Below are positions 1 to 47,464 of a stretch of 47,464 nucleotides of DNA, piece after piece. Numbering within the stretch: the stretch's first letter is position 1; the number at the start of each line of letters is the position of its first letter. Origin of the DNA: a virus; IMG/VR virus record IMGVR_UViG_3300048928_000088, positions 1 to 47,464 of that record; one strand, given 5' to 3'. A model generated the notes under the pieces. The model searched no databases. It was not told where the DNA came from and saw only the letters and a program-made list of their open reading frames with translations. Both the position numbers and the translations under genes were made by a program.

Positions 1-130
1 GCAATTTTATAATGACTTTGAAAGAGATGTATCACCTTTGTTGTCATTGCCGCCAATTTAAGAGCATCCCCACAGGCATCCCGATAAAAGCCGCTACGCT
101 TAACAGAAAGATCAACCTCCGGGAGCAGAT

Positions 131-1060
131 ATGAAAGATGTAGGCGAAGAAAAAATTGGTGAGAGCACTGAGGAGCTTGAAATTGAAAGCGAGGAGAAAG
201 CGCGCGGCGAGAAGATAGAAATTGATGAAGATCGTCTCCCCTCCCGCGCAATGGCCATCCACGAGCATATACGCCAGGACGGTGAAAAAGAGATGGAGCG
301 CGACGCGATGGCCCTCTTCTGGTCAGCCATCGCTGCCGGGCTCTCAATGGGCGCATCTCTGCTTGCGAAAGGGATATTTCATGTGCAGCTGGAAGGCGTA
401 CCCGGTGGATTTTTACTGGAAAACCTCGGCTATACCTTCGGCTTTATTATTGTCATCATGGCCCGCCAGCAGCTGTTTACCGAAAACACGGTGACCGCCG
501 TTCTGCCGGTGATGCAAAACCCCACACTCGGTAATTTCGGCTTATTGATGCGGCTCTGGAGCGTGGTCCTGCTGGGTAATATCATCGGCACGGGCATCGC
601 GGCATGGGCGTTTGAATATATGCCGATCTTTGATGAACCCACCCGGGATGCGTTTGTGAAAATCGGCATGGACGTAATGAAAAACACGCCGGTCGAGATG
701 TTCTCAAACGCCATCATCTCAGGCTGGATTATCGCCACGATGGTCTGGATGTTTCCTTCAGCGGGAAGCGCCAAAATTGTGGTGATCATATTGATGACCT
801 GGCTGATTGCGCTGGCGGACACCACGCATATTGTGGTCGGTACCGTTGAAATCCTCTATCTGGTCTTTAACGGTACGCTTCACTGGAGCGATTTCTTCTG
901 GCCGTTTGCCCTTCCGACGCTGGCAGGAAACATTTGCGGCGGAACGTTTATCTTCGCGCTTTTAAGCCATGCCCAAATTCGTAACGACATGTCGAACAAA
1001 CGCAAAGCTGAGCTTAAGGCACGGGAAAATGATGATAAATCGACAAAAAAATCGACCTGA
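131..1060 (+). CDS. yfdC: YfdC, formate/nitrite transporter family inner-membrane protein (host)
   Basis: The 309-residue protein closely follows the E. coli YfdC sequence as I recall it (310 aa): an acidic N-terminal tail of about 55 residues with the block EIDEDRLPSRAMAIHEHIRQ, then a hydrophobic body of about six membrane segments (residues 60-290), then a Lys/Glu-rich tail. FNT-family proteins are inner-membrane channels for small anions; the YfdC substrate is not established. The ATG at 131 follows GGGAGCAGAT, a fair ribosome site. This is chromosomal DNA flanking the prophage: yfdC lies beside argW in E. coli as well, which places the insertion. The 130 bases before it hold the presumed promoter and no gene. 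Confidence 0.93.
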   Translation: MKDVGEEKIGESTEELEIESEEKARGEKIEIDEDRLPSRAMAIHEHIRQDGEKEMERDAMALFWSAIAAGLSMGASLLAKGIFHVQLEGVPGGFLLENLGYTFGFIIVIMARQQLFTENTVTAVLPVMQNPTLGNFGLLMRLWSVVLLGNIIGTGIAAWAFEYMPIFDEPTRDAFVKIGMDVMKNTPVEMFSNAIISGWIIATMVWMFPSAGSAKIVVIILMTWLIALADTTHIVVGTVEILYLVFNGTLHWSDFFWPFALPTLAGNICGGTFIFALLSHAQIRNDMSNKRKAELKARENDDKSTKKST

Positions 1061-1135
1061 ATGGTGACTCTTTGAGCAGTCAGGCGGCGATGTGCTTAAC
1101 GCAAAGTGTAAATAAGGCTATACTCGTGCCGCCTC

Positions 1136-1210
1136 GTCCCCTTAGTTAAATGGATATAACGAGCCCCTCCTAAGGGCTAGTTGCAGGTTCGATTCCTGCA
1201 GGGGACACCA
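1136..1210 (+). tRNA. argW: tRNA-Arg (anticodon CCT)
   Basis: Seventy-five bases fold as a cloverleaf with acceptor GTCCCCT/AGGGGAC, anticodon stem AGCCC/GGGCT, loop CTCCTAA (anticodon CCT), T arm GCAGG-TTCGATT-CCTGC, discriminator A and encoded CCA. The CCT anticodon reads the rare codon AGG. Position after yfdC matches E. coli argW. The 3' end of the gene is the phage attachment core, and the insertion leaves the tRNA intact because the phage supplies only sequence downstream of it. Confidence 0.97.
1196..1208. repeat. attL core (copy of 13-bp att sequence)
   Basis: CTGCAGGGGACAC occurs here, inside the argW T-arm/acceptor end, and again at 47342-47354. Nothing outside the 13 bases is shared between the two sites. 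Integrase and excisionase genes sit just inside the two copies, so these are read as attL and attR of the prophage. The true crossover region could be a few bases shorter. Confidence 0.9.
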
Positions 1211-1322
1211 TTTCTTCATTACCCGTCATTTCCCACCATTACCAAAACCATTGATATCGCTATCACACAATGCGGCCGACGTTACCGCGCATTACCCAAC
1301 ATGGATTGACTCCACCAAACTA

Positions 1323-1374
1323 TTGCGGGCATATTGTGGGCACACAGCAAAATGACCACGGATTTATGCCCACA
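1323..1374. promoter_or_regulatory. Integrase arm-type binding sites overlapping the int start
   Basis: TTGCGGGCATA (1323-1333) and TTGTGGGCACA (1334-1344) lie 11 bases apart, and an inverted TATGCCCACA (1365-1374) touches the int start codon. The same motif recurs twice at the other prophage end (47259-47281). Presence on both ends, and nowhere else noticed, indicates integrase arm sites. The overlap with the int start suggests that integrase represses its own gene, as reported for IntS of KplE1; that regulatory reading is inference here. The region 1211-1322 shows no gene. Confidence 0.7.
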
Positions 1375-2543
1375 TGCTTACGGTAAAGCAAATCGACGCA
1401 GCTAAGCCTGCGGAAAAATCATATCGCCTCGCAGATTCCGGAGGACTTTTCCTGTTCGTTCCGCCATCAGGAAAAAAGGTGTGGCGCATGCGTTACCGAT
1501 TCGAGGGAAAGGAAAAGACGCTGGTCATAGGGCCCTACCCGGAAATTTCTCTCACCGAAGCCAGGGCTAAACAGTCTGAAGCAAAAATGAAGCTGCTGAC
1601 TGGAGTTGATCCGGCCGAGCAGAAGCAGGCATTAAAAAAGAAAGAGAAAGAAGAAGCGGCCGACTCATTCGGTGATATCTTCCGAGAGTGGCATGCGCAT
1701 AAATCAAAGGTATGGTCAAAGGGATATTCTGACGAGATGATGAGTATGTTCACTGACGACATTCTTCCAGTCATCGGTCACTTACGCATGGATGATGTTG
1801 AGCCTATGACGCTGTTGAAGGTCATCAGGCTATTCGAAGACAGGGGCGCAATGGAACGCGCTGATAAGGCAAGGAGAAGGTGTGGTGAGGTATTCAGCTA
1901 TGCGATCATAACTGGAAGGGCTAAATACAATCCATCCAGAGACCTTGCTGGCGCGATGAAGGGGTACAGAAAGCAGAACTACCCTTTTCTTCCTATGCAC
2001 CGCATACACGAATTCCAGAGAGCTTTAAACGCGTATGGCGGTTGGATTGTATCGAAGATAGCGGCGCAGATTCTCCACTATACAGCTATGCGTACAGTGG
2101 AGTTACGTTCGCTGGTATGGACGGGAATTGATTACGAAACCAGGTTAATCAGCGTTGACCCTGAGGTCATGAAAGGCAGAAAGCTTCATGTCGTTCCAAT
2201 GTCGGACCAGGTTATCGAACTATTCAAATTCCTGCAACAAATCACTGGTCAGTATGAGCTTTGCTTCCCTGGTCGAACAGACAGGAAGAAGCCCATCAGT
2301 GAGAACGCCGTGCTCGGAGTAATACGTAGTATTGGCTACGAAGGCCAGACAAGCGGACACGGCATGCGCCACCAGTTCAGCACCGTACTCAACGAGAAGC
2401 ACTGGAACAAAGACGCGATAGAGATGCAGCTGGCGCACGTTAGCGGCGGAACGCGCTCAGTGTACAACCATGCTGAGTATCTCGATACGCGTCGTGAAAT
2501 GATGCAGTGGTGGGCGGACTGGTTAGATGAGAAGGTGGCATAG
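1374..2543 (+). CDS. Tyrosine-recombinase integrase, IntS/P4 type
   Basis: This 389-residue protein catalyses site-specific integration into argW. The N-terminal 90 residues are the DUF4102 arm-binding domain (LTVKQIDAAKP, VGG-like ALVIGPYPEISLTEAR), followed by a core-binding domain (about 95-195) and a catalytic domain. Catalytic landmarks are visible: Arg in HYTAMRTVELRSL, the HGMRHQF box, LAHVSGG and the nucleophile Tyr in RSVYNHAEYL. It is recognisably similar to E. coli IntS of KplE1 through its whole length, including the C-terminal MMQWWADWLDEKV. It is the only prophage gene on the + strand at this end; the partner excisionase lies 45 kb away at attR. Confidence 0.96.
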   Translation: MLTVKQIDAAKPAEKSYRLADSGGLFLFVPPSGKKVWRMRYRFEGKEKTLVIGPYPEISLTEARAKQSEAKMKLLTGVDPAEQKQALKKKEKEEAADSFGDIFREWHAHKSKVWSKGYSDEMMSMFTDDILPVIGHLRMDDVEPMTLLKVIRLFEDRGAMERADKARRRCGEVFSYAIITGRAKYNPSRDLAGAMKGYRKQNYPFLPMHRIHEFQRALNAYGGWIVSKIAAQILHYTAMRTVELRSLVWTGIDYETRLISVDPEVMKGRKLHVVPMSDQVIELFKFLQQITGQYELCFPGRTDRKKPISENAVLGVIRSIGYEGQTSGHGMRHQFSTVLNEKHWNKDAIEMQLAHVSGGTRSVYNHAEYLDTRREMMQWWADWLDEKVA

Positions 2544-2549
2544 CGCCAC

Positions 2550-2939
2550 CTACATCACCGGACAATCATCAAACTCACCAGAACGCGCATCGTTGATGCT
2601 GTAGGTGATCACCCCAAACACCGGCCTCGAAGTATCCGACAAATCGTCCTTCGATGGTAACGGCTCCCTCCTTCCATTTTCAGGGTTCTCCAGGCATGGA
2701 TGCGGTATCGTCCTGTACCGCATGATCCTGAACTCACCATCAACGGCACAGACAAGCAGAGAGCCGTCTTTCGGTGTCAGCGAAGAATCAACGATGAGCA
2801 TGGCACCCTTCATGATACCCGCACGCAGGTATGTCGTCCCGGCTATCATCATGTACGTGGCTGATGGATGAGCGATAAGACGCTTATCGAGTGATATGCG
2901 CTCTTCAACGTAGTCTGCTGCAGGACTCGGGAACCCCAT
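2550..2939 (-). CDS. UmuD'-like protein lacking the protease dyad
   Basis: The 129 residues match E. coli UmuD from Gly25 onward: GFPSPAADYVEERISLDKR, HPSATY and VCAVDGEF. The ATG precedes exactly the residue that becomes the N-terminus after RecA-stimulated UmuD cleavage (Cys24-Gly25), so the product is born as UmuD'. The catalytic Ser60 position is Thr36 (GTTYLRAGI against GDSMIDGGI) and Lys97 is Met73, so no self-cleavage is expected. A GGAGG ribosome site lies 7 bases upstream and a near-consensus LexA box at 2957-2976. No umuC accompanies it. P1 HumD is a known phage UmuD' homologue. Likely role, by inference: pairs with host UmuD/UmuC to modulate SOS mutagenesis. Confidence 0.88.
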   Translation of the reverse strand: MGFPSPAADYVEERISLDKRLIAHPSATYMMIAGTTYLRAGIMKGAMLIVDSSLTPKDGSLLVCAVDGEFRIMRYRTIPHPCLENPENGRREPLPSKDDLSDTSRPVFGVITYSINDARSGEFDDCPVM

Positions 2940-2956
2940 AATGCACCTCCGATAGT

Positions 2957-2976
2957 TACTGTATATGCATACAGTA
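2957..2976 (-). promoter_or_regulatory. LexA box (SOS operator) of the UmuD'-like gene
   Basis: TACTGTATATGCATACAGTA has the CTG-N10-CAG core of the LexA site with almost full consensus flanks. It lies 18 bases upstream of the UmuD'-like start codon, on the correct side to control that gene, so expression should rise on DNA damage. Confidence 0.9.
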
Positions 2977-3056
2977 TTATCGATCGGTGGTTTCGATCAA
3001 GAGGGAAGCATAGAATGAATGGTTTGCGCTTGGGCGGGATGATGTTTTAGTTGTCA

Positions 3057-3074
3057 GGCCTGACGAATCAGGCC
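3057..3074 (-). terminator. Candidate hairpin after the acyltransferase gene
   Basis: On the minus strand GGCCTGA-TTCG-TCAGGCC forms a perfect 7-bp stem with a UUCG loop 25 bases beyond the acyltransferase stop. It lacks a clear T-run, so it may be a weak terminator or an RNA-stabilising end. Confidence 0.4.
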
Positions 3075-3098
3075 GACTGCGTCGAGGTTAGGGCTATA

Positions 3099-4250
3099 TC
3101 ACTTAGTGAGCAATTTGCTTACTTTATTTGAGAGCCTGATGGAAGGCACATCAACATATCTTTCGAATATATACGCCACCGGGATTGATATCGCCACAGT
3201 TATTGCGGTTGCTAGTACAAACTCTGCGATCCCCAAGGTTTCATATTTGCGATGAAGCATAAATGATACAACATATACAACTGTTGCATGCGTAAGGTAT
3301 AGCGGAAAAGATATTTTCCCAAGGAAATATATTACCTTGGTAGATAGCGCCTTAATAGCTAACTTTGAATCAACTACGGACGCGAACAACAGCATACTTC
3401 CGATAACTCCTGCCGTAACTGATACTTGCATGTACGTGAAGCTATCAAACACTTTAAGATAAGAATATGTGCCAATGTATGGCGTTAATCCATCCCTTGG
3501 CAATGGAGTTGTAGCAAGCAGAAGGCCAACCAGAAAAACTACCGCCCTCAGTAATGGATTAAATTTAAGCCGCCCACCCTTTGTCACATCACACAGAATT
3601 ATGCCAAAGATAAACAGTGCATAATACGTACTGTCCTCTGCCACAAAGAAATACACTGTCATAATTCCATAGAAGTACAGCCTGTATCTACTTAATCCAA
3701 ATATTGCCAGTGATGCAAATACCAGTAGGGATCCGTAAAGCTCATAGGACATCGACCAGAGAGGATAATTTGTTAATGGCTTATGCGTGAAAGGGATTTG
3801 ATAGAATACTTGCTCAATAAAATACGAAAATTGAGCGCCAAATGCCTGACCAATGAACTTATCTGTTAACCACATGATGACATACATAAACAACATAGAA
3901 CCTGCAACAGGCAGCATGATTCGAGGATAGCGCTTTATAACTCCAGAAAGAATTGAGCTATGATTTCTTGTTCTGTTAAATGAAAGAGACAACACAAAGC
4001 CACTTAAAACAAAGAATATATATACAGCCATATCGCCATTGTAAACAATGTTAAGCGGCGTGGCGCTAACCATTCTTCTTATGATACCTGCAGTTCCTGC
4101 TAGTTCTGTAAACCTCACATCTGGCTTATAGAAGTTTATGCAGTGTTCAATAAGAACGAGGACGCAAAGGATGCCCCGAAGGCCATCAAGATATCCGAGA
4201 TTAACCTTTTCCCTGGTTTCTCTTGCGTACAGATTTGCTCCTTGTGGCAT
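3099..4250 (-). CDS. Acyltransferase 3 family integral membrane protein
   Basis: This 383-residue protein has about ten hydrophobic segments and the family signature R-X10-H near the N-terminus (Arg in DGLRGILCVLVLIEH), followed by FFVLSGFVLS. AT3 proteins (OafA/WecH type) transfer acyl groups, usually acetyl, to surface sugars such as O-antigen. No extra SGNH domain is present. The gene is markedly AT-rich compared with the surrounding late genes and sits between the late operon and the SOS-boxed gene, outside the virion module. That is the usual place for a lysogenic-conversion cargo gene, so altering host surface sugars and blocking other phages is the likely benefit (inference). The acceptor cannot be read from sequence. 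Confidence 0.88.
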   Translation of the reverse strand: MPQGANLYARETREKVNLGYLDGLRGILCVLVLIEHCINFYKPDVRFTELAGTAGIIRRMVSATPLNIVYNGDMAVYIFFVLSGFVLSLSFNRTRNHSSILSGVIKRYPRIMLPVAGSMLFMYVIMWLTDKFIGQAFGAQFSYFIEQVFYQIPFTHKPLTNYPLWSMSYELYGSLLVFASLAIFGLSRYRLYFYGIMTVYFFVAEDSTYYALFIFGIILCDVTKGGRLKFNPLLRAVVFLVGLLLATTPLPRDGLTPYIGTYSYLKVFDSFTYMQVSVTAGVIGSMLLFASVVDSKLAIKALSTKVIYFLGKISFPLYLTHATVVYVVSFMLHRKYETLGIAEFVLATAITVAISIPVAYIFERYVDVPSIRLSNKVSKLLTK

Positions 4251-4288
4251 ATGGAACGACGCTCCTGCTGTTTTATTGGTTCATCAAA

Positions 4289-4313
4289 GCGCACACCATA
4301 TCCCTGTGTGCGC
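4289..4313 (-). terminator. Candidate end-of-late-operon hairpin
   Basis: GCGCACAC (4289-4296) and GTGTGCGC (4306-4313) form a perfect 8-bp stem. On the minus strand it is followed by TTTGATG, a weak T tract. It lies about 85 bases past the last small late gene, so it could end the late transcript or insulate the acyltransferase gene. Confidence 0.4.
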
Positions 4314-4397
4314 CTGCTTTCAACCTAAACATTAAGCCACGCTACGGTATTGATTAACAGTTTTGTCACCGCTAGGCGTGAGGGTCACATCACGTTG

Positions 4398-4559
4398 TCA
4401 CACCGGCTCGTCAAAGTCGCATTCAGGGCAGATCCAGCACAGAAAACCATACCTCATACCCTGATACATTTGCGACCCACAGATAGGGCAAAATCTTACA
4501 GCGACAGACTCCGTTGATGCCTGTGATTCGTTTGACTGTGACGCTTCATTATCTGACAT
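4398..4559 (-). CDS. Small zinc-ribbon protein (53 aa)
   Basis: A short reading frame with a Ser/Gln-rich first 19 residues and then two CxxC pairs (CPIC and CWICPEC, residues 24-47) typical of a small zinc ribbon. The start ATG has AATGGAGAAACAC upstream (GGAG 7 bases away). It lies 15 bases after the tail-fiber assembly gene on the same strand and is the last recognisable gene of the late operon. I do not recognise a specific family. A metal-binding regulatory or scaffold role is possible. Confidence 0.7.
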   Translation of the reverse strand: MSDNEASQSNESQASTESVAVRFCPICGSQMYQGMRYGFLCWICPECDFDEPV

Positions 4560-4574
4560 GTGTTTCTCCATTAA

Positions 4575-4988
4575 TTATGGGTATTGAGCGATTATTGCCG
4601 CCCTGTCGCTGGAATATTGCGTTTTTCTGGCGTTGATCTGATCCACGACCACATCCTTTTTCGCCGTTTCATTTATGCCGTCATTTACGGCAGCCGCAAG
4701 CCACGCCCTGTTAAGCTTCTCAATATCATCCTGATAAGTGACGCTTAAAGATGCCAGCGCCGCCTTGCGTAATTCTGAGTTAGGAATTGGCGGAGTATCA
4801 ACCCATGATGGATTGCCATCACTATCTGCGGCTCTCACTTTGCCAGGAGGTGGGTTTTGAAATTCTGCAAAAGTCACTTCATCAACCTCCACTCCATTGG
4901 CTGGCCAAGTTCCTGCAGCTACATAATCTTCCTGCAATGAAAATGGGTAGAATGCATTTGTTACCGCATCATATAAATAAGCACTCAT
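4575..4988 (-). CDS. Tail fiber assembly protein (Tfa family)
   Basis: The 137-residue protein has the Tfa pattern: short N-terminal module (MSAYLYDAVTNAFYPFSLQ), a Pro-rich middle (NPPPGKVRAADSDGNPSWVDTPP) and a helical C-terminal half rich in Lys, Ala and Gln ending in AIIAQYP. Tfa proteins act as chaperones or caps for the receptor-binding tip of the fiber. The start at 4988 is chosen over an upstream in-frame Met (5012) because it follows GGAAAATAATA directly after the fiber gene's stop, giving tight coupling. It pairs with the fiber gene immediately upstream. Confidence 0.87.
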   Translation of the reverse strand: MSAYLYDAVTNAFYPFSLQEDYVAAGTWPANGVEVDEVTFAEFQNPPPGKVRAADSDGNPSWVDTPPIPNSELRKAALASLSVTYQDDIEKLNRAWLAAAVNDGINETAKKDVVVDQINARKTQYSSDRAAIIAQYP

Positions 4989-4990
4989 TA

Positions 4991-5752
4991 TTATTTTCCT
5001 ATTGCAATCCATCGGGCGAAAGGTTGAGTGCCAGTGTTGCCACGAGAACTCATGAGACGAAAACCGGCAAGTGTCAAATTCGTACAGGCGAAAGCAGGGC
5101 AGTCATTTGCGCCAGCAACTGCGCTATCGAATGAGGCAACGATTGACCTTATTTCAGTAGTAAAGGCTATAGGAAGCGATACGTCAGTTGGTCCACCAAC
5201 GTAACCAGCAACAGAAGTACCGGTCTGGATAATTGTTCCATCAGGAAACTTAATCCAGCCCGACCCTGATGTGAAGTTTGCCATGGTTGGAATTTGGCCT
5301 GCTCCATTACCAGTGTTTTTTGTTGCCGCAGTGCCTAACCCCAGGATGTCCGAAATGTCGTTGGCGACCTTAGCCCATCCTGTTGTAGTTGTATTGGGGT
5401 TGGCGGTATTGCCGTCCGTAGTGCATCGGTATACAGTTTTTAGATCGTCACCAAGAACATATGAGCCAGAAGGATATCCACCTATTGCGGTAGCAAAAGC
5501 TGAATCGTAGGTGTTTTTTGCACCTGCGCTAGCCCATCTCCCCAATGCAGATAATTCATATAAAATCTGATTCATATCCTGCCCTTTTGGTGGCAATCCA
5601 CCGGCAGATTTAAGAACCATTGTTATTGGTGGAAAGCCAGCGTCATATGATGCTGTATTGTCTCCAGCGGGAGTGGTAGATAAAATTGGCTCACGTGGTC
5701 CATTTACGCCAAAAGGCTTTGACTGTTTGGCCGGGGAATCAGTACGGTTCAT
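4991..5752 (-). CDS. Tail fiber protein, receptor-binding
   Basis: 253 residues. The N-terminal half carries a conserved myoviral fiber segment (GGLPPKGQDMNQILYELSALGRWASAG and a Ser/Thr/Asn-rich stretch ending in GWAKV). Residues from about 155 resemble the Gp53-like C-terminal domain seen in many enterobacterial fibers (GSGWIKFPDGTIIQTG...). It is last in the baseplate gene run and directly precedes its Tfa chaperone. Such proteins decide host range by binding surface sugars. The protein is short for a fiber, so it is probably a compact tip. The distal receptor domain is the part most likely to vary between relatives. Confidence 0.87.
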   Translation of the reverse strand: MNRTDSPAKQSKPFGVNGPREPILSTTPAGDNTASYDAGFPPITMVLKSAGGLPPKGQDMNQILYELSALGRWASAGAKNTYDSAFATAIGGYPSGSYVLGDDLKTVYRCTTDGNTANPNTTTTGWAKVANDISDILGLGTAATKNTGNGAGQIPTMANFTSGSGWIKFPDGTIIQTGTSVAGYVGGPTDVSLPIAFTTEIRSIVASFDSAVAGANDCPAFACTNLTLAGFRLMSSRGNTGTQPFARWIAIGK

Positions 5753-5754
5753 AA

Positions 5755-6393
5755 TTAATCTCTGTAAAATGTTCCATCGTTGAAAGGATATGCATCTGTG
5801 GAGAATCCAAAATATGGACTTACCACTTGTCTGACATTGACCAAAACCCCACTAGGGACTGGTGTAACCTCATAGTTTTTGAGTATTGATTCTTCATATG
5901 GAGCAAGTTCAAATTCGAATGTTAGCCCAAGGGTCATGTCTCTGTAGTTAATGCAATATGCCCTTCCACGCTGATAAAAAAGCATTTTAAGGAATCTATT
6001 GATATCAGGTATCGTTGCAATGCTTATATTTGTAAACGCTTTGCAAAGAATTAATGTTCGGTATGCATCATCTTCCAGCCTTACATTGGTTGTTTCCTGG
6101 ACTCCTCCATAAAAAGGGGCGTCATTAAATGGCGTAGGATAGTTTGGGTTTGAATCATTGGCTTCTCCAAAACCAAAGGAAGAGCTTTCAATTGGTGCAT
6201 TAACATATCGGCTTACCCCAACTATCTTTCCCCATACATCCAGTCCATACGTCTGACATGTCGTTAAATCCCACACCTTAGCAATAAACTCGTCGGTAAA
6301 ATCATCAAGGCTTACAGCCTGATTAAATGTATCGATTATGGAGAGTAGTTTTTGGCTTGCCGAGTATTGTGTGAGGATTGTGTCCTTCCACAT
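5755..6393 (-). CDS. Baseplate-to-fiber connector, DUF2612 family
   Basis: 212 residues. The N-terminal half (SASQKLLSIIDTFNQAVSLDDFTDEFIAKVWDL, TCQTYGLDVWGKIVGVSR) is characteristic of DUF2612 proteins, found just after the gpJ-like baseplate gene in contractile-tail phages. The C-terminal third is beta-rich and ends in SPYFGFSTDAYPFNDG. Gene order (J-like, this, fiber, Tfa) matches P2-like gpJ-gpI-gpH-gpG. It therefore probably occupies the gpI position joining fiber to baseplate wedge. No catalytic motifs seen. Confidence 0.82.
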   Translation of the reverse strand: MWKDTILTQYSASQKLLSIIDTFNQAVSLDDFTDEFIAKVWDLTTCQTYGLDVWGKIVGVSRYVNAPIESSSFGFGEANDSNPNYPTPFNDAPFYGGVQETTNVRLEDDAYRTLILCKAFTNISIATIPDINRFLKMLFYQRGRAYCINYRDMTLGLTFEFELAPYEESILKNYEVTPVPSGVLVNVRQVVSPYFGFSTDAYPFNDGTFYRD

Positions 6394-6407
6394 TTAGTGC
6401 TCCCCCA

Positions 6408-7637
6408 TTAAACCAACGTTACAGTGATATCCGATGCCTGTATTGTTGGCACCTGATCGATACCCATCGTCACAGATGGTGTGAATGTGGTTCCGTTTAA
6501 TGAAACCTGAAGTAACAGCACGCCAACCGTGTCAGGGCTGATTGAAATTATTGGTGCGTAATATTTACCGGCGTTTATTGTTGACCCTATTCTTGCCTTT
6601 CCTATACCATCGTACTCTCCATTAAAAACAGAGATGACCATGTTTTTTACCTGAGTGGTGATATCACTCGGAGGGTTTAATGAGCTATCAATCTGTATCT
6701 TGAAATACACTCTTGTCGGAGATGCCTTCAGCCACTGCATATCGTATGACGGATATGGCGGAAGATAATTAACATTGTCGTAAACCGTGTAATGCGTTGT
6801 ACCGTTCAGGTTTGCGCCGGGATTGTAGGTGCTGAATATCGCCTCTGCTACATCTGCATCTGCGCCACCATATACTGATATGAATATGGAATGAGCAATA
6901 ACTGGATAGCTTGTCGTTCCTTTGTTAACCGTTGATGCGGTACGGTTTGACCAGACATAAGCGTCAAGTACGCCATTTGTTGCGAGCAGAGCGGATAAGA
7001 CTGATGCATCCTGATTACGGCTATTTCTTGCAACTGATTCCTGCCTGCGGGTTTCAAAAGCAATCCGGGACTCCACATCAACGCCTACTACTCCTGGGTT
7101 TGCGTTTGTGATCGCATCCCATCCTGGAACCGCACGATAGATTTGGTTTAGCGACCCTGCAGCGCAAGGAATAGGTCCGGTAGTTGTATTAACAAATGCA
7201 CCATCAACTGAACCGCCTGCAGGAATTGTTATGTTATCTATTGCCTGATAGATATACCCATCTGTGGTGATCGCAGTGCTGCCTGCTGGGATTACCGTTC
7301 CCGCCTGTCCGATACAAGTTCCTGTAGTTACCGTCCCTTGGGCAGAGATGCGATCCATAAAATAGATTCGCCCTATCCCATCCTGGAATCGACCGGTTGC
7401 ATAATCAGGGTTAACCTGGTTAAACAGGCAAAGAAGTTTGTCGTATTCCTGAGCGATGATTTCTGTGTCTGACTGTGCAATCTGGCCTTGCGGTGAGCTG
7501 AGCGACTGACTTGCCCCACCGCCTAGCGCCGTGGTCATATCTGTCAGGCGACCAGAAAGAATATCAGCAACATCAGGCACTGACAGGCCGTTCTCTGTAA
7601 TGGTTACATCAGGTACTGCTGTATTTAATGTCGTCAT
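6408..7637 (-). CDS. Baseplate J-like wedge protein
   Basis: 409 residues with the gpJ/JayE/Mu gp47 pattern: VPDVTITENGLSVPDVADILSGRL near the start, IAQEYDKLLCLFNQVNPDYATGRFQDGIGRIYFM, then a beta-sandwich middle with GTVIPAG and the conserved ESRIAFETRRQESVARNS segment. It forms the arms of the contractile-tail baseplate wedge. Its start overlaps the stop of the preceding gene by four bases (ATGA), which indicates translational coupling within the baseplate operon. Confidence 0.9.
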   Translation of the reverse strand: MTTLNTAVPDVTITENGLSVPDVADILSGRLTDMTTALGGGASQSLSSPQGQIAQSDTEIIAQEYDKLLCLFNQVNPDYATGRFQDGIGRIYFMDRISAQGTVTTGTCIGQAGTVIPAGSTAITTDGYIYQAIDNITIPAGGSVDGAFVNTTTGPIPCAAGSLNQIYRAVPGWDAITNANPGVVGVDVESRIAFETRRQESVARNSRNQDASVLSALLATNGVLDAYVWSNRTASTVNKGTTSYPVIAHSIFISVYGGADADVAEAIFSTYNPGANLNGTTHYTVYDNVNYLPPYPSYDMQWLKASPTRVYFKIQIDSSLNPPSDITTQVKNMVISVFNGEYDGIGKARIGSTINAGKYYAPIISISPDTVGVLLLQVSLNGTTFTPSVTMGIDQVPTIQASDITVTLV

Positions 7638-7993
7638 AGTGTGGCCTGCGCTGTGTTTCCATTAATGTCGGTCACACGGATAGTTCCGCGCATACTGCGG
7701 GTGTTTTTATCGAAGAAAACATTCGCCAGCGCCTGGTCTACAATCGGAAGCTTGAGAGCTTCGGATTGCAACTTCTGCTGAATAAAGCTCGGAGTCGGAC
7801 GCTTTCCGAGAACATCGGTTTTCCACGGAATCCCAAGTGTGGTGTCGTAATAGCACTCCCCTGAGAAGACAAGGCATGCGCTGGCAACATCCTGAGCAAC
7901 TGAATATGACTCGTCAGCGATCGCAATGTTGCCGCTGCCATCTAACGTTAAATCCCATGTCGACACGTCTAATTGCATTGTTCTGTAGGTCAT
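7634..7993 (-). CDS. Baseplate wedge protein (gp46/gp25-like)
   Basis: 119 residues with GNIAIADESYSVAQDVASACLVFSGECYYDTTLGIPW, the pattern of small wedge proteins of Mu gp46 type that stand before the J-like gene in contractile phages. Start and stop overlap both neighbours by four bases. It likely links sheath initiation to the wedge, by analogy with T4 gp25/P2 gpW. Confidence 0.83.
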   Translation of the reverse strand: MTYRTMQLDVSTWDLTLDGSGNIAIADESYSVAQDVASACLVFSGECYYDTTLGIPWKTDVLGKRPTPSFIQQKLQSEALKLPIVDQALANVFFDKNTRSMRGTIRVTDINGNTAQATL

Positions 7994-8655
7994 ACTGGTT
8001 TATCCGTGGTGTTTGAAGTAACAGTTGAGCCGCCAGTTTGAACGCCTGGAACAGGGTGTTTATGCTGGTCATATTTGTCACGCAGGGTTTTGAGTGATGC
8101 AGACTGAGTGCCGACATTGTCTGTGATATCTCCGCCAGCCCTAATGTTTCCACTGACGTACATATCCGGCGTCGTGATGTTTACCCCATTGGGAGCGACG
8201 ATATTTATTTTGTTATCTGCAAACTCGACGTATTGGGTTGGAGCCTGATTAAGAAAGCCGCCAAAATAAAGCGCATCAGATTTGCTGTGCATTCTCTTGC
8301 TTCCTGGCACAGATTGCTTACGGTTTGCCCGGGCTATTGAGTTGTCGCGGTCGCAGATGGCGATCATGCCAATATCACCCGGAACCGGATTCATGATGAC
8401 TGCACTAGCCCCGCGCTGAAGTCTGAACACCGGCACATTGAAAATTTCCGAGTTCTGGATGGTGGCGCCTGACGGGTCTGTCCTTGTTACAAGCGGCATG
8501 ACATCCACTACCAGATTCGGAGCAGTTCCGCGAATAGCCGTCACCTCAACAAGCTCAATAAAAAAAGCCCCTGAAAGGAGCTTTTTAAATACGTATGAAA
8601 GGTTTTCCGCATCACTAGTTTGAGCACTAGTTGGCGTGAATAAATGGTCAGCCAC
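7990..8655 (-). CDS. Membrane-puncturing spike protein (Gp138 N-terminal fold)
   Basis: 221 residues. The N-terminal half is an OB-fold-like region (VEVTAIRGTAPNLVVDVMPLV, IQNSEIFNVPVFRLQRG, GDIGMIAICDRDNS) matching the Gp138 N-terminal family; the rest is beta-helix-like with short repeats (NIVAPNGVNITTPDMYVSGNIRAGGDIT). The end carries HKHPVPGVQTGGST, the HxH-type motif that in related spikes binds a metal at the tip. It is the central needle that crosses the outer membrane after sheath contraction. Confidence 0.86.
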   Translation of the reverse strand: MADHLFTPTSAQTSDAENLSYVFKKLLSGAFFIELVEVTAIRGTAPNLVVDVMPLVTRTDPSGATIQNSEIFNVPVFRLQRGASAVIMNPVPGDIGMIAICDRDNSIARANRKQSVPGSKRMHSKSDALYFGGFLNQAPTQYVEFADNKINIVAPNGVNITTPDMYVSGNIRAGGDITDNVGTQSASLKTLRDKYDQHKHPVPGVQTGGSTVTSNTTDKPV

Positions 8656-9517
8656 TGGTCGCCTCTTCTAATTTTCTGTTAGCAATGCACACCGAATGCC
8701 AGGGGCCGTCTTCCATCCAGGATGACAGCTCATGAGTTACGCTGGTGAGCTTATAAACGCCGCTGGCATGAGGCAGAGTTGTCTGCAGCTCTATGTCTCG
8801 CCCTGTTGTCAGAAGCGTTGAGAACTGTGTCTGAAACATCACGCCGCCATTTGAGAAGACGGGATATCCAATTAATCCGTATTCAGGAGAGATAAGAGGC
8901 TTCACGTCGTCCTTGGTGCTTTCCTGCGGCCAGAATGATATCGACGGTGGAGCGACAGACATTGCAATGTTCAGGTCATCGCAGACTGCCCGCAACTGGT
9001 CAAAGACGCTCCCTTCATAGTGGGGATTTGAAATTACTTTTCCTTCCAGCCCCACGATGTAAGGCGTGTACCCGGCTGCCTTGCAGATAGCGTTAATAAC
9101 GCTTGTAACCGGTGTTGAGCCGCTGAATGAGAAAGGTGATGCAACCTTATTCTGCAGGTCAGCATTGGCAGTTGCGGTTATCATTAATGGCGCATTTGGC
9201 GGAAGATTCATGTTGGGAGTAGAAGATGTCATGTACCCAGTAAAAATGGCTATATCTTCTACATAGATCTTCATAATGATACGCTCGGTATCAGTTCCAA
9301 ATAGACCCATTGCCTTTGATGATAATGCTGCGAGCATATCAAGGCTAAGCCCAAAAATGCTTACGCTAACCTGGGTTCCGAACAGATTTCCTGATGACTG
9401 AAGCGACACAGATGATTTAACGTTACTTATTGAAATCTTATTATTTCCTGCATCATCAAATGATGATGTTTCATTAACAAATTCATATTTTAACGTTCGT
9501 TTACTGTACAAGTTCAC
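8648..9517 (-). CDS. Baseplate hub protein
   Basis: 289 residues, beta-rich. It holds the order plug - hub - spike seen in contractile phages such as E217 and Pam3, where the protein upstream of the Gp138 spike is the hub (T4 gp27/P2 gpD-like). Visible hub-like stretches are STPVTSVINAICKAAGYTPYIV and VFDQLRAVCDDLNIAMSVAPPSISFWP, typical of the gpD cell-puncturing-complex fold. Assignment rests mainly on position plus these segments. Confidence 0.78.
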   Translation of the reverse strand: MNLYSKRTLKYEFVNETSSFDDAGNNKISISNVKSSVSLQSSGNLFGTQVSVSIFGLSLDMLAALSSKAMGLFGTDTERIIMKIYVEDIAIFTGYMTSSTPNMNLPPNAPLMITATANADLQNKVASPFSFSGSTPVTSVINAICKAAGYTPYIVGLEGKVISNPHYEGSVFDQLRAVCDDLNIAMSVAPPSISFWPQESTKDDVKPLISPEYGLIGYPVFSNGGVMFQTQFSTLLTTGRDIELQTTLPHASGVYKLTSVTHELSSWMEDGPWHSVCIANRKLEEATSG

Positions 9518-9806
9518 TCTCCTCTATGTAGTAAAGAATGAACCTTCCGCCTAGCCCATCATAAGCCGGGTCTGATTGGCCTACGTTATCGAGAAAAACC
9601 AGATCTCCCTGAAAACCAAGATACGAATACCTGACCATTTTGTTACCGTACAGGCATGGAACGCCCTGCATGATAGGGTTGCCATTCACCGTCAGGTCCA
9701 TGTATATGAAGCTTTCACGCTGAATCAGTCGTATGACACATCGCTGCCCCGCCAAATCCACAGAGACGGCTTGTGACTTCTGCGGCTCAAGTGGAATTGT
9801 TCTCAT
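9501..9806 (-). CDS. Baseplate plug protein
   Basis: 101 residues, compact and beta-rich with the ending FLDNVGQSDPAYDGLGGRFILYYIEE, the pattern of the small plug proteins (Pam3 gp18 family) that lie between tube and hub. It overlaps both neighbours by 4-17 bases. The role, closing the tail lumen at the hub, is from family knowledge. Confidence 0.75.
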   Translation of the reverse strand: MRTIPLEPQKSQAVSVDLAGQRCVIRLIQRESFIYMDLTVNGNPIMQGVPCLYGNKMVRYSYLGFQGDLVFLDNVGQSDPAYDGLGGRFILYYIEESELVQ

Positions 9807-10618
9807 GTGATGCTCCCACTTATCGATTTTGCCAGTTCAGCAGCTTTTTGTGTGGCGCTGTTTGCCACATTCAGCACCGGCTCAGATACCGTATCTAATG
9901 CACTTTGGAAGCTAGTGGAAATGGTATTAGATGTTTTAGTTACAATATCTGATACAGAAGATTTTAGAGACGACCAGGATTTTCCCAGCTCATCCACGGT
10001 AGATGGTTTAGAACCTGCATCCTTAGTCGATGCTCCTGTTCCCGTCACACCCTGGCTAATTGAGTCATTAGTTGGTTTCGCCTCAGACTGAGCCCCGGAC
10101 AGAACAACCTCCATCTGCTGCATGACTTCCTGAAAATACAGGTATATTGTCAGCATGCTCACGCCGCGCTGTGAATTGACCTCATATGAATGGTCAACCA
10201 GGTCATAGCTCTCAAGTGTCTCTTTCGGCGTCTCGATGTCGTAAGTATTGGCCGTAGATAGCATCGTCTTGATGGTTTCAAGTACGCTGCTCTGGCTGGT
10301 AAATGTCAGGTCGAAGATGTTTGGAATGCCCCCTGAGAAGCCCGTCAGTCCAGTGACAATTATTTCGCACCTGACAACAGATGGTTCTTTCACTTTGTTG
10401 ATGGACTGGTATTTTCCGCCCTCCACCGGTGCATTCGTTATCTGAGCCCTGCCACTTGGCTGAATTGATGCCATGCCGCTGAACTCAAGCGCTACAGCTC
10501 CTGTGGTGCTGTTTCTGATGACATACTGAGGATGTAGAACGCTGTCGATTATCGACAGTGGAGAGCCACCGCCGATCGCATTAAATATGTCTGCGGTATT
10601 GAGGTCGATGATGCTCAT
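9803..10618 (-). CDS. Baseplate/tail protein, Dit-like position
   Basis: 271 residues from the start at 10618, chosen over 10633 because GGAGAAACG precedes it. The first 165 residues are beta-rich and well ordered (SIIDSVLHPQYVIRN, FDLTFTSQSSVLETIKTML); residues from about 180 are Ser/Thr/Lys-rich and probably flexible, with a helical end. It sits between tape measure and plug, the place of the protein that ends the tube and starts the baseplate (distal-tail-like). I would not claim a firmer family. Confidence 0.6.
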   Translation of the reverse strand: MSIIDLNTADIFNAIGGGSPLSIIDSVLHPQYVIRNSTTGAVALEFSGMASIQPSGRAQITNAPVEGGKYQSINKVKEPSVVRCEIIVTGLTGFSGGIPNIFDLTFTSQSSVLETIKTMLSTANTYDIETPKETLESYDLVDHSYEVNSQRGVSMLTIYLYFQEVMQQMEVVLSGAQSEAKPTNDSISQGVTGTGASTKDAGSKPSTVDELGKSWSSLKSSVSDIVTKTSNTISTSFQSALDTVSEPVLNVANSATQKAAELAKSISGSIT

Positions 10619-10634
10619 CGTTTCTCCAGGCAAT

Positions 10635-10656
10635 AAAAAACCCGCCGAAGCGGGTT
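10635..10656 (-). terminator. Rho-independent terminator inside the late operon
   Basis: On the minus strand AACCCGC-TTCG-GCGGGTT is followed by TTTTATT: a strong intrinsic terminator directly after the 59-residue membrane-protein gene and before the baseplate genes. Antitermination by Q would be needed to reach the baseplate genes at full level. Confidence 0.85.
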
Positions 10657-10657
10657 A

Positions 10658-10837
10658 TTAGCGTACTTTGGTGGGCCAGAAGTGAATTATGTGAACAATG
10701 CCTGATGATATGGCGACCCACAGAGTTAGCAACAGTAACGCATAGCCTGGACTTATTGTCATTAACTTGTCTACAGGCTGGGCAACGATCGTAAAAGTCA
10801 GCGTGTAGATAAAAAGATAAAGCAAATTGCTTCTCAT
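10658..10837 (-). CDS. Small two-segment membrane protein (59 aa)
   Basis: Starts at 10837 after GGAGGTAAGACT. Two hydrophobic segments (about residues 4-18 and 28-50) separated by a short polar link, then a basic end (FWPTKVR). I do not recognise a family. It lies alone between the tape measure and baseplate genes and is followed at once by a strong terminator, a cassette-like arrangement. It could be a small superinfection-exclusion or accessory membrane protein, but there is no sequence support beyond the topology. Confidence 0.6.
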   Translation of the reverse strand: MRSNLLYLFIYTLTFTIVAQPVDKLMTISPGYALLLLTLWVAISSGIVHIIHFWPTKVR

Positions 10838-10903
10838 AGTCTTACCTCCATGCCTCATTGTACTGCGCAAAAATCACGCTGTTCATGAAATAAATCGATC
10901 GTA

Positions 10904-12736
10904 TCAATTCACAGCGGTAGCAAACGATGCGTTTGTTGTCGCCCTTTTTGCCTGCTGACTAATGCTCTGAGTGAGAGAATCGACAGTCTGAGGATTGCTG
11001 TTAACGTTCACTGTGTTGATATGGGTACTGTTGGTAATCTGCGACGGTCCGCCTCCAGATGCCAGCTCATACGGCCTGCTGTCAGCCATTCTTCCCTGTG
11101 TGGCATAGTAATTTCTGGCATTACCCATGTTGCCGTAGACTTTGCCTGTGTACTCTCTGGTTTCTTTGGGTAGTTGAGAAATGTCACTGCCATTGGCAAT
11201 CCACTTGTCAACATTACCCATACCCCAGTTATACGCACGCAGAGCATTGTCGACATTACCATTGTACCGCTTAAGCAATTGGCGCATGTAAACGGAAGCA
11301 GCCGCGCGGGATTTGCTGGGGTCTAACCTGTCGTCAAATTGTGAATTCACGCGCAAACCGAGGTCTCTGGCTGTTCCAGGCATCAACTGAAACGCGCCGG
11401 TAGCACCTGACACGTTATAAGCTAGCGGGTTTCCGCCAGATTCAGTCATCATTATGCCGTGAAGCAGATCATCCATTCCTCCAGGTGCCCCCGCCATTCT
11501 TGCGGATTGACCGTACTGTTCAGCCTCGCCAAAACCAAGAAACGACTTAACGTCATCCCATGTCATGAATGGCTTTTTATCTTCATGCACCTTGTCATAA
11601 AGATAGGAGCCTACATCCTTCCCTTGCCTGCTTGCCTCATCGCGTGCCTGGTCTATGCCGTGGCTCGCCGCTGCAGCTGCAATGGCTCCCATGACTAACG
11701 GATTTGTTCTAAGTCCTGCAGCCAGGAGAAGTAGCAGCGCTGTAGCTCCACCCACTGAGTCCGTGAGCTTCTTAATGGAATCGCCCGCGTCACGGAAGAA
11801 CCCAATGATGTCGCCATGGTGCTCGCGTATCCAGTCGCCAAAGTCTTTCATGGCGCGGATAACCTCAGGAGCAAAGGCAATCGCAAGGTCCTGTCTCAGT
11901 CGGTCAAACTCAGAGTCGAGTTGACCCAGCGTTACCACTAAGGCCTCCTGCTCCTTCACCTGCTGAGCAGTGATGTTTGACTTCTTCGTCTCAGAGTCCA
12001 CAAGTGACTTAAGCTCGCCAGATTTAATCTTGGCTGCATCTGTCGGGTCGAAGCCTGCGGCAGCCATAACCTGCATCAGGTTCTCTTGTGAGTGATTTTT
12101 CCCGTACCGGGAGAACTCAGCAAGGGCTTTGCTCGGGTCGCCGAGGTTGTTGATATTCAGTCCTGTGCGAGCGCCCAACACCATCAGGTTTTGAGCTGCG
12201 CCGGTTAGTCCACCAAAAATAGTAGGGTCTGCGATGTTAGCCAGCGCCATACGAGCGCTACCAGACGCACCAATGAAGGCGTCACCATTAAGCCCAGCCT
12301 GCTGGAAGCCGCGGCGAAGACCGAACATCTTGTTTACGTCTGTGCCGAAGAACTTAGCCTGATTGCTTGCACGAACAATTTCGTTTGATGTGGAGGTGAA
12401 GAGCTGTTTAATGCCATACAGTCCAGCGCCAATCCCAAGGAATCCGGCTGCTGCAACATAGGCACCTTTAAAGGAGGATGCTGCCGCTGAACCAAATGAT
12501 TTAACATCAAACGTGGCATCAGAGATTACCCGCCCAGTTTTCCGAGTAGAGCGTTGAATATCATCGCCAGTCTTGACGATTACCTTGCCAGTCTGCCTGG
12601 AGGTTTCATCAATGTCTCCGAAGCTTTTATCTACTTCGTTCTGGAGTTCCTTAACGCCCTCTTCAACCTTCTTCTTGCCGTTCAGGAACTCATCGGCCTT
12701 GATTGTGACCTTATAGGCCAACTCATTGATAATCAT
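10904..12736 (-). CDS. Tail tape measure protein with lytic transglycosylase domain
   Basis: 610 residues. N-terminal region is helical and polar (about 1-90), followed by hydrophobic stretches (FKGAYVAAAGFLGIGAGLYGI and ATALLLLLAAGLRTNPLVMGAIAAAA), then a C-terminal SLT lysozyme-like domain near 410-530: LLHGIMMTESGGNPLAYN with the catalytic Glu in MTESGG, GAFQLMPGTARDLG and ALRAYNWGMGNV. It sets tail length and, after ejection, can open peptidoglycan locally. Its start overlaps the chaperone frame by four bases. The short length fits a short contractile tail. Confidence 0.93.
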   Translation of the reverse strand: MIINELAYKVTIKADEFLNGKKKVEEGVKELQNEVDKSFGDIDETSRQTGKVIVKTGDDIQRSTRKTGRVISDATFDVKSFGSAAASSFKGAYVAAAGFLGIGAGLYGIKQLFTSTSNEIVRASNQAKFFGTDVNKMFGLRRGFQQAGLNGDAFIGASGSARMALANIADPTIFGGLTGAAQNLMVLGARTGLNINNLGDPSKALAEFSRYGKNHSQENLMQVMAAAGFDPTDAAKIKSGELKSLVDSETKKSNITAQQVKEQEALVVTLGQLDSEFDRLRQDLAIAFAPEVIRAMKDFGDWIREHHGDIIGFFRDAGDSIKKLTDSVGGATALLLLLAAGLRTNPLVMGAIAAAAASHGIDQARDEASRQGKDVGSYLYDKVHEDKKPFMTWDDVKSFLGFGEAEQYGQSARMAGAPGGMDDLLHGIMMTESGGNPLAYNVSGATGAFQLMPGTARDLGLRVNSQFDDRLDPSKSRAAASVYMRQLLKRYNGNVDNALRAYNWGMGNVDKWIANGSDISQLPKETREYTGKVYGNMGNARNYYATQGRMADSRPYELASGGGPSQITNSTHINTVNVNSNPQTVDSLTQSISQQAKRATTNASFATAVN

Positions 12737-12936
12737 CGCTGCTCCTGATGCTTATGCCAAACGCGTTGGTTGAAGTTTTCAACGGATATGATTTCCAGAA
12801 GGTTGTACATATCTGCTACGGAAAGCTTCTCCTGAAGTTCCAGATAAGAGGCTTTGCCGGAGCAGATAATTGCGTTAATCGCTGAAGAGACGTTTACAGG
12901 CGAGACTAGCCTAGCCGGAGGAGTCTCCTCTTCCAT
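12733..12936 (-). CDS. Tail assembly chaperone, downstream (T-like) frame
   Basis: 67 residues if started at the ATG at 12936, which has only a poor ribosome site (AGTACCCCTTC). The frame is open upstream without a stop back to a slippery T TTT TTA in the preceding gene, so it is probably made mainly as a -1 frameshift extension of that gene: 131 residues of the first frame, ten linker codons and this frame, 208 residues in all. Position just before the tape measure is that of lambda GT and its many analogues. The frame resembles the small DUF6889-type proteins found at this place. Confidence 0.75.
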   Translation of the reverse strand: MEEETPPARLVSPVNVSSAINAIICSGKASYLELQEKLSVADMYNLLEIISVENFNQRVWHKHQEQR

Positions 12937-12972
12937 GAAGGGGTACTTTACTCTCCGGCGATCGTTAAAAAA
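12914..12972 (-). promoter_or_regulatory. Programmed -1 ribosomal frameshift signal
   Basis: In mRNA sense, GA T TTT TTA ACG places the heptamer T TTT TTA (12972-12966) exactly in phase with the zero frame. Six bases later GCCGGAG (12959-12953) can pair perfectly with CTCCGGC (12920-12914), a 7-bp GC-rich stem with a 32-base loop. Slipping back one base continues through N-D-R-R-R-V-K-Y-P-F into the downstream frame with no stop. All three elements (site, 5-9 base spacer, stem) fit known -1 signals. Frequency cannot be read from sequence. Confidence 0.8.
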
Positions 12973-13358
12973 TCGAAGTTAACCTGGAAGACTTTATCCA
13001 ACAGTTTGCGGATGGTTGAGACCTCTTCAAAGTCCAGTTCACCTTTAACTTGGCGCTGCTGTCTTGCGCCTTCATGGATAATGACAATATCAACCGTGGA
13101 CATCAGGCGGTCTCGTAATTGACGCGCAACATCAGGAGATGATGCAGAGATAACGCTCAGACCGACAGTCGCCAGTCCTGCACACCCCATGGCGATTACA
13201 TCCGCAGGAATCTGGCTGTAATTGGAATCACCCATCGCGCGGAAGATATCCTGCGCTAGAGTGTCGGCATCCCATGCCGACATTTCTGTGATGATAAACT
13301 CTTTGCCTTTGTCGCGACCTTCTTCTTCGACGATGAAAGGAATTTCCTTACGAGCCAT
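12948..13358 (-). CDS. Tail assembly chaperone, upstream (G-like) frame
   Basis: 136 residues: MARKEIPFIVEEEGRDKGKEFIITEMSAWDADTLAQDIF and a helical C-terminal half ending EVSTIRKLLDKVFQVNFDFLTIAGE. The middle contains a small hydrophobic segment (VIAMGCAGLATVGLSVI). It lies between the tube gene and tape measure, where tail chaperones that coat the tape measure are encoded. The last five codons of this frame follow the slippery site, so the frameshift product differs only from Leu131 on. Confidence 0.82.
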   Translation of the reverse strand: MARKEIPFIVEEEGRDKGKEFIITEMSAWDADTLAQDIFRAMGDSNYSQIPADVIAMGCAGLATVGLSVISASSPDVARQLRDRLMSTVDIVIIHEGARQQRQVKGELDFEEVSTIRKLLDKVFQVNFDFLTIAGE

Positions 13359-13792
13359 CAGATTGCACTCCGGGTAACCGTTTCAAAATGGAATACTGCT
13401 GGGCGAGGCTGGAGAACTCGGCGACCCGGAGGGGTTGGTGTCCAGGTGTATAGCACGCCGTTCACGAAGTTCCACTTAGCTCCTAACGCTGGTACCGTCA
13501 GGGTGGCATTACAGGCAAACGCAGAGATTGCCGTTCGCTCAGCAGCAATCCAGTCATCCAGCAAGCTACTGGCATTCGACGTTGCCATCAAGTTGATGGT
13601 GAACTCTGTAGGGTTGAAGATGAAGCCAGCATGGTATTTACCATCTGCTGACATCATGTCTTCTTTGTTCTGAAGTGCACCGGTTTCAAACATGTTGTCG
13701 GCTGCGTAATCATCTACATCAAAACCGCCAGGGTAGTAAGATGGCACGACGATGCGCAGCTTGGAATTAGCACTTGTAATATCAATTGGCAT
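13358..13792 (-). CDS. Tail tube protein (DUF3277 family)
   Basis: 144 residues, beta-rich: SYYPGGFDVDDYAADNMFETGALQ, GKYHAGFIFNPTEFTINLMATSNAS, VPALGAKWNFVNGVLYTWTPTP. The pattern and its place directly after the DUF3383 sheath gene identify it as the DUF3277 tube protein of contractile-tail phages. It stacks inside the sheath to form the DNA channel. Starts after GGACGACAAA; stop overlaps the chaperone start. Confidence 0.85.
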   Translation of the reverse strand: MPIDITSANSKLRIVVPSYYPGGFDVDDYAADNMFETGALQNKEDMMSADGKYHAGFIFNPTEFTINLMATSNASSLLDDWIAAERTAISAFACNATLTVPALGAKWNFVNGVLYTWTPTPPGRRVLQPRPAVFHFETVTRSAI

Positions 13793-13802
13793 TTTGTCGT
13801 CC

Positions 13803-15293
13803 TTACAGAATCGCGGTTGAAGACATAGTGATAGATTGGATCAGCTGACCATCTACGTAGTAGAAGATTGCACCTTTCAGGTCGCGTTCCAGGCGAGCAG
13901 CACCAGTCTGAGCAGGGATAAACAGATACCAGCCTTCAGAGTAAAGGGTCGCTGAGATATCTTTGCCCACGGTGTTATTCACGATGCGAATCTGTGCCTG
14001 GTCTAGCACCACGCCCTTCTGAATTGCACCAAATGTCAGAGCCTGGTTTGCTACATCGATTGTCGCTGCCTGAATCGCGCCATAGCCGTTCTGGTTGAAC
14101 GGATAGGACTGATTATTGGTGAACAGGTTGGCATAAGCTCCTACGAGGTTTGCGTTAATCCATACCTGATCAATGAAGCTGTCCAGCCAGACGAATTTCC
14201 CGGAGATGGCGCCATCAGACGCATACTGAGCCATCGTCTTGTTCAGGCTGTATGAGCCGTAGAAGTTATAGCCGTTTGACTTCAGGGCTTGCGCAGTAGC
14301 CAGATCGCTTACGTTAGGTGCAAGACCAGAGAAGCCACGGAATTTGAACGATACGCGCCCGTTCGTGCGTGCGAAGTCTACAGAAGCGGCATATGCCAGC
14401 GCTGTAACGCCGTACAGATAAGAGCCGTACACCGGGAAGATATTCTCATACCCGTTAGCCACCACAACCTTTTGCACGAAGCAGTTAGCATTGTTAGCGA
14501 TAGTGCCTGCAGCGGTAGTGTCATGCACCACGTAGCCGAAGCGGTTTTTACTGCCATTTGCCCACGCACACAGTTCGGTTTTCTGGTCATCCGTTAATTC
14601 AATCAGTGAGTTAAACAGAATCCAGTTCTGGTTGGTGTTGATGATGTTATTCATCGTGTCAGTCAGCGTTACCGCATCAGAGCCCGGAGAAACAGTCGCA
14701 GCAGTTGCTTGCGTCAGCAGCAAGCCTGTTGCCAGTGCGCCAGGAGATGCATAAGACACCTGGCTATCTGCGCCGGTAGTCACTGATCGAATGATGAAGC
14801 GATTGGCAATAGGAAGCCACTCAACAGATACCTTGCTCGCGCCGATTCCTGTCTGCAGCTTGGATGCGATATCGCTGAAGCTTGTTGCTGTGGAAAGGTC
14901 GATGGACGAGCTGGTAGTTGATACGCCATCTACTGTGAGGGTAATAGTACCTGCAGGGATTGCCTTCAGTGTCGCCAGCGCAACACCTTTCAGATTGCCA
15001 GATAGCAGGTAACCAGCCACATCAGCGGTGATAACGCGGTACATCAGCAATTCGCCAGGAATTACGGATGAGTTTTCGTAGCCGTTGAAATACTGCTGCG
15101 CGGCCAGAAATTCTTTTGACGTGCTTCCCATAAGGGCTGACACATCAGCGGCAGAGAAGTAAGAGACAACTGAGCCAACAGGCACCAGTTCATTGTCAGT
15201 CAGCATCAGGCCGTTAGCATCAACCGCAGAACCGGCAGGTGTAACGACGTTTGGCGTGATATTAAAATCTACGGATAAAGGGATTGTGCTCAT
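13803..15293 (-). CDS. Tail sheath protein (DUF3383 family)
   Basis: 496 residues. N-terminal beta domain (IPLSVDFNITPNVVTPAG), a variable middle and the conserved C-terminal sheath-like part with AYAASVDFARTNGRVSFKFRGFSGL, GYNFYGSYSLN and FVWLDSFIDQVWINANLVGAYANLF. DUF3383 proteins are the contractile sheath of a group of enterobacterial myoviruses. Its length, its place before the tube gene, and the downstream baseplate J/spike set show the virion has a contractile tail. Confidence 0.9.
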   Translation of the reverse strand: MSTIPLSVDFNITPNVVTPAGSAVDANGLMLTDNELVPVGSVVSYFSAADVSALMGSTSKEFLAAQQYFNGYENSSVIPGELLMYRVITADVAGYLLSGNLKGVALATLKAIPAGTITLTVDGVSTTSSSIDLSTATSFSDIASKLQTGIGASKVSVEWLPIANRFIIRSVTTGADSQVSYASPGALATGLLLTQATAATVSPGSDAVTLTDTMNNIINTNQNWILFNSLIELTDDQKTELCAWANGSKNRFGYVVHDTTAAGTIANNANCFVQKVVVANGYENIFPVYGSYLYGVTALAYAASVDFARTNGRVSFKFRGFSGLAPNVSDLATAQALKSNGYNFYGSYSLNKTMAQYASDGAISGKFVWLDSFIDQVWINANLVGAYANLFTNNQSYPFNQNGYGAIQAATIDVANQALTFGAIQKGVVLDQAQIRIVNNTVGKDISATLYSEGWYLFIPAQTGAARLERDLKGAIFYYVDGQLIQSITMSSTAIL

Positions 15294-15805
15294 GGGCGGT
15301 CATCCACCTGTTCAGTTGTAATTTCTGCTTTGTCGAAGTAGTCCTGCGGGAACGACACGGTGATGTGCGCCTGCAGAGAAAGAGTTAGCGTGTAACGCTC
15401 CTGCCACTGGCTTTCCGCATCAATCATGGGAGCCTGAATTGCCGGAGATGAGTAAAGTGGTGCCAGCCTGGCGTCGATGGCTTTGATAGTGTCGTAGCCA
15501 TAGCTACTGGCGAATGTGGTTTCTAAGGCTATTGCCCGATCCCCTGCACCCTGACCATAGATATCAACCTGGATATCTGCCTGGCGAACCTCGGTGTATC
15601 CCATAGCGCTTGTCAACGGAGAGCCTGTGTCCTGCTTGATATCTCTCGTCGTGGATAGTCGCGTGAATCGCAAGGGGGTCAGGATGCAGAACTGGCCTTT
15701 TGGCATCGGCACCCTGTTAGCCTGAGCCTGCTGGCAAGTGCCGGCTATGGGTTCGATGTAATCCGCCAGAACGTCGATTACGTTGTCTACGGTAAAGTCA
15801 TTCAT
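15290..15805 (-). CDS. Neck/tail-terminator protein (LIC_12616 type)
   Basis: 171 residues from ATG at 15805, which follows AGGTGAGCCC and overlaps the previous stop (ATGA). Segments such as NRVPMPKGQFCILTPLRFTRLSTTRDIK and EVRQADIQVDIYGQGAGDRAIALETTF match the neck-terminator family encoded just before sheath genes. It probably ends sheath and tube growth at the head side. Upstream in-frame Met at 15850 is not favoured. Confidence 0.75.
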   Translation of the reverse strand: MNDFTVDNVIDVLADYIEPIAGTCQQAQANRVPMPKGQFCILTPLRFTRLSTTRDIKQDTGSPLTSAMGYTEVRQADIQVDIYGQGAGDRAIALETTFASSYGYDTIKAIDARLAPLYSSPAIQAPMIDAESQWQERYTLTLSLQAHITVSFPQDYFDKAEITTEQVDDRP

Positions 15806-16173
15806 GGGCTCACCTGCAGTACAGCAATCAATCTGCACCAATTCGGCCAAAGCTCAACAGGCTCAACAACAAGCCATTGCTCGCCATTGATAACGAAGAT
15901 ATCCCCGCCCTGCTCCTTCTCGCGCTGGACACTGAAATAGTTCCCGTTCACATAAATCACTTTCGCCAGACCCTGAATATTCAGACCGTCGACGTGTTGC
16001 ATATCGCCGCGACTGATGGGCTGAAGTTGGATGGTGACGTTCTGGTCTGGTAGGTAGGAAGGAGTTGGCTTGCGACCGGAGCCTATGGTTTCACCTGCGT
16101 ATTTCTTGAGGACTGCCTGAATGTTTGGGTTAATACTGGTGATCGCGTTATTGGCTATCTGTCGAAGATTCAA
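15802..16173 (-). CDS. Head-tail joining protein, TTG start
   Basis: 123 residues beginning with TTG at 16173 after AGGTGAGCGAAA; no ATG lies nearby. Beta-rich second half (LAKVIYVNGNYFSVQREKEQGGDIFVINGEQWLVVEP VELWPNWCRLIAVLQ). Overlaps the upstream gene by 26 bases. It stands in the neck gene cluster; I do not recognise a named family with certainty but a connector/stopper role is likely by position. Confidence 0.65.
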   Translation of the reverse strand: MNLRQIANNAITSINPNIQAVLKKYAGETIGSGRKPTPSYLPDQNVTIQLQPISRGDMQHVDGLNIQGLAKVIYVNGNYFSVQREKEQGGDIFVINGEQWLVVEPVELWPNWCRLIAVLQVSP

Positions 16174-16594
16174 TTTCGCTCACCTCATAGCTAACGCTGT
16201 TTAACATGTTGGACGTGTCAATCAGCGGTTTATCAAACCCTTTTCTCGCAATAGTCACCGGAGACAGAGGAGGCGAATCAAGTGTCCTTATTGACTCTTT
16301 GATATCATCAACAATTATTTCTCCCAGAAGCGAAAGCACATCACGGGTATCACCACCATTTGCAATCAGTGTTGCCATTGCATCCTGCCATTCTCCTTCA
16401 TGCTCAGCTATGGCATTTCTGAAGAAAGGACGCGGAGGTTGATTATTTGCTGGATTACCGAATTCGTTAGTTGCTGCCACCATAGGAACCGGAGTTCCAT
16501 CGGGATAAGTGGCACCCTCAAGAAAGCCAGCCTTTAACTGGAGATCAGATAAACCACTGGCAATTTTATTAAGCTCATCCATCACCTTATCCAT
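16148..16594 (-). CDS. Tail completion/neck protein (HK97 gp10-like fold)
   Basis: 148 residues from the ATG at 16594, which overlaps the DUF4054 stop (ATGA). Contains GFLEGATYPDGTPVPMVAATNEFGNPANNQPPRPFFRNAI, the G-x-x-EFG-x-x-PPRPF pattern of gp10-like neck proteins, and a helical C-terminal half with PLSPVTIARKGFDKPLIDTSNMLNSVSYEV. A longer in-frame extension to 16717 exists but lacks a ribosome site and overlaps DUF4054. Confidence 0.8.
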   Translation of the reverse strand: MDKVMDELNKIASGLSDLQLKAGFLEGATYPDGTPVPMVAATNEFGNPANNQPPRPFFRNAIAEHEGEWQDAMATLIANGGDTRDVLSLLGEIIVDDIKESIRTLDSPPLSPVTIARKGFDKPLIDTSNMLNSVSYEVSEIESSTDSQ

Positions 16595-17025
16595 CAGTAC
16601 CTCCGGTAATACCCATACGGATAGTTTGATGGCGACTGCCCGCTGATGTACTGGAAGGTGCGGAATGGTGCTGTCGAATTCCAGTAATCCGCTCCATATT
16701 TGGTCTGCATATACCATGCTGAGTTTGCGTTAACGCCAGGCATTTCAGCATGTACACTTACGGAGCCTTCTGATGCGCTGTCTATTCTGCCAACCAGCCC
16801 GGATGGAGACTGCCCATTCGCACCCGAGTACAGAAATGCGATATGGGCAACCAGCATGTTCAGCAGCATTGCACGCACGGCCAAGTCCGACACACGACTA
16901 CAGTCTGTGTTATCGAGATAAATGGTTGCCTGGGTGAAATACTGCTGAAGCAGGGCGTCGTTTAAGGAGGAGAATTCAGGGTAGCGTAGTTTGAAGGCTG
17001 CGGGGTCAAACGTAACGACACCCAT
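16594..17025 (-). CDS. Head-tail connector protein (DUF4054 family)
   Basis: 143 residues: [41 protein letters not shown] is the typical DUF4054/adaptor opening, followed by [16 protein letters not shown] and the conserved [24 protein letters not shown] near the end. It joins the portal ring to the neck. Follows the capsid-region genes on the same strand. Confidence 0.85.
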
Positions 17026-17037
17026 GCATCACCTCTT

Positions 17038-17385
17038 TTATTTTTGGTCGGCTTTCTTCACGCCAGGCGCTGGGTTGTCCGGGTCCAAACCTTCCAGACC
17101 AGTTTTGGCGCTTTCCAGCTCTTTACCCTGAGCCTTAACGCTGCGCTCATCCTTTTGGATGAATACTGCGTTGTTCTGGATATAGGCTGCATCCTGATAG
17201 GTCGCGATGAACTTATCCATGAAGTCTTTCTCTACCTGGGTGACACCAAAGGCACCTTCAGGAATGGCTCCATCGAGACCACGCAGGGCGGTGGTGGCCG
17301 CCCCGTTCAGAATTACCGTCTTACCGTCCAGGGTAACCTGGAGACCGTTAGGCAGTTTGCAGCCTACGCTTACCATTTCAGCCAT
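17038..17385 (-). CDS. Hypothetical virion protein (115 aa)
   Basis: Begins MAEMVSVGCKLPNGLQVTL and runs through DGAIPEGAFGVTQVEKDFMDKFIATYQDAAYIQNNAVFI, ending in a charged, probably disordered tail. It resembles small proteins found after the DUF2184 capsid gene in related prophages, possibly a head-stabilising or fiber-like component. No domain with a known function is recognised. It lies between capsid and DUF4054 genes and starts three bases after the capsid stop. Confidence 0.65.
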   Translation of the reverse strand: MAEMVSVGCKLPNGLQVTLDGKTVILNGAATTALRGLDGAIPEGAFGVTQVEKDFMDKFIATYQDAAYIQNNAVFIQKDERSVKAQGKELESAKTGLEGLDPDNPAPGVKKADQK

Positions 17386-17388
17386 GAA

Positions 17389-18429
17389 TTAAACTCCCAG
17401 CATTGATGCAAAGGCCAGAGGCTGGCGAATAATCGCGCCCCATGTACCGCCAGTTTTCTTCTGCTTGTACGCAGACAGGTCTACCACTACAGGGTGCGCA
17501 CGCATTTTTTCAGTGAATGCGCAGTAGCCAGTATCCTGACCATCCAGATCGTCAGCAATAAGCTGAACCAACTGACCTGATGCGGTGCTGTACTCAACCG
17601 CAGTAACAACGCGCAGATTAGGGAAGTTTTTCTTCAGCTGGTCTGACACGTTCACGTTGTACATGTTCGTTTTAGTCAGGTTAGCTTCAGACTCTGGAGA
17701 CATCGCCAGCGTCATTTTGCTATCGCGCTCAACATAACCCTTAGTTTGGGTGATCAGCTGCTTATACAGTGCCTGAATGTCGTCATAGACAGCCTGCCCG
17801 TCTTTGGTTGCCCAAGTAGTGCCGCCGCCAGTACCAGTTGCCCCTGGGGTGATTGATGCTGGAAGGTTAGGGTCGTTCAGGATGCCGTAGTTCTTCAGGC
17901 CAGCAACGCCGAAGAAGTAAGACTTGTTCTGGAACTTGTTCAGGGTCAGAGCAGAAGCAGTGTTCAGTTGCTGAGCCCAAGCAATACGGCCTTCACCGTA
18001 GCGGTCAAGCTCCAGTTCGCCCCACTGTGTGATGGTCTGGTACAGGTAGGATTCACGCGCTACCCAGTTTACGTTCGCGCTTACCTGGCCGTTGTTGTTG
18101 TAGTCACCATAGCTTGAGACCTGACCAGTGGATTCTACGACCGGGAATTGCGCGGTCATGGTAGTCCAGTCACCTTTTTTGGTTTCGCCCATGATTTCCA
18201 CCGCTTTCATCGGTGTAACCAGGATGCGAATCAGTTCTGGGTCTACGTAGTTAGTGAAATACCACGGAATGCCTGCGTTGCTGGAAGTTACCAGAGTTGG
18301 CTGGGCATCCATCGCGTATGAGTAGCTATTTGCTACTGCATCAGTCAGGTAAGCTTTGGCTTCAGGAAGGACTACGCCGTAATCCCGTTCAGCCATTGCC
18401 TTATGTTGTAAAAATTCTGCGTTGTTCAT
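17389..18429 (-). CDS. Major capsid protein (DUF2184 family)
   Basis: 346 residues. Motifs of the DUF2184 HK97-fold capsid family include [84 protein letters not shown] and the end [32 protein letters not shown]. Forms the icosahedral shell. Preceded by cement and scaffold/protease genes in the usual order. Confidence 0.93.
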
Positions 18430-18432
18430 CGA

Positions 18433-18912
18433 TTAGCTCCAGGTGCCCATCTGTACCAGTTCGCCAGCAGCAGCCGCGCTACCGACAACAAATTTAGTTT
18501 CTACATAGCCGGAAATGGTCGCACCAGCCGCGCCAGTGGTTACTGAACCATCAGACAGTTTTGCGAAGATTTTCTGACCAACGGTTGCAGCACCTGCAGT
18601 GCGCACCCAGAAGTCGCCAGCGGTCATCAGGGTCATCTGGAAGCCAGGCTGAATGGTCATTGATGCTTCAGCCAGCCAGGTAGTGATTGATGCCTGGCCT
18701 TCGCGATGAACGAAGCCAGCCGGAACGCCGGTGCCGGTATTGTCTACCACGCCGTTAGTCACCCAACCGAATCGACCAACTACCACGCCATTGGTGCCAG
18801 CTACCAGAGCACCTTCACCCGCGAGCAAGCTTGCCTTAGGGTTTGCAGAAGCGAAGTCACCTTCAACACCTGGTGCCTGCTGCTGATTGATTACACTTTG
18901 AAAGCCGCCCAT
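18433..18912 (-). CDS. Structural cement protein (Gp24 type)
   Basis: 159 residues, small beta-rich protein with LAGEGALVAGTNGVVVGRFGWVT, GFVHREGQASITTWLAEASMTIQPGFQMTLMTAGDFWVRT, matching decoration/cement proteins encoded beside DUF2184 capsids. It is expected to bind the outside of the head and stabilise it. Gene lies immediately upstream of the capsid gene. Confidence 0.83.
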   Translation of the reverse strand: MGGFQSVINQQQAPGVEGDFASANPKASLLAGEGALVAGTNGVVVGRFGWVTNGVVDNTGTGVPAGFVHREGQASITTWLAEASMTIQPGFQMTLMTAGDFWVRTAGAATVGQKIFAKLSDGSVTTGAAGATISGYVETKFVVGSAAAAGELVQMGTWS

Positions 18913-18915
18913 TGC

Positions 18916-20184
18916 TTAGCTCCGTTTCATTTTGGTTGCGCCAGGGAATGCCTTAGCGAAAGAAGTGGTTGCCGCAGAGTCCATACCGATGGTGGTGGCA
19001 GGTTTGCGAGCTTCTGATTTCTGGCTGATCGTGAATTCAACCATTGATTTCAGTGCTGAGGGGTGAACGCCTTTGTGGTTAGCGCCTACAGAGTCGAGGG
19101 CGAAACGGTAGATGTCTTCAGCTGAGTCCATCGCTACCAGGCTTACATCGCCAACGAGAGCGCGAACGCACTCACGAGCTTCGTTTGCCTGACGAATGCG
19201 ACCCATGACATTCTCTTCAGCTTTACGGATTAATACGGCATCCATAGCAGCCTTGTCCTCTTTGTCTTCATCGTCTTCATCTTCGGCTTTCTTGTCCTTT
19301 TTATCGGACTCTTCATCTTCAGCCTTTTTGTCTTCTTTTTTGGACTCGTCTTTATCCTCGTCCATCGCTTTGTCTTTCTTGTCGTCGCGCTCTTCTTTCT
19401 CTTCCTCTTCGAGTTCGAGATTTTTCTTGACCGCTTTTTCGACTTCTTCGAGGTCTGCGTCTTGTGCCAAGAATGGCTTCAGAGCAGCCGCGAGTTGTTT
19501 GGCTTTTGCCATCTCTTTTAGCTCCAGTGATAATGAATCCCCGACAACGACGTCGGATCCGGCTCTGCCCTCTATTACGAGTGCAACGTGGTTCCCGACG
19601 ATATCGCGCATGACGCCATCGTATGGCTGGCCTTCATGTACGCCGGGGGTCATGTCAGCTACATATCTGTAGGCCGACGAAAGCTCTTTCTTCTCGTCTG
19701 TTTCGATTCCAGCGATGGAGTCTGCATCCCAGACGACAAGCGAGTTCTTAAGGTAAGTCCCGTCAAATTCGGCATCAGTACCAGTAGAGCCAACCACAGC
19801 CATCTTCTGAGGGTCTGCGGCAGTAACCGGAATGTGTTCATTGAGGAGCGGGATGTTGTTGAATGTGGTAGCCGCTTTTGCGAGTTCTTTGGGGTCGCGC
19901 AGCAGGTAGTAAACTTTGTCAGGCTGCAGGCCTAACGCTTTGGAATTGGGGATTTCACGGCCATAGTAGGGGCAGATGTTAGCCTTGCTGATTGGCGTCA
20001 GTTCGATGTGCAGACGACCGTCACTGTCAAAGGAACGCACCGTTGCCCTGTCGAATGCCAGAGCTGAGTCACCTGCATAGCCATTGGCATATGCCGCACG
20101 CTCAACCTCTTCTGCCTTTTCTTTTGTATCGAATGGCCCTTCTTTTCCCCAATACCATTTGCCACTTTTTTCATGGACTGGCAT
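18916..20184 (-). CDS. DUF2213 head maturation protein (protease/scaffold)
   Basis: 422 residues. Residues 55-230 are the DUF2213 domain ([64 protein letters not shown]), thought to be a prohead serine-protease relative. Residues 245-325 are an extreme run of Glu, Asp and Lys, a charged coiled or disordered scaffold segment. The C-terminal 90 residues are helical and may contact the capsid. A combined protease-scaffold role is likely. The first 45 residues form an extra small domain ([20 protein letters not shown]). The strongly biased central codons create a long serine-rich shadow frame on the other strand that is not a gene. Confidence 0.86.
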
Positions 20185-20204
20185 GGATTTACCTTTCTTC
20201 AGGC

Positions 20205-20230
20205 AATAAAAAAGGCCGCCCTTAGGCAGC
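20205..20230 (-). terminator. Rho-independent terminator inside the late operon
   Basis: Minus strand GGCTGCC-TAAG-GGCGGCC followed by TTTTTTATT, located just before the DUF2213 gene. As with 10635-10656, it separates a small-gene cassette from the next structural block. Confidence 0.82.
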
Positions 20231-20250
20231 CCGTTTTGTTATTTGGTTAT

Positions 20251-20409
20251 TTAACGTTTAGCTTCTTCCAAAGCAACCAGCACTCTTTCTTTCCATTCTT
20301 CGAAATCAAACATCAGATCGTTTTGCTCAATTGCAGAGTGAAAGAAGTCTCCTTTCTCCAGCAACTCATCAAGGAGAGATATCAGTTTTTGCTCTGTCTT
20401 ATCGGTCAT
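20251..20409 (-). CDS. Small acidic helical protein (52 aa)
   Basis: Reads MTDKTEQKLISLLDELLEKG then a polar link and EEWKERVLVALEEAKR. Two amphipathic helices are likely. No family recognised. It has a weak GGAA-type ribosome site, no stop conflicts, and sits between the small membrane protein and a terminator. The intact frame, acidic composition and phage-like size support a real gene. Confidence 0.55.
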   Translation of the reverse strand: MTDKTEQKLISLLDELLEKGDFFHSAIEQNDLMFDFEEWKERVLVALEEAKR

Positions 20410-20456
20410 AGCTGACTTCCATTTTCTCGCGCCACAATAGCCAGATGGTTATTTTA

Positions 20457-20549
20457 TCACTTTTTAGCCAGTGCAGTGATGACCAGCGTAGCAATAATCA
20501 CTCCGCCAAATATCAATGTCAGGCCTAGCGCCTTGAACACTTCAATCAT
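20457..20549 (-). CDS. Tiny single-pass membrane protein (30 aa)
   Basis: The ATG overlaps the stop of the minor head gene (ATGA) and follows GGAGAGAAA. The product MIEVFKALGLTLIFGGVIIA plus TLVITALAKK is one hydrophobic helix with a basic tail. Too short for most gene finders. Coupling to the head gene and the clean topology make it credible. Function unknown. Confidence 0.6.
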   Translation of the reverse strand: MIEVFKALGLTLIFGGVIIATLVITALAKK

Positions 20550-21361
20550 TTTCTCTCCAGCCCTGGGATGATCGGAGACCATGTGCAGCGGCAGTTGATA
20601 GCCTCACCTGGCAACACCCACTCGCCATCGAGATATAGACCTTTGTCGAGTTCGAACTCTTTTCCGTCCGCCTTAACGTGGGATTGTCTGGGCTCTTTAC
20701 CAGCATGAGAGTGACGCCAGATGCCTTTGGTGATGCCCAGGCTCTTTTGCCTCTCAGACTGGATGACCGCTGTAGCCTTGTTGTTCTGGTCACGTGCGAT
20801 CGTCTCAGCACGCCTGCGCGTAATGCCATATCGCGCCTCAAGCTCATCAGTCAGGTGGCCAAGGTCACGACCGCGGCTGACAGACTGCATCACCATTGTC
20901 TCCACCTGCGTGTGGTACTGCTCAGGTATCGACTTAATCAGGTTGACGTTCTCGTTAATGACGGCCTGCATTGTGTCTTTAAGCTCATCATTCATCGTGA
21001 ACTTAACAGTGAATCCGCCAGCCTTCAGCGCAGAATGAAGCGATACTTCAGTGTTGCGCAGTGTCTTATCGACAAATCTGTCTGCCAGTTTCTTCGCAAG
21101 CTCATTGAACTTGCCCTCCCACTGTTTCCCGAGTTTAGCCAGCCTGCGCTTCAGCTCATTCGCGGGACTGGCATCAAGCGCCATGCTTTCTTTGTATCCT
21201 GCCTCAAGCCAGTACCGGTAAGACTTGTTCATCTCCCTTACCAGCTTGAGCAACTCAGCACGATACCACTCGTGAACTCCGGCGTTAGCCCTGATTGGAC
21301 GAAGGGTTTTCTGGCTCTTCGAATCCTTCTTTGATGGACTCGTTTTCGTAATCTTCGTCAT
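20546..21361 (-). CDS. Minor head protein (SPP1 gp7/Mu F family)
   Basis: 271 residues. The helical N-terminal 160 residues are followed by the conserved gp7/MuF C-terminal domain: RRRAETIARDQNNKATAVIQSERQKSLGI, GIWRHSHAGKEPRQSHVKADGKEF, WVLPGEAINCRCTWSPIIPG. The Cys pair in NCRC is typical. These proteins bind the portal and are ejected or help assembly. The first 77 bases overlap the portal gene in another frame, which is common for this pair. Confidence 0.9.
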   Translation of the reverse strand: MTKITKTSPSKKDSKSQKTLRPIRANAGVHEWYRAELLKLVREMNKSYRYWLEAGYKESMALDASPANELKRRLAKLGKQWEGKFNELAKKLADRFVDKTLRNTEVSLHSALKAGGFTVKFTMNDELKDTMQAVINENVNLIKSIPEQYHTQVETMVMQSVSRGRDLGHLTDELEARYGITRRRAETIARDQNNKATAVIQSERQKSLGITKGIWRHSHAGKEPRQSHVKADGKEFELDKGLYLDGEWVLPGEAINCRCTWSPIIPGLERK

Positions 21362-22817
21362 CTTCAGATTCCATCATGTGGTATGGGCTGGCCTTGTCTG
21401 ACTGGCGCATACTCCTGATCGCGTCGAGGTCGAACACTCCGGCTTCGGCATAGTTCTTGTCAGCCTCGGACTGATGCTTCATGACTTCGGCTTTCTCGGC
21501 TTCTGTAAGCTCATACAGCGGCAGGAACTCGAAGTCGATGTCTGGGTCAATCTCGCCGAATTCGTTCAACTGGAGGACATCCAGCACGGTTTTCAGCGGG
21601 CTCCTGAACAGATTCTCCTGCATGGCGTGAATAGAGTCGTAGAAGACACGTATTTCACCATCAGATGAAGCGTTGAGGCCGTTTGGCGTGATGCCAAGTA
21701 ACTTAACCAGAGGAATGCTTGAAACGGATGCCATCTGCTCCTGTGCTTGTGCCTGGAGGGCATCGACACCGGACAGGCTTGTCACGAACTGGAAGAACTC
21801 TTCGCTGTCCTTATCGACCATGAACATGCCACGGTTGTCTCGAACCTTGTTGAAGAACTCAGCACGCATAAAAAGGTTAGGGTCAGCAACGCCTGACAAG
21901 ACGTTTTGCATGTTCGTCTTCAGGCCGTACACCACAAACGAGTGAACCAGGTCGCTAACGCTGTCGCGCGTTCTTAGCCAATTCTGCACGTATGGCTCAG
22001 CCATCTGGCTAAGTGAGAGTCCGCCGAAGTTATATGCTGCCTTGAGGATGTCCGGAACCTGGCGAGAAATCATTGTCAGCATACGGCTGGCATGAACTGT
22101 GCGCCCCATGACGTACCATTCAGCCGGGTTGAAGAAATCAGGGCTCAATGGGTTGTCGGCGTTATACACGCCCGGGTAAGTCCACATCGCTTCGATAACA
22201 CGGAAGCCATTCAGGCTGCCTTTGGTTATCTTGCGATGGCTGATGTATAGCTTCTTATCCAGCTCATCTGGAACCGTCCAGGCAGAGTTACCGCTCGGCG
22301 TCTTCACGTCGATGTAAATCTGGCCGCGCCCGAAGTAACCATCATGCTCAGCAGCTTCGCGGAACTTCTCGCGCACCTTAAAGCGCTTTAGTGCGTCATC
22401 AAGCTGACGAATCTTGTCGGCCTTATCGTCACCCTCATCTTTTCCGATGTGCTTCAGCTCAATCCATTTGCGCGTCATCTCTTCAGCTATCGTGCCGGTA
22501 ATCTTGCGATATTCCGGCAACTGGGCGAGCTGTGACAGGTATGGATAGCCAGGGAAGCCACCGTAGCCATATGCGGTGATATTTGCTGAGTTGAGGTAAC
22601 TGTAAGGCGTGGAGTCCATCGCCAGTGCAGCTTCACCCACGCTCTCTGGAATCACTCCGGGAGGTGGTGTATAGCGCTCAATCTGACGGAGCACTTCACC
22701 CTCAGACTTTATCCTTTCCTGTTCATTCTGCATCGCCAGCGCATTAGCCAGCGACATGGGCTGTTTTGCCTCTTCCTTTGGAGGCTCAGCTTTTTTCTTT
22801 TTCCAGCGTTCAAACAC
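21285..22817 (-). CDS. Portal protein (DUF1073 family), GTG start
   Basis: 510 residues. DUF1073 hallmarks: YLNSANITAYGYGGFPGYPYLSQLAQLPEYRKITGTIAEEMTRKW, LYISHRKITKGSLNGFRVIEAMWTYPG, YNFGGLSLSQMAEPYVQNWLRTRDSVSDLVHSFVVYGLKT, and LVKLLGITPNGLNASSDGEIRVFYDSIH. Ends in an acidic tail. Starts with GTG at 22817 overlapping the terminase stop. Forms the dodecameric DNA gate of the head. Confidence 0.92.
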   Translation of the reverse strand: MFERWKKKKAEPPKEEAKQPMSLANALAMQNEQERIKSEGEVLRQIERYTPPPGVIPESVGEAALAMDSTPYSYLNSANITAYGYGGFPGYPYLSQLAQLPEYRKITGTIAEEMTRKWIELKHIGKDEGDDKADKIRQLDDALKRFKVREKFREAAEHDGYFGRGQIYIDVKTPSGNSAWTVPDELDKKLYISHRKITKGSLNGFRVIEAMWTYPGVYNADNPLSPDFFNPAEWYVMGRTVHASRMLTMISRQVPDILKAAYNFGGLSLSQMAEPYVQNWLRTRDSVSDLVHSFVVYGLKTNMQNVLSGVADPNLFMRAEFFNKVRDNRGMFMVDKDSEEFFQFVTSLSGVDALQAQAQEQMASVSSIPLVKLLGITPNGLNASSDGEIRVFYDSIHAMQENLFRSPLKTVLDVLQLNEFGEIDPDIDFEFLPLYELTEAEKAEVMKHQSEADKNYAEAGVFDLDAIRSMRQSDKASPYHMMESEDDEDYENESIKEGFEEPENPSSNQG

Positions 22818-24337
22818 TATGCGAGCCTCAAAAGTTCTTCAGATATGCGTAACGGGCCATTGCCATTCTTCATTTCGTCGATGGCATCCATCATCGGATC
22901 TAACTGGTCGTCGTGCGTATTGAAATCAGGGTTGATGGCTTCCATCTCGACGAGGAAGTCGTTAATGAATGGTGCGTTGCTGGGCAGCTTGATATACCCG
23001 GACTCGATGTATCCCTGCACATCCATCAGGCGAGTGTATTTGTCTTTATCACGCTGAATGGCCTTAATAGGGCATATCGCCTTTTTACGGATGTTCTGAA
23101 TGAGCCCGGTACCGGATGACTTATCTTCTATCGCCATGTGGCGTAGTGGTCCGTTCTTGAGGGTTTTGCATTTATCCCAGAATGCCACCGCGCGACGCTG
23201 AAGCTCTTCGGCTTCCCACTTGCCGCGGATCATGTCTATCAGGTAGATGTATCCGTCAGTGCCTAATCCCCAATGTTCGAATACGGAGAAGTCATTGACC
23301 TCTTTTGTTTTCTGCGCAGTATCGCCATAAACGGCTCGCCACTGCATGGTAGGCAATACGGAGTATTCACCGAACCATTCAGACTTGATTAGTCCGCCGC
23401 CTTTGGCTGTTGGTCGCTGTTGGTACAGGGCATTCCATACAAGGGATCCGCGTTGCTTGCACTTCTCAACGAACTCTTGCGGCATGCGTTCAGGGAAAAG
23501 AATTTCACCGGGGTTTCTCAGGTGATACACGTTTCCGTTAAGCTCGTGCACCTCTTCTTTCTCAGCCTCCATAGGGAAGCTGACTACACGCCAGTTTTCA
23601 CCACCCTCTTCTGCCAGTTTGAGTAACTGTCCAGCCAGGTCGCTTTGATGCCAGCGCGTGAGGATGATGACGATGCCATTTATCTTCGGATCAACACGAG
23701 TGAAGAATGTCGTGTCGTACCAGTCCATCACCGCTTCCTGATAGGTTGGAGACGATGCGGTCTTGTAATCTTTCGCGGGGTCATCTATTACCCCGATATT
23801 CATACCCTGTCCGGTGATGCCACCGTTAACGCCAGCAGAGCGATATGAGCCGCCGTGAAGCTCTCCTTTGGCATCAACTGGCTCCCATAGCTCGGTTTTG
23901 TTGATGCCGCCCGCCAGGCTACGCCCTGAAGGTATTTTCACATCAGGGAAAACGTCAGCGTATTTATCGGAGGTGATAATGCGCTTAACGTCACGGCTCA
24001 TTCTGTCTGACAGGTCAGATGAATAGGAGCACGAGATGATATTCCATGATGGATGCTGGCCTAACACGTATGCTGGGAAGCGACGCGAACACAGCTCGCT
24101 CTTTCCAGAACGCGGTGGAGCAAACACCATCAGCCGAGGCATGTTCCCGGCTTTCACTTCATCGAGGAAGTGATCTAACTCTGCGCAGAGCAGCTCGTTA
24201 AACCAGCCTGTTTCGTATTGCGGATTGGTGTACAGAGTGAAGTCGAGAAGGTTTTTACGTGCTGAGCGAATCGCCAGTTCTTTGTGCAACTCATAAATCT
24301 GAGCGTTTCGATTCAAGCTGATTGGAGCGCCTGCCAT
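22817..24337 (-). CDS. Terminase large subunit
   Basis: 506 residues. ATPase motifs: Walker A APPRSGKSE with LMVFAPP before it, Walker B GVIDDPAKD. The C-terminal nuclease domain has VYGDTAQKTKEVNDFSVFEHWG, MAIEDKSSGTGLIQ and the acidic HDDQLDPMMDAID. It is the motor and cutter for DNA packaging. The first 47 bases overlap the small subunit. Whether packaging is cos or pac cannot be told from this sequence. Confidence 0.95.
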   Translation of the reverse strand: MAGAPISLNRNAQIYELHKELAIRSARKNLLDFTLYTNPQYETGWFNELLCAELDHFLDEVKAGNMPRLMVFAPPRSGKSELCSRRFPAYVLGQHPSWNIISCSYSSDLSDRMSRDVKRIITSDKYADVFPDVKIPSGRSLAGGINKTELWEPVDAKGELHGGSYRSAGVNGGITGQGMNIGVIDDPAKDYKTASSPTYQEAVMDWYDTTFFTRVDPKINGIVIILTRWHQSDLAGQLLKLAEEGGENWRVVSFPMEAEKEEVHELNGNVYHLRNPGEILFPERMPQEFVEKCKQRGSLVWNALYQQRPTAKGGGLIKSEWFGEYSVLPTMQWRAVYGDTAQKTKEVNDFSVFEHWGLGTDGYIYLIDMIRGKWEAEELQRRAVAFWDKCKTLKNGPLRHMAIEDKSSGTGLIQNIRKKAICPIKAIQRDKDKYTRLMDVQGYIESGYIKLPSNAPFINDFLVEMEAINPDFNTHDDQLDPMMDAIDEMKNGNGPLRISEELLRLA

Positions 24338-24881
24338 TTCCTAGCTCCTTCAGTTTCTCTTCAAGTAATTCTTCTGACATGTCTGCGTAACGGACAGGGC
24401 CACCATTAGCGCCAGTTATCTCTGTTGCGGTTTGCTCTCTGAATGCCTGGACGTTTACGTGCTTGCCTAACAGTTCAAGGTTCTTCACCTTGTCAGGCCA
24501 TTTGATTTTCTTCAGTAGGGCGGCGCTATCTGCAGATGCCATCTCGACAACATCCATGCCTGACAGCGTTGTACGCCACACCTTAGGCCAGTCTTTAATC
24601 GGCTTAAGTTCGCCATTTGCAAGAAGGATATCCAGCACGTCCATCTGATCGATTTCAGTCAGGCGGCGCAGTACGTAGGCAGCGTCTATTCCTGTCTGCT
24701 CTACGCGCTGTGCTTTTAACTCTGCAACTAATTCCAGGACGTGAGGTTTCGTGAGGTTTTCATATCCAACCTCTTTGGCGGTTCTCTCGCTGTAACCCGC
24801 CCTGATAGCTGCCTGTGTGGCGTTTAAATCTTTCAGGTACTCACGGGCAAACAGCTCTTGTTTGTCGGTGAGCTTTGCCAT
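24291..24881 (-). CDS. Terminase small subunit (Terminase_2 type)
   Basis: 196 residues. The N-terminal helix-turn-helix region KLTDKQELFAREYLKDLNATQAAIRAGYSERTAKEVGYENLTKPHV is the Terminase_2 signature. Binds the packaging-initiation site and hands DNA to the large subunit. Begins after AGAGTAAATAAC. Confidence 0.92.
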   Translation of the reverse strand: MAKLTDKQELFAREYLKDLNATQAAIRAGYSERTAKEVGYENLTKPHVLELVAELKAQRVEQTGIDAAYVLRRLTEIDQMDVLDILLANGELKPIKDWPKVWRTTLSGMDVVEMASADSAALLKKIKWPDKVKNLELLGKHVNVQAFREQTATEITGANGGPVRYADMSEELLEEKLKELGNGRRSNQLESKRSDL

Positions 24882-24893
24882 GTTATTTACTCT

Positions 24894-25151
24894 TTAAGCT
24901 GGTACTACCTTGATTCCCCAATTATCGTCACGGCCAATAATGTCATCGCCTTCACGGTAGAGGATTGATTGTTCGATACTGATTACGTGGTCAAGATTGA
25001 TGAATGTCTCTGCTCCATCTTCCTTCCACAGAGTGGCAAATTGACGCTGATTTTGTCCGCCTGGCTGACAAGGGATACAGAAGTACCCTTCCTCTGTCCG
25101 GCCATCCACATAGTGAACAATTGCCGCAACCCTATCGATTACTTTTGGCAT
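24894..25151 (-). CDS. Hypothetical phage protein (85 aa)
   Basis: Start at 25151 (MPKVIDRVAAIVHYVDGRTEEGYFC) preferred over 25190 because the latter is nested deep in the upstream frame. Middle has a CIPCQPG pair and SIEQSILYREGDDIIGRDDNWGI. Compact beta-rich. No family recognised. Between the terminase small subunit and lysis genes. Confidence 0.6.
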   Translation of the reverse strand: MPKVIDRVAAIVHYVDGRTEEGYFCIPCQPGGQNQRQFATLWKEDGAETFINLDHVISIEQSILYREGDDIIGRDDNWGIKVVPA

Positions 25152-25320
25152 GATATTTCTCTGTTTTGAAATTGAAGCCGCGTTGGGCAATGATATCCGC
25201 TAGTTTCTCGATATGCCTTTCCTTCACAAGGCGAGCATAAACAAGCCCCTTAATAACGGACAGCATCGGCTTTACCCACCATCGCCTTTGGGAAACCACA
25301 GTTAGGTTTAAAGTAGTCAT
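25132..25320 (-). CDS. Hypothetical small basic protein (62 aa)
   Basis: Coupled to the upstream stop by ATGA at 25320. Begins MTTLNLTVVSQRRWWVKPML and continues with a hydrophobic/basic helix VIKGLVYARLVKERHIEKLADII. Overlaps the next gene by 20 bases. Function unknown. Confidence 0.55.
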   Translation of the reverse strand: MTTLNLTVVSQRRWWVKPMLSVIKGLVYARLVKERHIEKLADIIAQRGFNFKTEKYHAKSNR

Positions 25321-25523
25321 CAGCTTGCCGCCATCTGACCGGATGCGATCAGCTTGGTCAGCAGAGCATTGAAGTCTGCCTGTGTTGGTGCTGCAGTAAG
25401 TTGCGCAGTGAATGTCATTTGCTTAACGATGCCTGCGGTGCTTGATGTTGCGGCTACCGGAACATCTGAAGTGCTAGGTACCGTAGTAGGTACACCGCCT
25501 GTAGAAATTACTCGCTGAGTCAT
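25320..25523 (-). CDS. Hypothetical protein (67 aa)
   Basis: ATG follows TAGGAGCTATCC. Ser/Thr/Val-rich first half (ISTGGVPTTVPSTSDVPVAA) and a helical end (PTQADFNALLTKLIASGQMAAS). This pattern recurs in small late proteins of enterobacterial phages, sometimes discussed as head-fiber-like, but I would not assign a role. Bases 25524-25653 hold no gene. Confidence 0.6.
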   Translation of the reverse strand: MTQRVISTGGVPTTVPSTSDVPVAATSSTAGIVKQMTFTAQLTAAPTQADFNALLTKLIASGQMAAS

Positions 25524-25653
25524 GGATAGCTCCTAATCGTCATGTTTGTTCGCATTGGCGCAACGGTTTCTCTGCTTCTCAGTAGTGATTGGTTACTTCC
25601 GTCTGTTCCGGCTTGCCAAGATGTGGATCACGCTCCTTTGAGGGTCACACAAA

Positions 25654-25875
25654 TCATTTAGCGCACAGCTTGTCCCATGTTTCGTTATGGGTGTTTATCG
25701 CTTTAACCGTTCTTGCATCCATTATGTCTGGGTCTTTTCCATGAGTAATGATTGGCCTGAATGCTGTACAGGCATTATCGACGTAGACGTATTTAATCGG
25801 CTGAGTGGTATTTTGACTGGCGCATGCGGTCACGAGCAGCGTCATCAGAAAGAGATTGATTGTCTTGTTCGACAT
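25654..25875 (-). CDS. Rz1-like spanin, outer-membrane lipoprotein subunit
   Basis: 73 residues with a lipoprotein signal: hydrophobic INLFLMTLLVTAC with Cys18 as the acylation site (lipobox LVTAC). The mature part is polar. The gene begins inside the Rz frame and extends beyond it, the classic Rz/Rz1 overlap. With Rz it bridges inner and outer membranes for the last lysis step. Confidence 0.85.
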   Translation of the reverse strand: MSNKTINLFLMTLLVTACASQNTTQPIKYVYVDNACTAFRPIITHGKDPDIMDARTVKAINTHNETWDKLCAK

Positions 25876-26080
25876 TCTTTACCGCCTTGATGGTTTCCAC
25901 TTGCTTGTCAGTGATGCTCTGAGCTTGCTGCGTTTCTTGTCTGGCCTCTTTAACATCGGCCTTAGCCTGGGTTTCCGTGGTTCCTTTCGACTTACCACCA
26001 AACCAAGCAGCAAATACCGCCACTACAATCGCAAGCAATCCACCTATCCATTCCCAGCCAACAGAGAGAATCGAGTTCAT
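25793..26080 (-). CDS. Rz-like spanin, inner-membrane subunit
   Basis: 95 residues from ATG at 26080 after GGAGAAGCA. One N-terminal membrane anchor (VGWEWIGGLLAIVVAVFAAWFGG) and a long periplasmic coiled coil rich in Ala, Gln, Lys and Glu (KADVKEARQETQQAQSITDKQ). Overlaps the small holin-like gene by four bases and contains the start of Rz1. Confidence 0.85.
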   Translation of the reverse strand: MNSILSVGWEWIGGLLAIVVAVFAAWFGGKSKGTTETQAKADVKEARQETQQAQSITDKQVETIKAVKNVEQDNQSLSDDAARDRMRQSKYHSAD

Positions 26081-26283
26081 TGCTTCTTCTCCTGACTGAC
26101 CAGGCGACCAATAACACCGCATGCTGCAATGACAGCTGTAATCGCGCTCATTGTTCCTGGTGGGATAGAGGATTTCAGATCAGGAGGAAGTTCCAGCCAT
26201 ACGGTCGGGAGAATACCGGCCAGAATCAGAGCGTGTACGCTGAACCATTTCCAGGCTTTCTTCCAGTCATCAACGAGCTTCAT
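26077..26283 (-). CDS. Small membrane protein, holin-like
   Basis: 68 residues with two hydrophobic segments (WFSVHALILAGILPTVWLEL and SAITAVIAACGVIGRLV) and a basic C-terminus. Coupled by ATGA to the lysozyme stop, in the lysis cassette. Resembles DUF7940-type small holins. A second holin candidate lies at 27066-27371, so which one times lysis is uncertain. Confidence 0.7.
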   Translation of the reverse strand: MKLVDDWKKAWKWFSVHALILAGILPTVWLELPPDLKSSIPPGTMSAITAVIAACGVIGRLVSQEKKQ

Positions 26284-26750
26284 TTGAGTAACCCCGCATA
26301 TACTGTCATTTCGCCAGTTCTCATTACCTCAGCATGTCGCTTTGCTCTATTAGGCGTCTGCTTTGCCCATGCGCTTGATAGCATTCCGTTAGCGGCTCCT
26401 GAGAAATTACCTGCAGCAACCATCGCCAGAGTATTCTTGAACCCTGCCAGGCCGTTTACACCCATCTGGTAAGCCATGCTTATCAGGATGTCGCGGCGAG
26501 CCTCATTGCATGACTTAAGCGCAGCAACAATAGAAGGGTTGGAATTCATATTCCCGATCGTCTTGTTAACGAATGATTCAAGCCATACGTCACCGACTTC
26601 ACGAGGAACGCTGAAAGAGTAATTGCTCAACGCAGTGCCCTTAGGGCCAATCTTGATACCGCATGCCACCGTTGGATAACCTTCAGTATCGATATATGGC
26701 TTATCACGATAGCCTTCCTCGTAATTCAGGAGGGGGATTATCTGACTCAT
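26280..26750 (-). CDS. Endolysin, T4-lysozyme type (GH24)
   Basis: 156 residues with the lysozyme triad Glu-8-Asp-5-Thr: Glu12 in YEEGYR, Asp21 in YIDTEG, Thr27 in YPTVACG (compare T4 Glu11/Asp20/Thr26). The rest has SMAYQMGVNGLAGFKNTL and a basic end. Cuts peptidoglycan glycan strands. No signal or SAR segment is present, so it depends on a holin to reach the wall. Confidence 0.92.
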   Translation of the reverse strand: MSQIIPLLNYEEGYRDKPYIDTEGYPTVACGIKIGPKGTALSNYSFSVPREVGDVWLESFVNKTIGNMNSNPSIVAALKSCNEARRDILISMAYQMGVNGLAGFKNTLAMVAAGNFSGAANGMLSSAWAKQTPNRAKRHAEVMRTGEMTVYAGLLK

Positions 26751-26761
26751 TTAATTTCACC

Positions 26762-27085
26762 TCAGAAAGATACTTCTCGCTGCAGACTTGAATACGTGCT
26801 GTTTCTCTCCATGGGCTGAACATGCGATCCATTTGGAGAAATGATCACAATGCCGGGGCTTGCTGGAGTCGATTTGTTTGCCGCGAGTTGCCTTTCTGCT
26901 TCCGAGCGTTTCAGGTCGGCAGCCGTGAGGCGTTTGGTCAAAGTCGTATTTTCTTTCGTGATAGTGGCTATGATGTTCTGCACTCCGTAGCACAGACCAA
27001 TCATCGCGCAGATATAGAATACCGGCACGATGTTAACCACATATCGCCCAAGCTTGATTAGCGTTTTATCGTTCATTGTCGTCAC
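26762..27085 (-). CDS. Single-pass membrane protein in lysis cassette
   Basis: 107 residues (start possibly 27076). One N-terminal membrane segment (YVVNIVPVFYICAMIGLCYGVQNIIATI), a helical stretch KENTTLTKRLTAADLKRSEAERQLAANK and a Ser-rich end. Overlaps the upstream holin by 20 bases. Position next to a LydA-like holin recalls the P1 lydA-lydB pair, where the second protein tempers the holin; this is inference only. Confidence 0.65.
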   Translation of the reverse strand: MTTMNDKTLIKLGRYVVNIVPVFYICAMIGLCYGVQNIIATITKENTTLTKRLTAADLKRSEAERQLAANKSTPASPGIVIISPNGSHVQPMERNSTYSSLQREVSF

Positions 27086-27371
27086 CGTTCCCGAATCCGG
27101 GCGGCCTGATTTGCTTAATTACAGATGCACCTTGCCAGCCAGCCCAGCCGCAACCTATGCCGACGACATATATTGACCAGCCGTTGGTTAGCCCTAGTAG
27201 GCACATCATCATTCCGGCGAATAGCGACACGGCAACATGACTAAGAAAAGGTGCCGTTGGTTCCGGCGCTTTATCTGAATACTTCGTTAACGAATATTTC
27301 GCCAACGAACCCGCCAGCGTCATGATGAGCGCGAGTAGCAAAGCCGGAATCAGTTCCGTTCCGTTTGCCAT
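27066..27371 (-). CDS. Holin, LydA-like
   Basis: 101 residues with about three hydrophobic segments (LIPALLLALIMTLAGSLA, FLSHVAVSLFAGMMMCLLGL, WSIYVVGIGCGWAGWQGASVI) and the charged tail IRPPGFGNGDDNER. The pattern fits holin superfamily III/LydA proteins. First gene of the lysis cassette, preceded by GGTGGAGACTACGCA. Opens the inner membrane to release endolysin. Confidence 0.78.
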   Translation of the reverse strand: MANGTELIPALLLALIMTLAGSLAKYSLTKYSDKAPEPTAPFLSHVAVSLFAGMMMCLLGLTNGWSIYVVGIGCGWAGWQGASVIKQIRPPGFGNGDDNER

Positions 27372-27689
27372 TGCGTAGTCTCCACCATGCGGTGGCCTGT
27401 TAAAGCGACTGGCATGAGACTACCAGGCCGCATATTAGCGACCCCAAATGATTGGGGGATTTGTTCTTATTGAGAGGTAAAGCATTGTGTTGCGAACAAA
27501 TCCGATCTAATGTTTTGCCCGTCTGATCAGACGATATGGGCCTCGGTCTTTGTTCGTGACTCCAATCATGAGCAAGATGGCCGTAGGTTGTTCCACCAAC
27601 TTACGGTCGCCCATTTTCACGAAGCCCGCCATTGAGCGGGTTTTCTTTTGGTCATTATCAAGCGCCCAGATATAGACGCTTTGTAATGA
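27372..27689. other. 318-base gene-free region with several inverted repeats
   Basis: No convincing frame on either strand. Structures: ACCCCA/TGGGGG near 27441-27458; GGATTTGTTC (27457-27466) with GAACAAATCC (27494-27503), a 10-bp stem; the perfect palindrome CGTCTGATCAGACG (27520-27533); CCGTAGGTTG with CAACTTACGG (27581-27606), one mismatch; and a terminator pointing along the + strand. In the late mRNA this would be a highly folded leader before the holin gene; on the + strand it could be a small antisense RNA. Confidence 0.55.
27624..27649 (+). terminator. + strand intrinsic terminator in minus-strand operon
   Basis: CCCGC-CATTGA-GCGGG followed by TTTTCTTTT. It only works for + strand transcripts, yet all genes from 2.5 to 36.6 kb are on the minus strand. 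It implies a + strand RNA ending here. Confidence 0.65.
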
Positions 27690-28058
27690 CTACTGTTCGG
27701 ATAATCGCTGCTTCAGCAGATAGCCTTCCAGTAACCAGATTTTATTAACAGCATTCTGACGAGCTATTTTTCTCCCCAGCTCTGCATCGAAATTCTCAGG
27801 GCTGGCGCAGGCGCTCTCCCCGGTTACTGTAAATCCGTTGCGGAGAACCAGAACGCAGAAAGTAAGCAGGTCAAGGGGAGCCAGAATTCGCTCACCTTCC
27901 ACATACTCAGATTTAATTCTTGCACCTGGAGAATCCGCACCATCCGTTCCAGTGAAATACACTTCTGAGCGGATGAGGCTGTTAATTAATTCAAGAGTTA
28001 CTCGAGGGGCGGTTAAGCCTTTCTCTACGATTTCATTTTCAATTTGCTGGTCGTTCAT
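27690..28058 (-). CDS. Phage Gp49/Sf6 gene 66 family protein
   Basis: 122 residues from ATG at 28058 (GGTGAAAATT before it). The segment GERILAPLDLLTFCVLVLRNGFTVTGESACASPENFDAELGRKIARQNAVNKIWLLEGYLL is the signature of the Gp49/gp66 family. Function is not established. Present in many lambdoid and N4-like phages, usually near the late promoter as here. Confidence 0.88.
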   Translation of the reverse strand: MNDQQIENEIVEKGLTAPRVTLELINSLIRSEVYFTGTDGADSPGARIKSEYVEGERILAPLDLLTFCVLVLRNGFTVTGESACASPENFDAELGRKIARQNAVNKIWLLEGYLLKQRLSEQ

Positions 28059-28182
28059 AATTTTCACCAGTTGATTGTTGGTAGGGATGAAAGCGCATAG
28101 CACCGTAGCCACATCGGATAAGGTGAGGGTATTGTCTGTCTGGTATTTGGCGGGATGCGCTTTCAGAAAGGTCGTGCTTAAA

Positions 28183-28216
28183 ACGCAAAAAGCCCCGAGG
28201 CGTGAACCTCAGGGCT
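28183..28216 (-). terminator. Late-leader terminator (tR'-like)
   Basis: Minus strand AGCCCTGAGG-TTCACG-CCTCGGGGCT followed by TTTTTGCGTTTT: a strong terminator about 65 bases after the Q stop plus leader. Placement between Q and the first late gene is that of lambda tR', read through only with Q. Confidence 0.85.
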
Positions 28217-28249
28217 ATCGAATGACTGCACTACTCCATCATTGGTTTC

Positions 28250-28278
28250 AGATTAAACAAATATCGCCACTTTGTAAA
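28250..28278 (-). promoter_or_regulatory. Candidate late promoter (PR'-like)
   Basis: On the minus strand TTTACA (28278-28273), 17-base spacer and TAATCT (28255-28250). The -35 is good, the -10 poor. Downstream 30-odd bases lead into the strong terminator. Context supports a Q-controlled late promoter; the exact boxes are uncertain. Confidence 0.5.
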
Positions 28279-28320
28279 GTGTGATTTTCTAGATAATTCC
28301 TATTTCGTAGAAAATATTTA

Positions 28321-29085
28321 CTATCGAGTGACTTTGCTCAGCATCTGATTTGCATATTCCTCCTGCTTAATGCACTCACCTACCAGGCTTTCGAAGAAGT
28401 CCTTGTATGACCTGCGCCATGTGGTTTCAGGCACATCAATCACCGTAGAGCAGATGTATTGTCGTACGGCATCAGGCAGTAATCGAGCATAACCACGCCC
28501 ATTGCAGCGTCCACATGTTTTATATGCAGGAGCGCCGCCCTGTAGAATAGTTTTCTCTTTATCGACCACCATGCCTTTACCGTTGCACTGGCAGGCATTG
28601 GTCAGCACGCCCTTCCCTTTGCACTTATGGCACAGCACTTTCACCGTTTCCTTGCACTCAGTCAGATAAGGCTGCCCGATGCTTTTCATCGTCATGACTT
28701 CAGCATCGACAAACTTTTTACCGGCACAGAAATCGCAGGTTCGCGTACTGGCAGCGCTGCGGGAGTAATCTGCAAACGCGAAAGTTGCGAGCACTTGCAT
28801 TACTTTTTGCTTAATATCATTTTCGAGCTTACGTAAGGCGGCAACCTTATCGCAGTGCTCAAGTGCATATTGGGTCAGCAGTTCAATAGCTTTCTCACGG
28901 TCATTGCTGCTGATTTCCATCTTCCCTAAAAACGCACTGTAACCCAACGTGGCGCGACTTTGTGTCATGCCCATGGCTGCCATCACATCAGTGCCAGTTA
29001 ACGCCTCTGAGGAGGTTGCACGCGGCGTATCGTTTATCTGCGTGGACTTCGCGAAGTGAAATTTGACTGCGTTTTCCAGATTCAT
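28321..29085 (-). CDS. Late antiterminator Q (zinc-cluster type)
   Basis: 254 residues from ATG at 29085 (CTGGAGAATTTCACG). The last part holds CxxC pairs: CDFCAGKKF, CHKCKGKGVLTNACQCNGKG, CGRCNGRGY, a DnaJ-like zinc cluster found in one family of phage Q antitermination proteins. Q loads onto RNA polymerase at the late promoter and lets it pass terminators. Position at the end of the early operon and just before PR' and the lysis genes fits fully. Confidence 0.88.
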   Translation of the reverse strand: MNLENAVKFHFAKSTQINDTPRATSSEALTGTDVMAAMGMTQSRATLGYSAFLGKMEISSNDREKAIELLTQYALEHCDKVAALRKLENDIKQKVMQVLATFAFADYSRSAASTRTCDFCAGKKFVDAEVMTMKSIGQPYLTECKETVKVLCHKCKGKGVLTNACQCNGKGMVVDKEKTILQGGAPAYKTCGRCNGRGYARLLPDAVRQYICSTVIDVPETTWRRSYKDFFESLVGECIKQEEYANQMLSKVTR

Positions 29086-29243
29086 CGTGAAATTCTCCAG
29101 ATTGTGTATGGCCAGGCGATACCGGCGAGAAGTGATACCCAATTGACGTGAGATTTAAACCCTAAGGTTTCTTGCCTTGTATGTGCGTACTCGGCTGTCA
29201 CTCCAGCCATGAACGCATAGGCAATAAGAAGTAGAGTGATCAT
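29082..29243 (-). CDS. Small membrane protein (53 aa) coupled to Q
   Basis: ATG overlaps the stop of the upstream gene and its TGA overlaps the Q start (ATGA on both sides), following GGGGATAAA. Product MITLLLIAYAFMAGVTAEYA then a polar loop and WVSLLAGIAWPYTIWRIS: two hydrophobic segments. No family recognised. The double overlap is strong evidence that it is translated. Confidence 0.72.
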   Translation of the reverse strand: MITLLLIAYAFMAGVTAEYAHTRQETLGFKSHVNWVSLLAGIAWPYTIWRISR

Positions 29244-29431
29244 GATTTTATCCCCAACACATCTTTCAGCTGACCGAGTACCATCCGCGTTGCAAATGAT
29301 TCGCCATGTAGCTTGCTCTGCATTTCAATTTCCATCAGCGCTGATTTAAGAAGACCGCGAGATACCTTCACTGGAATTCTGTTTTCTTCATTCAGCTTTT
29401 TAAGGCGATCAAGTGAGTTTTTGACGTCCAT
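29240..29431 (-). CDS. Hypothetical helical protein (63 aa)
   Basis: MDVKNSLDRLKKLNEENRIP followed by VKVSRGLLKSALMEIEMQSK. Helical, charged. Starts immediately after the preceding stop and overlaps the next gene. In the nin-like segment; function unknown. Confidence 0.65.
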   Translation of the reverse strand: MDVKNSLDRLKKLNEENRIPVKVSRGLLKSALMEIEMQSKLHGESFATRMVLGQLKDVLGIKS

Positions 29432-29617
29432 CTATGCCGCCTCCGGATCATGGTCAGGCTTATTGAGACCTAAGCGATTAACCAGCTCACGGCGACGATG
29501 AAGCAGAATCACCATTGCCTTTTCAGCATCTGCAATCTGGAAGTCGATATCCTTAAGGTCTTGCTCATCCTTCTGGCGCTGTTGCTTTGCTGCTCTGATG
29601 TCAGTTACTGAATACAT
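29432..29617 (-). CDS. Hypothetical coiled-coil protein (61 aa)
   Basis: Two charged helices (AAKQQRQKDEQDLKDIDFQI and EKAMVILLHRRRELVNRLGL), likely coiled coil. Overlaps NinH by 13 bases. Unknown role in the nin-like region. Confidence 0.65.
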   Translation of the reverse strand: MYSVTDIRAAKQQRQKDEQDLKDIDFQIADAEKAMVILLHRRRELVNRLGLNKPDHDPEAA

Positions 29618-29802
29618 GATTTACCTCGACCGCCTTGATGAACCATGAGAACGCCGTTAACGATGGCGTGGAATTGAGCTTTGGTGTCTCGTGAATATCT
29701 GAGGATGGTGTTTCGACTGCAGGCTAATTTCCTTGCTGCTTCTGACTGATTCCCGCGCACTTCAACGAGGATGTCAGGTATGGTTTTGATAGAGGGTGTC
29801 AT
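29605..29802 (-). CDS. ninH: NinH-like DNA-binding protein
   Basis: 65 residues closely following lambda NinH: SIKTIPDILVEVRGNQSEAARKL, then CSRNTILRY and FHAIVNGVLMVHQGG. It has a Fis-type helix-turn-helix. Its function in lambda is not settled. Ends in a slightly divergent GRGKSCIQ. Confidence 0.88.
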   Translation of the reverse strand: MTPSIKTIPDILVEVRGNQSEAARKLACSRNTILRYSRDTKAQFHAIVNGVLMVHQGGRGKSCIQ

Positions 29803-30455
29803 GCTGCCTCACTTCTGCTGTCACGCAGGTCTTTAAGCTTCTGCTGATACTCGCCGTATTTTGGCTGGTAGCCATTTGCCTTCTTCCCTCGATGTGTGAG
29901 CTTTTCACCGAATAGAGCTTGCTCTACGCTCATACCTTTCCTGAGCCTGAACAGAATCGTATTTCCGGAGATGCTTACTCTTGGGTCTCGCGACCATTCT
30001 GCTGGGGTTTTCGTTTCCCCATTGAACGTGATGGCGTGGCTTCTTTTTCTGGTGTGGGATGGGATGTGAATACGTGATCGCATCACATTGCAGGCATTGC
30101 ACAAAACTCTGAGATTATCCGGTTCGTTGTTATTGACTTGATCATCCTTGTGGTCAATATGTGCATTCTCCCAGGTAACGGTTTTTCCGCACAATTCGCA
30201 TGGTGGTAACTGCTCTCCGTACTTTGCGTACATAACCTTTCTGTGTTCGTACACACATCCATTTTTCATTGCCAGTGGATGAAGTGGCTCTTTGATCATT
30301 ACGTATCCCTTGGCGTTAGCAGAGACCCCTTTTCCTTTCCCGTGCTTTGTTAGTTCATATGTCCCATATCGCTTCATCCTGAAATAATGCTTTTGGCATA
30401 CCTGCTGCTCCATGTATCTACATTCGCGATCGCAACCTTCAATCTTGCACTTCAT
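29799..30455 (-). CDS. HNH endonuclease with zinc-finger motifs
   Basis: 218 residues from ATG at 30455 after GGAGGCCGC. N-terminal Cys pairs (CKIEGCDRECRYMEQQVC) and a HNH core: CELCGKTVTWENAHIDHKDDQVNNNEPDNLRVLCNAC, with two CxxC and the HxxD/N-N catalytic pattern. A C-terminal DNA-binding module has TPAEWSRDPRVSISGNTILFRLRKGMSVEQAL. It resembles free-standing phage homing endonucleases; it sits among the recombination genes rusA and DUF1364. Confidence 0.85.
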   Translation of the reverse strand: MKCKIEGCDRECRYMEQQVCQKHYFRMKRYGTYELTKHGKGKGVSANAKGYVMIKEPLHPLAMKNGCVYEHRKVMYAKYGEQLPPCELCGKTVTWENAHIDHKDDQVNNNEPDNLRVLCNACNVMRSRIHIPSHTRKRSHAITFNGETKTPAEWSRDPRVSISGNTILFRLRKGMSVEQALFGEKLTHRGKKANGYQPKYGEYQQKLKDLRDSRSEAA

Positions 30456-30847
30456 GCGGCCTCCAGTAGTTCGGTAATCATTGGCAAGCTCCCGCACGTC
30501 TCAGTAACTACCAGCACAAGCATTCCGCCTTTAATCGCCTGACAGCGCTTGATGCGCATATCGTCTATCTGACCGTCATCCAGCCAGAAGCCCGCACTGG
30601 TGAGTGCGTCAAAAACGGCTTTGGGCAGATTGTCCAAATCTCGTTTGCGGTTATCGGGAGGTGCTGCGTGGATGGTGATTCTGATGCGAGGTGTTATTTT
30701 GATGTCTAACTGTTGTTGCTGGATTATTTCGATTACTTCTTTTCGGTATCTCTTTCCCCAATCGCTGATGTAGTGGATGCCTCGTGAGTGTCGCCAGTAC
30801 CGGTTATTGGATGGCGGCCAGGGTAGCTGCAAAAGATATCTATTCAT
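30452..30847 (-). CDS. rusA: RusA-type Holliday junction resolvase
   Basis: 131 residues. RusA family motifs: LPWPPSNNRYWRHSRGIHYIS, PPDNRKRDLDNLPKAVFDALTSAGFWLDDGQIDDMRIKR with the catalytic Asp set. Homodimer that cuts four-way DNA junctions. In lambdoid phages it occupies the nin region as here. Confidence 0.94.
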   Translation of the reverse strand: MNRYLLQLPWPPSNNRYWRHSRGIHYISDWGKRYRKEVIEIIQQQQLDIKITPRIRITIHAAPPDNRKRDLDNLPKAVFDALTSAGFWLDDGQIDDMRIKRCQAIKGGMLVLVVTETCGSLPMITELLEAA

Positions 30848-31125
30848 CTGACCGATAACCTCCCTCCGTTCGCCAGTTGCTTAAGCGTCAAGACAATGGC
30901 TCTATCCATTTCCGCCCTGCGTTCCTCCCTGGTCATATCTTTTCCGTTGTCTATGCGCGTATGGCATTGTTCGCATAGCGCCGCCGTTAAACAGTCATCA
31001 ACCTTCAGTCCTATTCCCTTCCCTTCGTTCCGGTGTGCCGCCTGAACTCCATATCGCCCGCACAGAACACAGCAATCTATCTCCCTGACTGCCTGCAGCC
31101 ATTTATTGCTCCGGTATATTGCCAT
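30844..31125 (-). CDS. DUF1364 putative nuclease (HNH-like zinc protein)
   Basis: 93 residues: YRSNKWLQAVREIDCCVLCGRYGVQAAHRN, KVDDCLTAALCEQCHTRIDNGKD, ERRAEMDRAIVLTLKQLA. Two CxxC pairs and conserved His residues fit DUF1364, a phage family thought to be HNH-like. Between NinF and RusA, probably in phage recombination. Confidence 0.9.
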   Translation of the reverse strand: MAIYRSNKWLQAVREIDCCVLCGRYGVQAAHRNEGKGIGLKVDDCLTAALCEQCHTRIDNGKDMTREERRAEMDRAIVLTLKQLANGGRLSVR

Positions 31126-31285
31126 CTGAGATATCTCCGTTCGGATCGCGATAAATCAGCCATTCATCCACGCATTCAGAGCATGCGTACGTTTCCTCTG
31201 GCGTTAGCTCCTTCGTGCAGCCTGCGCACAGCGTTCGACGTATACTCTGCTGCTCGTAGGATTGGGCTTCTGATTGGCTAAGCAT
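31103..31285 (-). CDS. ninF: NinF-like small zinc protein
   Basis: 60 residues: MLSQSEAQSYEQQSIRRTLC then CAGCTKEL and CSECVDEW, two CxxC pairs. The opening and Cys layout follow P22/lambda-type NinF. Function unknown. Confidence 0.8.
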   Translation of the reverse strand: MLSQSEAQSYEQQSIRRTLCAGCTKELTPEETYACSECVDEWLIYRDPNGDISDGNIPEQ

Positions 31286-31589
31286 GTTGTGCGTCCTGCA
31301 TCATGAGGAAGACAATCATGGCGGCACGGAGGGGATTGCAGGCTACATGGAATCGATATTCACCCCATTCGTTTTCTGCTTTCCAGTCACCTTCATACCG
31401 GTTGCGAATTGAGATTCTATTGCTCTCAATAATCGGCCATGCGTCAGCTGGGTTTGCGCATGGGTCAAATAATCTTTTCCCCCCACTCACACTAACCGTT
31501 CTACTAAGTGGCTCCACGAATGAAACGCTGTAAATGGATTTGGCAACACGCTTGTTAATTTCAAAATCTGATAACTGTGAATAGTCCAT
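31278..31589 (-). CDS. DUF2591 family phage protein
   Basis: 103 residues from ATG at 31589, overlapping the previous stop. DYSQLSDFEINKRVA, FDPCANPADAWPIIESNRISI and CNPLRAAMIVFLMMQD are typical DUF2591. Widespread in lambdoid phages, function unknown. Confidence 0.88.
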   Translation of the reverse strand: MDYSQLSDFEINKRVAKSIYSVSFVEPLSRTVSVSGGKRLFDPCANPADAWPIIESNRISIRNRYEGDWKAENEWGEYRFHVACNPLRAAMIVFLMMQDAQHA

Positions 31590-31590
31590 A

Positions 31591-31818
31591 TCAATGCATC
31601 CTGTCTGATGTTGTTTGTTCCGGATCAACTACCTGAATAACCATATCCATGTCGTCAAACTGGCAGATGTAACAGTCAGCAAAATTGGCCTCCATTTGGC
31701 CTTCTGCGTAACCGCGTACCCAATTCATAATCATTCCTACAGAGTCAACGCCGTCACCTTCCATATCTTCGAGAAGGTCAGCGAGTCGGTCCGCGTAGTC
31801 ATCGTCTAAGCTGCTCAT
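31591..31818 (-). CDS. Hypothetical acidic protein (75 aa)
   Basis: Start at 31818 (MSSLDDDYADRLADLLEDME) chosen because GGAG precedes it; an in-frame Met at 31830 has none. Very acidic with a central MIMNWVRGYAEGQMEANFADCYICQFDD. No family recognised. Confidence 0.6.
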   Translation of the reverse strand: MSSLDDDYADRLADLLEDMEGDGVDSVGMIMNWVRGYAEGQMEANFADCYICQFDDMDMVIQVVDPEQTTSDRMH

Positions 31819-31820
31819 AG

Positions 31821-32021
31821 CTAGCTCCACATTCTTGATTGATACTGACTCCTACCCTTTGGCTCGCTGGCGTACTCTGGAAGCAATGCGGAAACCACCC
31901 AAAACCTAGGGTCTACGCTTAGCGTTCGTTGAGTTTTTACGTTGCGGGATTGGTAGGCGGTGATTAACTGAGTTGCTTCTTCGTTTGTGAGGTCGTGATG
32001 GTGAAACCATGTGAGCTTCAA
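31821..32021 (-). CDS. Hypothetical protein (66 aa)
   Basis: MKLTWFHHHDLTNEEATQLI then a basic, aromatic second half (DPRFWVVSALLPEYASEPKG). Coupled to the NinB stop by ATGA. Common small gene in lambdoid nin regions, function unknown. Confidence 0.65.
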   Translation of the reverse strand: MKLTWFHHHDLTNEEATQLITAYQSRNVKTQRTLSVDPRFWVVSALLPEYASEPKGRSQYQSRMWS

Positions 32022-32428
32022 TCGTACCTCCTGTCAGTGAACCTGACGTTCTGACCTGCTGCCCATGCCATCGTATACTCGATGAGGCTCGCCATACGTC
32101 CTACGCTCATCTCTGCGCTGCTCTCGCGAATGCTGACGTACTCACCCTCCAAACCGGGTACGACTTCAGCCTCCTGCTTTGTGGCGACTGCATGACCGCT
32201 AATCAGCAATACCTTCCACTGCTCAGGCTTGAGTTTCTTTCCGCACCACGTAACCTGGCGAGCGATATCACCCAGCATCGCGTGAAATTTCGCATTCTGG
32301 TCAATGTTCCGCTTGTAGTCAGAGATTCGAATGGTGATGGGTTTTTCGTTGTCGAGAGGTGATGCGAGGATGGCGTTTATTGCTGACTGCTGTTGCTGCT
32401 TACTTCGAAGGAAGATTGTTTGCTTCAT
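32018..32428 (-). CDS. ninB: NinB-like recombination mediator (Orf family)
   Basis: 136 residues from ATG at 32428 after AGGAG. Matches lambda NinB/Orf: FLRSKQQQQSAINAI, KPITIRISDYKRNIDQNAKFHAMLGDIARQ, and PGLEGEYVSIRESSAEMSVGRMASLIEYTMAWA. Loads recombination proteins onto SSB-coated DNA. Confidence 0.93.
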   Translation of the reverse strand: MKQTIFLRSKQQQQSAINAILASPLDNEKPITIRISDYKRNIDQNAKFHAMLGDIARQVTWCGKKLKPEQWKVLLISGHAVATKQEAEVVPGLEGEYVSIRESSAEMSVGRMASLIEYTMAWAAGQNVRFTDRRYD

Positions 32429-32612
32429 CTCCTGCTCTCCGGTTCCAGTCTTCAATCATGTATTCCCTCTGCCCTTCTGAGGCCGAATAGGTAATTTCAT
32501 AATCTTTAATGATGCAATCATCATCATGGTCGGCGAGAAGCCTATGCCAATCTCTGTTGCTTTCTATCCGTGCCTCTGCGCTGCAAAAAGGGCACAGCTT
32601 TAACTCGCTCAT
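32400..32612 (-). CDS. Lar-like restriction alleviation protein
   Basis: 70 residues from ATG at 32612 after AAGGAGTGAGT. Opens with SELKLCPFC and carries a Cys/His layout plus the terminal EDWNRRA typical of the Lar family. Lar of Rac prophage weakens EcoKI type I restriction. Overlaps NinB by 29 bases. Confidence 0.8.
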   Translation of the reverse strand: MSELKLCPFCSAEARIESNRDWHRLLADHDDDCIIKDYEITYSASEGQREYMIEDWNRRAGDEANNLPSK

Positions 32613-32632
32613 ACTCACTCCTTCACTTTGAT

Positions 32633-32863
32633 TCAAGCGGCGCGGATGGCTTCAGCACAGTAGTCGATAGCACAGTTGTGGCCTTTGTCGAACTCATCCT
32701 CAACCATCACTTTGTCATCGAGTTTTATTTCGATAGCTGCGCGAGATGCCTGCCATGCCGCCCATGAGAAGGTGAATAAGTTAACCCTGTCTTTAGGCGG
32801 CATTGAAATACTGTCATATCGAGAATGAAACCAATCTTCAAACTGCTTTCTTGATTCGTCCAT
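32633..32863 (-). CDS. Hypothetical phage protein (76 aa)
   Basis: ATG at 32863 follows GGAGAGGAAT. DESRKQFEDWFHSRYDSISM, FSWAAWQASRAAIEIKL: a W-rich pattern common in lambdoid early operons. No defined function. Confidence 0.7.
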   Translation of the reverse strand: MDESRKQFEDWFHSRYDSISMPPKDRVNLFTFSWAAWQASRAAIEIKLDDKVMVEDEFDKGHNCAIDYCAEAIRAA

Positions 32864-32874
32864 ATTCCTCTCCA

Positions 32875-33072
32875 TCAGCGTGCTGGGGTGTTAGGTTTTG
32901 GCTGGTAGTTATTCCCAACCAGTCTGAATCGGTCATATTCGATACTCATGGTCTCTGAGAACCAAAACTTAGGTGTTAATGGCTTTGCCATGGCGTAATC
33001 AGGACCAGCAGTTACAACAACGTAGTGGTCTCCGTATTTAATCGACTGAACTAACTGACCGGATTTAAACAC
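32875..33072 (-). CDS. Hypothetical protein (65 aa)
   Basis: MFKSGQLVQSIKYGDHYVVV then AKPLTPKFWFSETMSIEYDRF. Beta-rich, KOW/SH3-like in feel but not assigned. Ribosome site GAGAGGTGAGAAG lies just before the ATG. Confidence 0.65.
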   Translation of the reverse strand: MFKSGQLVQSIKYGDHYVVVTAGPDYAMAKPLTPKFWFSETMSIEYDRFRLVGNNYQPKPNTPAR

Positions 33073-33108
33073 TTCTCACCTCTCTTAATGCCTTGTTGAT
33101 AAATGCAG

Positions 33109-33348
33109 TCACAGTTTTACCCAGCCTTTCGAGGCGCTGATATTTTTAATGCGACCAGCCTTTCTCAGTACCTGCAGTCTTCGGTCAAGTACCCGGAACC
33201 CGTGCTTATTCCCCGGCGCTAGTTTTTCACATTCAGCATGAATCCCTTCGTGAATACCATCAGCAAAGTGAATCGTCATAAATGGCTTTGGGGTCTCAGT
33301 GTCCAGCACGCGTAAAATCATTTCGTCCAATTCAGCAAATTTGCTCAT
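33109..33348 (-). CDS. Putative winged-helix protein (79 aa)
   Basis: KFAELDEMILRVLDTETPKP and a basic second half ending RLQVLRKAGRIKNISASKGW, the shape of a small winged helix. Coupled by ATGA to the larger wHTH gene upstream. Could be an accessory DNA-binding subunit. Confidence 0.6.
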   Translation of the reverse strand: MSKFAELDEMILRVLDTETPKPFMTIHFADGIHEGIHAECEKLAPGNKHGFRVLDRRLQVLRKAGRIKNISASKGWVKL

Positions 33349-33797
33349 GCTCGAACCTCTTTAAGTTTTTGGTTGATAAATGCAGTCAGTGGGTTAGCGC
33401 AACCGAACTTATGCGGCGCGTTCTTGCGGTACATCCAGACCTTTTCCCGACCTAACCACTCGCGATATACCTCACCCCGCTTGTTAAGCGATGCCAGTAT
33501 CTGCGTCGTCATTGAAAGACATACGCCGGTAGCTGCTGAGATATCCCCGGATGTTCCTTCGTGACCATCATCCAGGTAGTCAAGAATCGCCTGACGACGA
33601 TTGCTGTGCAGGCTAGTTAGCCGGTAGCGCTTGATGTCGTTAATCTGACTGTCAATTTCGATATGGCCGGACTCGAGTAGCTCTTTGAGGATTTGGTTAA
33701 CGCGGGATTTTGGTGCTCTGGTTAGTGCGTGAAACTCAGATGATGATGTTGGCTTACTGGTTTCGAGGTGAGCAAGCATCTTGTCTCGTGCGTTCAT
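33345..33797 (-). CDS. Two-domain winged-helix DNA-binding protein
   Basis: 150 residues with two wHTH-like halves: KPTSSSEFHALTRAPKSRVNQILKELLESGHIE and HEGTSGDISAATGVCLSMTTQILASLNKRGEVYREW. Likely a DNA-binding regulator in the early operon. Starts coupled to a 45-residue frame. Family not recognised more closely. Confidence 0.68.
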   Translation of the reverse strand: MNARDKMLAHLETSKPTSSSEFHALTRAPKSRVNQILKELLESGHIEIDSQINDIKRYRLTSLHSNRRQAILDYLDDGHEGTSGDISAATGVCLSMTTQILASLNKRGEVYREWLGREKVWMYRKNAPHKFGCANPLTAFINQKLKEVRA

Positions 33798-33931
33798 CTT
33801 CCCTCCTGCCAGAAGAAAAACAGCGTATTTACGAATGGGTCCTGATAGCCGAGATAGGTTCTCTCCAGCCGGTATCTTTCGCGATAAACGCTTCGGAAAA
33901 AACCTTCGAATCTTTCGCGTTCTGCATCCAT
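33794..33931 (-). CDS. Short hypothetical protein (45 aa)
   Basis: The ATG at 33931 lies one base after the P stop, with GGGGAGACATTGAC before it. MDAERERFEGFFRSVYRERY continues with RLERTYLGYQDPFVNTLFFF. A longer form to 33994 overlaps P and is less likely. ATGA coupling to the next gene supports expression. Confidence 0.6.
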   Translation of the reverse strand: MDAERERFEGFFRSVYRERYRLERTYLGYQDPFVNTLFFFWQEGR

Positions 33932-33932
33932 G

Positions 33933-34625
33933 TCAATGTCTCCCCAGGCGATGCTTTGCACGTAGCTCGGCGATTTTAGCCAGGCCTTTATCATTGCTTA
34001 GCGGGATGTGAAGCTTTGGAATTTGAACAACAGGTGCGGGGATTTCTTCGCCGGACTCAATGCGGTGAGCCATTTTTCGCAATTCTTCAGTGCATCGCTT
34101 TCGCAGCTCTGCGTCTGTCAGGTTAAGCGATCGCATCAGGTCGTATAGCTTCGTCACCATCCAGTAGCAGGCATTGCTCTTCCAGGGATAACGCTCCGGG
34201 GTTTCGTACTCAATTTTGTGGGCGCAATATTCCATGACCATGTCGTAAAGCTCGTTTGTATCAGGCAGACCTCCAGCCTTGAACTCTGCGTCTTTGCACC
34301 ATGCGATGAATTGACCAGGTGAAGGCCAGAAAGGTGATGCGCTTGCCCTGGCGTGCTGCATTCCGGATTTAAGCTGCTCTTTGCTGCGGATGTTGTTCTC
34401 TGCAAATGCCGCAATCCACTGGCGCTTTGCAGCCGCTTCGTCACGCGGGTCTTTCAGGGCTGTACTTACTGATGCCGGGAAAAGTTGCTTGAGGTTGTCG
34501 AACAGGATATCCACCAGTCTTTCGGCCTCGTTGTTGACTCCGCGATCTGGCTCTTTATTTTCTCTAGCAAGGCGAGCCAGTGCGTTGCTGTCTCGATTGT
34601 GAATCGCTTGGACAAGGTTTTTCAT
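33933..34625 (-). CDS. Replication protein P (lambda P-like)
   Basis: 230 residues from ATG at 34625 (ATGA overlap with O). It follows lambda P in order and detail: LFPASVSTAL, RQWIAAFAENNI, SPGQFIAWCKDAEFKAGGLPD, ELYDMVMEYC, YPWKSNACYWMVTKLYDLMR, LTDAELRKRCTEELRKMAHRI and LAKIAELRAK. P recruits the host DnaB helicase to O at the origin. No phage helicase is present in the window, so the host enzyme is used. Confidence 0.93.
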   Translation of the reverse strand: MKNLVQAIHNRDSNALARLARENKEPDRGVNNEAERLVDILFDNLKQLFPASVSTALKDPRDEAAAKRQWIAAFAENNIRSKEQLKSGMQHARASASPFWPSPGQFIAWCKDAEFKAGGLPDTNELYDMVMEYCAHKIEYETPERYPWKSNACYWMVTKLYDLMRSLNLTDAELRKRCTEELRKMAHRIESGEEIPAPVVQIPKLHIPLSNDKGLAKIAELRAKHRLGRH

Positions 34626-35578
34626 AGGAAGTTGTTCTCCCATTCGTCTTTGTCGTTCCAGTGAGTTTGTGGCGGATTAGCCGCATGTGATTTTTTAGCC
34701 CTTCCTGGCTGATGCATCTGCGCATTGAGCGTTTCCCATTTCTCACGAAGCTTTGCAGGACTCAGTATGTTGCTGCTCCAGAAATGGTCTGAATTCGCCC
34801 ATTCGAATACTTCGCAGATTTTGCGGTGGTCGGCATTAAGCGCCGCTCTTGCGAGTCTTATGTCATTAGCCCAAGAAGGCCAATTAGGGGTCTTGGCTGC
34901 TGGAGCGACTATCTGCACCTTGCCAAACATCCACCGAGCAGCTTTCAGGTCATCAGCAGTTCCCCACTTATCACCTTTCGGTGACTGAATAGCTGCTTCT
35001 GGCTTTATGGGTTTTGGCTTATCAGGAAGAGGATTTGATTTTCTCTGACGATCATTAAATACGTTAGTATTTAATATATTATTATTGTTTATGGACAACC
35101 CTTGGACAGCCGTTGGACAATCTGCGCTGTGATGCTGATTATTACTGGTGTTGTCGTTGGACATTCGTTGGACAGCCGTTGGACAATTTAGAGCCTGAAA
35201 ATCGTCATATTTCACGATAGTCAGAAGGCTAAACTTGCGACCTTTAGACTCGGTTTTAATCATCCCTTTCGTCTCGAAGGTGCGTAATAAACTGCGCACC
35301 TTGTTGTCAGGAATGAAAGTCTCCATGACAAGTGTTGGCCTGCCGGTAATCATCTGCCCGCGCCTAACGGTAATTACGCCAAATTCCGTCTCTACAGGCT
35401 CGTCAGCGTGATTAGCTTTGAGGATAAGGTGAATCCACAGGTGTACAGCTTGTGAGTCCTTGTAGAGCTTGCTATCCATGAATTGACGGTGGATCAAAGC
35501 AAACCCCTTACCGGATATTACCGGTGATAAACTCCCGGGCGGCTGGCCCGGGAACTCAAAGATTTCTGCCGTATTCAT
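34622..35578 (-). CDS. Replication initiator O-like protein containing the origin
   Basis: 318 residues. N-terminal winged-helix domain (residues about 25-130: GFALIHRQFMDSKLYKDSQ, VRRGQMITGRPTLVMET, VRSLLRTFETKGMIKTES) binds iterons. The central part, encoded by the iteron/AT-rich DNA, is low complexity (CPTAVQRMSNDNTSNNQHH, NNNNILNTN). The C-terminal half (GKVQIVAPAAKTPNWPSWANDIRLAR, NILSPAKLREKWETLN) is the part that meets P. It is lambda O-like in architecture and position rather than close in sequence. Confidence 0.88.
   Translation of the reverse strand: MNTAEIFEFPGQPPGSLSPVISGKGFALIHRQFMDSKLYKDSQAVHLWIHLILKANHADEPVETEFGVITVRRGQMITGRPTLVMETFIPDNKVRSLLRTFETKGMIKTESKGRKFSLLTIVKYDDFQALNCPTAVQRMSNDNTSNNQHHSADCPTAVQGLSINNNNILNTNVFNDRQRKSNPLPDKPKPIKPEAAIQSPKGDKWGTADDLKAARWMFGKVQIVAPAAKTPNWPSWANDIRLARAALNADHRKICEVFEWANSDHFWSSNILSPAKLREKWETLNAQMHQPGRAKKSHAANPPQTHWNDKDEWENNFL
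35053..35185. other. Replication origin: six phased iterons plus AT-rich block
   Basis: ATGGACA at 35091 and TTGGACA at 35102, 35113, 35157, 35168 and 35179. Spacing is 11, 11, 44, 11, 11 bases, so all six are on one 11-base register in two groups of three. On one side (35053-35090) is an AT-only-like stretch (ATTAAATAC, TTTAATATATTATTATTG). Iterons plus an AT-rich unwinding block inside the O gene are the lambdoid origin layout. Confidence 0.85.
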
Positions 35579-35982
35579 TCGATATCTTCCACCTCGTAAT
35601 CTGCAAAATAACCAGAAGCCATCTTTAAGAATCTGGCTTCGGTGACTGTATAAGCCTTCCTGCCTTTCCTCTCCTTACCTTCAGGCTCTATGAGGTGGCA
35701 CGAATAAATGATTCTGCGCTGCCAGTTCCCTGGCATTTCAACTACTGCCAGAACCTCAAGAATTCTCTTGCCTTCAGCATCAGCGGTGTAAAAACACTGA
35801 TCGCCATAACCACAGTCGGCTGGCTCATAATTCTTGTGGCAACCCCCAATCCAACGCTCATCGGTATGCACGTTACCGTCGTAAGACTGATAATCTGTGC
35901 ATACGAAGATAAATGGATATACGGTTTCGAACTTGTCACCGGCCTTTATGCCGGTGTTTACTTGCTTGGTTTGTCCTGCCAT
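35575..35982 (-). CDS. Hypothetical early protein (135 aa)
   Basis: ATG at 35982 after GGAGTAATT; an in-frame Met at 36039 overlaps cII. Contains VYPFIFVCTDYQSYDGNVHTDERWIGGCHKNYEPADCGYGDQCFY with four Cys and two His, a likely zinc site, then RIIYSCHLIEPEGKE. Between cII and O, the spot of varied small genes. Family not recognised. Confidence 0.65.
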   Translation of the reverse strand: MAGQTKQVNTGIKAGDKFETVYPFIFVCTDYQSYDGNVHTDERWIGGCHKNYEPADCGYGDQCFYTADAEGKRILEVLAVVEMPGNWQRRIIYSCHLIEPEGKERKGRKAYTVTEARFLKMASGYFADYEVEDIE

Positions 35983-36016
35983 AATTACTCCTGTTACTTG
36001 GCGTAACACAGTGTGC

Positions 36017-36316
36017 TTAAGCGTCCAGACTGCTACCAACAGCTGGACGTTTTTCTTTTGTGAGATAACTAGCCAGCCGCTTTGTCAGCTCAGCCATTTC
36101 ATCGTCTTCGATTCCGTATTCCAGAACCGCCAGCATCATGCTCATGGTCTTGAAGAAGCTGTTCTTCTCCCTTCCCTTTGCCACCTTCATGCGGCAAATC
36201 TGCGCTTCGTCTACGCCGATAAGCTTTGAGAGCTTCGACTGACCAAACGCGGCTATCTTGTTAAGCAATGTTGATTCGATTTGCATTGCTTTCTTGCGAT
36301 ACATTGATTCTTCCAT
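36017..36316 (-). CDS. cII: Transcriptional activator CII
   Basis: 99 residues following lambda CII: YRKKAMQIESTLLNKIAAFGQSKLSKLIGVDEAQICRMK, MLAVLEYGIEDDEMAELTKRLASYLTKEKRPA. The helix-turn-helix is at about 27-47. CII starts lysogenic transcription. Start could be Met5 (36304), which has GGAAGAATCA before it. Confidence 0.9.
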   Translation of the reverse strand: MEESMYRKKAMQIESTLLNKIAAFGQSKLSKLIGVDEAQICRMKVAKGREKNSFFKTMSMMLAVLEYGIEDDEMAELTKRLASYLTKEKRPAVGSSLDA

Positions 36317-36347
36317 TTGTAATACTTCCTTTAGTTAATAAGTGTTT

Positions 36348-36365
36348 ACGCATCGTTTGATGCGT
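36348..36365 (-). terminator. Hairpin at tR1 position
   Basis: ACGCATC-GTTT-GATGCGT, a perfect 7-bp stem between nutR and cII, followed on the minus strand by AAACACTTATT. T-run is weak; position matches lambda tR1. The half-sites also resemble inverted operator halves. Confidence 0.5.
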
Positions 36366-36372
36366 TGGTTGT

Positions 36373-36410
36373 AGGGACGAAACATCCCTGGCCTAATTGT
36401 GTAAAGAGCG
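36373..36410 (-). promoter_or_regulatory. nutR site (boxA and boxB)
   Basis: Minus strand: boxA CGCTCTTTACACA (36410-36398), then boxB AGGGA-TGTTTCG-TCCCT (36389-36373). It starts 8 bases after the cro stop, as in lambda. The boxB loop family (TGTTTCG) matches that of nutL (TGATTCG), so one N-like protein should serve both. Confidence 0.85.
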
Positions 36411-36417
36411 TCGCTGC

Positions 36418-36630
36418 TTAAGCAGCCATATAGCGATGCGGGTAGAGAATCTGCATCTCGGAGATCTTCCCTTCGAAGAATTTCGAGAGCTTTTCAGCCG
36501 TTTCAAGAGAGGTCACTTGCTTACCTCGTTCAATCCGGCTCAGGTTCCCAACGTCAATCTCTGTCAGCTTCGAAACTTCAGCGATTGTCAGGCCTTTCTC
36601 CACACGCATTTTTCTTAATGGTGTACACAT
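36418..36630 (-). CDS. Cro-like repressor
   Basis: 70 residues from ATG at 36630, after AAGGAGGTGCATT. A single XRE-type helix-turn-helix: LRKMRVEKGLTIAEVSKLTEIDVGNLSRIERGK. Divergent from cI with operators between. A longer upstream extension in the same frame runs through PR and into cI and is not coding. Confidence 0.9.
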   Translation of the reverse strand: MCTPLRKMRVEKGLTIAEVSKLTEIDVGNLSRIERGKQVTSLETAEKLSKFFEGKISEMQILYPHRYMAA

Positions 36631-36644
36631 AATGCACCTCCTTA

Positions 36645-36707
36645 ATGCGTTATACGCATAATAATGCATACGCAGATTTTGCGCAAGGCGCTTTGCGGAG
36701 AGCGCAT
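36645..36707. promoter_or_regulatory. OR operators and leftward PR promoter
   Basis: PR on the minus strand: -35 TTGCGC (36686-36681), 17-base spacer, -10 TATTAT (36663-36658). Operator-like 15-mers: ATGCGTTATACGCAT (36645-36659), TTGCGCAAGGCGCTT (36679-36693), TTGCGGAGAGCGCAT (36693-36707). All fit TTGCG-N5-CGCAT with at most one or two changes, and cover the -10 and -35 of PR and the start of cI. Confidence 0.75.
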
Positions 36708-36709
36708 AA

Positions 36710-37417
36710 ATGTTTTCTAATAATGATATGAAAGTAGGTGAAAAGATTAGGCTTCTACGGAAGCAACAAAAATACACATTGAACGAGCTGGCGTTGCTTG
36801 TAGATAGCGACGTAGGCAACCTATCACGTCTTGAGCGCGGCGTTCAGGGCTATAGTGATCAGCTTCTAAGAAAGATTGCAAAAGCCCTTGATGTTCCTGT
36901 GGCTGTACTATTCTCTTCCGATGAATCAGAAAATACTGTAGATTCATACAGTGTGAATTCCCTAAATCATCGGGAGGAAAAGAATGTGTATAGAGTTGAT
37001 GTTCTTAACGTTTCTGCCAGTGCAGGTGATGGTGCGCCATCCAAAGACATTGTTGAAGTGGTTAGATCAATCGAGTACGACATTGACCAGGCGAAGTCTA
37101 TCTTTGGAAACATCCCGCAGCGCTCCGTTAAGTTGATTAACGTTCGTGGCGATAGCATGCAGGGAACCATTGAGCCAGGCGATCTCATTTTTGTGGATAT
37201 CCGAGTTAACTATTTCGATGGTGACGGTATCTACGTCTTCGATTTCAATGGCGATACATTTGTTAAGCGCCTGCAGAAGGTTAAGAACGACCTCTTTGTC
37301 ATATCTGACAACCCAAAATACCGGGAATGGTCAATCAACCAGGAAGAAGCTGCAATGCTTCACGTATCAGGCCGGGTGATGCTGAGCCAGTCACAACAAT
37401 TCCGCCGACACGGATAA
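36710..37417 (+). CDS. CI-type repressor with S24 self-cleavage domain
   Basis: 235 residues (alternative start Met7 at 36728). N-terminal XRE domain: IRLLRKQQKYTLNELALLVDSDVGNLSRLERG. Cleavage site Ala105-Gly106 in VSASAGDG. Catalytic Ser149 in VRGDSMQG and Lys186 in GDTFVKRLQ are both present, so RecA-driven autocleavage and SOS induction are expected. Holds PR and PL off through the TTGCG-N5-CGCAT operators. GGAGAG lies 8 bases before the first ATG. Confidence 0.95.
   Translation: MFSNNDMKVGEKIRLLRKQQKYTLNELALLVDSDVGNLSRLERGVQGYSDQLLRKIAKALDVPVAVLFSSDESENTVDSYSVNSLNHREEKNVYRVDVLNVSASAGDGAPSKDIVEVVRSIEYDIDQAKSIFGNIPQRSVKLINVRGDSMQGTIEPGDLIFVDIRVNYFDGDGIYVFDFNGDTFVKRLQKVKNDLFVISDNPKYREWSINQEEAAMLHVSGRVMLSQSQQFRRHG
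36934..36953 (+). promoter_or_regulatory. LexA-box-like sequence inside cI
   Basis: TACTGTAGATTCATACAGTG has the CTG-N10-CAG core and good flanks. It lies within the hinge coding part of cI (E-N-T-V-D-S-Y-S-V). It may be chance, or LexA binding may block cI elongation. Confidence 0.35.
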
Positions 37418-37436
37418 CCCCTCCCACTCCTTAAGA

Positions 37437-37458
37437 GCCCGCTTTTGCGGGTTTTTTT
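37437..37458 (+). terminator. cI terminator
   Basis: CCCGC-TTTT-GCGGG followed by seven T, 20 bases after the cI stop. Confidence 0.92.
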
Positions 37459-37550
37459 GTGCCCTCTGCAAATCCATCCAAAATTTTAATTCCTTTTTGA
37501 ATCATACGCATAAGTAATTTTTTACTTATTTGCTTCCTTTTGCGACAAAT

Positions 37551-37585
37551 ATGCGCTTGACGCATTTGCGCTTAACGCATACATT
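37551..37585 (+). promoter_or_regulatory. PL promoter with OL operators
   Basis: -35 TTGACG (37557-37562), 17-base spacer, -10 TACATT (37580-37585). Two operators abut: ATGCGCTTGACGCAT (37551-37565) and TTGCGCTTAACGCAT (37566-37580), covering both promoter boxes. They share the form of the OR sites. Drives the long + strand operon to the excisionase. Confidence 0.85.
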
Positions 37586-37630
37586 TAAGCCATCAGCAGG
37601 ACGCTGGTAGCCAAACGGAACAGATTGGCA

Positions 37631-37668
37631 GGCTCTTTAACAAGATGACATGGGGATGATTCGTCCCC
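37631..37668 (+). promoter_or_regulatory. nutL site (boxA and boxB)
   Basis: boxA GGCTCTTTAACA (37631-37642) followed by boxB GGGGA-TGATTCG-TCCCC (37652-37668), 45 bases past PL. boxB could close with a U-G pair to leave a pentaloop as in lambda. Confidence 0.85.
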
Positions 37669-37679
37669 GCCAAAGGATG

Positions 37680-37828
37680 TTGCTTTGGGATGTGGTGAAG
37701 CTCAACGGCGAGCTAGCAGATAGGCGACTGTGAAAATACTAGTCATGTAGCGGAACGCTGCGCGTACTGCAATCGGCATCGCACCGATGGAAGCTGGTTC
37801 GACTCCAGCCACCACATCACCAAAGCAA
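37680..37828 (+). ncRNA. tRNA-like structured RNA in the PL leader
   Basis: Outer helix: TTGCTTTGG-GATGTGGTG (37680-37697) pairs with CACCACATC-A-CCAAAGCAA (37810-37828), 18 bp with one bulged A. Within it: AA linker, D-arm-like GCTC-AACGGC-GAGC (37700-37713), a T-arm GCTGG-TTCGACT-CCAGC (37793-37809) flush against the helix, and ACCA after a 9-bp acceptor. The anticodon region is replaced by 78 bases with stems GACT/AGTC, GTAGCG/CGCTGC and ATCGG/CCGAT. No ordinary anticodon arm is seen, so it is tRNA-shaped rather than a standard tRNA. Role unknown: processing site, leader control or decoy. Confidence 0.65.
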
Positions 37829-37848
37829 CCACCAACAAAGGAGAGCAT

Positions 37849-37884
37849 ATGCGAAGGCAGAGCTTAAACAACGAGAATATTTAA
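37849..37884 (+). CDS. Possible leader peptide (11 aa)
   Basis: ATG with a strong AAAGGAGAGCAT ribosome site encodes MRRQSLNNENI then TAA, 20 bases after the tRNA-like element and 40 bases before a 9-bp hairpin. Such a short, well-started frame before a hairpin recalls leader peptides; function unproven. Confidence 0.4.
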   Translation: MRRQSLNNENI

Positions 37885-37924
37885 ATACTGATCCGCGCCG
37901 GCGTTAACCAGCACGCATGGGGTG

Positions 37925-37948
37925 AGCCTCTCGCAATGTCGAGAGGCT
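37925..37948 (+). terminator. Hairpin before the N-like gene
   Basis: AGCCTCTCG-CAATGT-CGAGAGGCT, a perfect 9-bp stem followed by TTTACC. Short T tract: perhaps a partial terminator. A second pairing, TTTACC with GGTAAA, frames bases 37949-37979. The rest of 37885-38000 has no gene. Confidence 0.5.
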
Positions 37949-38000
37949 TTACCAAATAGCATCAACGTTATTCGGTAAAGCAAATCATCGGAGGTATCCA

Positions 38001-38243
38001 ATGAAAGCCAGAGAGATTCGTAAACTCGAACGTGCTCGTCAGCACAAAGAGATGAAAGCCTACTGTAAAAAGATTGACCGTGCATTTTCACGGCTGTCTG
38101 AAGGATGTAGTGAGCGCGTGACACGAGCCATTTCGCTTGCCGGAACGCGTCAGAAGGAAGTTGAAGGTGGCGCTGTATGTCTGCCAGAAGTTGCGCTTTT
38201 CGCAGCTGGCCATCGTAAGTCTAACAACGTTACAGCGAGGTGA
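38001..38243 (+). CDS. Candidate N-like antiterminator (80 aa)
   Basis: ATG after ATCGGAGGTATCCA. First 25 residues are an arginine/lysine-rich helix, MKAREIRKLERARQHKEMKA, which can be laid on lambda N (Met1, Ala3, Arg7, basic 8, Arg11, Ala12, Lys19, Ala20 shared). The rest is polar with a cluster of Arg and Ser. As the first sizeable gene of the PL operon, in a phage with boxA/boxB sites on both sides, it is the best N candidate. It is shorter than lambda N (107 aa) and lacks obvious similarity outside the basic helix. Confidence 0.55.
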   Translation: MKAREIRKLERARQHKEMKAYCKKIDRAFSRLSEGCSERVTRAISLAGTRQKEVEGGAVCLPEVALFAAGHRKSNNVTAR

Positions 38244-38245
38244 GC

Positions 38246-38464
38246 ATGGAACCTGAATACATCTGCCGCATTACATGTGAAACCACTCTCACTAACCTTT
38301 TTAGGCATGACGCCATTTATGACGTAATGGAAATAGACGGAGAATATTTTGTGTTTGATGACCGTTACGGTCACTCGGAGGTTTTCAAATCCGATTACAA
38401 CGAAAACGTCTGGTTAACTGCTGACGGTAAAACAGCACGATTTCTGGAATGCAACGCAAGATAA
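38246..38464 (+). CDS. Hypothetical protein (72 aa)
   Basis: ATG at 38246 after GCGAGGTGAGC. MEPEYICRITCETTLTNLFR then YDVMEIDGEYFVFDDRYGHS: compact, acidic, probably beta-rich. Not recognised. Followed at once by a terminator. Confidence 0.7.
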   Translation: MEPEYICRITCETTLTNLFRHDAIYDVMEIDGEYFVFDDRYGHSEVFKSDYNENVWLTADGKTARFLECNAR

Positions 38465-38465
38465 C

Positions 38466-38490
38466 AAGGCCGCATAGTCGGCCTTCTTTT
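38466..38490 (+). terminator. Intrinsic terminator in the PL operon
   Basis: AAGGCCG-CATAGT-CGGCCTT followed by CTTTT, directly after the 72-residue gene. Confidence 0.85.
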
Positions 38491-38513
38491 GGCAGCAAGC
38501 CACAGAGGTGAAT

Positions 38514-38819
38514 ATGAAAGAGTTTAAGGGTACAAAAGGTGAGTGGGAAATCATGATGGACGACGATGAAATTAAAGTCATCCAGTCTAGCTCACTCGAA
38601 AACGGTTCTGGATGGCGCTCATATGTAGCTATATGCGAAGAAGTTCAATGCATTGAAGACGCCAATCTGATAACAGCAGCCCCTGATTTGCTGACAGAAC
38701 TGCAAAGACTACGGGAGTACGTCATTGATGTTTTAGACGTTGATGAGGACGATTGCCATAGCGAGCATCCGTTGATGTCGTCACGCGCAGCCATCAGCAA
38801 GGCTCTGGGGGAGGAGTAA
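38514..38819 (+). CDS. Hypothetical phage protein (101 aa)
   Basis: ATG at 38514 after AGAGGTGAAT. KEFKGTKGEWEI is followed by CEEVQCIEDANLITAAPDLLTELQRLREYVID, a pattern common in small early proteins of lambdoid prophages (the NAxLIAAAPDLLEAL type). Function unknown. Confidence 0.78.
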   Translation: MKEFKGTKGEWEIMMDDDEIKVIQSSSLENGSGWRSYVAICEEVQCIEDANLITAAPDLLTELQRLREYVIDVLDVDEDDCHSEHPLMSSRAAISKALGEE

Positions 38820-39049
38820 TGGAGTGGATTAAGTGTAGTGAGCGGATGCCGGAGATTAGTACTGAAATAATTGTTTCCTGCAAAGGATATGGTGGGAAAG
38901 TCGTAGTTGCTTCTGTGTGGGTGGCTAAATACGAACACGCTAAAACTGAAAAAGGAAGGCGAATTCAATTCCATCGTAACGGTAGAATTTATTGTGAATT
39001 AGAAGAAATAATTGCATGGATGCCATTACCTGAACCGCCAAGCGAATAG
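38819..39049 (+). CDS. DUF551 family phage protein
   Basis: 76 residues: MEWIKCSERMPEISTEIIVS and the end ITHWMPLP-like IAWMPLPEPP, the DUF551 pattern. Start overlaps the previous stop (TAATG). Function unknown. Confidence 0.88.
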   Translation: MEWIKCSERMPEISTEIIVSCKGYGGKVVVASVWVAKYEHAKTEKGRRIQFHRNGRIYCELEEIIAWMPLPEPPSE

Positions 39050-39249
39050 CAACTGATAGCTAATTCACTGAGTTAGCTATTGGGTGTAATACCGCACCAC
39101 ATCATCTAAAGGAGACTTTGGTGATGTTCTGATTAATACCCCCTTGTTGTCATCTTCGCCCGGCTTATGTCGGGCATTTTTTAACGCATATCAATAGCAC
39201 TTCTTTCGAGGTGTTTTCGCTATGCCAATCAATTTAAAAGGAGCACACC
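39050..39249 (+). other. Gene-free spacer with hairpins
   Basis: Contains ATAGCTAA...TTAGCTAT (8-bp inverted repeat near 39057-39081), the terminator at 39158-39182 and a minimal start GTGATGTTCTGA after AAAGGAGACTTTG at about 39109-39132, which looks like a relic or a two-codon frame. No gene. Confidence 0.5.
39158..39182 (+). terminator. Intrinsic terminator in the PL operon
   Basis: GCCCG-GCTTATGT-CGGGC followed by ATTTTTTAA. Confidence 0.85.
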
Positions 39250-39420
39250 ATGCAACAGTTCGCTATTGCAGGGGCGGCATCGGTTCGCCCTTTCGACCCT
39301 ATCTTATCCGTCCAGCATTCACGCCAGAACATCATTACCGGCGCAGACTTCAAGCAGCCTCGCGTTAAGAGCTTGCTGGAGCGTCTGGTTGAGTTTCTGA
39401 ATCAAAAGGTGCAGCCGTGA
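39250..39420 (+). CDS. Hypothetical protein (56 aa)
   Basis: ATG after AAAAGGAGCACACC. MQQFAIAGAASVRPFDPILS followed by VQHSRQNIITGADFKQPRVK and a basic helical end. Ribosome site is strong. Family not recognised, similar small proteins stand before exonuclease genes in lambdoid phages. Confidence 0.68.
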   Translation: MQQFAIAGAASVRPFDPILSVQHSRQNIITGADFKQPRVKSLLERLVEFLNQKVQP

Positions 39421-39539
39421 CAGGTGCTGAGCAGAGATGGAGTGACGAGGAGTTATATCAGCTCCTTAAAGACGTATTTCCGGTTCCGCGTGAGGAGAAT
39501 AACCATGAGCCTGACGATGACAGACAAAACAGAGATTAA
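39417..39539 (+). CDS. Short protein with GTG start (40 aa)
   Basis: GTG overlaps the previous TGA, with AAGGTG six bases before. MTGAEQRWSDEELYQLLKDV then [20 protein letters not shown]; its stop lies inside the next gene. SWIRM/Myb-like opening (RWSDEELYQLL). Overlap at both ends supports translation. Confidence 0.5.
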   Translation: MTGAEQRWSDEELYQLLKDVFPVPREENNHEPDDDRQNRD

Positions 39540-39813
39540 GCAAATCATCGCGAGCTTTAACGACGATGACAATGCAGCGATTGATAAGCAGGTTGAGCGC
39601 CTGTGCGCGAACATGCGGCCGGTGCTAAACATGCTGGAATCACATAAACCTGACGACTACACGAAAGCGGCTGTGGAATGGCTTGGCGAAGACGACTGCA
39701 ATTATCAGGAATTCGCTGGCGAGGTTATGTGGGACATATTCAGACCGCGCGTGGAGGTTGAGTATGCGATCGGCATATTCCTGCGCCGTCATACTTTCGA
39801 GGATGCAGCATGA
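39505..39813 (+). CDS. Hypothetical acidic protein (102 aa)
   Basis: ATG at 39505 after [35 protein letters not shown] and later [20 protein letters not shown]. Ends in the motif TFEDAA, also seen at the end of the PAPS-reductase-like protein (FNFEDAA). Coupled to the exonuclease gene by ATGA. Unknown role. Confidence 0.68.
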
Positions 39814-40631
39814 AACCTGGCGTCTACTACGGAATGCCTAACGAAGACTACCATGCTGATGAGGCAATAGGTTCTACGACAGTCAAGGCCATCAGCATCA
39901 GTCCTGCTAACCATTTCTTCAACAAATTTACTGGCAGTAAATCGGCGCACATTGGAAGTGCGATTCATGCGGCGCTGCTTGAGCCTGACAAATACAAAGA
40001 GTTTTATTCTCTAAATCCACATATTTCGTCAAGAAGCTCAATTGAATACAAAAAACTTGCAGCCTCAATACCAACAGAGCTTATCCTGGTTGGAAATGAG
40101 GTCGAAACAGTGCAGCGGATGCTTGAATCATCTCGCATGAACGATGACTTTATGGACTACATGAATACCAAAGGTAACTCTGAAGTATCTATGTTTGCAG
40201 AGTGCCCAGAAACGGGCCTGATGCTTAAATGCCGCTTCGACAGGCTGTCTGACACACTCTCCTACCCTCTCGACGTTAAGAGCTGCAGAGACGCTTCTGA
40301 GCGCGGATTTAGCAATGCTTTCGGTCAGTATAAATACCATATTCAGGCTGCCTTCTATCTCTACGTTCTCAAGCTAGCCGCTGGTATCGAATACAACCAG
40401 TTCGCCTTCTTCGCTATTGAGAACTCTCCGCCATATCGCAACTGCATGTACTACATCGGTGAAGAATCTCTGGAGCTTGGTTATCGCGAAATGTTCGCAG
40501 CATTAGACAAGCTCGTAGCCTGTAAAGAAGACAACGCTCTGAAGTACGAAGGAATCGTGCTTCCATCCAATGAAATTAACGTTCCGGCCTATTTGCTGGA
40601 TAACGAATACGATGACGAGGTAATTCTCTAA
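39810..40631 (+). CDS. RecE-like exonuclease (PD-(D/E)XK, DUF3799)
   Basis: 273 residues. [28 protein letters not shown] is the RecE/DUF3799 opening; [16 protein letters not shown] follows. The nuclease core is [20 protein letters not shown] (Asp and the D-x-K pair), then QAAFYLYVL (QxxxY motif). It degrades 5' strands to give 3' tails for annealing. Partner annealing protein is expected next door. Confidence 0.9.
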
Positions 40632-41209
40632 TGGACCTTTCACGCACAATCATTCCAAAGTCCGATCAGCTCAACTTTGAAGATGTTCAGACTCAAAGCA
40701 TTACGGCAGTCATCAAAGCAGTTCGCGCTGGCAACTCCGAGCAGCCGGTATTCATAGACCTGGAAGGTTTCGATGGGCGACCATACAAGCCTTCTAAATC
40801 AATGCGTCGCGTGTTAATCGGCGGCTGGGGTGCAGATGGTCACTCTTGGGTCGGTCGCTCTCTAACGCTCGTTGGCGACGCCTCCGTCCGCTTCGGTGGA
40901 GTAGCCGTGGGCGGCATCAAGATTCATGCAATGAGCGACGTTGAGGCTGATTTCTCAATGATGCTTTCAGTATCTCGCGGCAAGCGCCAGGAACACCGAG
41001 TACGCAAGCTTGAAGTTAAACCACAGCAAACTCCAGAATCAGTCCTTAATTGGTTCTCTGCTAATGCCTTAACCATGGATTTGGTAAAGCTTGAAGCAGC
41101 ACACGCCAGAGCTAAAGGCGCTATTGGTGATGACGCAGAGCTAATTAGCAAGCTTGACGATGTGTACAACACTCGCAAGAAGGAACTTGAGGGAAATGTA
41201 CAAGCGTAA
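40631..41209 (+). CDS. Unrecognised partner of the RecE-like exonuclease (192 aa)
   Basis: [20 protein letters not shown], then IKAVRAGNSEQPVFIDLEGF, KPSKSMRRVLIGGWGADGHSWVGRSLTLVGDASVRFGGVAVGGI and a helical C-terminal third. Start overlaps the exonuclease stop (TAATG). The place is where RecT, Beta or Erf would sit, yet none of those is evident. The middle is beta-rich with repeated Gly and basic residues. Possibly a single-strand DNA-binding or annealing protein; this is inference from position. Confidence 0.7.
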   Translation: MDLSRTIIPKSDQLNFEDVQTQSITAVIKAVRAGNSEQPVFIDLEGFDGRPYKPSKSMRRVLIGGWGADGHSWVGRSLTLVGDASVRFGGVAVGGIKIHAMSDVEADFSMMLSVSRGKRQEHRVRKLEVKPQQTPESVLNWFSANALTMDLVKLEAAHARAKGAIGDDAELISKLDDVYNTRKKELEGNVQA

Positions 41210-41402
41210 ACAAACCTACAAACTACGCTCAAACCAACTTAGCCACGGACGGCCATGGGGTGAATCTGATATCGCATCAGTCAGGGAAATAGCTGGAACC
41301 ATTCACTCAAAACTCATCGCAAGACAAATCAACCGCTCATACGAATCCCTTCGCCAGATGTGCAAGCGCGAAGGCATTAGCTTACGCCGCATTCGAAACT
41401 GA
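41196..41402 (+). CDS. Putative HTH DNA-binding protein (68 aa)
   Basis: ATG at 41196 after AACTTGAGGGAA, overlapping the upstream gene. Basic: MYKRKQTYKLRSNQLSHGRP, WGESDIASVREIAGTIHSKL, then IARQINRSYESLRQMCKREG, a helix-turn-helix-like pattern. Possible local regulator. Confidence 0.62.
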   Translation: MYKRKQTYKLRSNQLSHGRPWGESDIASVREIAGTIHSKLIARQINRSYESLRQMCKREGISLRRIRN

Positions 41403-41412
41403 GGCTCAAATC

Positions 41413-41589
41413 ATGATTGGAAACTCATACGCACTTCAGGGACTCTACCCTGAGGAGATTGTCGCACGTCACCGCTTCAAACCCATCAACGATATCCCAC
41501 GTGAAGAAATGCTGAAGAAGAACTCATTCCCAAGCGTGAACGAGAACAAATTCCTGACAGCGTGGCTCAAGCAAGTACAGAGGAGATAG
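41413..41589 (+). CDS. Hypothetical small protein (58 aa)
   Basis: ATG after ACTGAGGCTCAAATC. MIGNSYALQGLYPEEIVARH and the end NENKFLTAWLKQVQRR. The same end motif reappears in a 17-residue frame at 42440-42493. Stop is next to the start of the following gene. Function unknown. Confidence 0.65.
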   Translation: MIGNSYALQGLYPEEIVARHRFKPINDIPREEMLKKNSFPSVNENKFLTAWLKQVQRR

Positions 41590-41591
41590 CC

Positions 41592-42443
41592 ATGGTAATT
41601 CCACAGGTGGTTAGCTTCTCTGGCGGCAGAACTTCGGCATACCTTGTTTACCTGATGGAGCAGCGAAGAAAGGCTGGCGAGGACATTCACTACGTTTATA
41701 TGGACACCGGCGCTGAGCATCCGAAAACGTATGAGTTTATCCGCAATATCGTCAAGCACTGGAATATAGACCTGCACTGCCTTCGGGTAATACCTGACCC
41801 GGAGATGGGAAAGGCGAGCAGCTACGAAGAGTTAAGCGTTGATGAGATTGGTCCTGACTTAATCCCATGGAAACGGATGCTCAATAAGTACGGCCACCCA
41901 TATGTTGGTGGCGCGTTCTGCACAGACAGAATGAAGTCAGTACCTTTCACGAAATACTGTCAGGAGAGATTCGGTAAAGGGAATTACCACACATGGCTCG
42001 GAATCAGGATAGACGAGCCAAACAGGCTTAGGGATGCGCCTGGTTTTAGCTATCTGGCAGATATTAGTGACTTCGAAAAGCAGGACGTGCTCGATTGGTG
42101 GGAAGAGCAACCATTTGACCTGGGGATTCAGGAACATCTCGGAAACTGCATATTCTGCATCAAGAAGAGTATGCAGAAGGTCGCGCTGGCAGCTATGGAT
42201 GAGCCTGAATTGGCTGCGCAATTCGTGGACATTCTGGAGAAGGAAATTCACTCTGGCAGAGAACCTGTCATGTACCGCGGTAAAAACACTCTTAAATCAC
42301 TTATAGCACTATTCAGCGACGTATCACGCGACGAACTCGCTTCACGAATGACCTCCATGCGGCAATACGATACAGGCTCATGCTCTGAGTCCTGCGAGGC
42401 TTTCTCCTGCCAGCTTGGATTTAACTTTGAGGATGCAGCATGA
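41592..42443 (+). CDS. PAPS-reductase-fold protein (adenine-nucleotide alpha-hydrolase)
   Basis: 283 residues from ATG at 41592 after AGGAGATAGCC. N-terminal PP-loop SFSGGRTSAYL (residues 8-18), YVYMDTGAEHPKTYEF, then GAFCTDRMKSVPFTKYC, and HLGNCIFCIKKSMQK with CxxC; the end has CSESCEAFSC. Family members activate substrates as adenylates. The Cys set may hold an iron-sulfur centre as in DndC/assimilatory APS reductases. Phage homologues are common, role not settled: nucleotide or DNA sulfur chemistry and anti-restriction are possibilities. Confidence 0.87.
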   Translation: MVIPQVVSFSGGRTSAYLVYLMEQRRKAGEDIHYVYMDTGAEHPKTYEFIRNIVKHWNIDLHCLRVIPDPEMGKASSYEELSVDEIGPDLIPWKRMLNKYGHPYVGGAFCTDRMKSVPFTKYCQERFGKGNYHTWLGIRIDEPNRLRDAPGFSYLADISDFEKQDVLDWWEEQPFDLGIQEHLGNCIFCIKKSMQKVALAAMDEPELAAQFVDILEKEIHSGREPVMYRGKNTLKSLIALFSDVSRDELASRMTSMRQYDTGSCSESCEAFSCQLGFNFEDAA

Positions 42444-42493
42444 ATACAAATCTATACCTGACAGCTTGGTTAAACCAGAGGGCGAAGAAATGA
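42440..42493 (+). CDS. Possible 17-aa coupled peptide
   Basis: ATGA overlaps link it to the PAPS-like gene before and the next gene after. MNTNLYLTAWLNQRAKK resembles the last 16 residues of the 58-aa protein (NENKFLTAWLKQ). GAGGATGCAGC precedes it. Likely a duplicated or recombined 3' end that keeps translational coupling. Confidence 0.4.
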   Translation: MNTNLYLTAWLNQRAKK

Positions 42494-42924
42494 GCGTGAA
42501 ACGTTACGAATTTGAGCTGTATCACTGCAATGGCGGAGAGATGCTTGTCAGTGAAACTGGTGATTATGTTTCCCACGAAGACTACGCCGCACTTGAAGCC
42601 AGATGCGCGGCGCTGGCTGCGGAATTGCAGTCAGTTAAAGCCACGAATGATTGTCTGTCTGAAGAGCTTCGCGGATATGAATCTGACGGCGCTTTTGAGG
42701 GCCCGAAAATGCACCTGCTGTGGTGGCAATGCGAAACGCCAAATCACGACGCTTTCCTGGCTGAAGTGCGGGCGCAGGGTGTGGAGATGTTTGCTGAAAG
42801 CCAGAAGGAATACGCCAGAAAGAACCGTAACGAATTGGATTCAATGACTCGCGCCGCCTATTGCGGAAGCGCAATTGATGCTGAGAGATTCGCCGCCCAG
42901 CTTCGCAAAGGAGTTCAGCCATGA
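42490..42924 (+). CDS. Ea22-like hypothetical protein (144 aa)
   Basis: ATG at 42490 (GGGCGAAGAA before). Contains YVSHEDYAALEARCAALAAELQSVK coiled coil, then MHLLWWQCETPNHDAFLAEVRAQGVEMFAE. The modular make-up, with interchangeable coiled-coil segments, is typical of Ea22-type genes in PL operons. Function unknown. Confidence 0.72.
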   Translation: MSVKRYEFELYHCNGGEMLVSETGDYVSHEDYAALEARCAALAAELQSVKATNDCLSEELRGYESDGAFEGPKMHLLWWQCETPNHDAFLAEVRAQGVEMFAESQKEYARKNRNELDSMTRAAYCGSAIDAERFAAQLRKGVQP

Positions 42925-43148
42925 GCAATGAAGCAATGAAAATGGCATTAGCAAAGCAGTTAACGATTGCTCTGCAAAACCTCGGCGCCCCTGTCGAATT
43001 ACTCTGCATCGTTGGTAGCTACGGAGACACCCAGACTGACTCGGACATTCTGGAAATGCTTGAGCAGTACAACGAGCGAGGCACATCGATGGAGGTGATT
43101 ATCGCACCTGAATTCATCTGGAAACCAAGCTCTGGAGACGCCCAATGA
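42921..43148 (+). CDS. Hypothetical protein (75 aa)
   Basis: AAAGGAGTTCAGCC precedes the ATG; ATGA overlap. MSNEAMKMALAKQLTIALQN, CIVGSYGDTQTDSDILEMLEQYN. Unknown. Confidence 0.7.
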   Translation: MSNEAMKMALAKQLTIALQNLGAPVELLCIVGSYGDTQTDSDILEMLEQYNERGTSMEVIIAPEFIWKPSSGDAQ

Positions 43149-43633
43149 GCAACTATGAAGACTTGTTCGAGTATGACCCGTTAACTGGGCGACTTAAATG
43201 GTTAAAGGCTACCGCGAACTCTCTAAAGGTAGGAAGCCAAGTTGGGTGGACTAATTTCTACGGCTATCTGGTTACAACAGTCTACGGAAAAAGAATCGGC
43301 GTTCACAGAATTGTTTGGGAAATGCACTACGGAGAAATACCAGCTGGTTATGAAGTCGACCATATAAATCACATAAAGCATGACAACAGGCTTGAGAATC
43401 TACGAATTGTGGATAGGAACCAACAAAACAAAAATAAGAAAATTTATCGAAATAATACATCAGGAATCGTTGGTGTCTCCTTGAGGAAAAAATACAACAC
43501 GTGGAGAGCGCAAATCAGGTCTGATGGAGTAACAAAGCATCTTGGTTCGTTCCCTGATTTTATATCAGCTTGCGAGGCAAGAATTATTGCCGAGGTTTCG
43601 CTGGGTTTTCATAAAAATCACGGAGGGAATTGA
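43145..43633 (+). CDS. HNH endonuclease with AP2-like DNA-binding domain
   Basis: 162 residues. HNH core: VHRIVWEMHYGEIPAGYEVDHINHIKHDNRLENLRIVDRNQQN; then AP2-like SGIVGVSLRKKYNTWRAQI with HLGSFPDFISACEA. Typical free-standing phage homing endonuclease. More AT-rich than its neighbours, consistent with a mobile insertion. Starts in the previous stop (ATGA). Confidence 0.9.
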   Translation: MSNYEDLFEYDPLTGRLKWLKATANSLKVGSQVGWTNFYGYLVTTVYGKRIGVHRIVWEMHYGEIPAGYEVDHINHIKHDNRLENLRIVDRNQQNKNKKIYRNNTSGIVGVSLRKKYNTWRAQIRSDGVTKHLGSFPDFISACEARIIAEVSLGFHKNHGGN

Positions 43634-43634
43634 A

Positions 43635-44072
43635 ATGAATGTAGACAAACAGGCGCTGCGTGGTTTAAGCGTTGAATCCCCTTTCTATCTGGCCGAATGC
43701 TGCAACTGTGGTGAAATCATGCCAAGCAGTAAGTTGCGCGAATCGCGAAATTATCCAGATGATGACGGAGAGTGCCACTGCCCACATTGCAATGCAGATG
43801 ATTGCGACATTGCTGATTCTGGTGCTTTTGGCTCTGAAGGGGTCACAGCTTGGAACTATCAGCAGAAACGTATCGAGGCGCTGCTGGATGAGCTGGAATC
43901 CAAAGACAAGCGGATTTCTGAGCTGGAGGAGAAACTAGAGTCCTCTGACAAATTGCAGGATAGCGCGTTTCGTCATGGTCTTCAGCATGGCTTTAGTTAC
44001 GGTCAGACAGATGACCAAGCAGGATTTGAACTAGCCATCAAGGCGTATGGGCAGCAGTGGAAAGGAGAGTGA
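43635..44072 (+). CDS. Ead/Ea22-like zinc and coiled-coil protein (145 aa)
   Basis: ATG after GGAGGGAATTGAA. N-terminal half has two CxxC pairs (CCNCGEIM, CHCPHCNADDCD); then LLDELESKDKRISELEEKLESSDK coiled coil and a short end with a His/Gly/Tyr-rich patch (GLQHGFSYGQTDDQAGFE). Resembles modular PL-operon proteins. Function unknown. Confidence 0.72.
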   Translation: MNVDKQALRGLSVESPFYLAECCNCGEIMPSSKLRESRNYPDDDGECHCPHCNADDCDIADSGAFGSEGVTAWNYQQKRIEALLDELESKDKRISELEEKLESSDKLQDSAFRHGLQHGFSYGQTDDQAGFELAIKAYGQQWKGE

Positions 44073-44074
44073 GT

Positions 44075-44251
44075 ATGAAATACGAAATCCCAGAATCAGA
44101 AGATACTGAATGGCAGCAGGATATGCTCCGTGAAATAGACAGCGCCCTTGACGTATTGCGTGATGATCATGAGCACACAGAGGTGGTGGAGGAAATCATC
44201 AATGATATCACCGCGAGAATAGCATCACTCCGCGCCTACTCCGGATATTGA
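44075..44251 (+). CDS. Small acidic protein (58 aa)
   Basis: ATG at 44075 after AAAGGAGAGTGAGT. MKYEIPESEDTEWQQDMLRE and a helical acidic second half. No family. Confidence 0.62.
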   Translation: MKYEIPESEDTEWQQDMLREIDSALDVLRDDHEHTEVVEEIINDITARIASLRAYSGY

Positions 44252-44261
44252 GGGCTAACCC

Positions 44262-44735
44262 ATGAGCACTATTACCAGAGAATTCACCAAAGAGCAGCTA
44301 ATCGAGCACATTAAGGGCAGAAAGGAATTTGCGGATGAATGCGCAGCTGATTCGACTTTACATCCGGAACGCAGAGAGTATTACGAATTAACAGCGGAAG
44401 CCCTGCGTATCGCGCTGGCATCGCTCGAAGCGGAGCCTGTGGCGTATATCATTCAGGATGCTGACGCCCGTAGTCGCGGAGAGAAAGGCATACTCCGCTA
44501 TTTCGCAAATATCAGCGACGAGGATATAAACGAGTACGAAATTACCGTAACTCCGCTATTCACCGCCCCTCCAGCGCCGGTATCTGTGCCTGACTTTGGC
44601 GCATTAACGAAATGCATTGTTCAGCGCCTGGTTGATTATGGTGCTGCGGATGATGACGCTATCGCCAGAGCGGAAGAGTTTGTTTACAACGCCTGCCGCG
44701 ACGCCATGCTGAACCAGGAGAAAGGCAATGGATAA
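44262..44735 (+). CDS. Hypothetical modular protein (157 aa)
   Basis: TREFTKEQLIEHIKGRKEFADE followed by RREYYELTAEALRIALASLEAEPVAYIIQDADARSRGEKGILRYF, and a second half ADDDAIARAEEFVYNACRDA. The EAEPVAY bridge is a common junction in interchangeable PL-operon proteins. Function unknown. Confidence 0.75.
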   Translation: MSTITREFTKEQLIEHIKGRKEFADECAADSTLHPERREYYELTAEALRIALASLEAEPVAYIIQDADARSRGEKGILRYFANISDEDINEYEITVTPLFTAPPAPVSVPDFGALTKCIVQRLVDYGAADDDAIARAEEFVYNACRDAMLNQEKGNG

Positions 44736-44898
44736 TCGCTACGAAATAGCAGAGCAAAACAGCATGAGTCGGGAGTTTGCTGACTGGTTCTTTGATAACA
44801 AAAAGGCAGGCTGCGGTAACGTCTGGTTCATGATGATGGCGGCAATGTGGGAGGGGTGGCAAGGCCGCGCCGCCATGCTTCAGGGAGGTAAATCATGA
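44728..44898 (+). CDS. Hypothetical protein (56 aa)
   Basis: AACCAGGAGAAAGGCA precedes the ATG; overlaps both neighbours. MDNRYEIAEQNSMSREFADW then FFDNKKAGCGNVWFMMMAAM: Trp-rich, related in feel to the 76-aa protein at 32633-32863. Unknown. Confidence 0.68.
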   Translation: MDNRYEIAEQNSMSREFADWFFDNKKAGCGNVWFMMMAAMWEGWQGRAAMLQGGKS

Positions 44899-45359
44899 CC
44901 AATAACAACCTAACAGACGAGCGCCTGAGCGTACTTATCCGTGTGGCTAGGGATTCTCTTGAATTGTATGAAATGGAGTTGCCTGTCATTGATGATGTAA
45001 TGCTAGCGCTGGCCGAACTACAGCAGCGCCGAGCCGCCATGTTTCATGGTGCCGAAAACGCCGAGTCGGCCACCACCATGCAAAACGCGCCAGCTCTGGA
45101 TTCTTCGCCAAAAATTGCCGAGTCGCCCAGCGGCAACCCTCCTGAGATTCCGGATGGTTGGGTACTGGTGCCGAAGGAGCCTACGGAACATATGATCGTC
45201 GAAGGCTTTGAGTCTGAGCCAGACGAGTTCTTTAGCGATGAAGAAGTGTGGGAAGCATACGACGCCATGAGCGGGTGCCAGCAGGCGGCACACCGGGCGA
45301 AACTCTGCTGGGCTGCGATGATAGCTGCAGCACCGCAGCAGGAGGCTAAAAATGTCTAG
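44895..45359 (+). CDS. Hypothetical modular phage protein (154 aa)
   Basis: TDERLSVLIRVARDSLELYE, ALAELQQRRAAMF, then an acidic Ser-rich linker, PPEIPDGWVLVPKEPTEHMI, and MSGCQQAAHRAKLCWAAMIAAAPQ. The IPDGWVLVPxEPT/MxxAG-type block is widespread in lambdoid early genes. Function unknown. Overlaps next gene by 8 bases. Confidence 0.8.
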   Translation: MTNNNLTDERLSVLIRVARDSLELYEMELPVIDDVMLALAELQQRRAAMFHGAENAESATTMQNAPALDSSPKIAESPSGNPPEIPDGWVLVPKEPTEHMIVEGFESEPDEFFSDEEVWEAYDAMSGCQQAAHRAKLCWAAMIAAAPQQEAKNV

Positions 45360-45678
45360 TTTGAAGCCAGGCAATGTTTATATCGAAATTTCTCACAATC
45401 AGGCGGGAGGACTTTCTCTCTGTATAGCCAATGACGATGGTGGGTATCGTATCTCCGGTGCCAAGGTTGGCGGATGCGAAACTCTGAAGTGCTTTGAGGT
45501 TAATGCCGAGGAGCTAATCGAGCAGATTCGTGAGCACGCAAAAAAGGCAACTGTAGAACCTGAGCATATTGACGAAATCGCTATTCAGGCAGGGATTGAC
45601 CCAGCCGTGGCTGATGCTTACATGCAGGGATATCACGACGCTGAAGTGCGGAGAGCTGAGCAGCAGGATGCAAACTGA
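45352..45678 (+). CDS. Hypothetical protein (108 aa)
   Basis: GGAGGCTAAAA precedes the ATG. LKPGNVYIEISHNQAGGLSL, VGGCETLKCFEVNAEELIEQI and a helical end VADAYMQGYHDAEVRRAE. No family recognised. Confidence 0.7.
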   Translation: MSSLKPGNVYIEISHNQAGGLSLCIANDDGGYRISGAKVGGCETLKCFEVNAEELIEQIREHAKKATVEPEHIDEIAIQAGIDPAVADAYMQGYHDAEVRRAEQQDAN

Positions 45679-45688
45679 TGTGATATAA

Positions 45689-45711
45689 AACCCCTTCATG
45701 GTGGAGGGGTT
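45689..45711 (+). promoter_or_regulatory. Hairpin hiding the ribosome site of the next gene
   Basis: AACCCCT-TCATGGTGG-AGGGGTT, a 7-bp stem that includes the GGAGGGG ribosome site of the gene at 45716. Translation may depend on opening the hairpin. Confidence 0.5.
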
Positions 45712-45715
45712 GCTT

Positions 45716-45955
45716 ATGTCGGAATACGAGAAGCTGTCAGAAGACCTGTATCGGGAAGCGTGCCGCATTGTTGGTGAATGCTGTCTGATGCTTGCCAGCA
45801 ATGATGCGGAAACAAACAGAGACCAGCTGGTTCACGAGTTAAAACGGCTTCACTGGGAAATCATGAAGCAAACAGACGAATCCAATCTGCCTATTTTGCT
45901 TGCCATAGAAAGGCTTGCTACCAGTGAGGACTGGAAGAAGCCATATCTTGGATGA
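45716..45955 (+). CDS. Hypothetical helical protein (79 aa)
   Basis: MSEYEKLSEDLYREACRIVG continues with CCLMLASNDAETNRDQLVHE. Helical, acidic. Start at 45716 after GGAGGGGTTGCTT; an earlier ATG at 45698 lies in the hairpin loop and lacks a ribosome site. Unknown. Confidence 0.68.
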   Translation: MSEYEKLSEDLYREACRIVGECCLMLASNDAETNRDQLVHELKRLHWEIMKQTDESNLPILLAIERLATSEDWKKPYLG

Positions 45956-45980
45956 CGCCTAACCCACTCGACGCATAACA

Positions 45981-46006
45981 AACCCGCACATCGCGGGTTT
46001 TTCTTT
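45981..46006 (+). terminator. Intrinsic terminator in the PL operon
   Basis: AACCCGC-ACATC-GCGGGTT followed by TTTCTTT. Confidence 0.88.
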
Positions 46007-46019
46007 ATCCGGAGTCACC

Positions 46020-46136
46020 ATGCACGCCAATCCAATTATCTGGCTCATAGTCGGAATTATGGCTCTGAGCGCTATCTCTTCACTCATTCACATGTCAGAG
46101 GGCTTGTTATGGCTAAATTTGCTGTGGGCGCGTTAG
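46020..46136 (+). CDS. Tiny membrane protein (38 aa)
   Basis: ATG after ATCCGGAGTCACC. MHANPIIWLIVGIMALSAIS followed by SLIHMSEGLLWLNLLWAR: one sure hydrophobic helix. Overlaps the next gene by 28 bases. Unknown. Confidence 0.6.
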   Translation: MHANPIIWLIVGIMALSAISSLIHMSEGLLWLNLLWAR

Positions 46137-46309
46137 TGCAAATGAAATGGGGAGGCATAAGAGGTGTAGTCGTTAACCAGATTGATGCTGATAGTGATAA
46201 CCCTCGTGCGTATATCCAGTGGGATGACGGTACGTACTCGACGCATGCAGAAAGTCAGATTCGCGCGGCTACTGTTGATGAGCCTCGCGTGTATAAGAAA
46301 TTAGCGTAA
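46109..46309 (+). CDS. Hypothetical protein, KOW/Tudor-like (66 aa)
   Basis: MAKFAVGALVQMKWGGIRGV then YIQWDDGTYSTHAESQI: a small beta-barrel pattern (VQMKWGG..VVVNQ..AYIQWDDG). GAGGGCTTGTT precedes it. Function unknown, though such folds bind nucleic acid or peptide. Confidence 0.7.
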   Translation: MAKFAVGALVQMKWGGIRGVVVNQIDADSDNPRAYIQWDDGTYSTHAESQIRAATVDEPRVYKKLA

Positions 46310-46321
46310 GGAGATGAGTGA

Positions 46322-46936
46322 ATGTCAGAACAGAGCAAATATTACGACTACTACATGGTCGAGGGTGATGAGGTAAAGGCGCTCATCAAGTCATACGATA
46401 CTATTCGAGACAAACGTAATGCGCTACTACCTGAAGCGGTTAAAAAGGTAGGCGCTATAGCATGGACAACAACCAGTAACTGGGGCGGTGGCGGCGGACT
46501 CTTAGAGAACTTCGTTTGGGAAAAGGACTTCAAATTCCCTTGTCCGATGACGATTAAGAGAGAGGATTTTTTCGATGGTAAGCGCGTCGTAATTGCTCGT
46601 GGTAAAGGGAATACAAAGGAAGGTCGAGCATATAACAAAGAGCTTGATGCAGTGCGGCAGGATGTTAACCAAGAATTGAAGTCTTTGCCTGAGTGGCCAG
46701 ATTTCATCATTAATCACTATGGGATTATGCGAACTGGTATAGGTGGCAAATCAGGAAAGGGATTCGGGTTTTCCATGCTCTCAACTCATGGTGGCAGATA
46801 TCCAGGTCGCGATGATGCGCTTCTGTTCAGAATCCCTAACGATAAAAGCGAAGACCATAGCGCTGTAGTCATACCAGAAAACTTCAAGAAAATGACGTAT
46901 GGGCAGTTTTACGACATCGTTAACGCAGACAACTAG
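46322..46936 (+). CDS. Hypothetical protein (204 aa), last PL-operon cargo gene
   Basis: ATG after TAAGGAGATGAGTGA. No recognised domain. YDYYMVEGDEVKALIKSYDT, a glycine run TSNWGGGGGLLENFVW, RKRVVIARGKGNTKEGRAYN-like GKRVVIARGKGNTKEGRAYNKELDAVRQDV, and GIGGKSGKGFGFSMLSTHGG. It could be an enzyme or a counter-defence protein. Larger than its neighbours and followed by a terminator. Confidence 0.7.
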   Translation: MSEQSKYYDYYMVEGDEVKALIKSYDTIRDKRNALLPEAVKKVGAIAWTTTSNWGGGGGLLENFVWEKDFKFPCPMTIKREDFFDGKRVVIARGKGNTKEGRAYNKELDAVRQDVNQELKSLPEWPDFIINHYGIMRTGIGGKSGKGFGFSMLSTHGGRYPGRDDALLFRIPNDKSEDHSAVVIPENFKKMTYGQFYDIVNADN

Positions 46937-46958
46937 ACCGCCGCAATGGCGGTTTTTT
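46937..46958 (+). terminator. Intrinsic terminator before the excisionase
   Basis: ACCGCC-GCAAT-GGCGGT followed by TTTTTATT, starting right after the 204-residue gene's stop. Confidence 0.9.
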
Positions 46959-46969
46959 ATTGGAGATAG

Positions 46970-46994
46970 ATACCGTAAGTTAAATTTACGGTAT
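46970..46994. repeat. 9-bp inverted repeat upstream of the excisionase
   Basis: ATACCGTAA-GTTAAAT-TTACGGTAT, perfect arms. Located 54 bases before the excisionase start. It may be an operator for a regulator or excisionase, or a transcript-stabilising hairpin. No T-run. Confidence 0.55.
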
Positions 46995-47047
46995 TCCTCT
47001 GGTCATTACCCCTTCCCTGTTCGATTCCCAATCAGGAGATGAAACCT

Positions 47048-47251
47048 ATGCGCGAACTTCGCGACGACTCACTCATTGACATGAAGTTCATGATGGAGGA
47101 TGCTGGCTTTACTGCGAAATACTTCTACTCGCAAATCAATGCCGGTCATCTACCAAAACCTATCAAGTACGGCCGATCATCCAGATGGATGTATGCCGAC
47201 TATCAAAACTGGAAACGCAGTTTTCTCCCCGACCTAAAAAAAGCATCATGA
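47048..47251 (+). CDS. TorI/AlpA-type excisionase (recombination directionality factor)
   Basis: 67 residues from ATG at 47048, with AGGAG nine bases upstream; the Met at 47039 touches that site and is excluded. Follows E. coli TorI: DSLIDMKFMMEDAGFTAKYFY, NAGHLPKPIKYGRSSRWMYADY. A winged-helix MerR/AlpA-like fold that binds attL/attR arms and turns the integrase to excision. In KplE1 TorI also binds the TorR response regulator; whether this protein does is open. Confidence 0.9.
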   Translation: MRELRDDSLIDMKFMMEDAGFTAKYFYSQINAGHLPKPIKYGRSSRWMYADYQNWKRSFLPDLKKAS

Positions 47252-47258
47252 CCATTCT

Positions 47259-47281
47259 TTGTGGGCATAATTGCGGGCATA
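47259..47281. promoter_or_regulatory. Integrase arm-type sites at attR
   Basis: TTGTGGGCATA (47259-47269) and TTGCGGGCATA (47271-47281), direct repeats of the motif at 1323-1344. They lie 60-80 bases inside the attR core, as expected for arm sites. The AT-rich 47281-47341 between them and the core may hold an IHF site. Confidence 0.72.
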
Positions 47282-47341
47282 ATATTTTCCACTTCTGCAT
47301 TTCCTCTTAAATACCCTGCACTTAGACTACTTATGTGATGT

Positions 47342-47354
47342 CTGCAGGGGACAC
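47342..47354. repeat. attR core (second copy of 13-bp att sequence)
   Basis: CTGCAGGGGACAC, identical to 1196-1208. Host DNA resumes at 47355. Confidence 0.9.
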
Positions 47355-47402
47355 TTTACCCTCCCGCTTTTTCCAGCACATTCGTCTGTCTACCGCCAGA
47401 AT

Positions 47403-47464
47403 TCACTGAGCAGAAGAATCCTGTTTTATTTGAGCGTAACGCGTTGCCAGCTGTTTAAGACGCA
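47403..47464 (-). CDS. Possible 3' end of a host gene (partial)
   Basis: On the minus strand a frame entering from the window edge reads RLKQLATRYAQIKQDSSAQ and stops with TGA at 47405-47403. Only 19 codons are visible, so the gene cannot be named; it is the likely chromosomal neighbour downstream of argW. Confidence 0.35.
   Translation of the reverse strand, partial: RLKQLATRYAQIKQDSSAQ

Follow-up and report, generated by a model that had tools for sequence, protein, structure and literature searches.

Gene order and features at the locus

The window analysed here is the whole of the virus record IMGVR_UViG_3300048928_000088, a stretch of 47,464 bases whose tail module lies on the minus strand in the order DUF3383 tail sheath, E217 gp32-family protein, 136-aa chaperone, short ORF and tape measure. 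The chaperone and the short ORF occupy two overlapping frames between the tail tube and sheath genes and the tape measure gene, which is the arrangement of the lambda G/GT type. The features of the locus are as follows:

13803..15293, minus strand: tail sheath (DUF3383); PF11863, E 1.3e-105; PHROG 205, tail sheath
13358..13792, minus strand: structural protein of the E217 gp32 family, probably the tail tube; PF22764, E 4.6e-17; overlaps the chaperone start
12948..13358, minus strand: G-like upstream tail assembly chaperone, zero frame, 136 aa
12966..12972, minus strand: putative slippery heptamer T TTT TTA, in phase, conserved in close relatives
12960..12965, minus strand: spacer ACGATC, 6 nt
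12951..12959, minus strand: stem 5' arm GCCGGAGAG, with the covariation counts given below
12948..12950, minus strand: zero-frame stop TAA, 15 nt past the heptamer and within the stem loop
12914..12923, minus strand: stem 3' arm CTC-C-TCCGGC, core CTCCGGC at 12920-12914
12733..12966, minus strand: T-like -1 frame extension, NDRRRVKYPF...HQEQR, 77 codons plus stop TGA; PHROG 3976 and family alignment
12934..12936, minus strand: internal ATG of the second ORF (67 aa as a gene caller would have it)
10904..12736, minus strand: tape measure protein with an SLT transglycosylase domain; PF01464; PHROG 2013

The ATG of the tape measure gene (10904-12736, minus strand) overlaps the T stop codon as ATGA, suggesting translational coupling. 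Upstream of the capsid genes, at 18916-20184 on the minus strand, the window also encodes a protein whose C-terminal half contains a long K/E/D-rich low-complexity run, and this run may be a scaffold or protease-scaffold region.

The proposed frameshift signal in the window

An earlier note on this DNA had proposed that two tail-chaperone frames, lying ahead of the tape measure gene, are linked by a -1 shift. Its reading of the site stands: the heptamer T TTT TTA at 12972-12966, in the correct phase, and the six-base spacer (ACGATC, 12965-12960) are confirmed base for base. The chaperone ends in ...GAT TTT TTA ACG ATC GCC GGA GAG TAA, and codons 129-131 of this first ORF (13358-12948), GAT TTT TTA, place the heptamer in the X XXY YYZ phase, with Y being A or U, close to the end of the first frame. 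In the -1 frame the sequence runs AAC GAT CGC CGG AGA GTA AAG TAC CCC TTC ATG..., the NDRRRVKYPF stretch by which the note had connected the slip site to the downstream frame, and it stays open as far as the stop at 12735-12733; the predicted fusion, recomputed as 131 + 77, has the 208 residues proposed. No Shine-Dalgarno sequence stands at the usual spacing ahead of the second ORF's ATG (12936), in line with the note's view that this ATG lacks a good ribosome site. The 7-bp stem GCCGGAG/CTCCGGC keeps its coordinates (12959-12953 pairing with 12920-12914, loop of 32 nt) and turns out to be the local version of a conserved 9-bp helix. The link between the two frames is strongly supported by conservation among relatives.

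Two candidate lines of evidence from the window itself were set aside. The count of TTTTTTA in the window, 12 found against 7.7 expected, is uninformative, and single-sequence folding was rejected as proof of a signal: the fold reaches -22.6 kcal/mol with a z of only -1.46, and 21 of 200 shuffles were equally good. With 12 heptamers in the window and a modest fold z, a heptamer and stem seen in a single sequence do not settle the question.

Conservation in close relatives

We drew relatives from IMG/VR, GTDB genomes, phage records and E. coli chromosomes, which gave 291 readable loci with 192 different sequences around the site; 63 distinct genes with an NFxF motif make up the close relatives. 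The slip codon F130 is TTT in all 63 of these, compared with 38% TTT among their other Phe codons, and L131 is TTA in 62 of the 63 (TTG in one), compared with 7% among their other Leu codons. The wobble base of the preceding codon is T in 62 of 63, though the residue it encodes is D, N, G, S or, once, E. Conservation of this kind lies far beyond chance.

The substitution pattern changes frame along the locus. Across 204 sequence pairs, each at least 80% alike, 2009 of 2686 differences (75%) upstream of the heptamer fall at zero-frame third positions, and after the zero-frame stop 3083 of 4154 (74%) fall at -1-frame third positions. The 25-nt overlap of the frames is almost frozen, with 65 differences over all 204 pairs, and the zero-frame stop is kept at the same offset in 56 of 58 relatives.

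Selection in the -1 frame extends upstream of any start codon. The ATG of the second ORF is not conserved and is missing from many relatives, and in some of these no start codon at all occurs for 160 nt. Lineages without the putative ATG still keep RRRVxYPF, a peptide that lies 5' of its position and is encoded by the -1 frame alone, which is direct evidence for translation of this frame from a point upstream of the ATG.

In one near relative (L090, near position 3001) the first T of the heptamer is replaced by A (A TTT TTA), with the stem and the -1 frame kept. The slip site may have changed naturally by this single base, or the base may reflect a sequencing error.

The downstream stem

The conserved structure is a 9-bp helix with a 5' arm at 12959-12951, a 3' arm at 12923-12914 and a 1-nt bulge. 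It begins six nucleotides past the heptamer, inside the 5-9 nt range for stimulatory structures, and is supported by covariation. In the stem-bearing class, comprising 29 distinct sequences, alignment columns 14-22 pair with columns 50-59 around one bulged base; 94% of the helix cells are paired and ten are changed on both sides, a result matched by none of 500 shuffles. Slid controls gave 31-59% paired cells and zero double changes. RNAalifold recovers the same helix core unaided. For one sub-clade an alternative register, with the bulge shifted by one step, is equally good.

Stems of different sequence also begin six bases past the heptamer in relatives from Xenorhabdus (L130 and L133, stem z about -5) and Neisseriaceae (L120 and L123), at about 30% protein identity. 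A universal downstream stem was nevertheless rejected. A stem of at least 7 bp starting 4-9 nt downstream occurs in 22 of 61 clusters, against 10.5% at random positions, and no stem was detected in Edwardsiella GF-2, Yersinia, L040/L052, L060 or L110 despite the same heptamer; because several such sub-clades have no detectable stem, the stem is not required family-wide. On these alignments the stem is a putative stimulator that is specific to clades, and the slip site is the wider constant.

The TTTTTTA relatives without a stem include L046, L054 (Edwardsiella GF-2), L040, L052 and L036. In some stemless relatives (GF-2, L040) AAGGT or GAGGT stands about 9 nt 5' of the slip site and resembles the dnaX stimulator; such an upstream Shine-Dalgarno-like enhancer is present in some sequences and inconsistent across the family, so we do not claim it.

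The two protein parts

The first frame belongs to a known family of tail assembly chaperones: the window's G part matches PHROG 1932 (tail assembly chaperone) with an E of 3.5e-45. Pfam PF21822 (Phage_TAC_15) is matched by 7 of 29 G homologues and not by the window protein itself. The AlphaFold model of the G part resembles models of viral tail assembly chaperones, including Acinetobacter phage AB1 gp01, and searching the PDB for folds like that of the G domain returned nothing usable. The T part corresponds to PHROG 3976 and is modelled as a three-helix domain, with a pLDDT of about 94 over the helical part; the searches found no Pfam family and no solved structural relative for it.

Distant relatives and changed or lost slip sites

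Over the whole set, an in-phase XXXTTT heptamer within a stretch open in the -1 frame was found at 140 of the 192 distinct loci, as TTTTTTA (80), TTTTTTC (30), TTTTTTT (13), TTTTTTG (11) and GGGTTTT (6). In distant relatives the heptamer drifts to TTTTTTC, TTTTTTT, TTTTTTG and GGGTTTT and therefore stays X XXT TTN.

In a Klebsiella-type clade of 47 distinct but closely related loci the heptamer is lost, and the site reads T TTT GTA, T TTT GTC, T TTC TTA or T TTC TTG; examples are L058:3001-3474, L212-L262, L263 and L265. The -1 frame and the T domain are kept here, with no start before the domain in those loci that we read through. The earlier note had proposed aligning the region in relatives and had named, as evidence against its claim, homologues that keep both frames and lose the heptamer. 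The alignment bears out the heptamer, its phase and its spacing in close relatives, and shows that heptamer and stem are not universal, since the Klebsiella-type clade and L090 deviate. Homologues of the kind named do exist, in the 47 Klebsiella-type loci and L090; because the Klebsiella-type -1 frame is open without a start, the loci of that clade speak for a changed slip site and not against frameshifting. We infer that the Phe-tRNA may slip alone at these sites.

The T domain can also be joined to a chaperone by plain translation. In the Burkholderia phages Bcep781, Bcep1, Bcep43 and BcepNY3 and in many Xanthomonas phages it follows, as an in-frame fusion, a divergent segment resembling a chaperone (E 2e-15 for T, a weak match for G), and a separate chaperone is the next gene in Bcep781 and PhiXhv-1 and lies one gene further on in KPhi1. 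Such fusions stand at L302:1249-2168 (Bcep781 gp47, gp46), L298:613-1559 (Xanthomonas phage PhiXhv-1) and L303:1201-2485 (KPhi1). The in-frame fusion gives independent support for T as the chaperone's C-terminal extension, and together with a separate short chaperone gene it appears to be a two-gene alternative to the frameshift.

These patterns raise the possibility, to which we give slightly less than even weight, that one family reaches its short and long products by several routes: tandem slippage on six T followed by A, C, T or G, or on three G and four T, with stems that are specific to clades or absent; slippage of a single tRNA on U_UUY in the Klebsiella-type loci, once the heptamer had been lost; and an in-frame fusion plus a short gene in Bcep781 and the Xanthomonas phages. 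If true, the family would let one ask which ratio is selected and how recoding arises and disappears.

A proposed mechanism and its alternatives

The best reading of the locus is a myophage with a DUF3383 sheath that would make a frameshifted tail chaperone of the lambda G/GT type. We are highly confident, from the comparison of sequences, that a -1 programmed ribosomal frameshift yields two proteins from one mRNA, a 136-aa G-like short chaperone and a minority 208-aa G-T fusion. Ribosomes with Phe-tRNA on UUU in the P site and Leu-tRNA on UUA in the A site would pause at the stem six bases on; a fraction would slip back by one base in tandem, with both tRNAs re-pairing on UUU UUU, after which translation would continue as N-D-R-R-R-V... 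and end at the stop that immediately precedes the tape measure gene. The sequences show the heptamer, its phase, the stem, conservation, covariation, the dual-frame substitution pattern and the domain family; slippage in vivo, its frequency, its tandem mechanism and the roles of the two products are what we infer.

On the model of lambda gpG/gpGT, coating of the tape measure protein would fall to the short form, and the long form would bring in tail tube subunits through its C-terminal helical domain. With the HIV hairpin downstream, UUUUUUA makes E. coli ribosomes shift at eukaryote-like rates (PMC7282821), and in synthetic constructs in E. coli UUUUUUA was far less shift-prone than AAAAAAG (PMC5009743). 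Its low proneness to shift is consistent with the stem being kept here. It also counts against the frameshift reading, as do the modest stability of the single-sequence stem, the sub-clades that have the heptamer and no stem, and the imperfect heptamers of the Klebsiella-type clade and L090.

The same fusion would arise by transcriptional slippage, with the polymerase stuttering on the six T and some mRNAs gaining one U. The site is indeed a homopolymer run, and relatives L104, L116 and L210 carry seven or eight T. Six T, however, is a short run for polymerase slippage. Six relatives use GGGTTTT, and these count against it, because four T are too few and the site is still a valid tandem-slip heptamer. 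In close relatives, moreover, the seventh base is kept and so is a covarying RNA stem at ribosomal spacing. We regard slippage by the polymerase as very improbable at the window's site. In L104 the slip site holds eight consecutive T (GAT TTT TTT TTC), where transcriptional slippage would be more plausible.

That the two frames are separate genes, the second starting at ATG 12936 by reinitiation and no fusion protein being made, is less probable still: an ATG does stand shortly past the zero-frame stop and annotators do call a separate small ORF there (for example in E. coli L059), but the loss of that ATG in many relatives, the conserved -1 peptide ahead of it, the frozen slip codons, the want of a Shine-Dalgarno sequence, annotated starts that vary among records and cut into the T domain, and the in-frame T fusion of Bcep781-like phages all speak against it.

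Comparison with known systems

Frameshifted tail chaperones are textbook knowledge (lambda, P2 and many others). Lambda has a slippery sequence of the GGGAAAG type, different from the one here, and a non-contractile tail, whereas the present phage encodes a contractile-tail sheath. Gene position, overlapping frames, the -1 shift and a pair of short and long tail chaperones are common to lambda gpG/gpGT and the present locus (PMC5009743); lambda produces the two at a gpG:gpGT ratio of about 30:1 (PMC5009743).

A heptamer built on a run of U had been taken by the earlier note as unusual for phages, a view that T TTT TTG in P2 and the GTTTTT motif of Vandenendeviridae and Andersonviridae do not support. 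Phage P2, with gpE/gpE+E', is also a myophage with a -1 shift just upstream of the tape measure gene. Its annotated E/E' site reads GG TTTTTTG (record annotation and sequence); compared by site and gene position, the first six bases of the heptamer are identical and the seventh is G in P2 and A here. A 2025 paper describes the conserved GTTTTT motif in the tail chaperones of Vandenendeviridae and Andersonviridae (PMC12846349). In these phages, including Adele, the short chaperone likewise carries a conserved poly-T -1 site at its end, and the second frame is mostly annotated as a separate hypothetical protein (PMC12846349); they differ in the motif, GTTTTT as against TTTTTTN here, and in their larger genomes. 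The T domain finds a match in the large Pseudomonas phage Boevelstad (E 1e-3), whose site is G GTT TTT.

The gag-pol signal of HIV-1, U UUU UUA, is the same heptamer followed by a hairpin and functions with E. coli ribosomes (PMC7282821); there is no homology, and the resemblance is one of mechanism only. Bcep781 (gp47+gp46) and PhiXhv-1 (Xhv1_0050+0051) carry a T domain belonging to this family (E 2e-15) beside a chaperone gene, in Bcep781 near the tape measure gene. Unlike at the present locus, T there continues in frame from a chaperone-like protein and the short chaperone has a gene of its own, with no frameshift needed.

In none of the inspected records of the chaperone family is the long chaperone annotated as a frameshift product: annotations give separate hypothetical ORFs or none, and gene callers leave an orphan ORF, shorten it or omit it. 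We found no description of frameshifting for this DUF3383-phage chaperone family or for GF-2 in the open-access PMC literature, and an earlier description outside it is possible. Recognition of the signal puts right the annotation of many prophages, enterobacterial, pseudomonad and other, and yields a well-aligned set for comparing slip site, stem and domain over large divergence, including lineages with a changed heptamer or none. The frameshift trick is well known in phages; what would be new, and for which the comparative case is very strong, is its occurrence in this chaperone family.

Follow-up and report, generated by a model that had tools for sequence, protein, structure and literature searches.

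What is a tRNA-shaped segment without an anticodon doing in the leader of a lambda-type early operon? The question is raised by the window, i.e., the whole stretch of DNA that was analyzed (47,464 nt, IMG/VR record IMGVR_UViG_3300048928_000088), in which such a segment lies in the pL leader. The original prediction, made from the sequence, described a tRNA-shaped structured RNA at 37680-37828 and proposed processing of the leader, among other roles. By comparing the element with its homologues, we conclude that it is probably a stable RNA with a job of its own rather than a quirk of one leader. The best explanation overall, for which our confidence is somewhat better than even, is a tRNA-shaped RNA that is released by RNase III and acts in trans as a homodimeric tRNA mimic.

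Location and anatomy of the element

The features of the window are listed in Table 1. The window probably represents a prophage inserted at a tRNA gene resembling argW, and the frame at its start is presumably YfdC. Transcription from pL would start near 37592, as judged by alignment with lambda ATCAGCAGGACGC (lambda +1 = 35582). The predicted position between nutL and the first gene of the operon was borne out, and the match of that gene to PF25694 showed it to be N. Relative to L070 and L116, in which the N gene begins directly after the element, the window has approximately 130 extra bases between the element and N (37835-37995), within which lie two strong hairpins and a frame of 11 codons (MRRQSLNNENI, starting at 37849).

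Table 1. Coordinates of the features in the window
Feature	Position	Strand	Basis
Formate/nitrite-transporter-like frame, apparent host DNA at window start	131-1060		name by reading of the frame
tRNA-Arg(CCT)	1136-1210		
Tyrosine-integrase-like frame	1374-2543		name by reading of the frame
pL promoter, TTGACG-17-TACATT	37557-37585	+	consensus scan only
boxA of nutL, GCTCTTTAACA	37632-37642	+	resemblance to lambda and rrn boxA
boxB-like hairpin of nutL, GGGGATGATTCGTCCCC	37652-37668	+	sequence and fold
Upstream X copy, CCAAAG, able to pair with 37683-37688 in place of the outer helix	37670-37675	+	moderate support
Outer helix 5' strand, GTTGCTTTGG, equal to the lambda N-leader RNase III stem	37679-37688	+	fold; covariation, 19 distinct outer-helix versions; same stem in lambda
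Acceptor-like helix 5' strand, 9 bp	37689-37697	+	two-sided changes in 7/9 pairs
D-like arm, AGCTC-AACGGC-GAGCT, loop GG invariant	37699-37714	+	alignment of homologues; GG resembles G18G19
Long arm replacing the anticodon arm	37716-37770	+	P3 and P4 covary
P3, 4 bp	37716-37719/37767-37770	+	two-sided changes in 3/4 pairs
P4, up to 9 bp	37723-37730/37751-37759	+	two-sided changes in 8/9 pairs
Self-complementary hexamer ACTAGT in apical loop, predicted kissing-loop homodimer contact	37738-37743	+	comparison of homologues
Conserved GCGCGTA on one side of the long-arm internal loop (AUA/GCGCGUA)	37760-37766	+	
Short arm, 5 bp/7-nt loop, ATCGG-CATCGCA-CCGAT, loop CGCA invariant	37772-37788	+	alignment, covariation
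T arm, GCTGG-TTCGACT-CCAGC, flush on inner helix	37793-37809	+	two-sided changes in 4/5 pairs; TTCGA invariant in lambdoid branch
Acceptor-like helix 3' strand	37810-37818	+	covariation
Bulged A between outer and inner helix, as in the lambda N leader	37819	+	
Outer helix 3' strand, CCAAAGCAAC	37820-37829	+	fold, covariation
N-type antitermination protein gene, first recognizable pL-operon gene	38001-38243	+	PF25694 N_peptide, E 5e-18; phrog_271

The minimum free energy of the element was -73.9 kcal/mol, compared with -46.7 +/- 3.7 kcal/mol in shuffled sequences (z -7.4, matched by 0 of 200), which speaks against a chance fold. The two stacked helices with a single bulged A were as described, while the closing helix comprises 19 bp rather than 18: an outer helix of 10 bp, 100% complementary, and an inner one of 9 bp that bounds the core of the element (37689-37818). 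The canonical T arm flush on the acceptor helix and the D-like arm in its place, both part of the original prediction, were seen in the sequence and in the fold.

The middle of the element was said to lack a normal anticodon arm, which held, and to consist of 78 bases with three stems, which did not: homologues support by covariation two arms, a long arm with an apical loop of approximately 20 nt and a short arm with 5 bp and a loop of 7 nt. RNAfold places small hairpins within the long arm that do not correspond to covarying pairs. Topologically, the element matches a class II tRNA in which the anticodon arm is enlarged or, read alternatively, a class I tRNA with an additional arm following the D arm; neither reading yields a usable anticodon loop. 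The ACCA noted right behind the inner helix is not a tRNA 3' end; it belongs to the lambda-type outer stem and is not conserved, being absent from most late-leader and large-phage members. As a conserved 3' CCA is lacking, neither charging nor classical maturation as a tRNA is likely. The element should not decode either.

Homologues and covariation

Relatives were found by blastn in 92 phage records and in 172 of 5,426 complete E. coli genomes (about 3%), with some few of the E. coli matches spanning only a short flank, and pattern scans of IMG/VR yielded many further homologues. A blastn match in the 634-kb phage LR745206 was rejected, as it covers only the T arm of a tRNA-Pro. In a genome search, the element was present in 2 of 395 genomes of the order, one of them the centre genome, and in the centre genome only among 398 genomes of the phylum; the element is thus rare and phage-borne. 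We parsed 132 close copies, 64 of them distinct, and used for alignment the 38 that differ by at least 4 edits.

RNAalifold applied to the MAFFT alignment of these 38 sequences independently returned a cloverleaf with compensated changes in 20 of 33 pairs. All the parts recur in the homologues, namely a 9-bp acceptor, a D arm with GG, the long arm, the 5-bp/7-nt arm, and a canonical T arm. In the assigned arms, 95% of cells were paired, and the covariation check that the original prediction had proposed was passed with two-sided changes in 24 of 36 pairs. The covariation score was 0.363, compared with 0.142 in shuffles (0 of 500 matched it), and in a control in which the partner strand was slid by 1-3 columns, pairing fell to 33-45%. 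The signal is uneven along the element: the D-arm pairs show hardly any variation, the ACTAGT type has a weak P4 owing to an internal A/A mismatch, and some cores folded as single sequences adopt other folds (L006, z -1.3). The 7-nt loop and the GCGCGUA internal loop could also form a CGC/GCG pseudoknot; both sides are invariant, hence the absence of a covariation signal there.

The D-loop GG and the T-loop TTCGA, within the TTCRANN consensus of a tRNA elbow, are invariant in all 38 lambdoid members, and as judged from this alignment the elbow is therefore among the best conserved parts of the element. The 7-nt loop does not follow a tRNA in the same way, since it reads [CT][AT][GT]CGCA and has A (T in one row) at the place of U33.

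The original prediction had not recognized a described family, and the element corresponds to none in Rfam. ARAGORN and Rfam 15 run over the whole window reported only the tRNA-Arg at 1136 and no tmRNA, and the element was not matched by Rfam at the gathering cutoff. When Rfam matches up to E 10 were considered, tRNA-Sec aligned to the element with 18.3 bits (cutoff 47) and RAGATH-28 matched weakly at the nutL hairpin, well below its cutoff; the GOLLD (RF02032) and ROOL models did not match at the element. A described tRNA-like phage RNA corresponding to it was not found in the open-licence literature; the "tRNA-like sequences" of a preprint on Pas sRNA are integration sites unrelated to the element. 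Two existing annotations within copies look like artefacts, namely a small protein, polyubiquitin-A, in ON470589 (L009:1908-2033) and a tRNA-Ser in PQ186186 (L003:1580-1637).

A self-complementary apical loop

A hexamer in the apical loop of the long arm (alignment columns 62-67) is self-complementary in all 38 homologues and occurs in six versions: ACTAGT, TCTAGA, TCGCGA, GCTAGC, ACCGGT, and, with G-U pairing, TCTGGA. Pairing within the hexamer was 100%, compared with 69.5% in shuffles, and the covariation score was 0.68 against 0.14; self-complementarity was absent at other positions of the long arm in these homologues. A tree built with the loop left out requires at least eight changes from one hexamer to another. 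Since adjacent bases cannot pair within one chain for steric reasons, this pattern points to pairing between two copies of the RNA, and the long-arm loop is predicted to form a kissing homodimer. The same intermolecular argument was applied to the quaternary contacts of OLE and GOLLD, whose complexes were solved by cryo-EM (PMC12286853).

Genomic contexts and a distant branch

A tie of the element to pL leaders, or to antitermination as such, is not upheld by the distribution of copies: about two-thirds of the 132 close ones are found outside pL leaders, chiefly in the late operon downstream of tR' or in lytic phages. A class B 5' domain is present in 89 copies and an outer helix in 39, the outer-helix leader copies making up about one-quarter to one-third and often lying exactly between nutL and N. 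Class A copies, located in a pL leader directly before N, include those of the window, BIS08P22 (L005), the E. coli C1 prophage (L010), L110, L116, and others, and related early leaders precede other small genes in L016, L072, and L077. Class B copies occupy a late leader between Q/tR' and the lysis genes, as in HK75, 611R6, and E. coli prophages; L002 (HK75), L009, L012, and L013 are late-leader copies. The Skatevirus group and Pantoea phage PdC23 (L007) are also assigned to class B.

In the lytic Skatevirus group the element is antisense to structural genes, and in Skate itself (L008) it adjoins tRNA-Ile. A T-rich hairpin follows the element in L003, L006, and L008, and L003 has a promoter-like site upstream of it (1312-1340). 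With this site on one side and the hairpin on the other, the element may be a stand-alone RNA gene in these lytic phages. The same hexamer types appear in outer-helix and CACAACAGG settings; the core thus moves as a module, as expected if the function lies in the core. Judged by where its copies are found, the element is not confined to pL leaders.

A covariance model of the core (R1, whose E-values are rough) recovered eight divergent homologues with 43-64 bits in large-phage contigs (L170, L171, L185-L188, L190, and L191), which had been brought in by patterns built on the short arm; the contigs are metagenomic. All eight lie amid tRNA genes, with 4 to 23 tRNAs in the stretch examined, and R1 gave the array tRNAs themselves at most about 32 bits. 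These members retain P3, P4, the short arm, the T arm, and an invariant D-loop GG, with a D stem of at most 3 bp; the T loop is retained in seven. Within an 8-nt apical loop all eight have a palindrome, TTCGAA or TTGCAA, which represents a CG to GC change. In the L188 array, a GOLLD RNA (RF02032, 223 bits, 8247-8702) lies 1.4 kb from the element (10078-10219). Hairpin units ATATAAAAACACATT...GTGTGTTTCTATATGG flank the element in L171, L185, L186, L188, and L191 and repeat along the tRNA arrays; neighboring units can pair across the intervening RNA, like rRNA leader-trailer helices, and are possible RNase III processing signals.

The closing stem and the lambda N leader

The RNase III stem of the lambda N leader (pL leader, approximately +82 to +203) lies, like the element, between nutL and N. 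Its outer helix GGCTTTGGGGTGTG/CACACCACCAAAGC, at +83 and +194, is identical to that of the window and has the same bulged A, and the lambda alternative hairpin upstream, CAAAGCAGAAGGCUUUG, has a counterpart in the window leader. The window thus has a lambda-type long stem with a bulged A between nutL and N. Lambda has ...CACCACCAAAGC but lacks the tRNA-like core; the stem interiors of lambda and P22 hold other sequences without an R1 match, and the core occurs without the stem in other phages. The covariance model detected no homology of the core to segments from lambda, P22, or HK97. The lambda N leader is an RNase III substrate (Steege 1987, as cited in PMC5371410, ref. 19), and N represses its own translation via nutL in a manner modulated by RNase III (Wilson 1997, 2002, as cited in PMC5725501, refs 28 and 29). 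The earlier idea that the leader is processed here appears sound, with RNase III the better-founded enzyme because the closing helix matches the lambda N-leader stem; RNase P may also cleave at the acceptor.

In several classes, a second partner for the 5' closing strand lies upstream. The CCAAAG copy (X) is present in nearly all pL-leader members, and in L036, L108, L156, and L168 the change in X' is matched upstream better than, or no worse than, downstream. In class B the partner is CACAACAGGTAAGAGCA: in its 12 distinct versions, between 10 and 16 of the 16 positions pair, changes are compensated in L032 and L131, and pairing is perfect in another register in L066. In the large-phage branch the partner is CATATAAAAACA. 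Most single-sequence tests of this complementarity, made on a stretch that truncated short hairpins, did not reach significance, and the class-wise comparison gave moderate support. Given a second partner in several classes, co-transcriptional strand exchange before the core is complete is likely, at this moderate level of support, and a role for such exchange may be supposed.

Proposed function and alternatives

The fold, its conservation, the self-complementary loop, and the independence from context are established, to the extent that comparison of homologues can do so. On this basis, we propose that the core is a phage-borne RNA gene whose product would fold as a tRNA-like body with an acceptor/T-arm stack and a D-loop/T-loop elbow, and would form a homodimer by pairing of its long-arm loop with the same loop of a second molecule. 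In the window, this gene lies within the lambda-type N-leader stem; RNase III would cut the stem in the pL transcript, thereby releasing the RNA and separating nutL from the N message. As the anatomy suggests, the released RNA could act in trans as a stable tRNA mimic and tie up either a host factor that handles tRNAs or a defence directed at them, to which the homodimer would present two tRNA elbows. Release of the same core from the late leader or from tRNA arrays of other phages would proceed along similar lines.

The location of the window copy and of other outer-helix copies between nutL and N would suit a purely cis-acting leader element with no function as a separate RNA, whose bulk within the N-leader stem would serve as a spacer and adjust both cleavage by RNase III and autorepression of N. 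In lambda and P22 this stem encloses different sequences, which indicates that many inserts are tolerated there, and the upstream CCAAAG/CTTTGG hairpin could switch the stem. However, the same core, with about 88-91% DNA identity, is found in late leaders and in lytic phages without N nearby, the homologues in tRNA arrays have no obvious downstream gene to regulate, and a spacer needs neither an invariant D-T elbow nor a conserved self-complementary loop; we regard the spacer as unlikely. The late leaders also bear on a put- or nut-like RNA that would act on RNA polymerase in antitermination and would account for the occurrence of the element in two leaders that depend on antitermination (pL and pR') and for a boxA-like TGCTCTTA within the upstream stem of the late class. 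This TGCTCTTA, however, covaries as a helix (L032, L066, and L131) and is not conserved as a boxA; the HK75 copy lies downstream of tR' and is thus not needed to pass it; the window phage has N and nutL and HK75 has Q; and the copies in tRNA arrays and antisense to structural genes in Skatevirus do not fit. Such a role is very improbable, and a put-type match, which the original prediction had named as a result that would speak against it, was not supported.

The least probable reading, which we consider scarcely credible, is a genuine tRNA of degenerate or unusual form (class II, Ser/Sec-like) that continues to decode or to be charged. The D arm, T arm, and elbow consensus, the call of a Skatevirus copy as tRNA-Ser by an automatic annotator, and the subthreshold tRNA-Sec alignment point in this direction, but the loop at the tip of the long arm has about 20 nt, the 7-nt loop (CATCGCA/CAGCGCA) is no anticodon loop with U33, the acceptor/T stack is 9+5 bp and not 7+5 or 8+5, CCA is not conserved, and neither ARAGORN nor Rfam matched the element at threshold. 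A decoy or antidote against tRNA-directed host defence (anticodon nucleases or tRNA-depleting toxins), or against one tRNA enzyme (RNase P, RNase Z, or EF-Tu), is a specific form of the trans-acting mimic that we favor, and in this narrow form it is somewhat unlikely. The element moves with tRNA genes and occupies moron positions of lambdoid phages, its elbow is invariant though the anticodon is gone, and a dimer could engage dimeric tRNA enzymes; on the other hand, direct evidence singles out no target, and anticodon-directed nucleases would not recognize the element.

Comparison with known RNAs

The element shares with class II tRNAs (Ser, Leu, Tyr, and Sec) the acceptor, D arm, T arm, order of arms, and elbow residues, and differs from them in its 9-bp acceptor, the lack of a decoding loop, the nonconserved CCA, and the self-complementary long-arm loop. 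The tRNA-like domain of tmRNA likewise has tRNA-like ends and a replaced anticodon arm, but ARAGORN called no tmRNA here and the 130-nt core has no tag frame. The put RNAs of HK022 are two adjacent stem-loops that start the pL and pR transcripts of phages without N; the element has another shape, the window phage has N and nutL, and the HK75 copy follows tR'.

T4 RNA C (species 1 RNA, rnaC, 139 nt) is, like the element, a small phage RNA in a tRNA cluster with an acceptor-like closing helix, and its T arm with GGTTCGAATCC, long arm, and hairpin before the T arm follow the same plan. Homology was nevertheless rejected, as R1 scored 14.6 bits on rnaC, no better than on T4 tRNAs. The consensus of RNA C is different (rnaC alignment A3), it has neither a D arm nor a conserved palindromic loop, and its closing helix has 7 bp with U-U pairs compared with 9 bp in the element. 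T4 RNA C is a stable RNA, and both RNA C and RNA D were still described in 2022 as having no known function (PMC9697503). Relatives of RNA C in Kosakonia phage Kc304 and Enterobacter phages SonariX and EnC15 (L178:1409-1547, L180, L181, and L182) have diverged far enough to provide a starting point for a structure based on covariation; the annotation of the SonariX copy labels part of it tRNA-Met.

GOLLD and ROOL form RNA-only cages. Like the element, they are phage-borne RNAs near tRNA islands with unknown function, GOLLD even occurring in the same L188 array, although both are much larger, fold otherwise, and have no tRNA-elbow body. They are homo-oligomers held by kissing loops with palindrome covariation (PMC12286853), and the element has a predicted symmetric kissing loop with a covarying palindrome as judged by comparative evidence. 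Within Rfam and the open-licence literature, the element is a new family among the structured RNAs of phage tRNA islands and a member of no named family. The fuller claim, that it represents a new self-dimerizing tRNA-elbow RNA family of lambdoid, lytic siphoviral, and large phages acting in trans on the host tRNA-handling or tRNA-based defence machinery, is a tentative one to which we give slightly less than even confidence.

An element that carries no annotation, or is labeled a stray tRNA-Ser or a small protein, is a conserved gene. Near their tRNA genes, phages have a number of structured RNAs of unknown purpose (T4 RNA C/D, GOLLD, and ROOL); the family described here is small, with a clear tRNA-like body and a predicted one-contact dimer, and is present in the genetically tractable coliphage HK75, which makes the role of tRNA-island phage RNAs testable by simple genetics. 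If the proposal is correct, the element would be a tractable 130-nt relative in kind of the RNAs that make up the T4 RNA C/D and GOLLD/ROOL puzzle.
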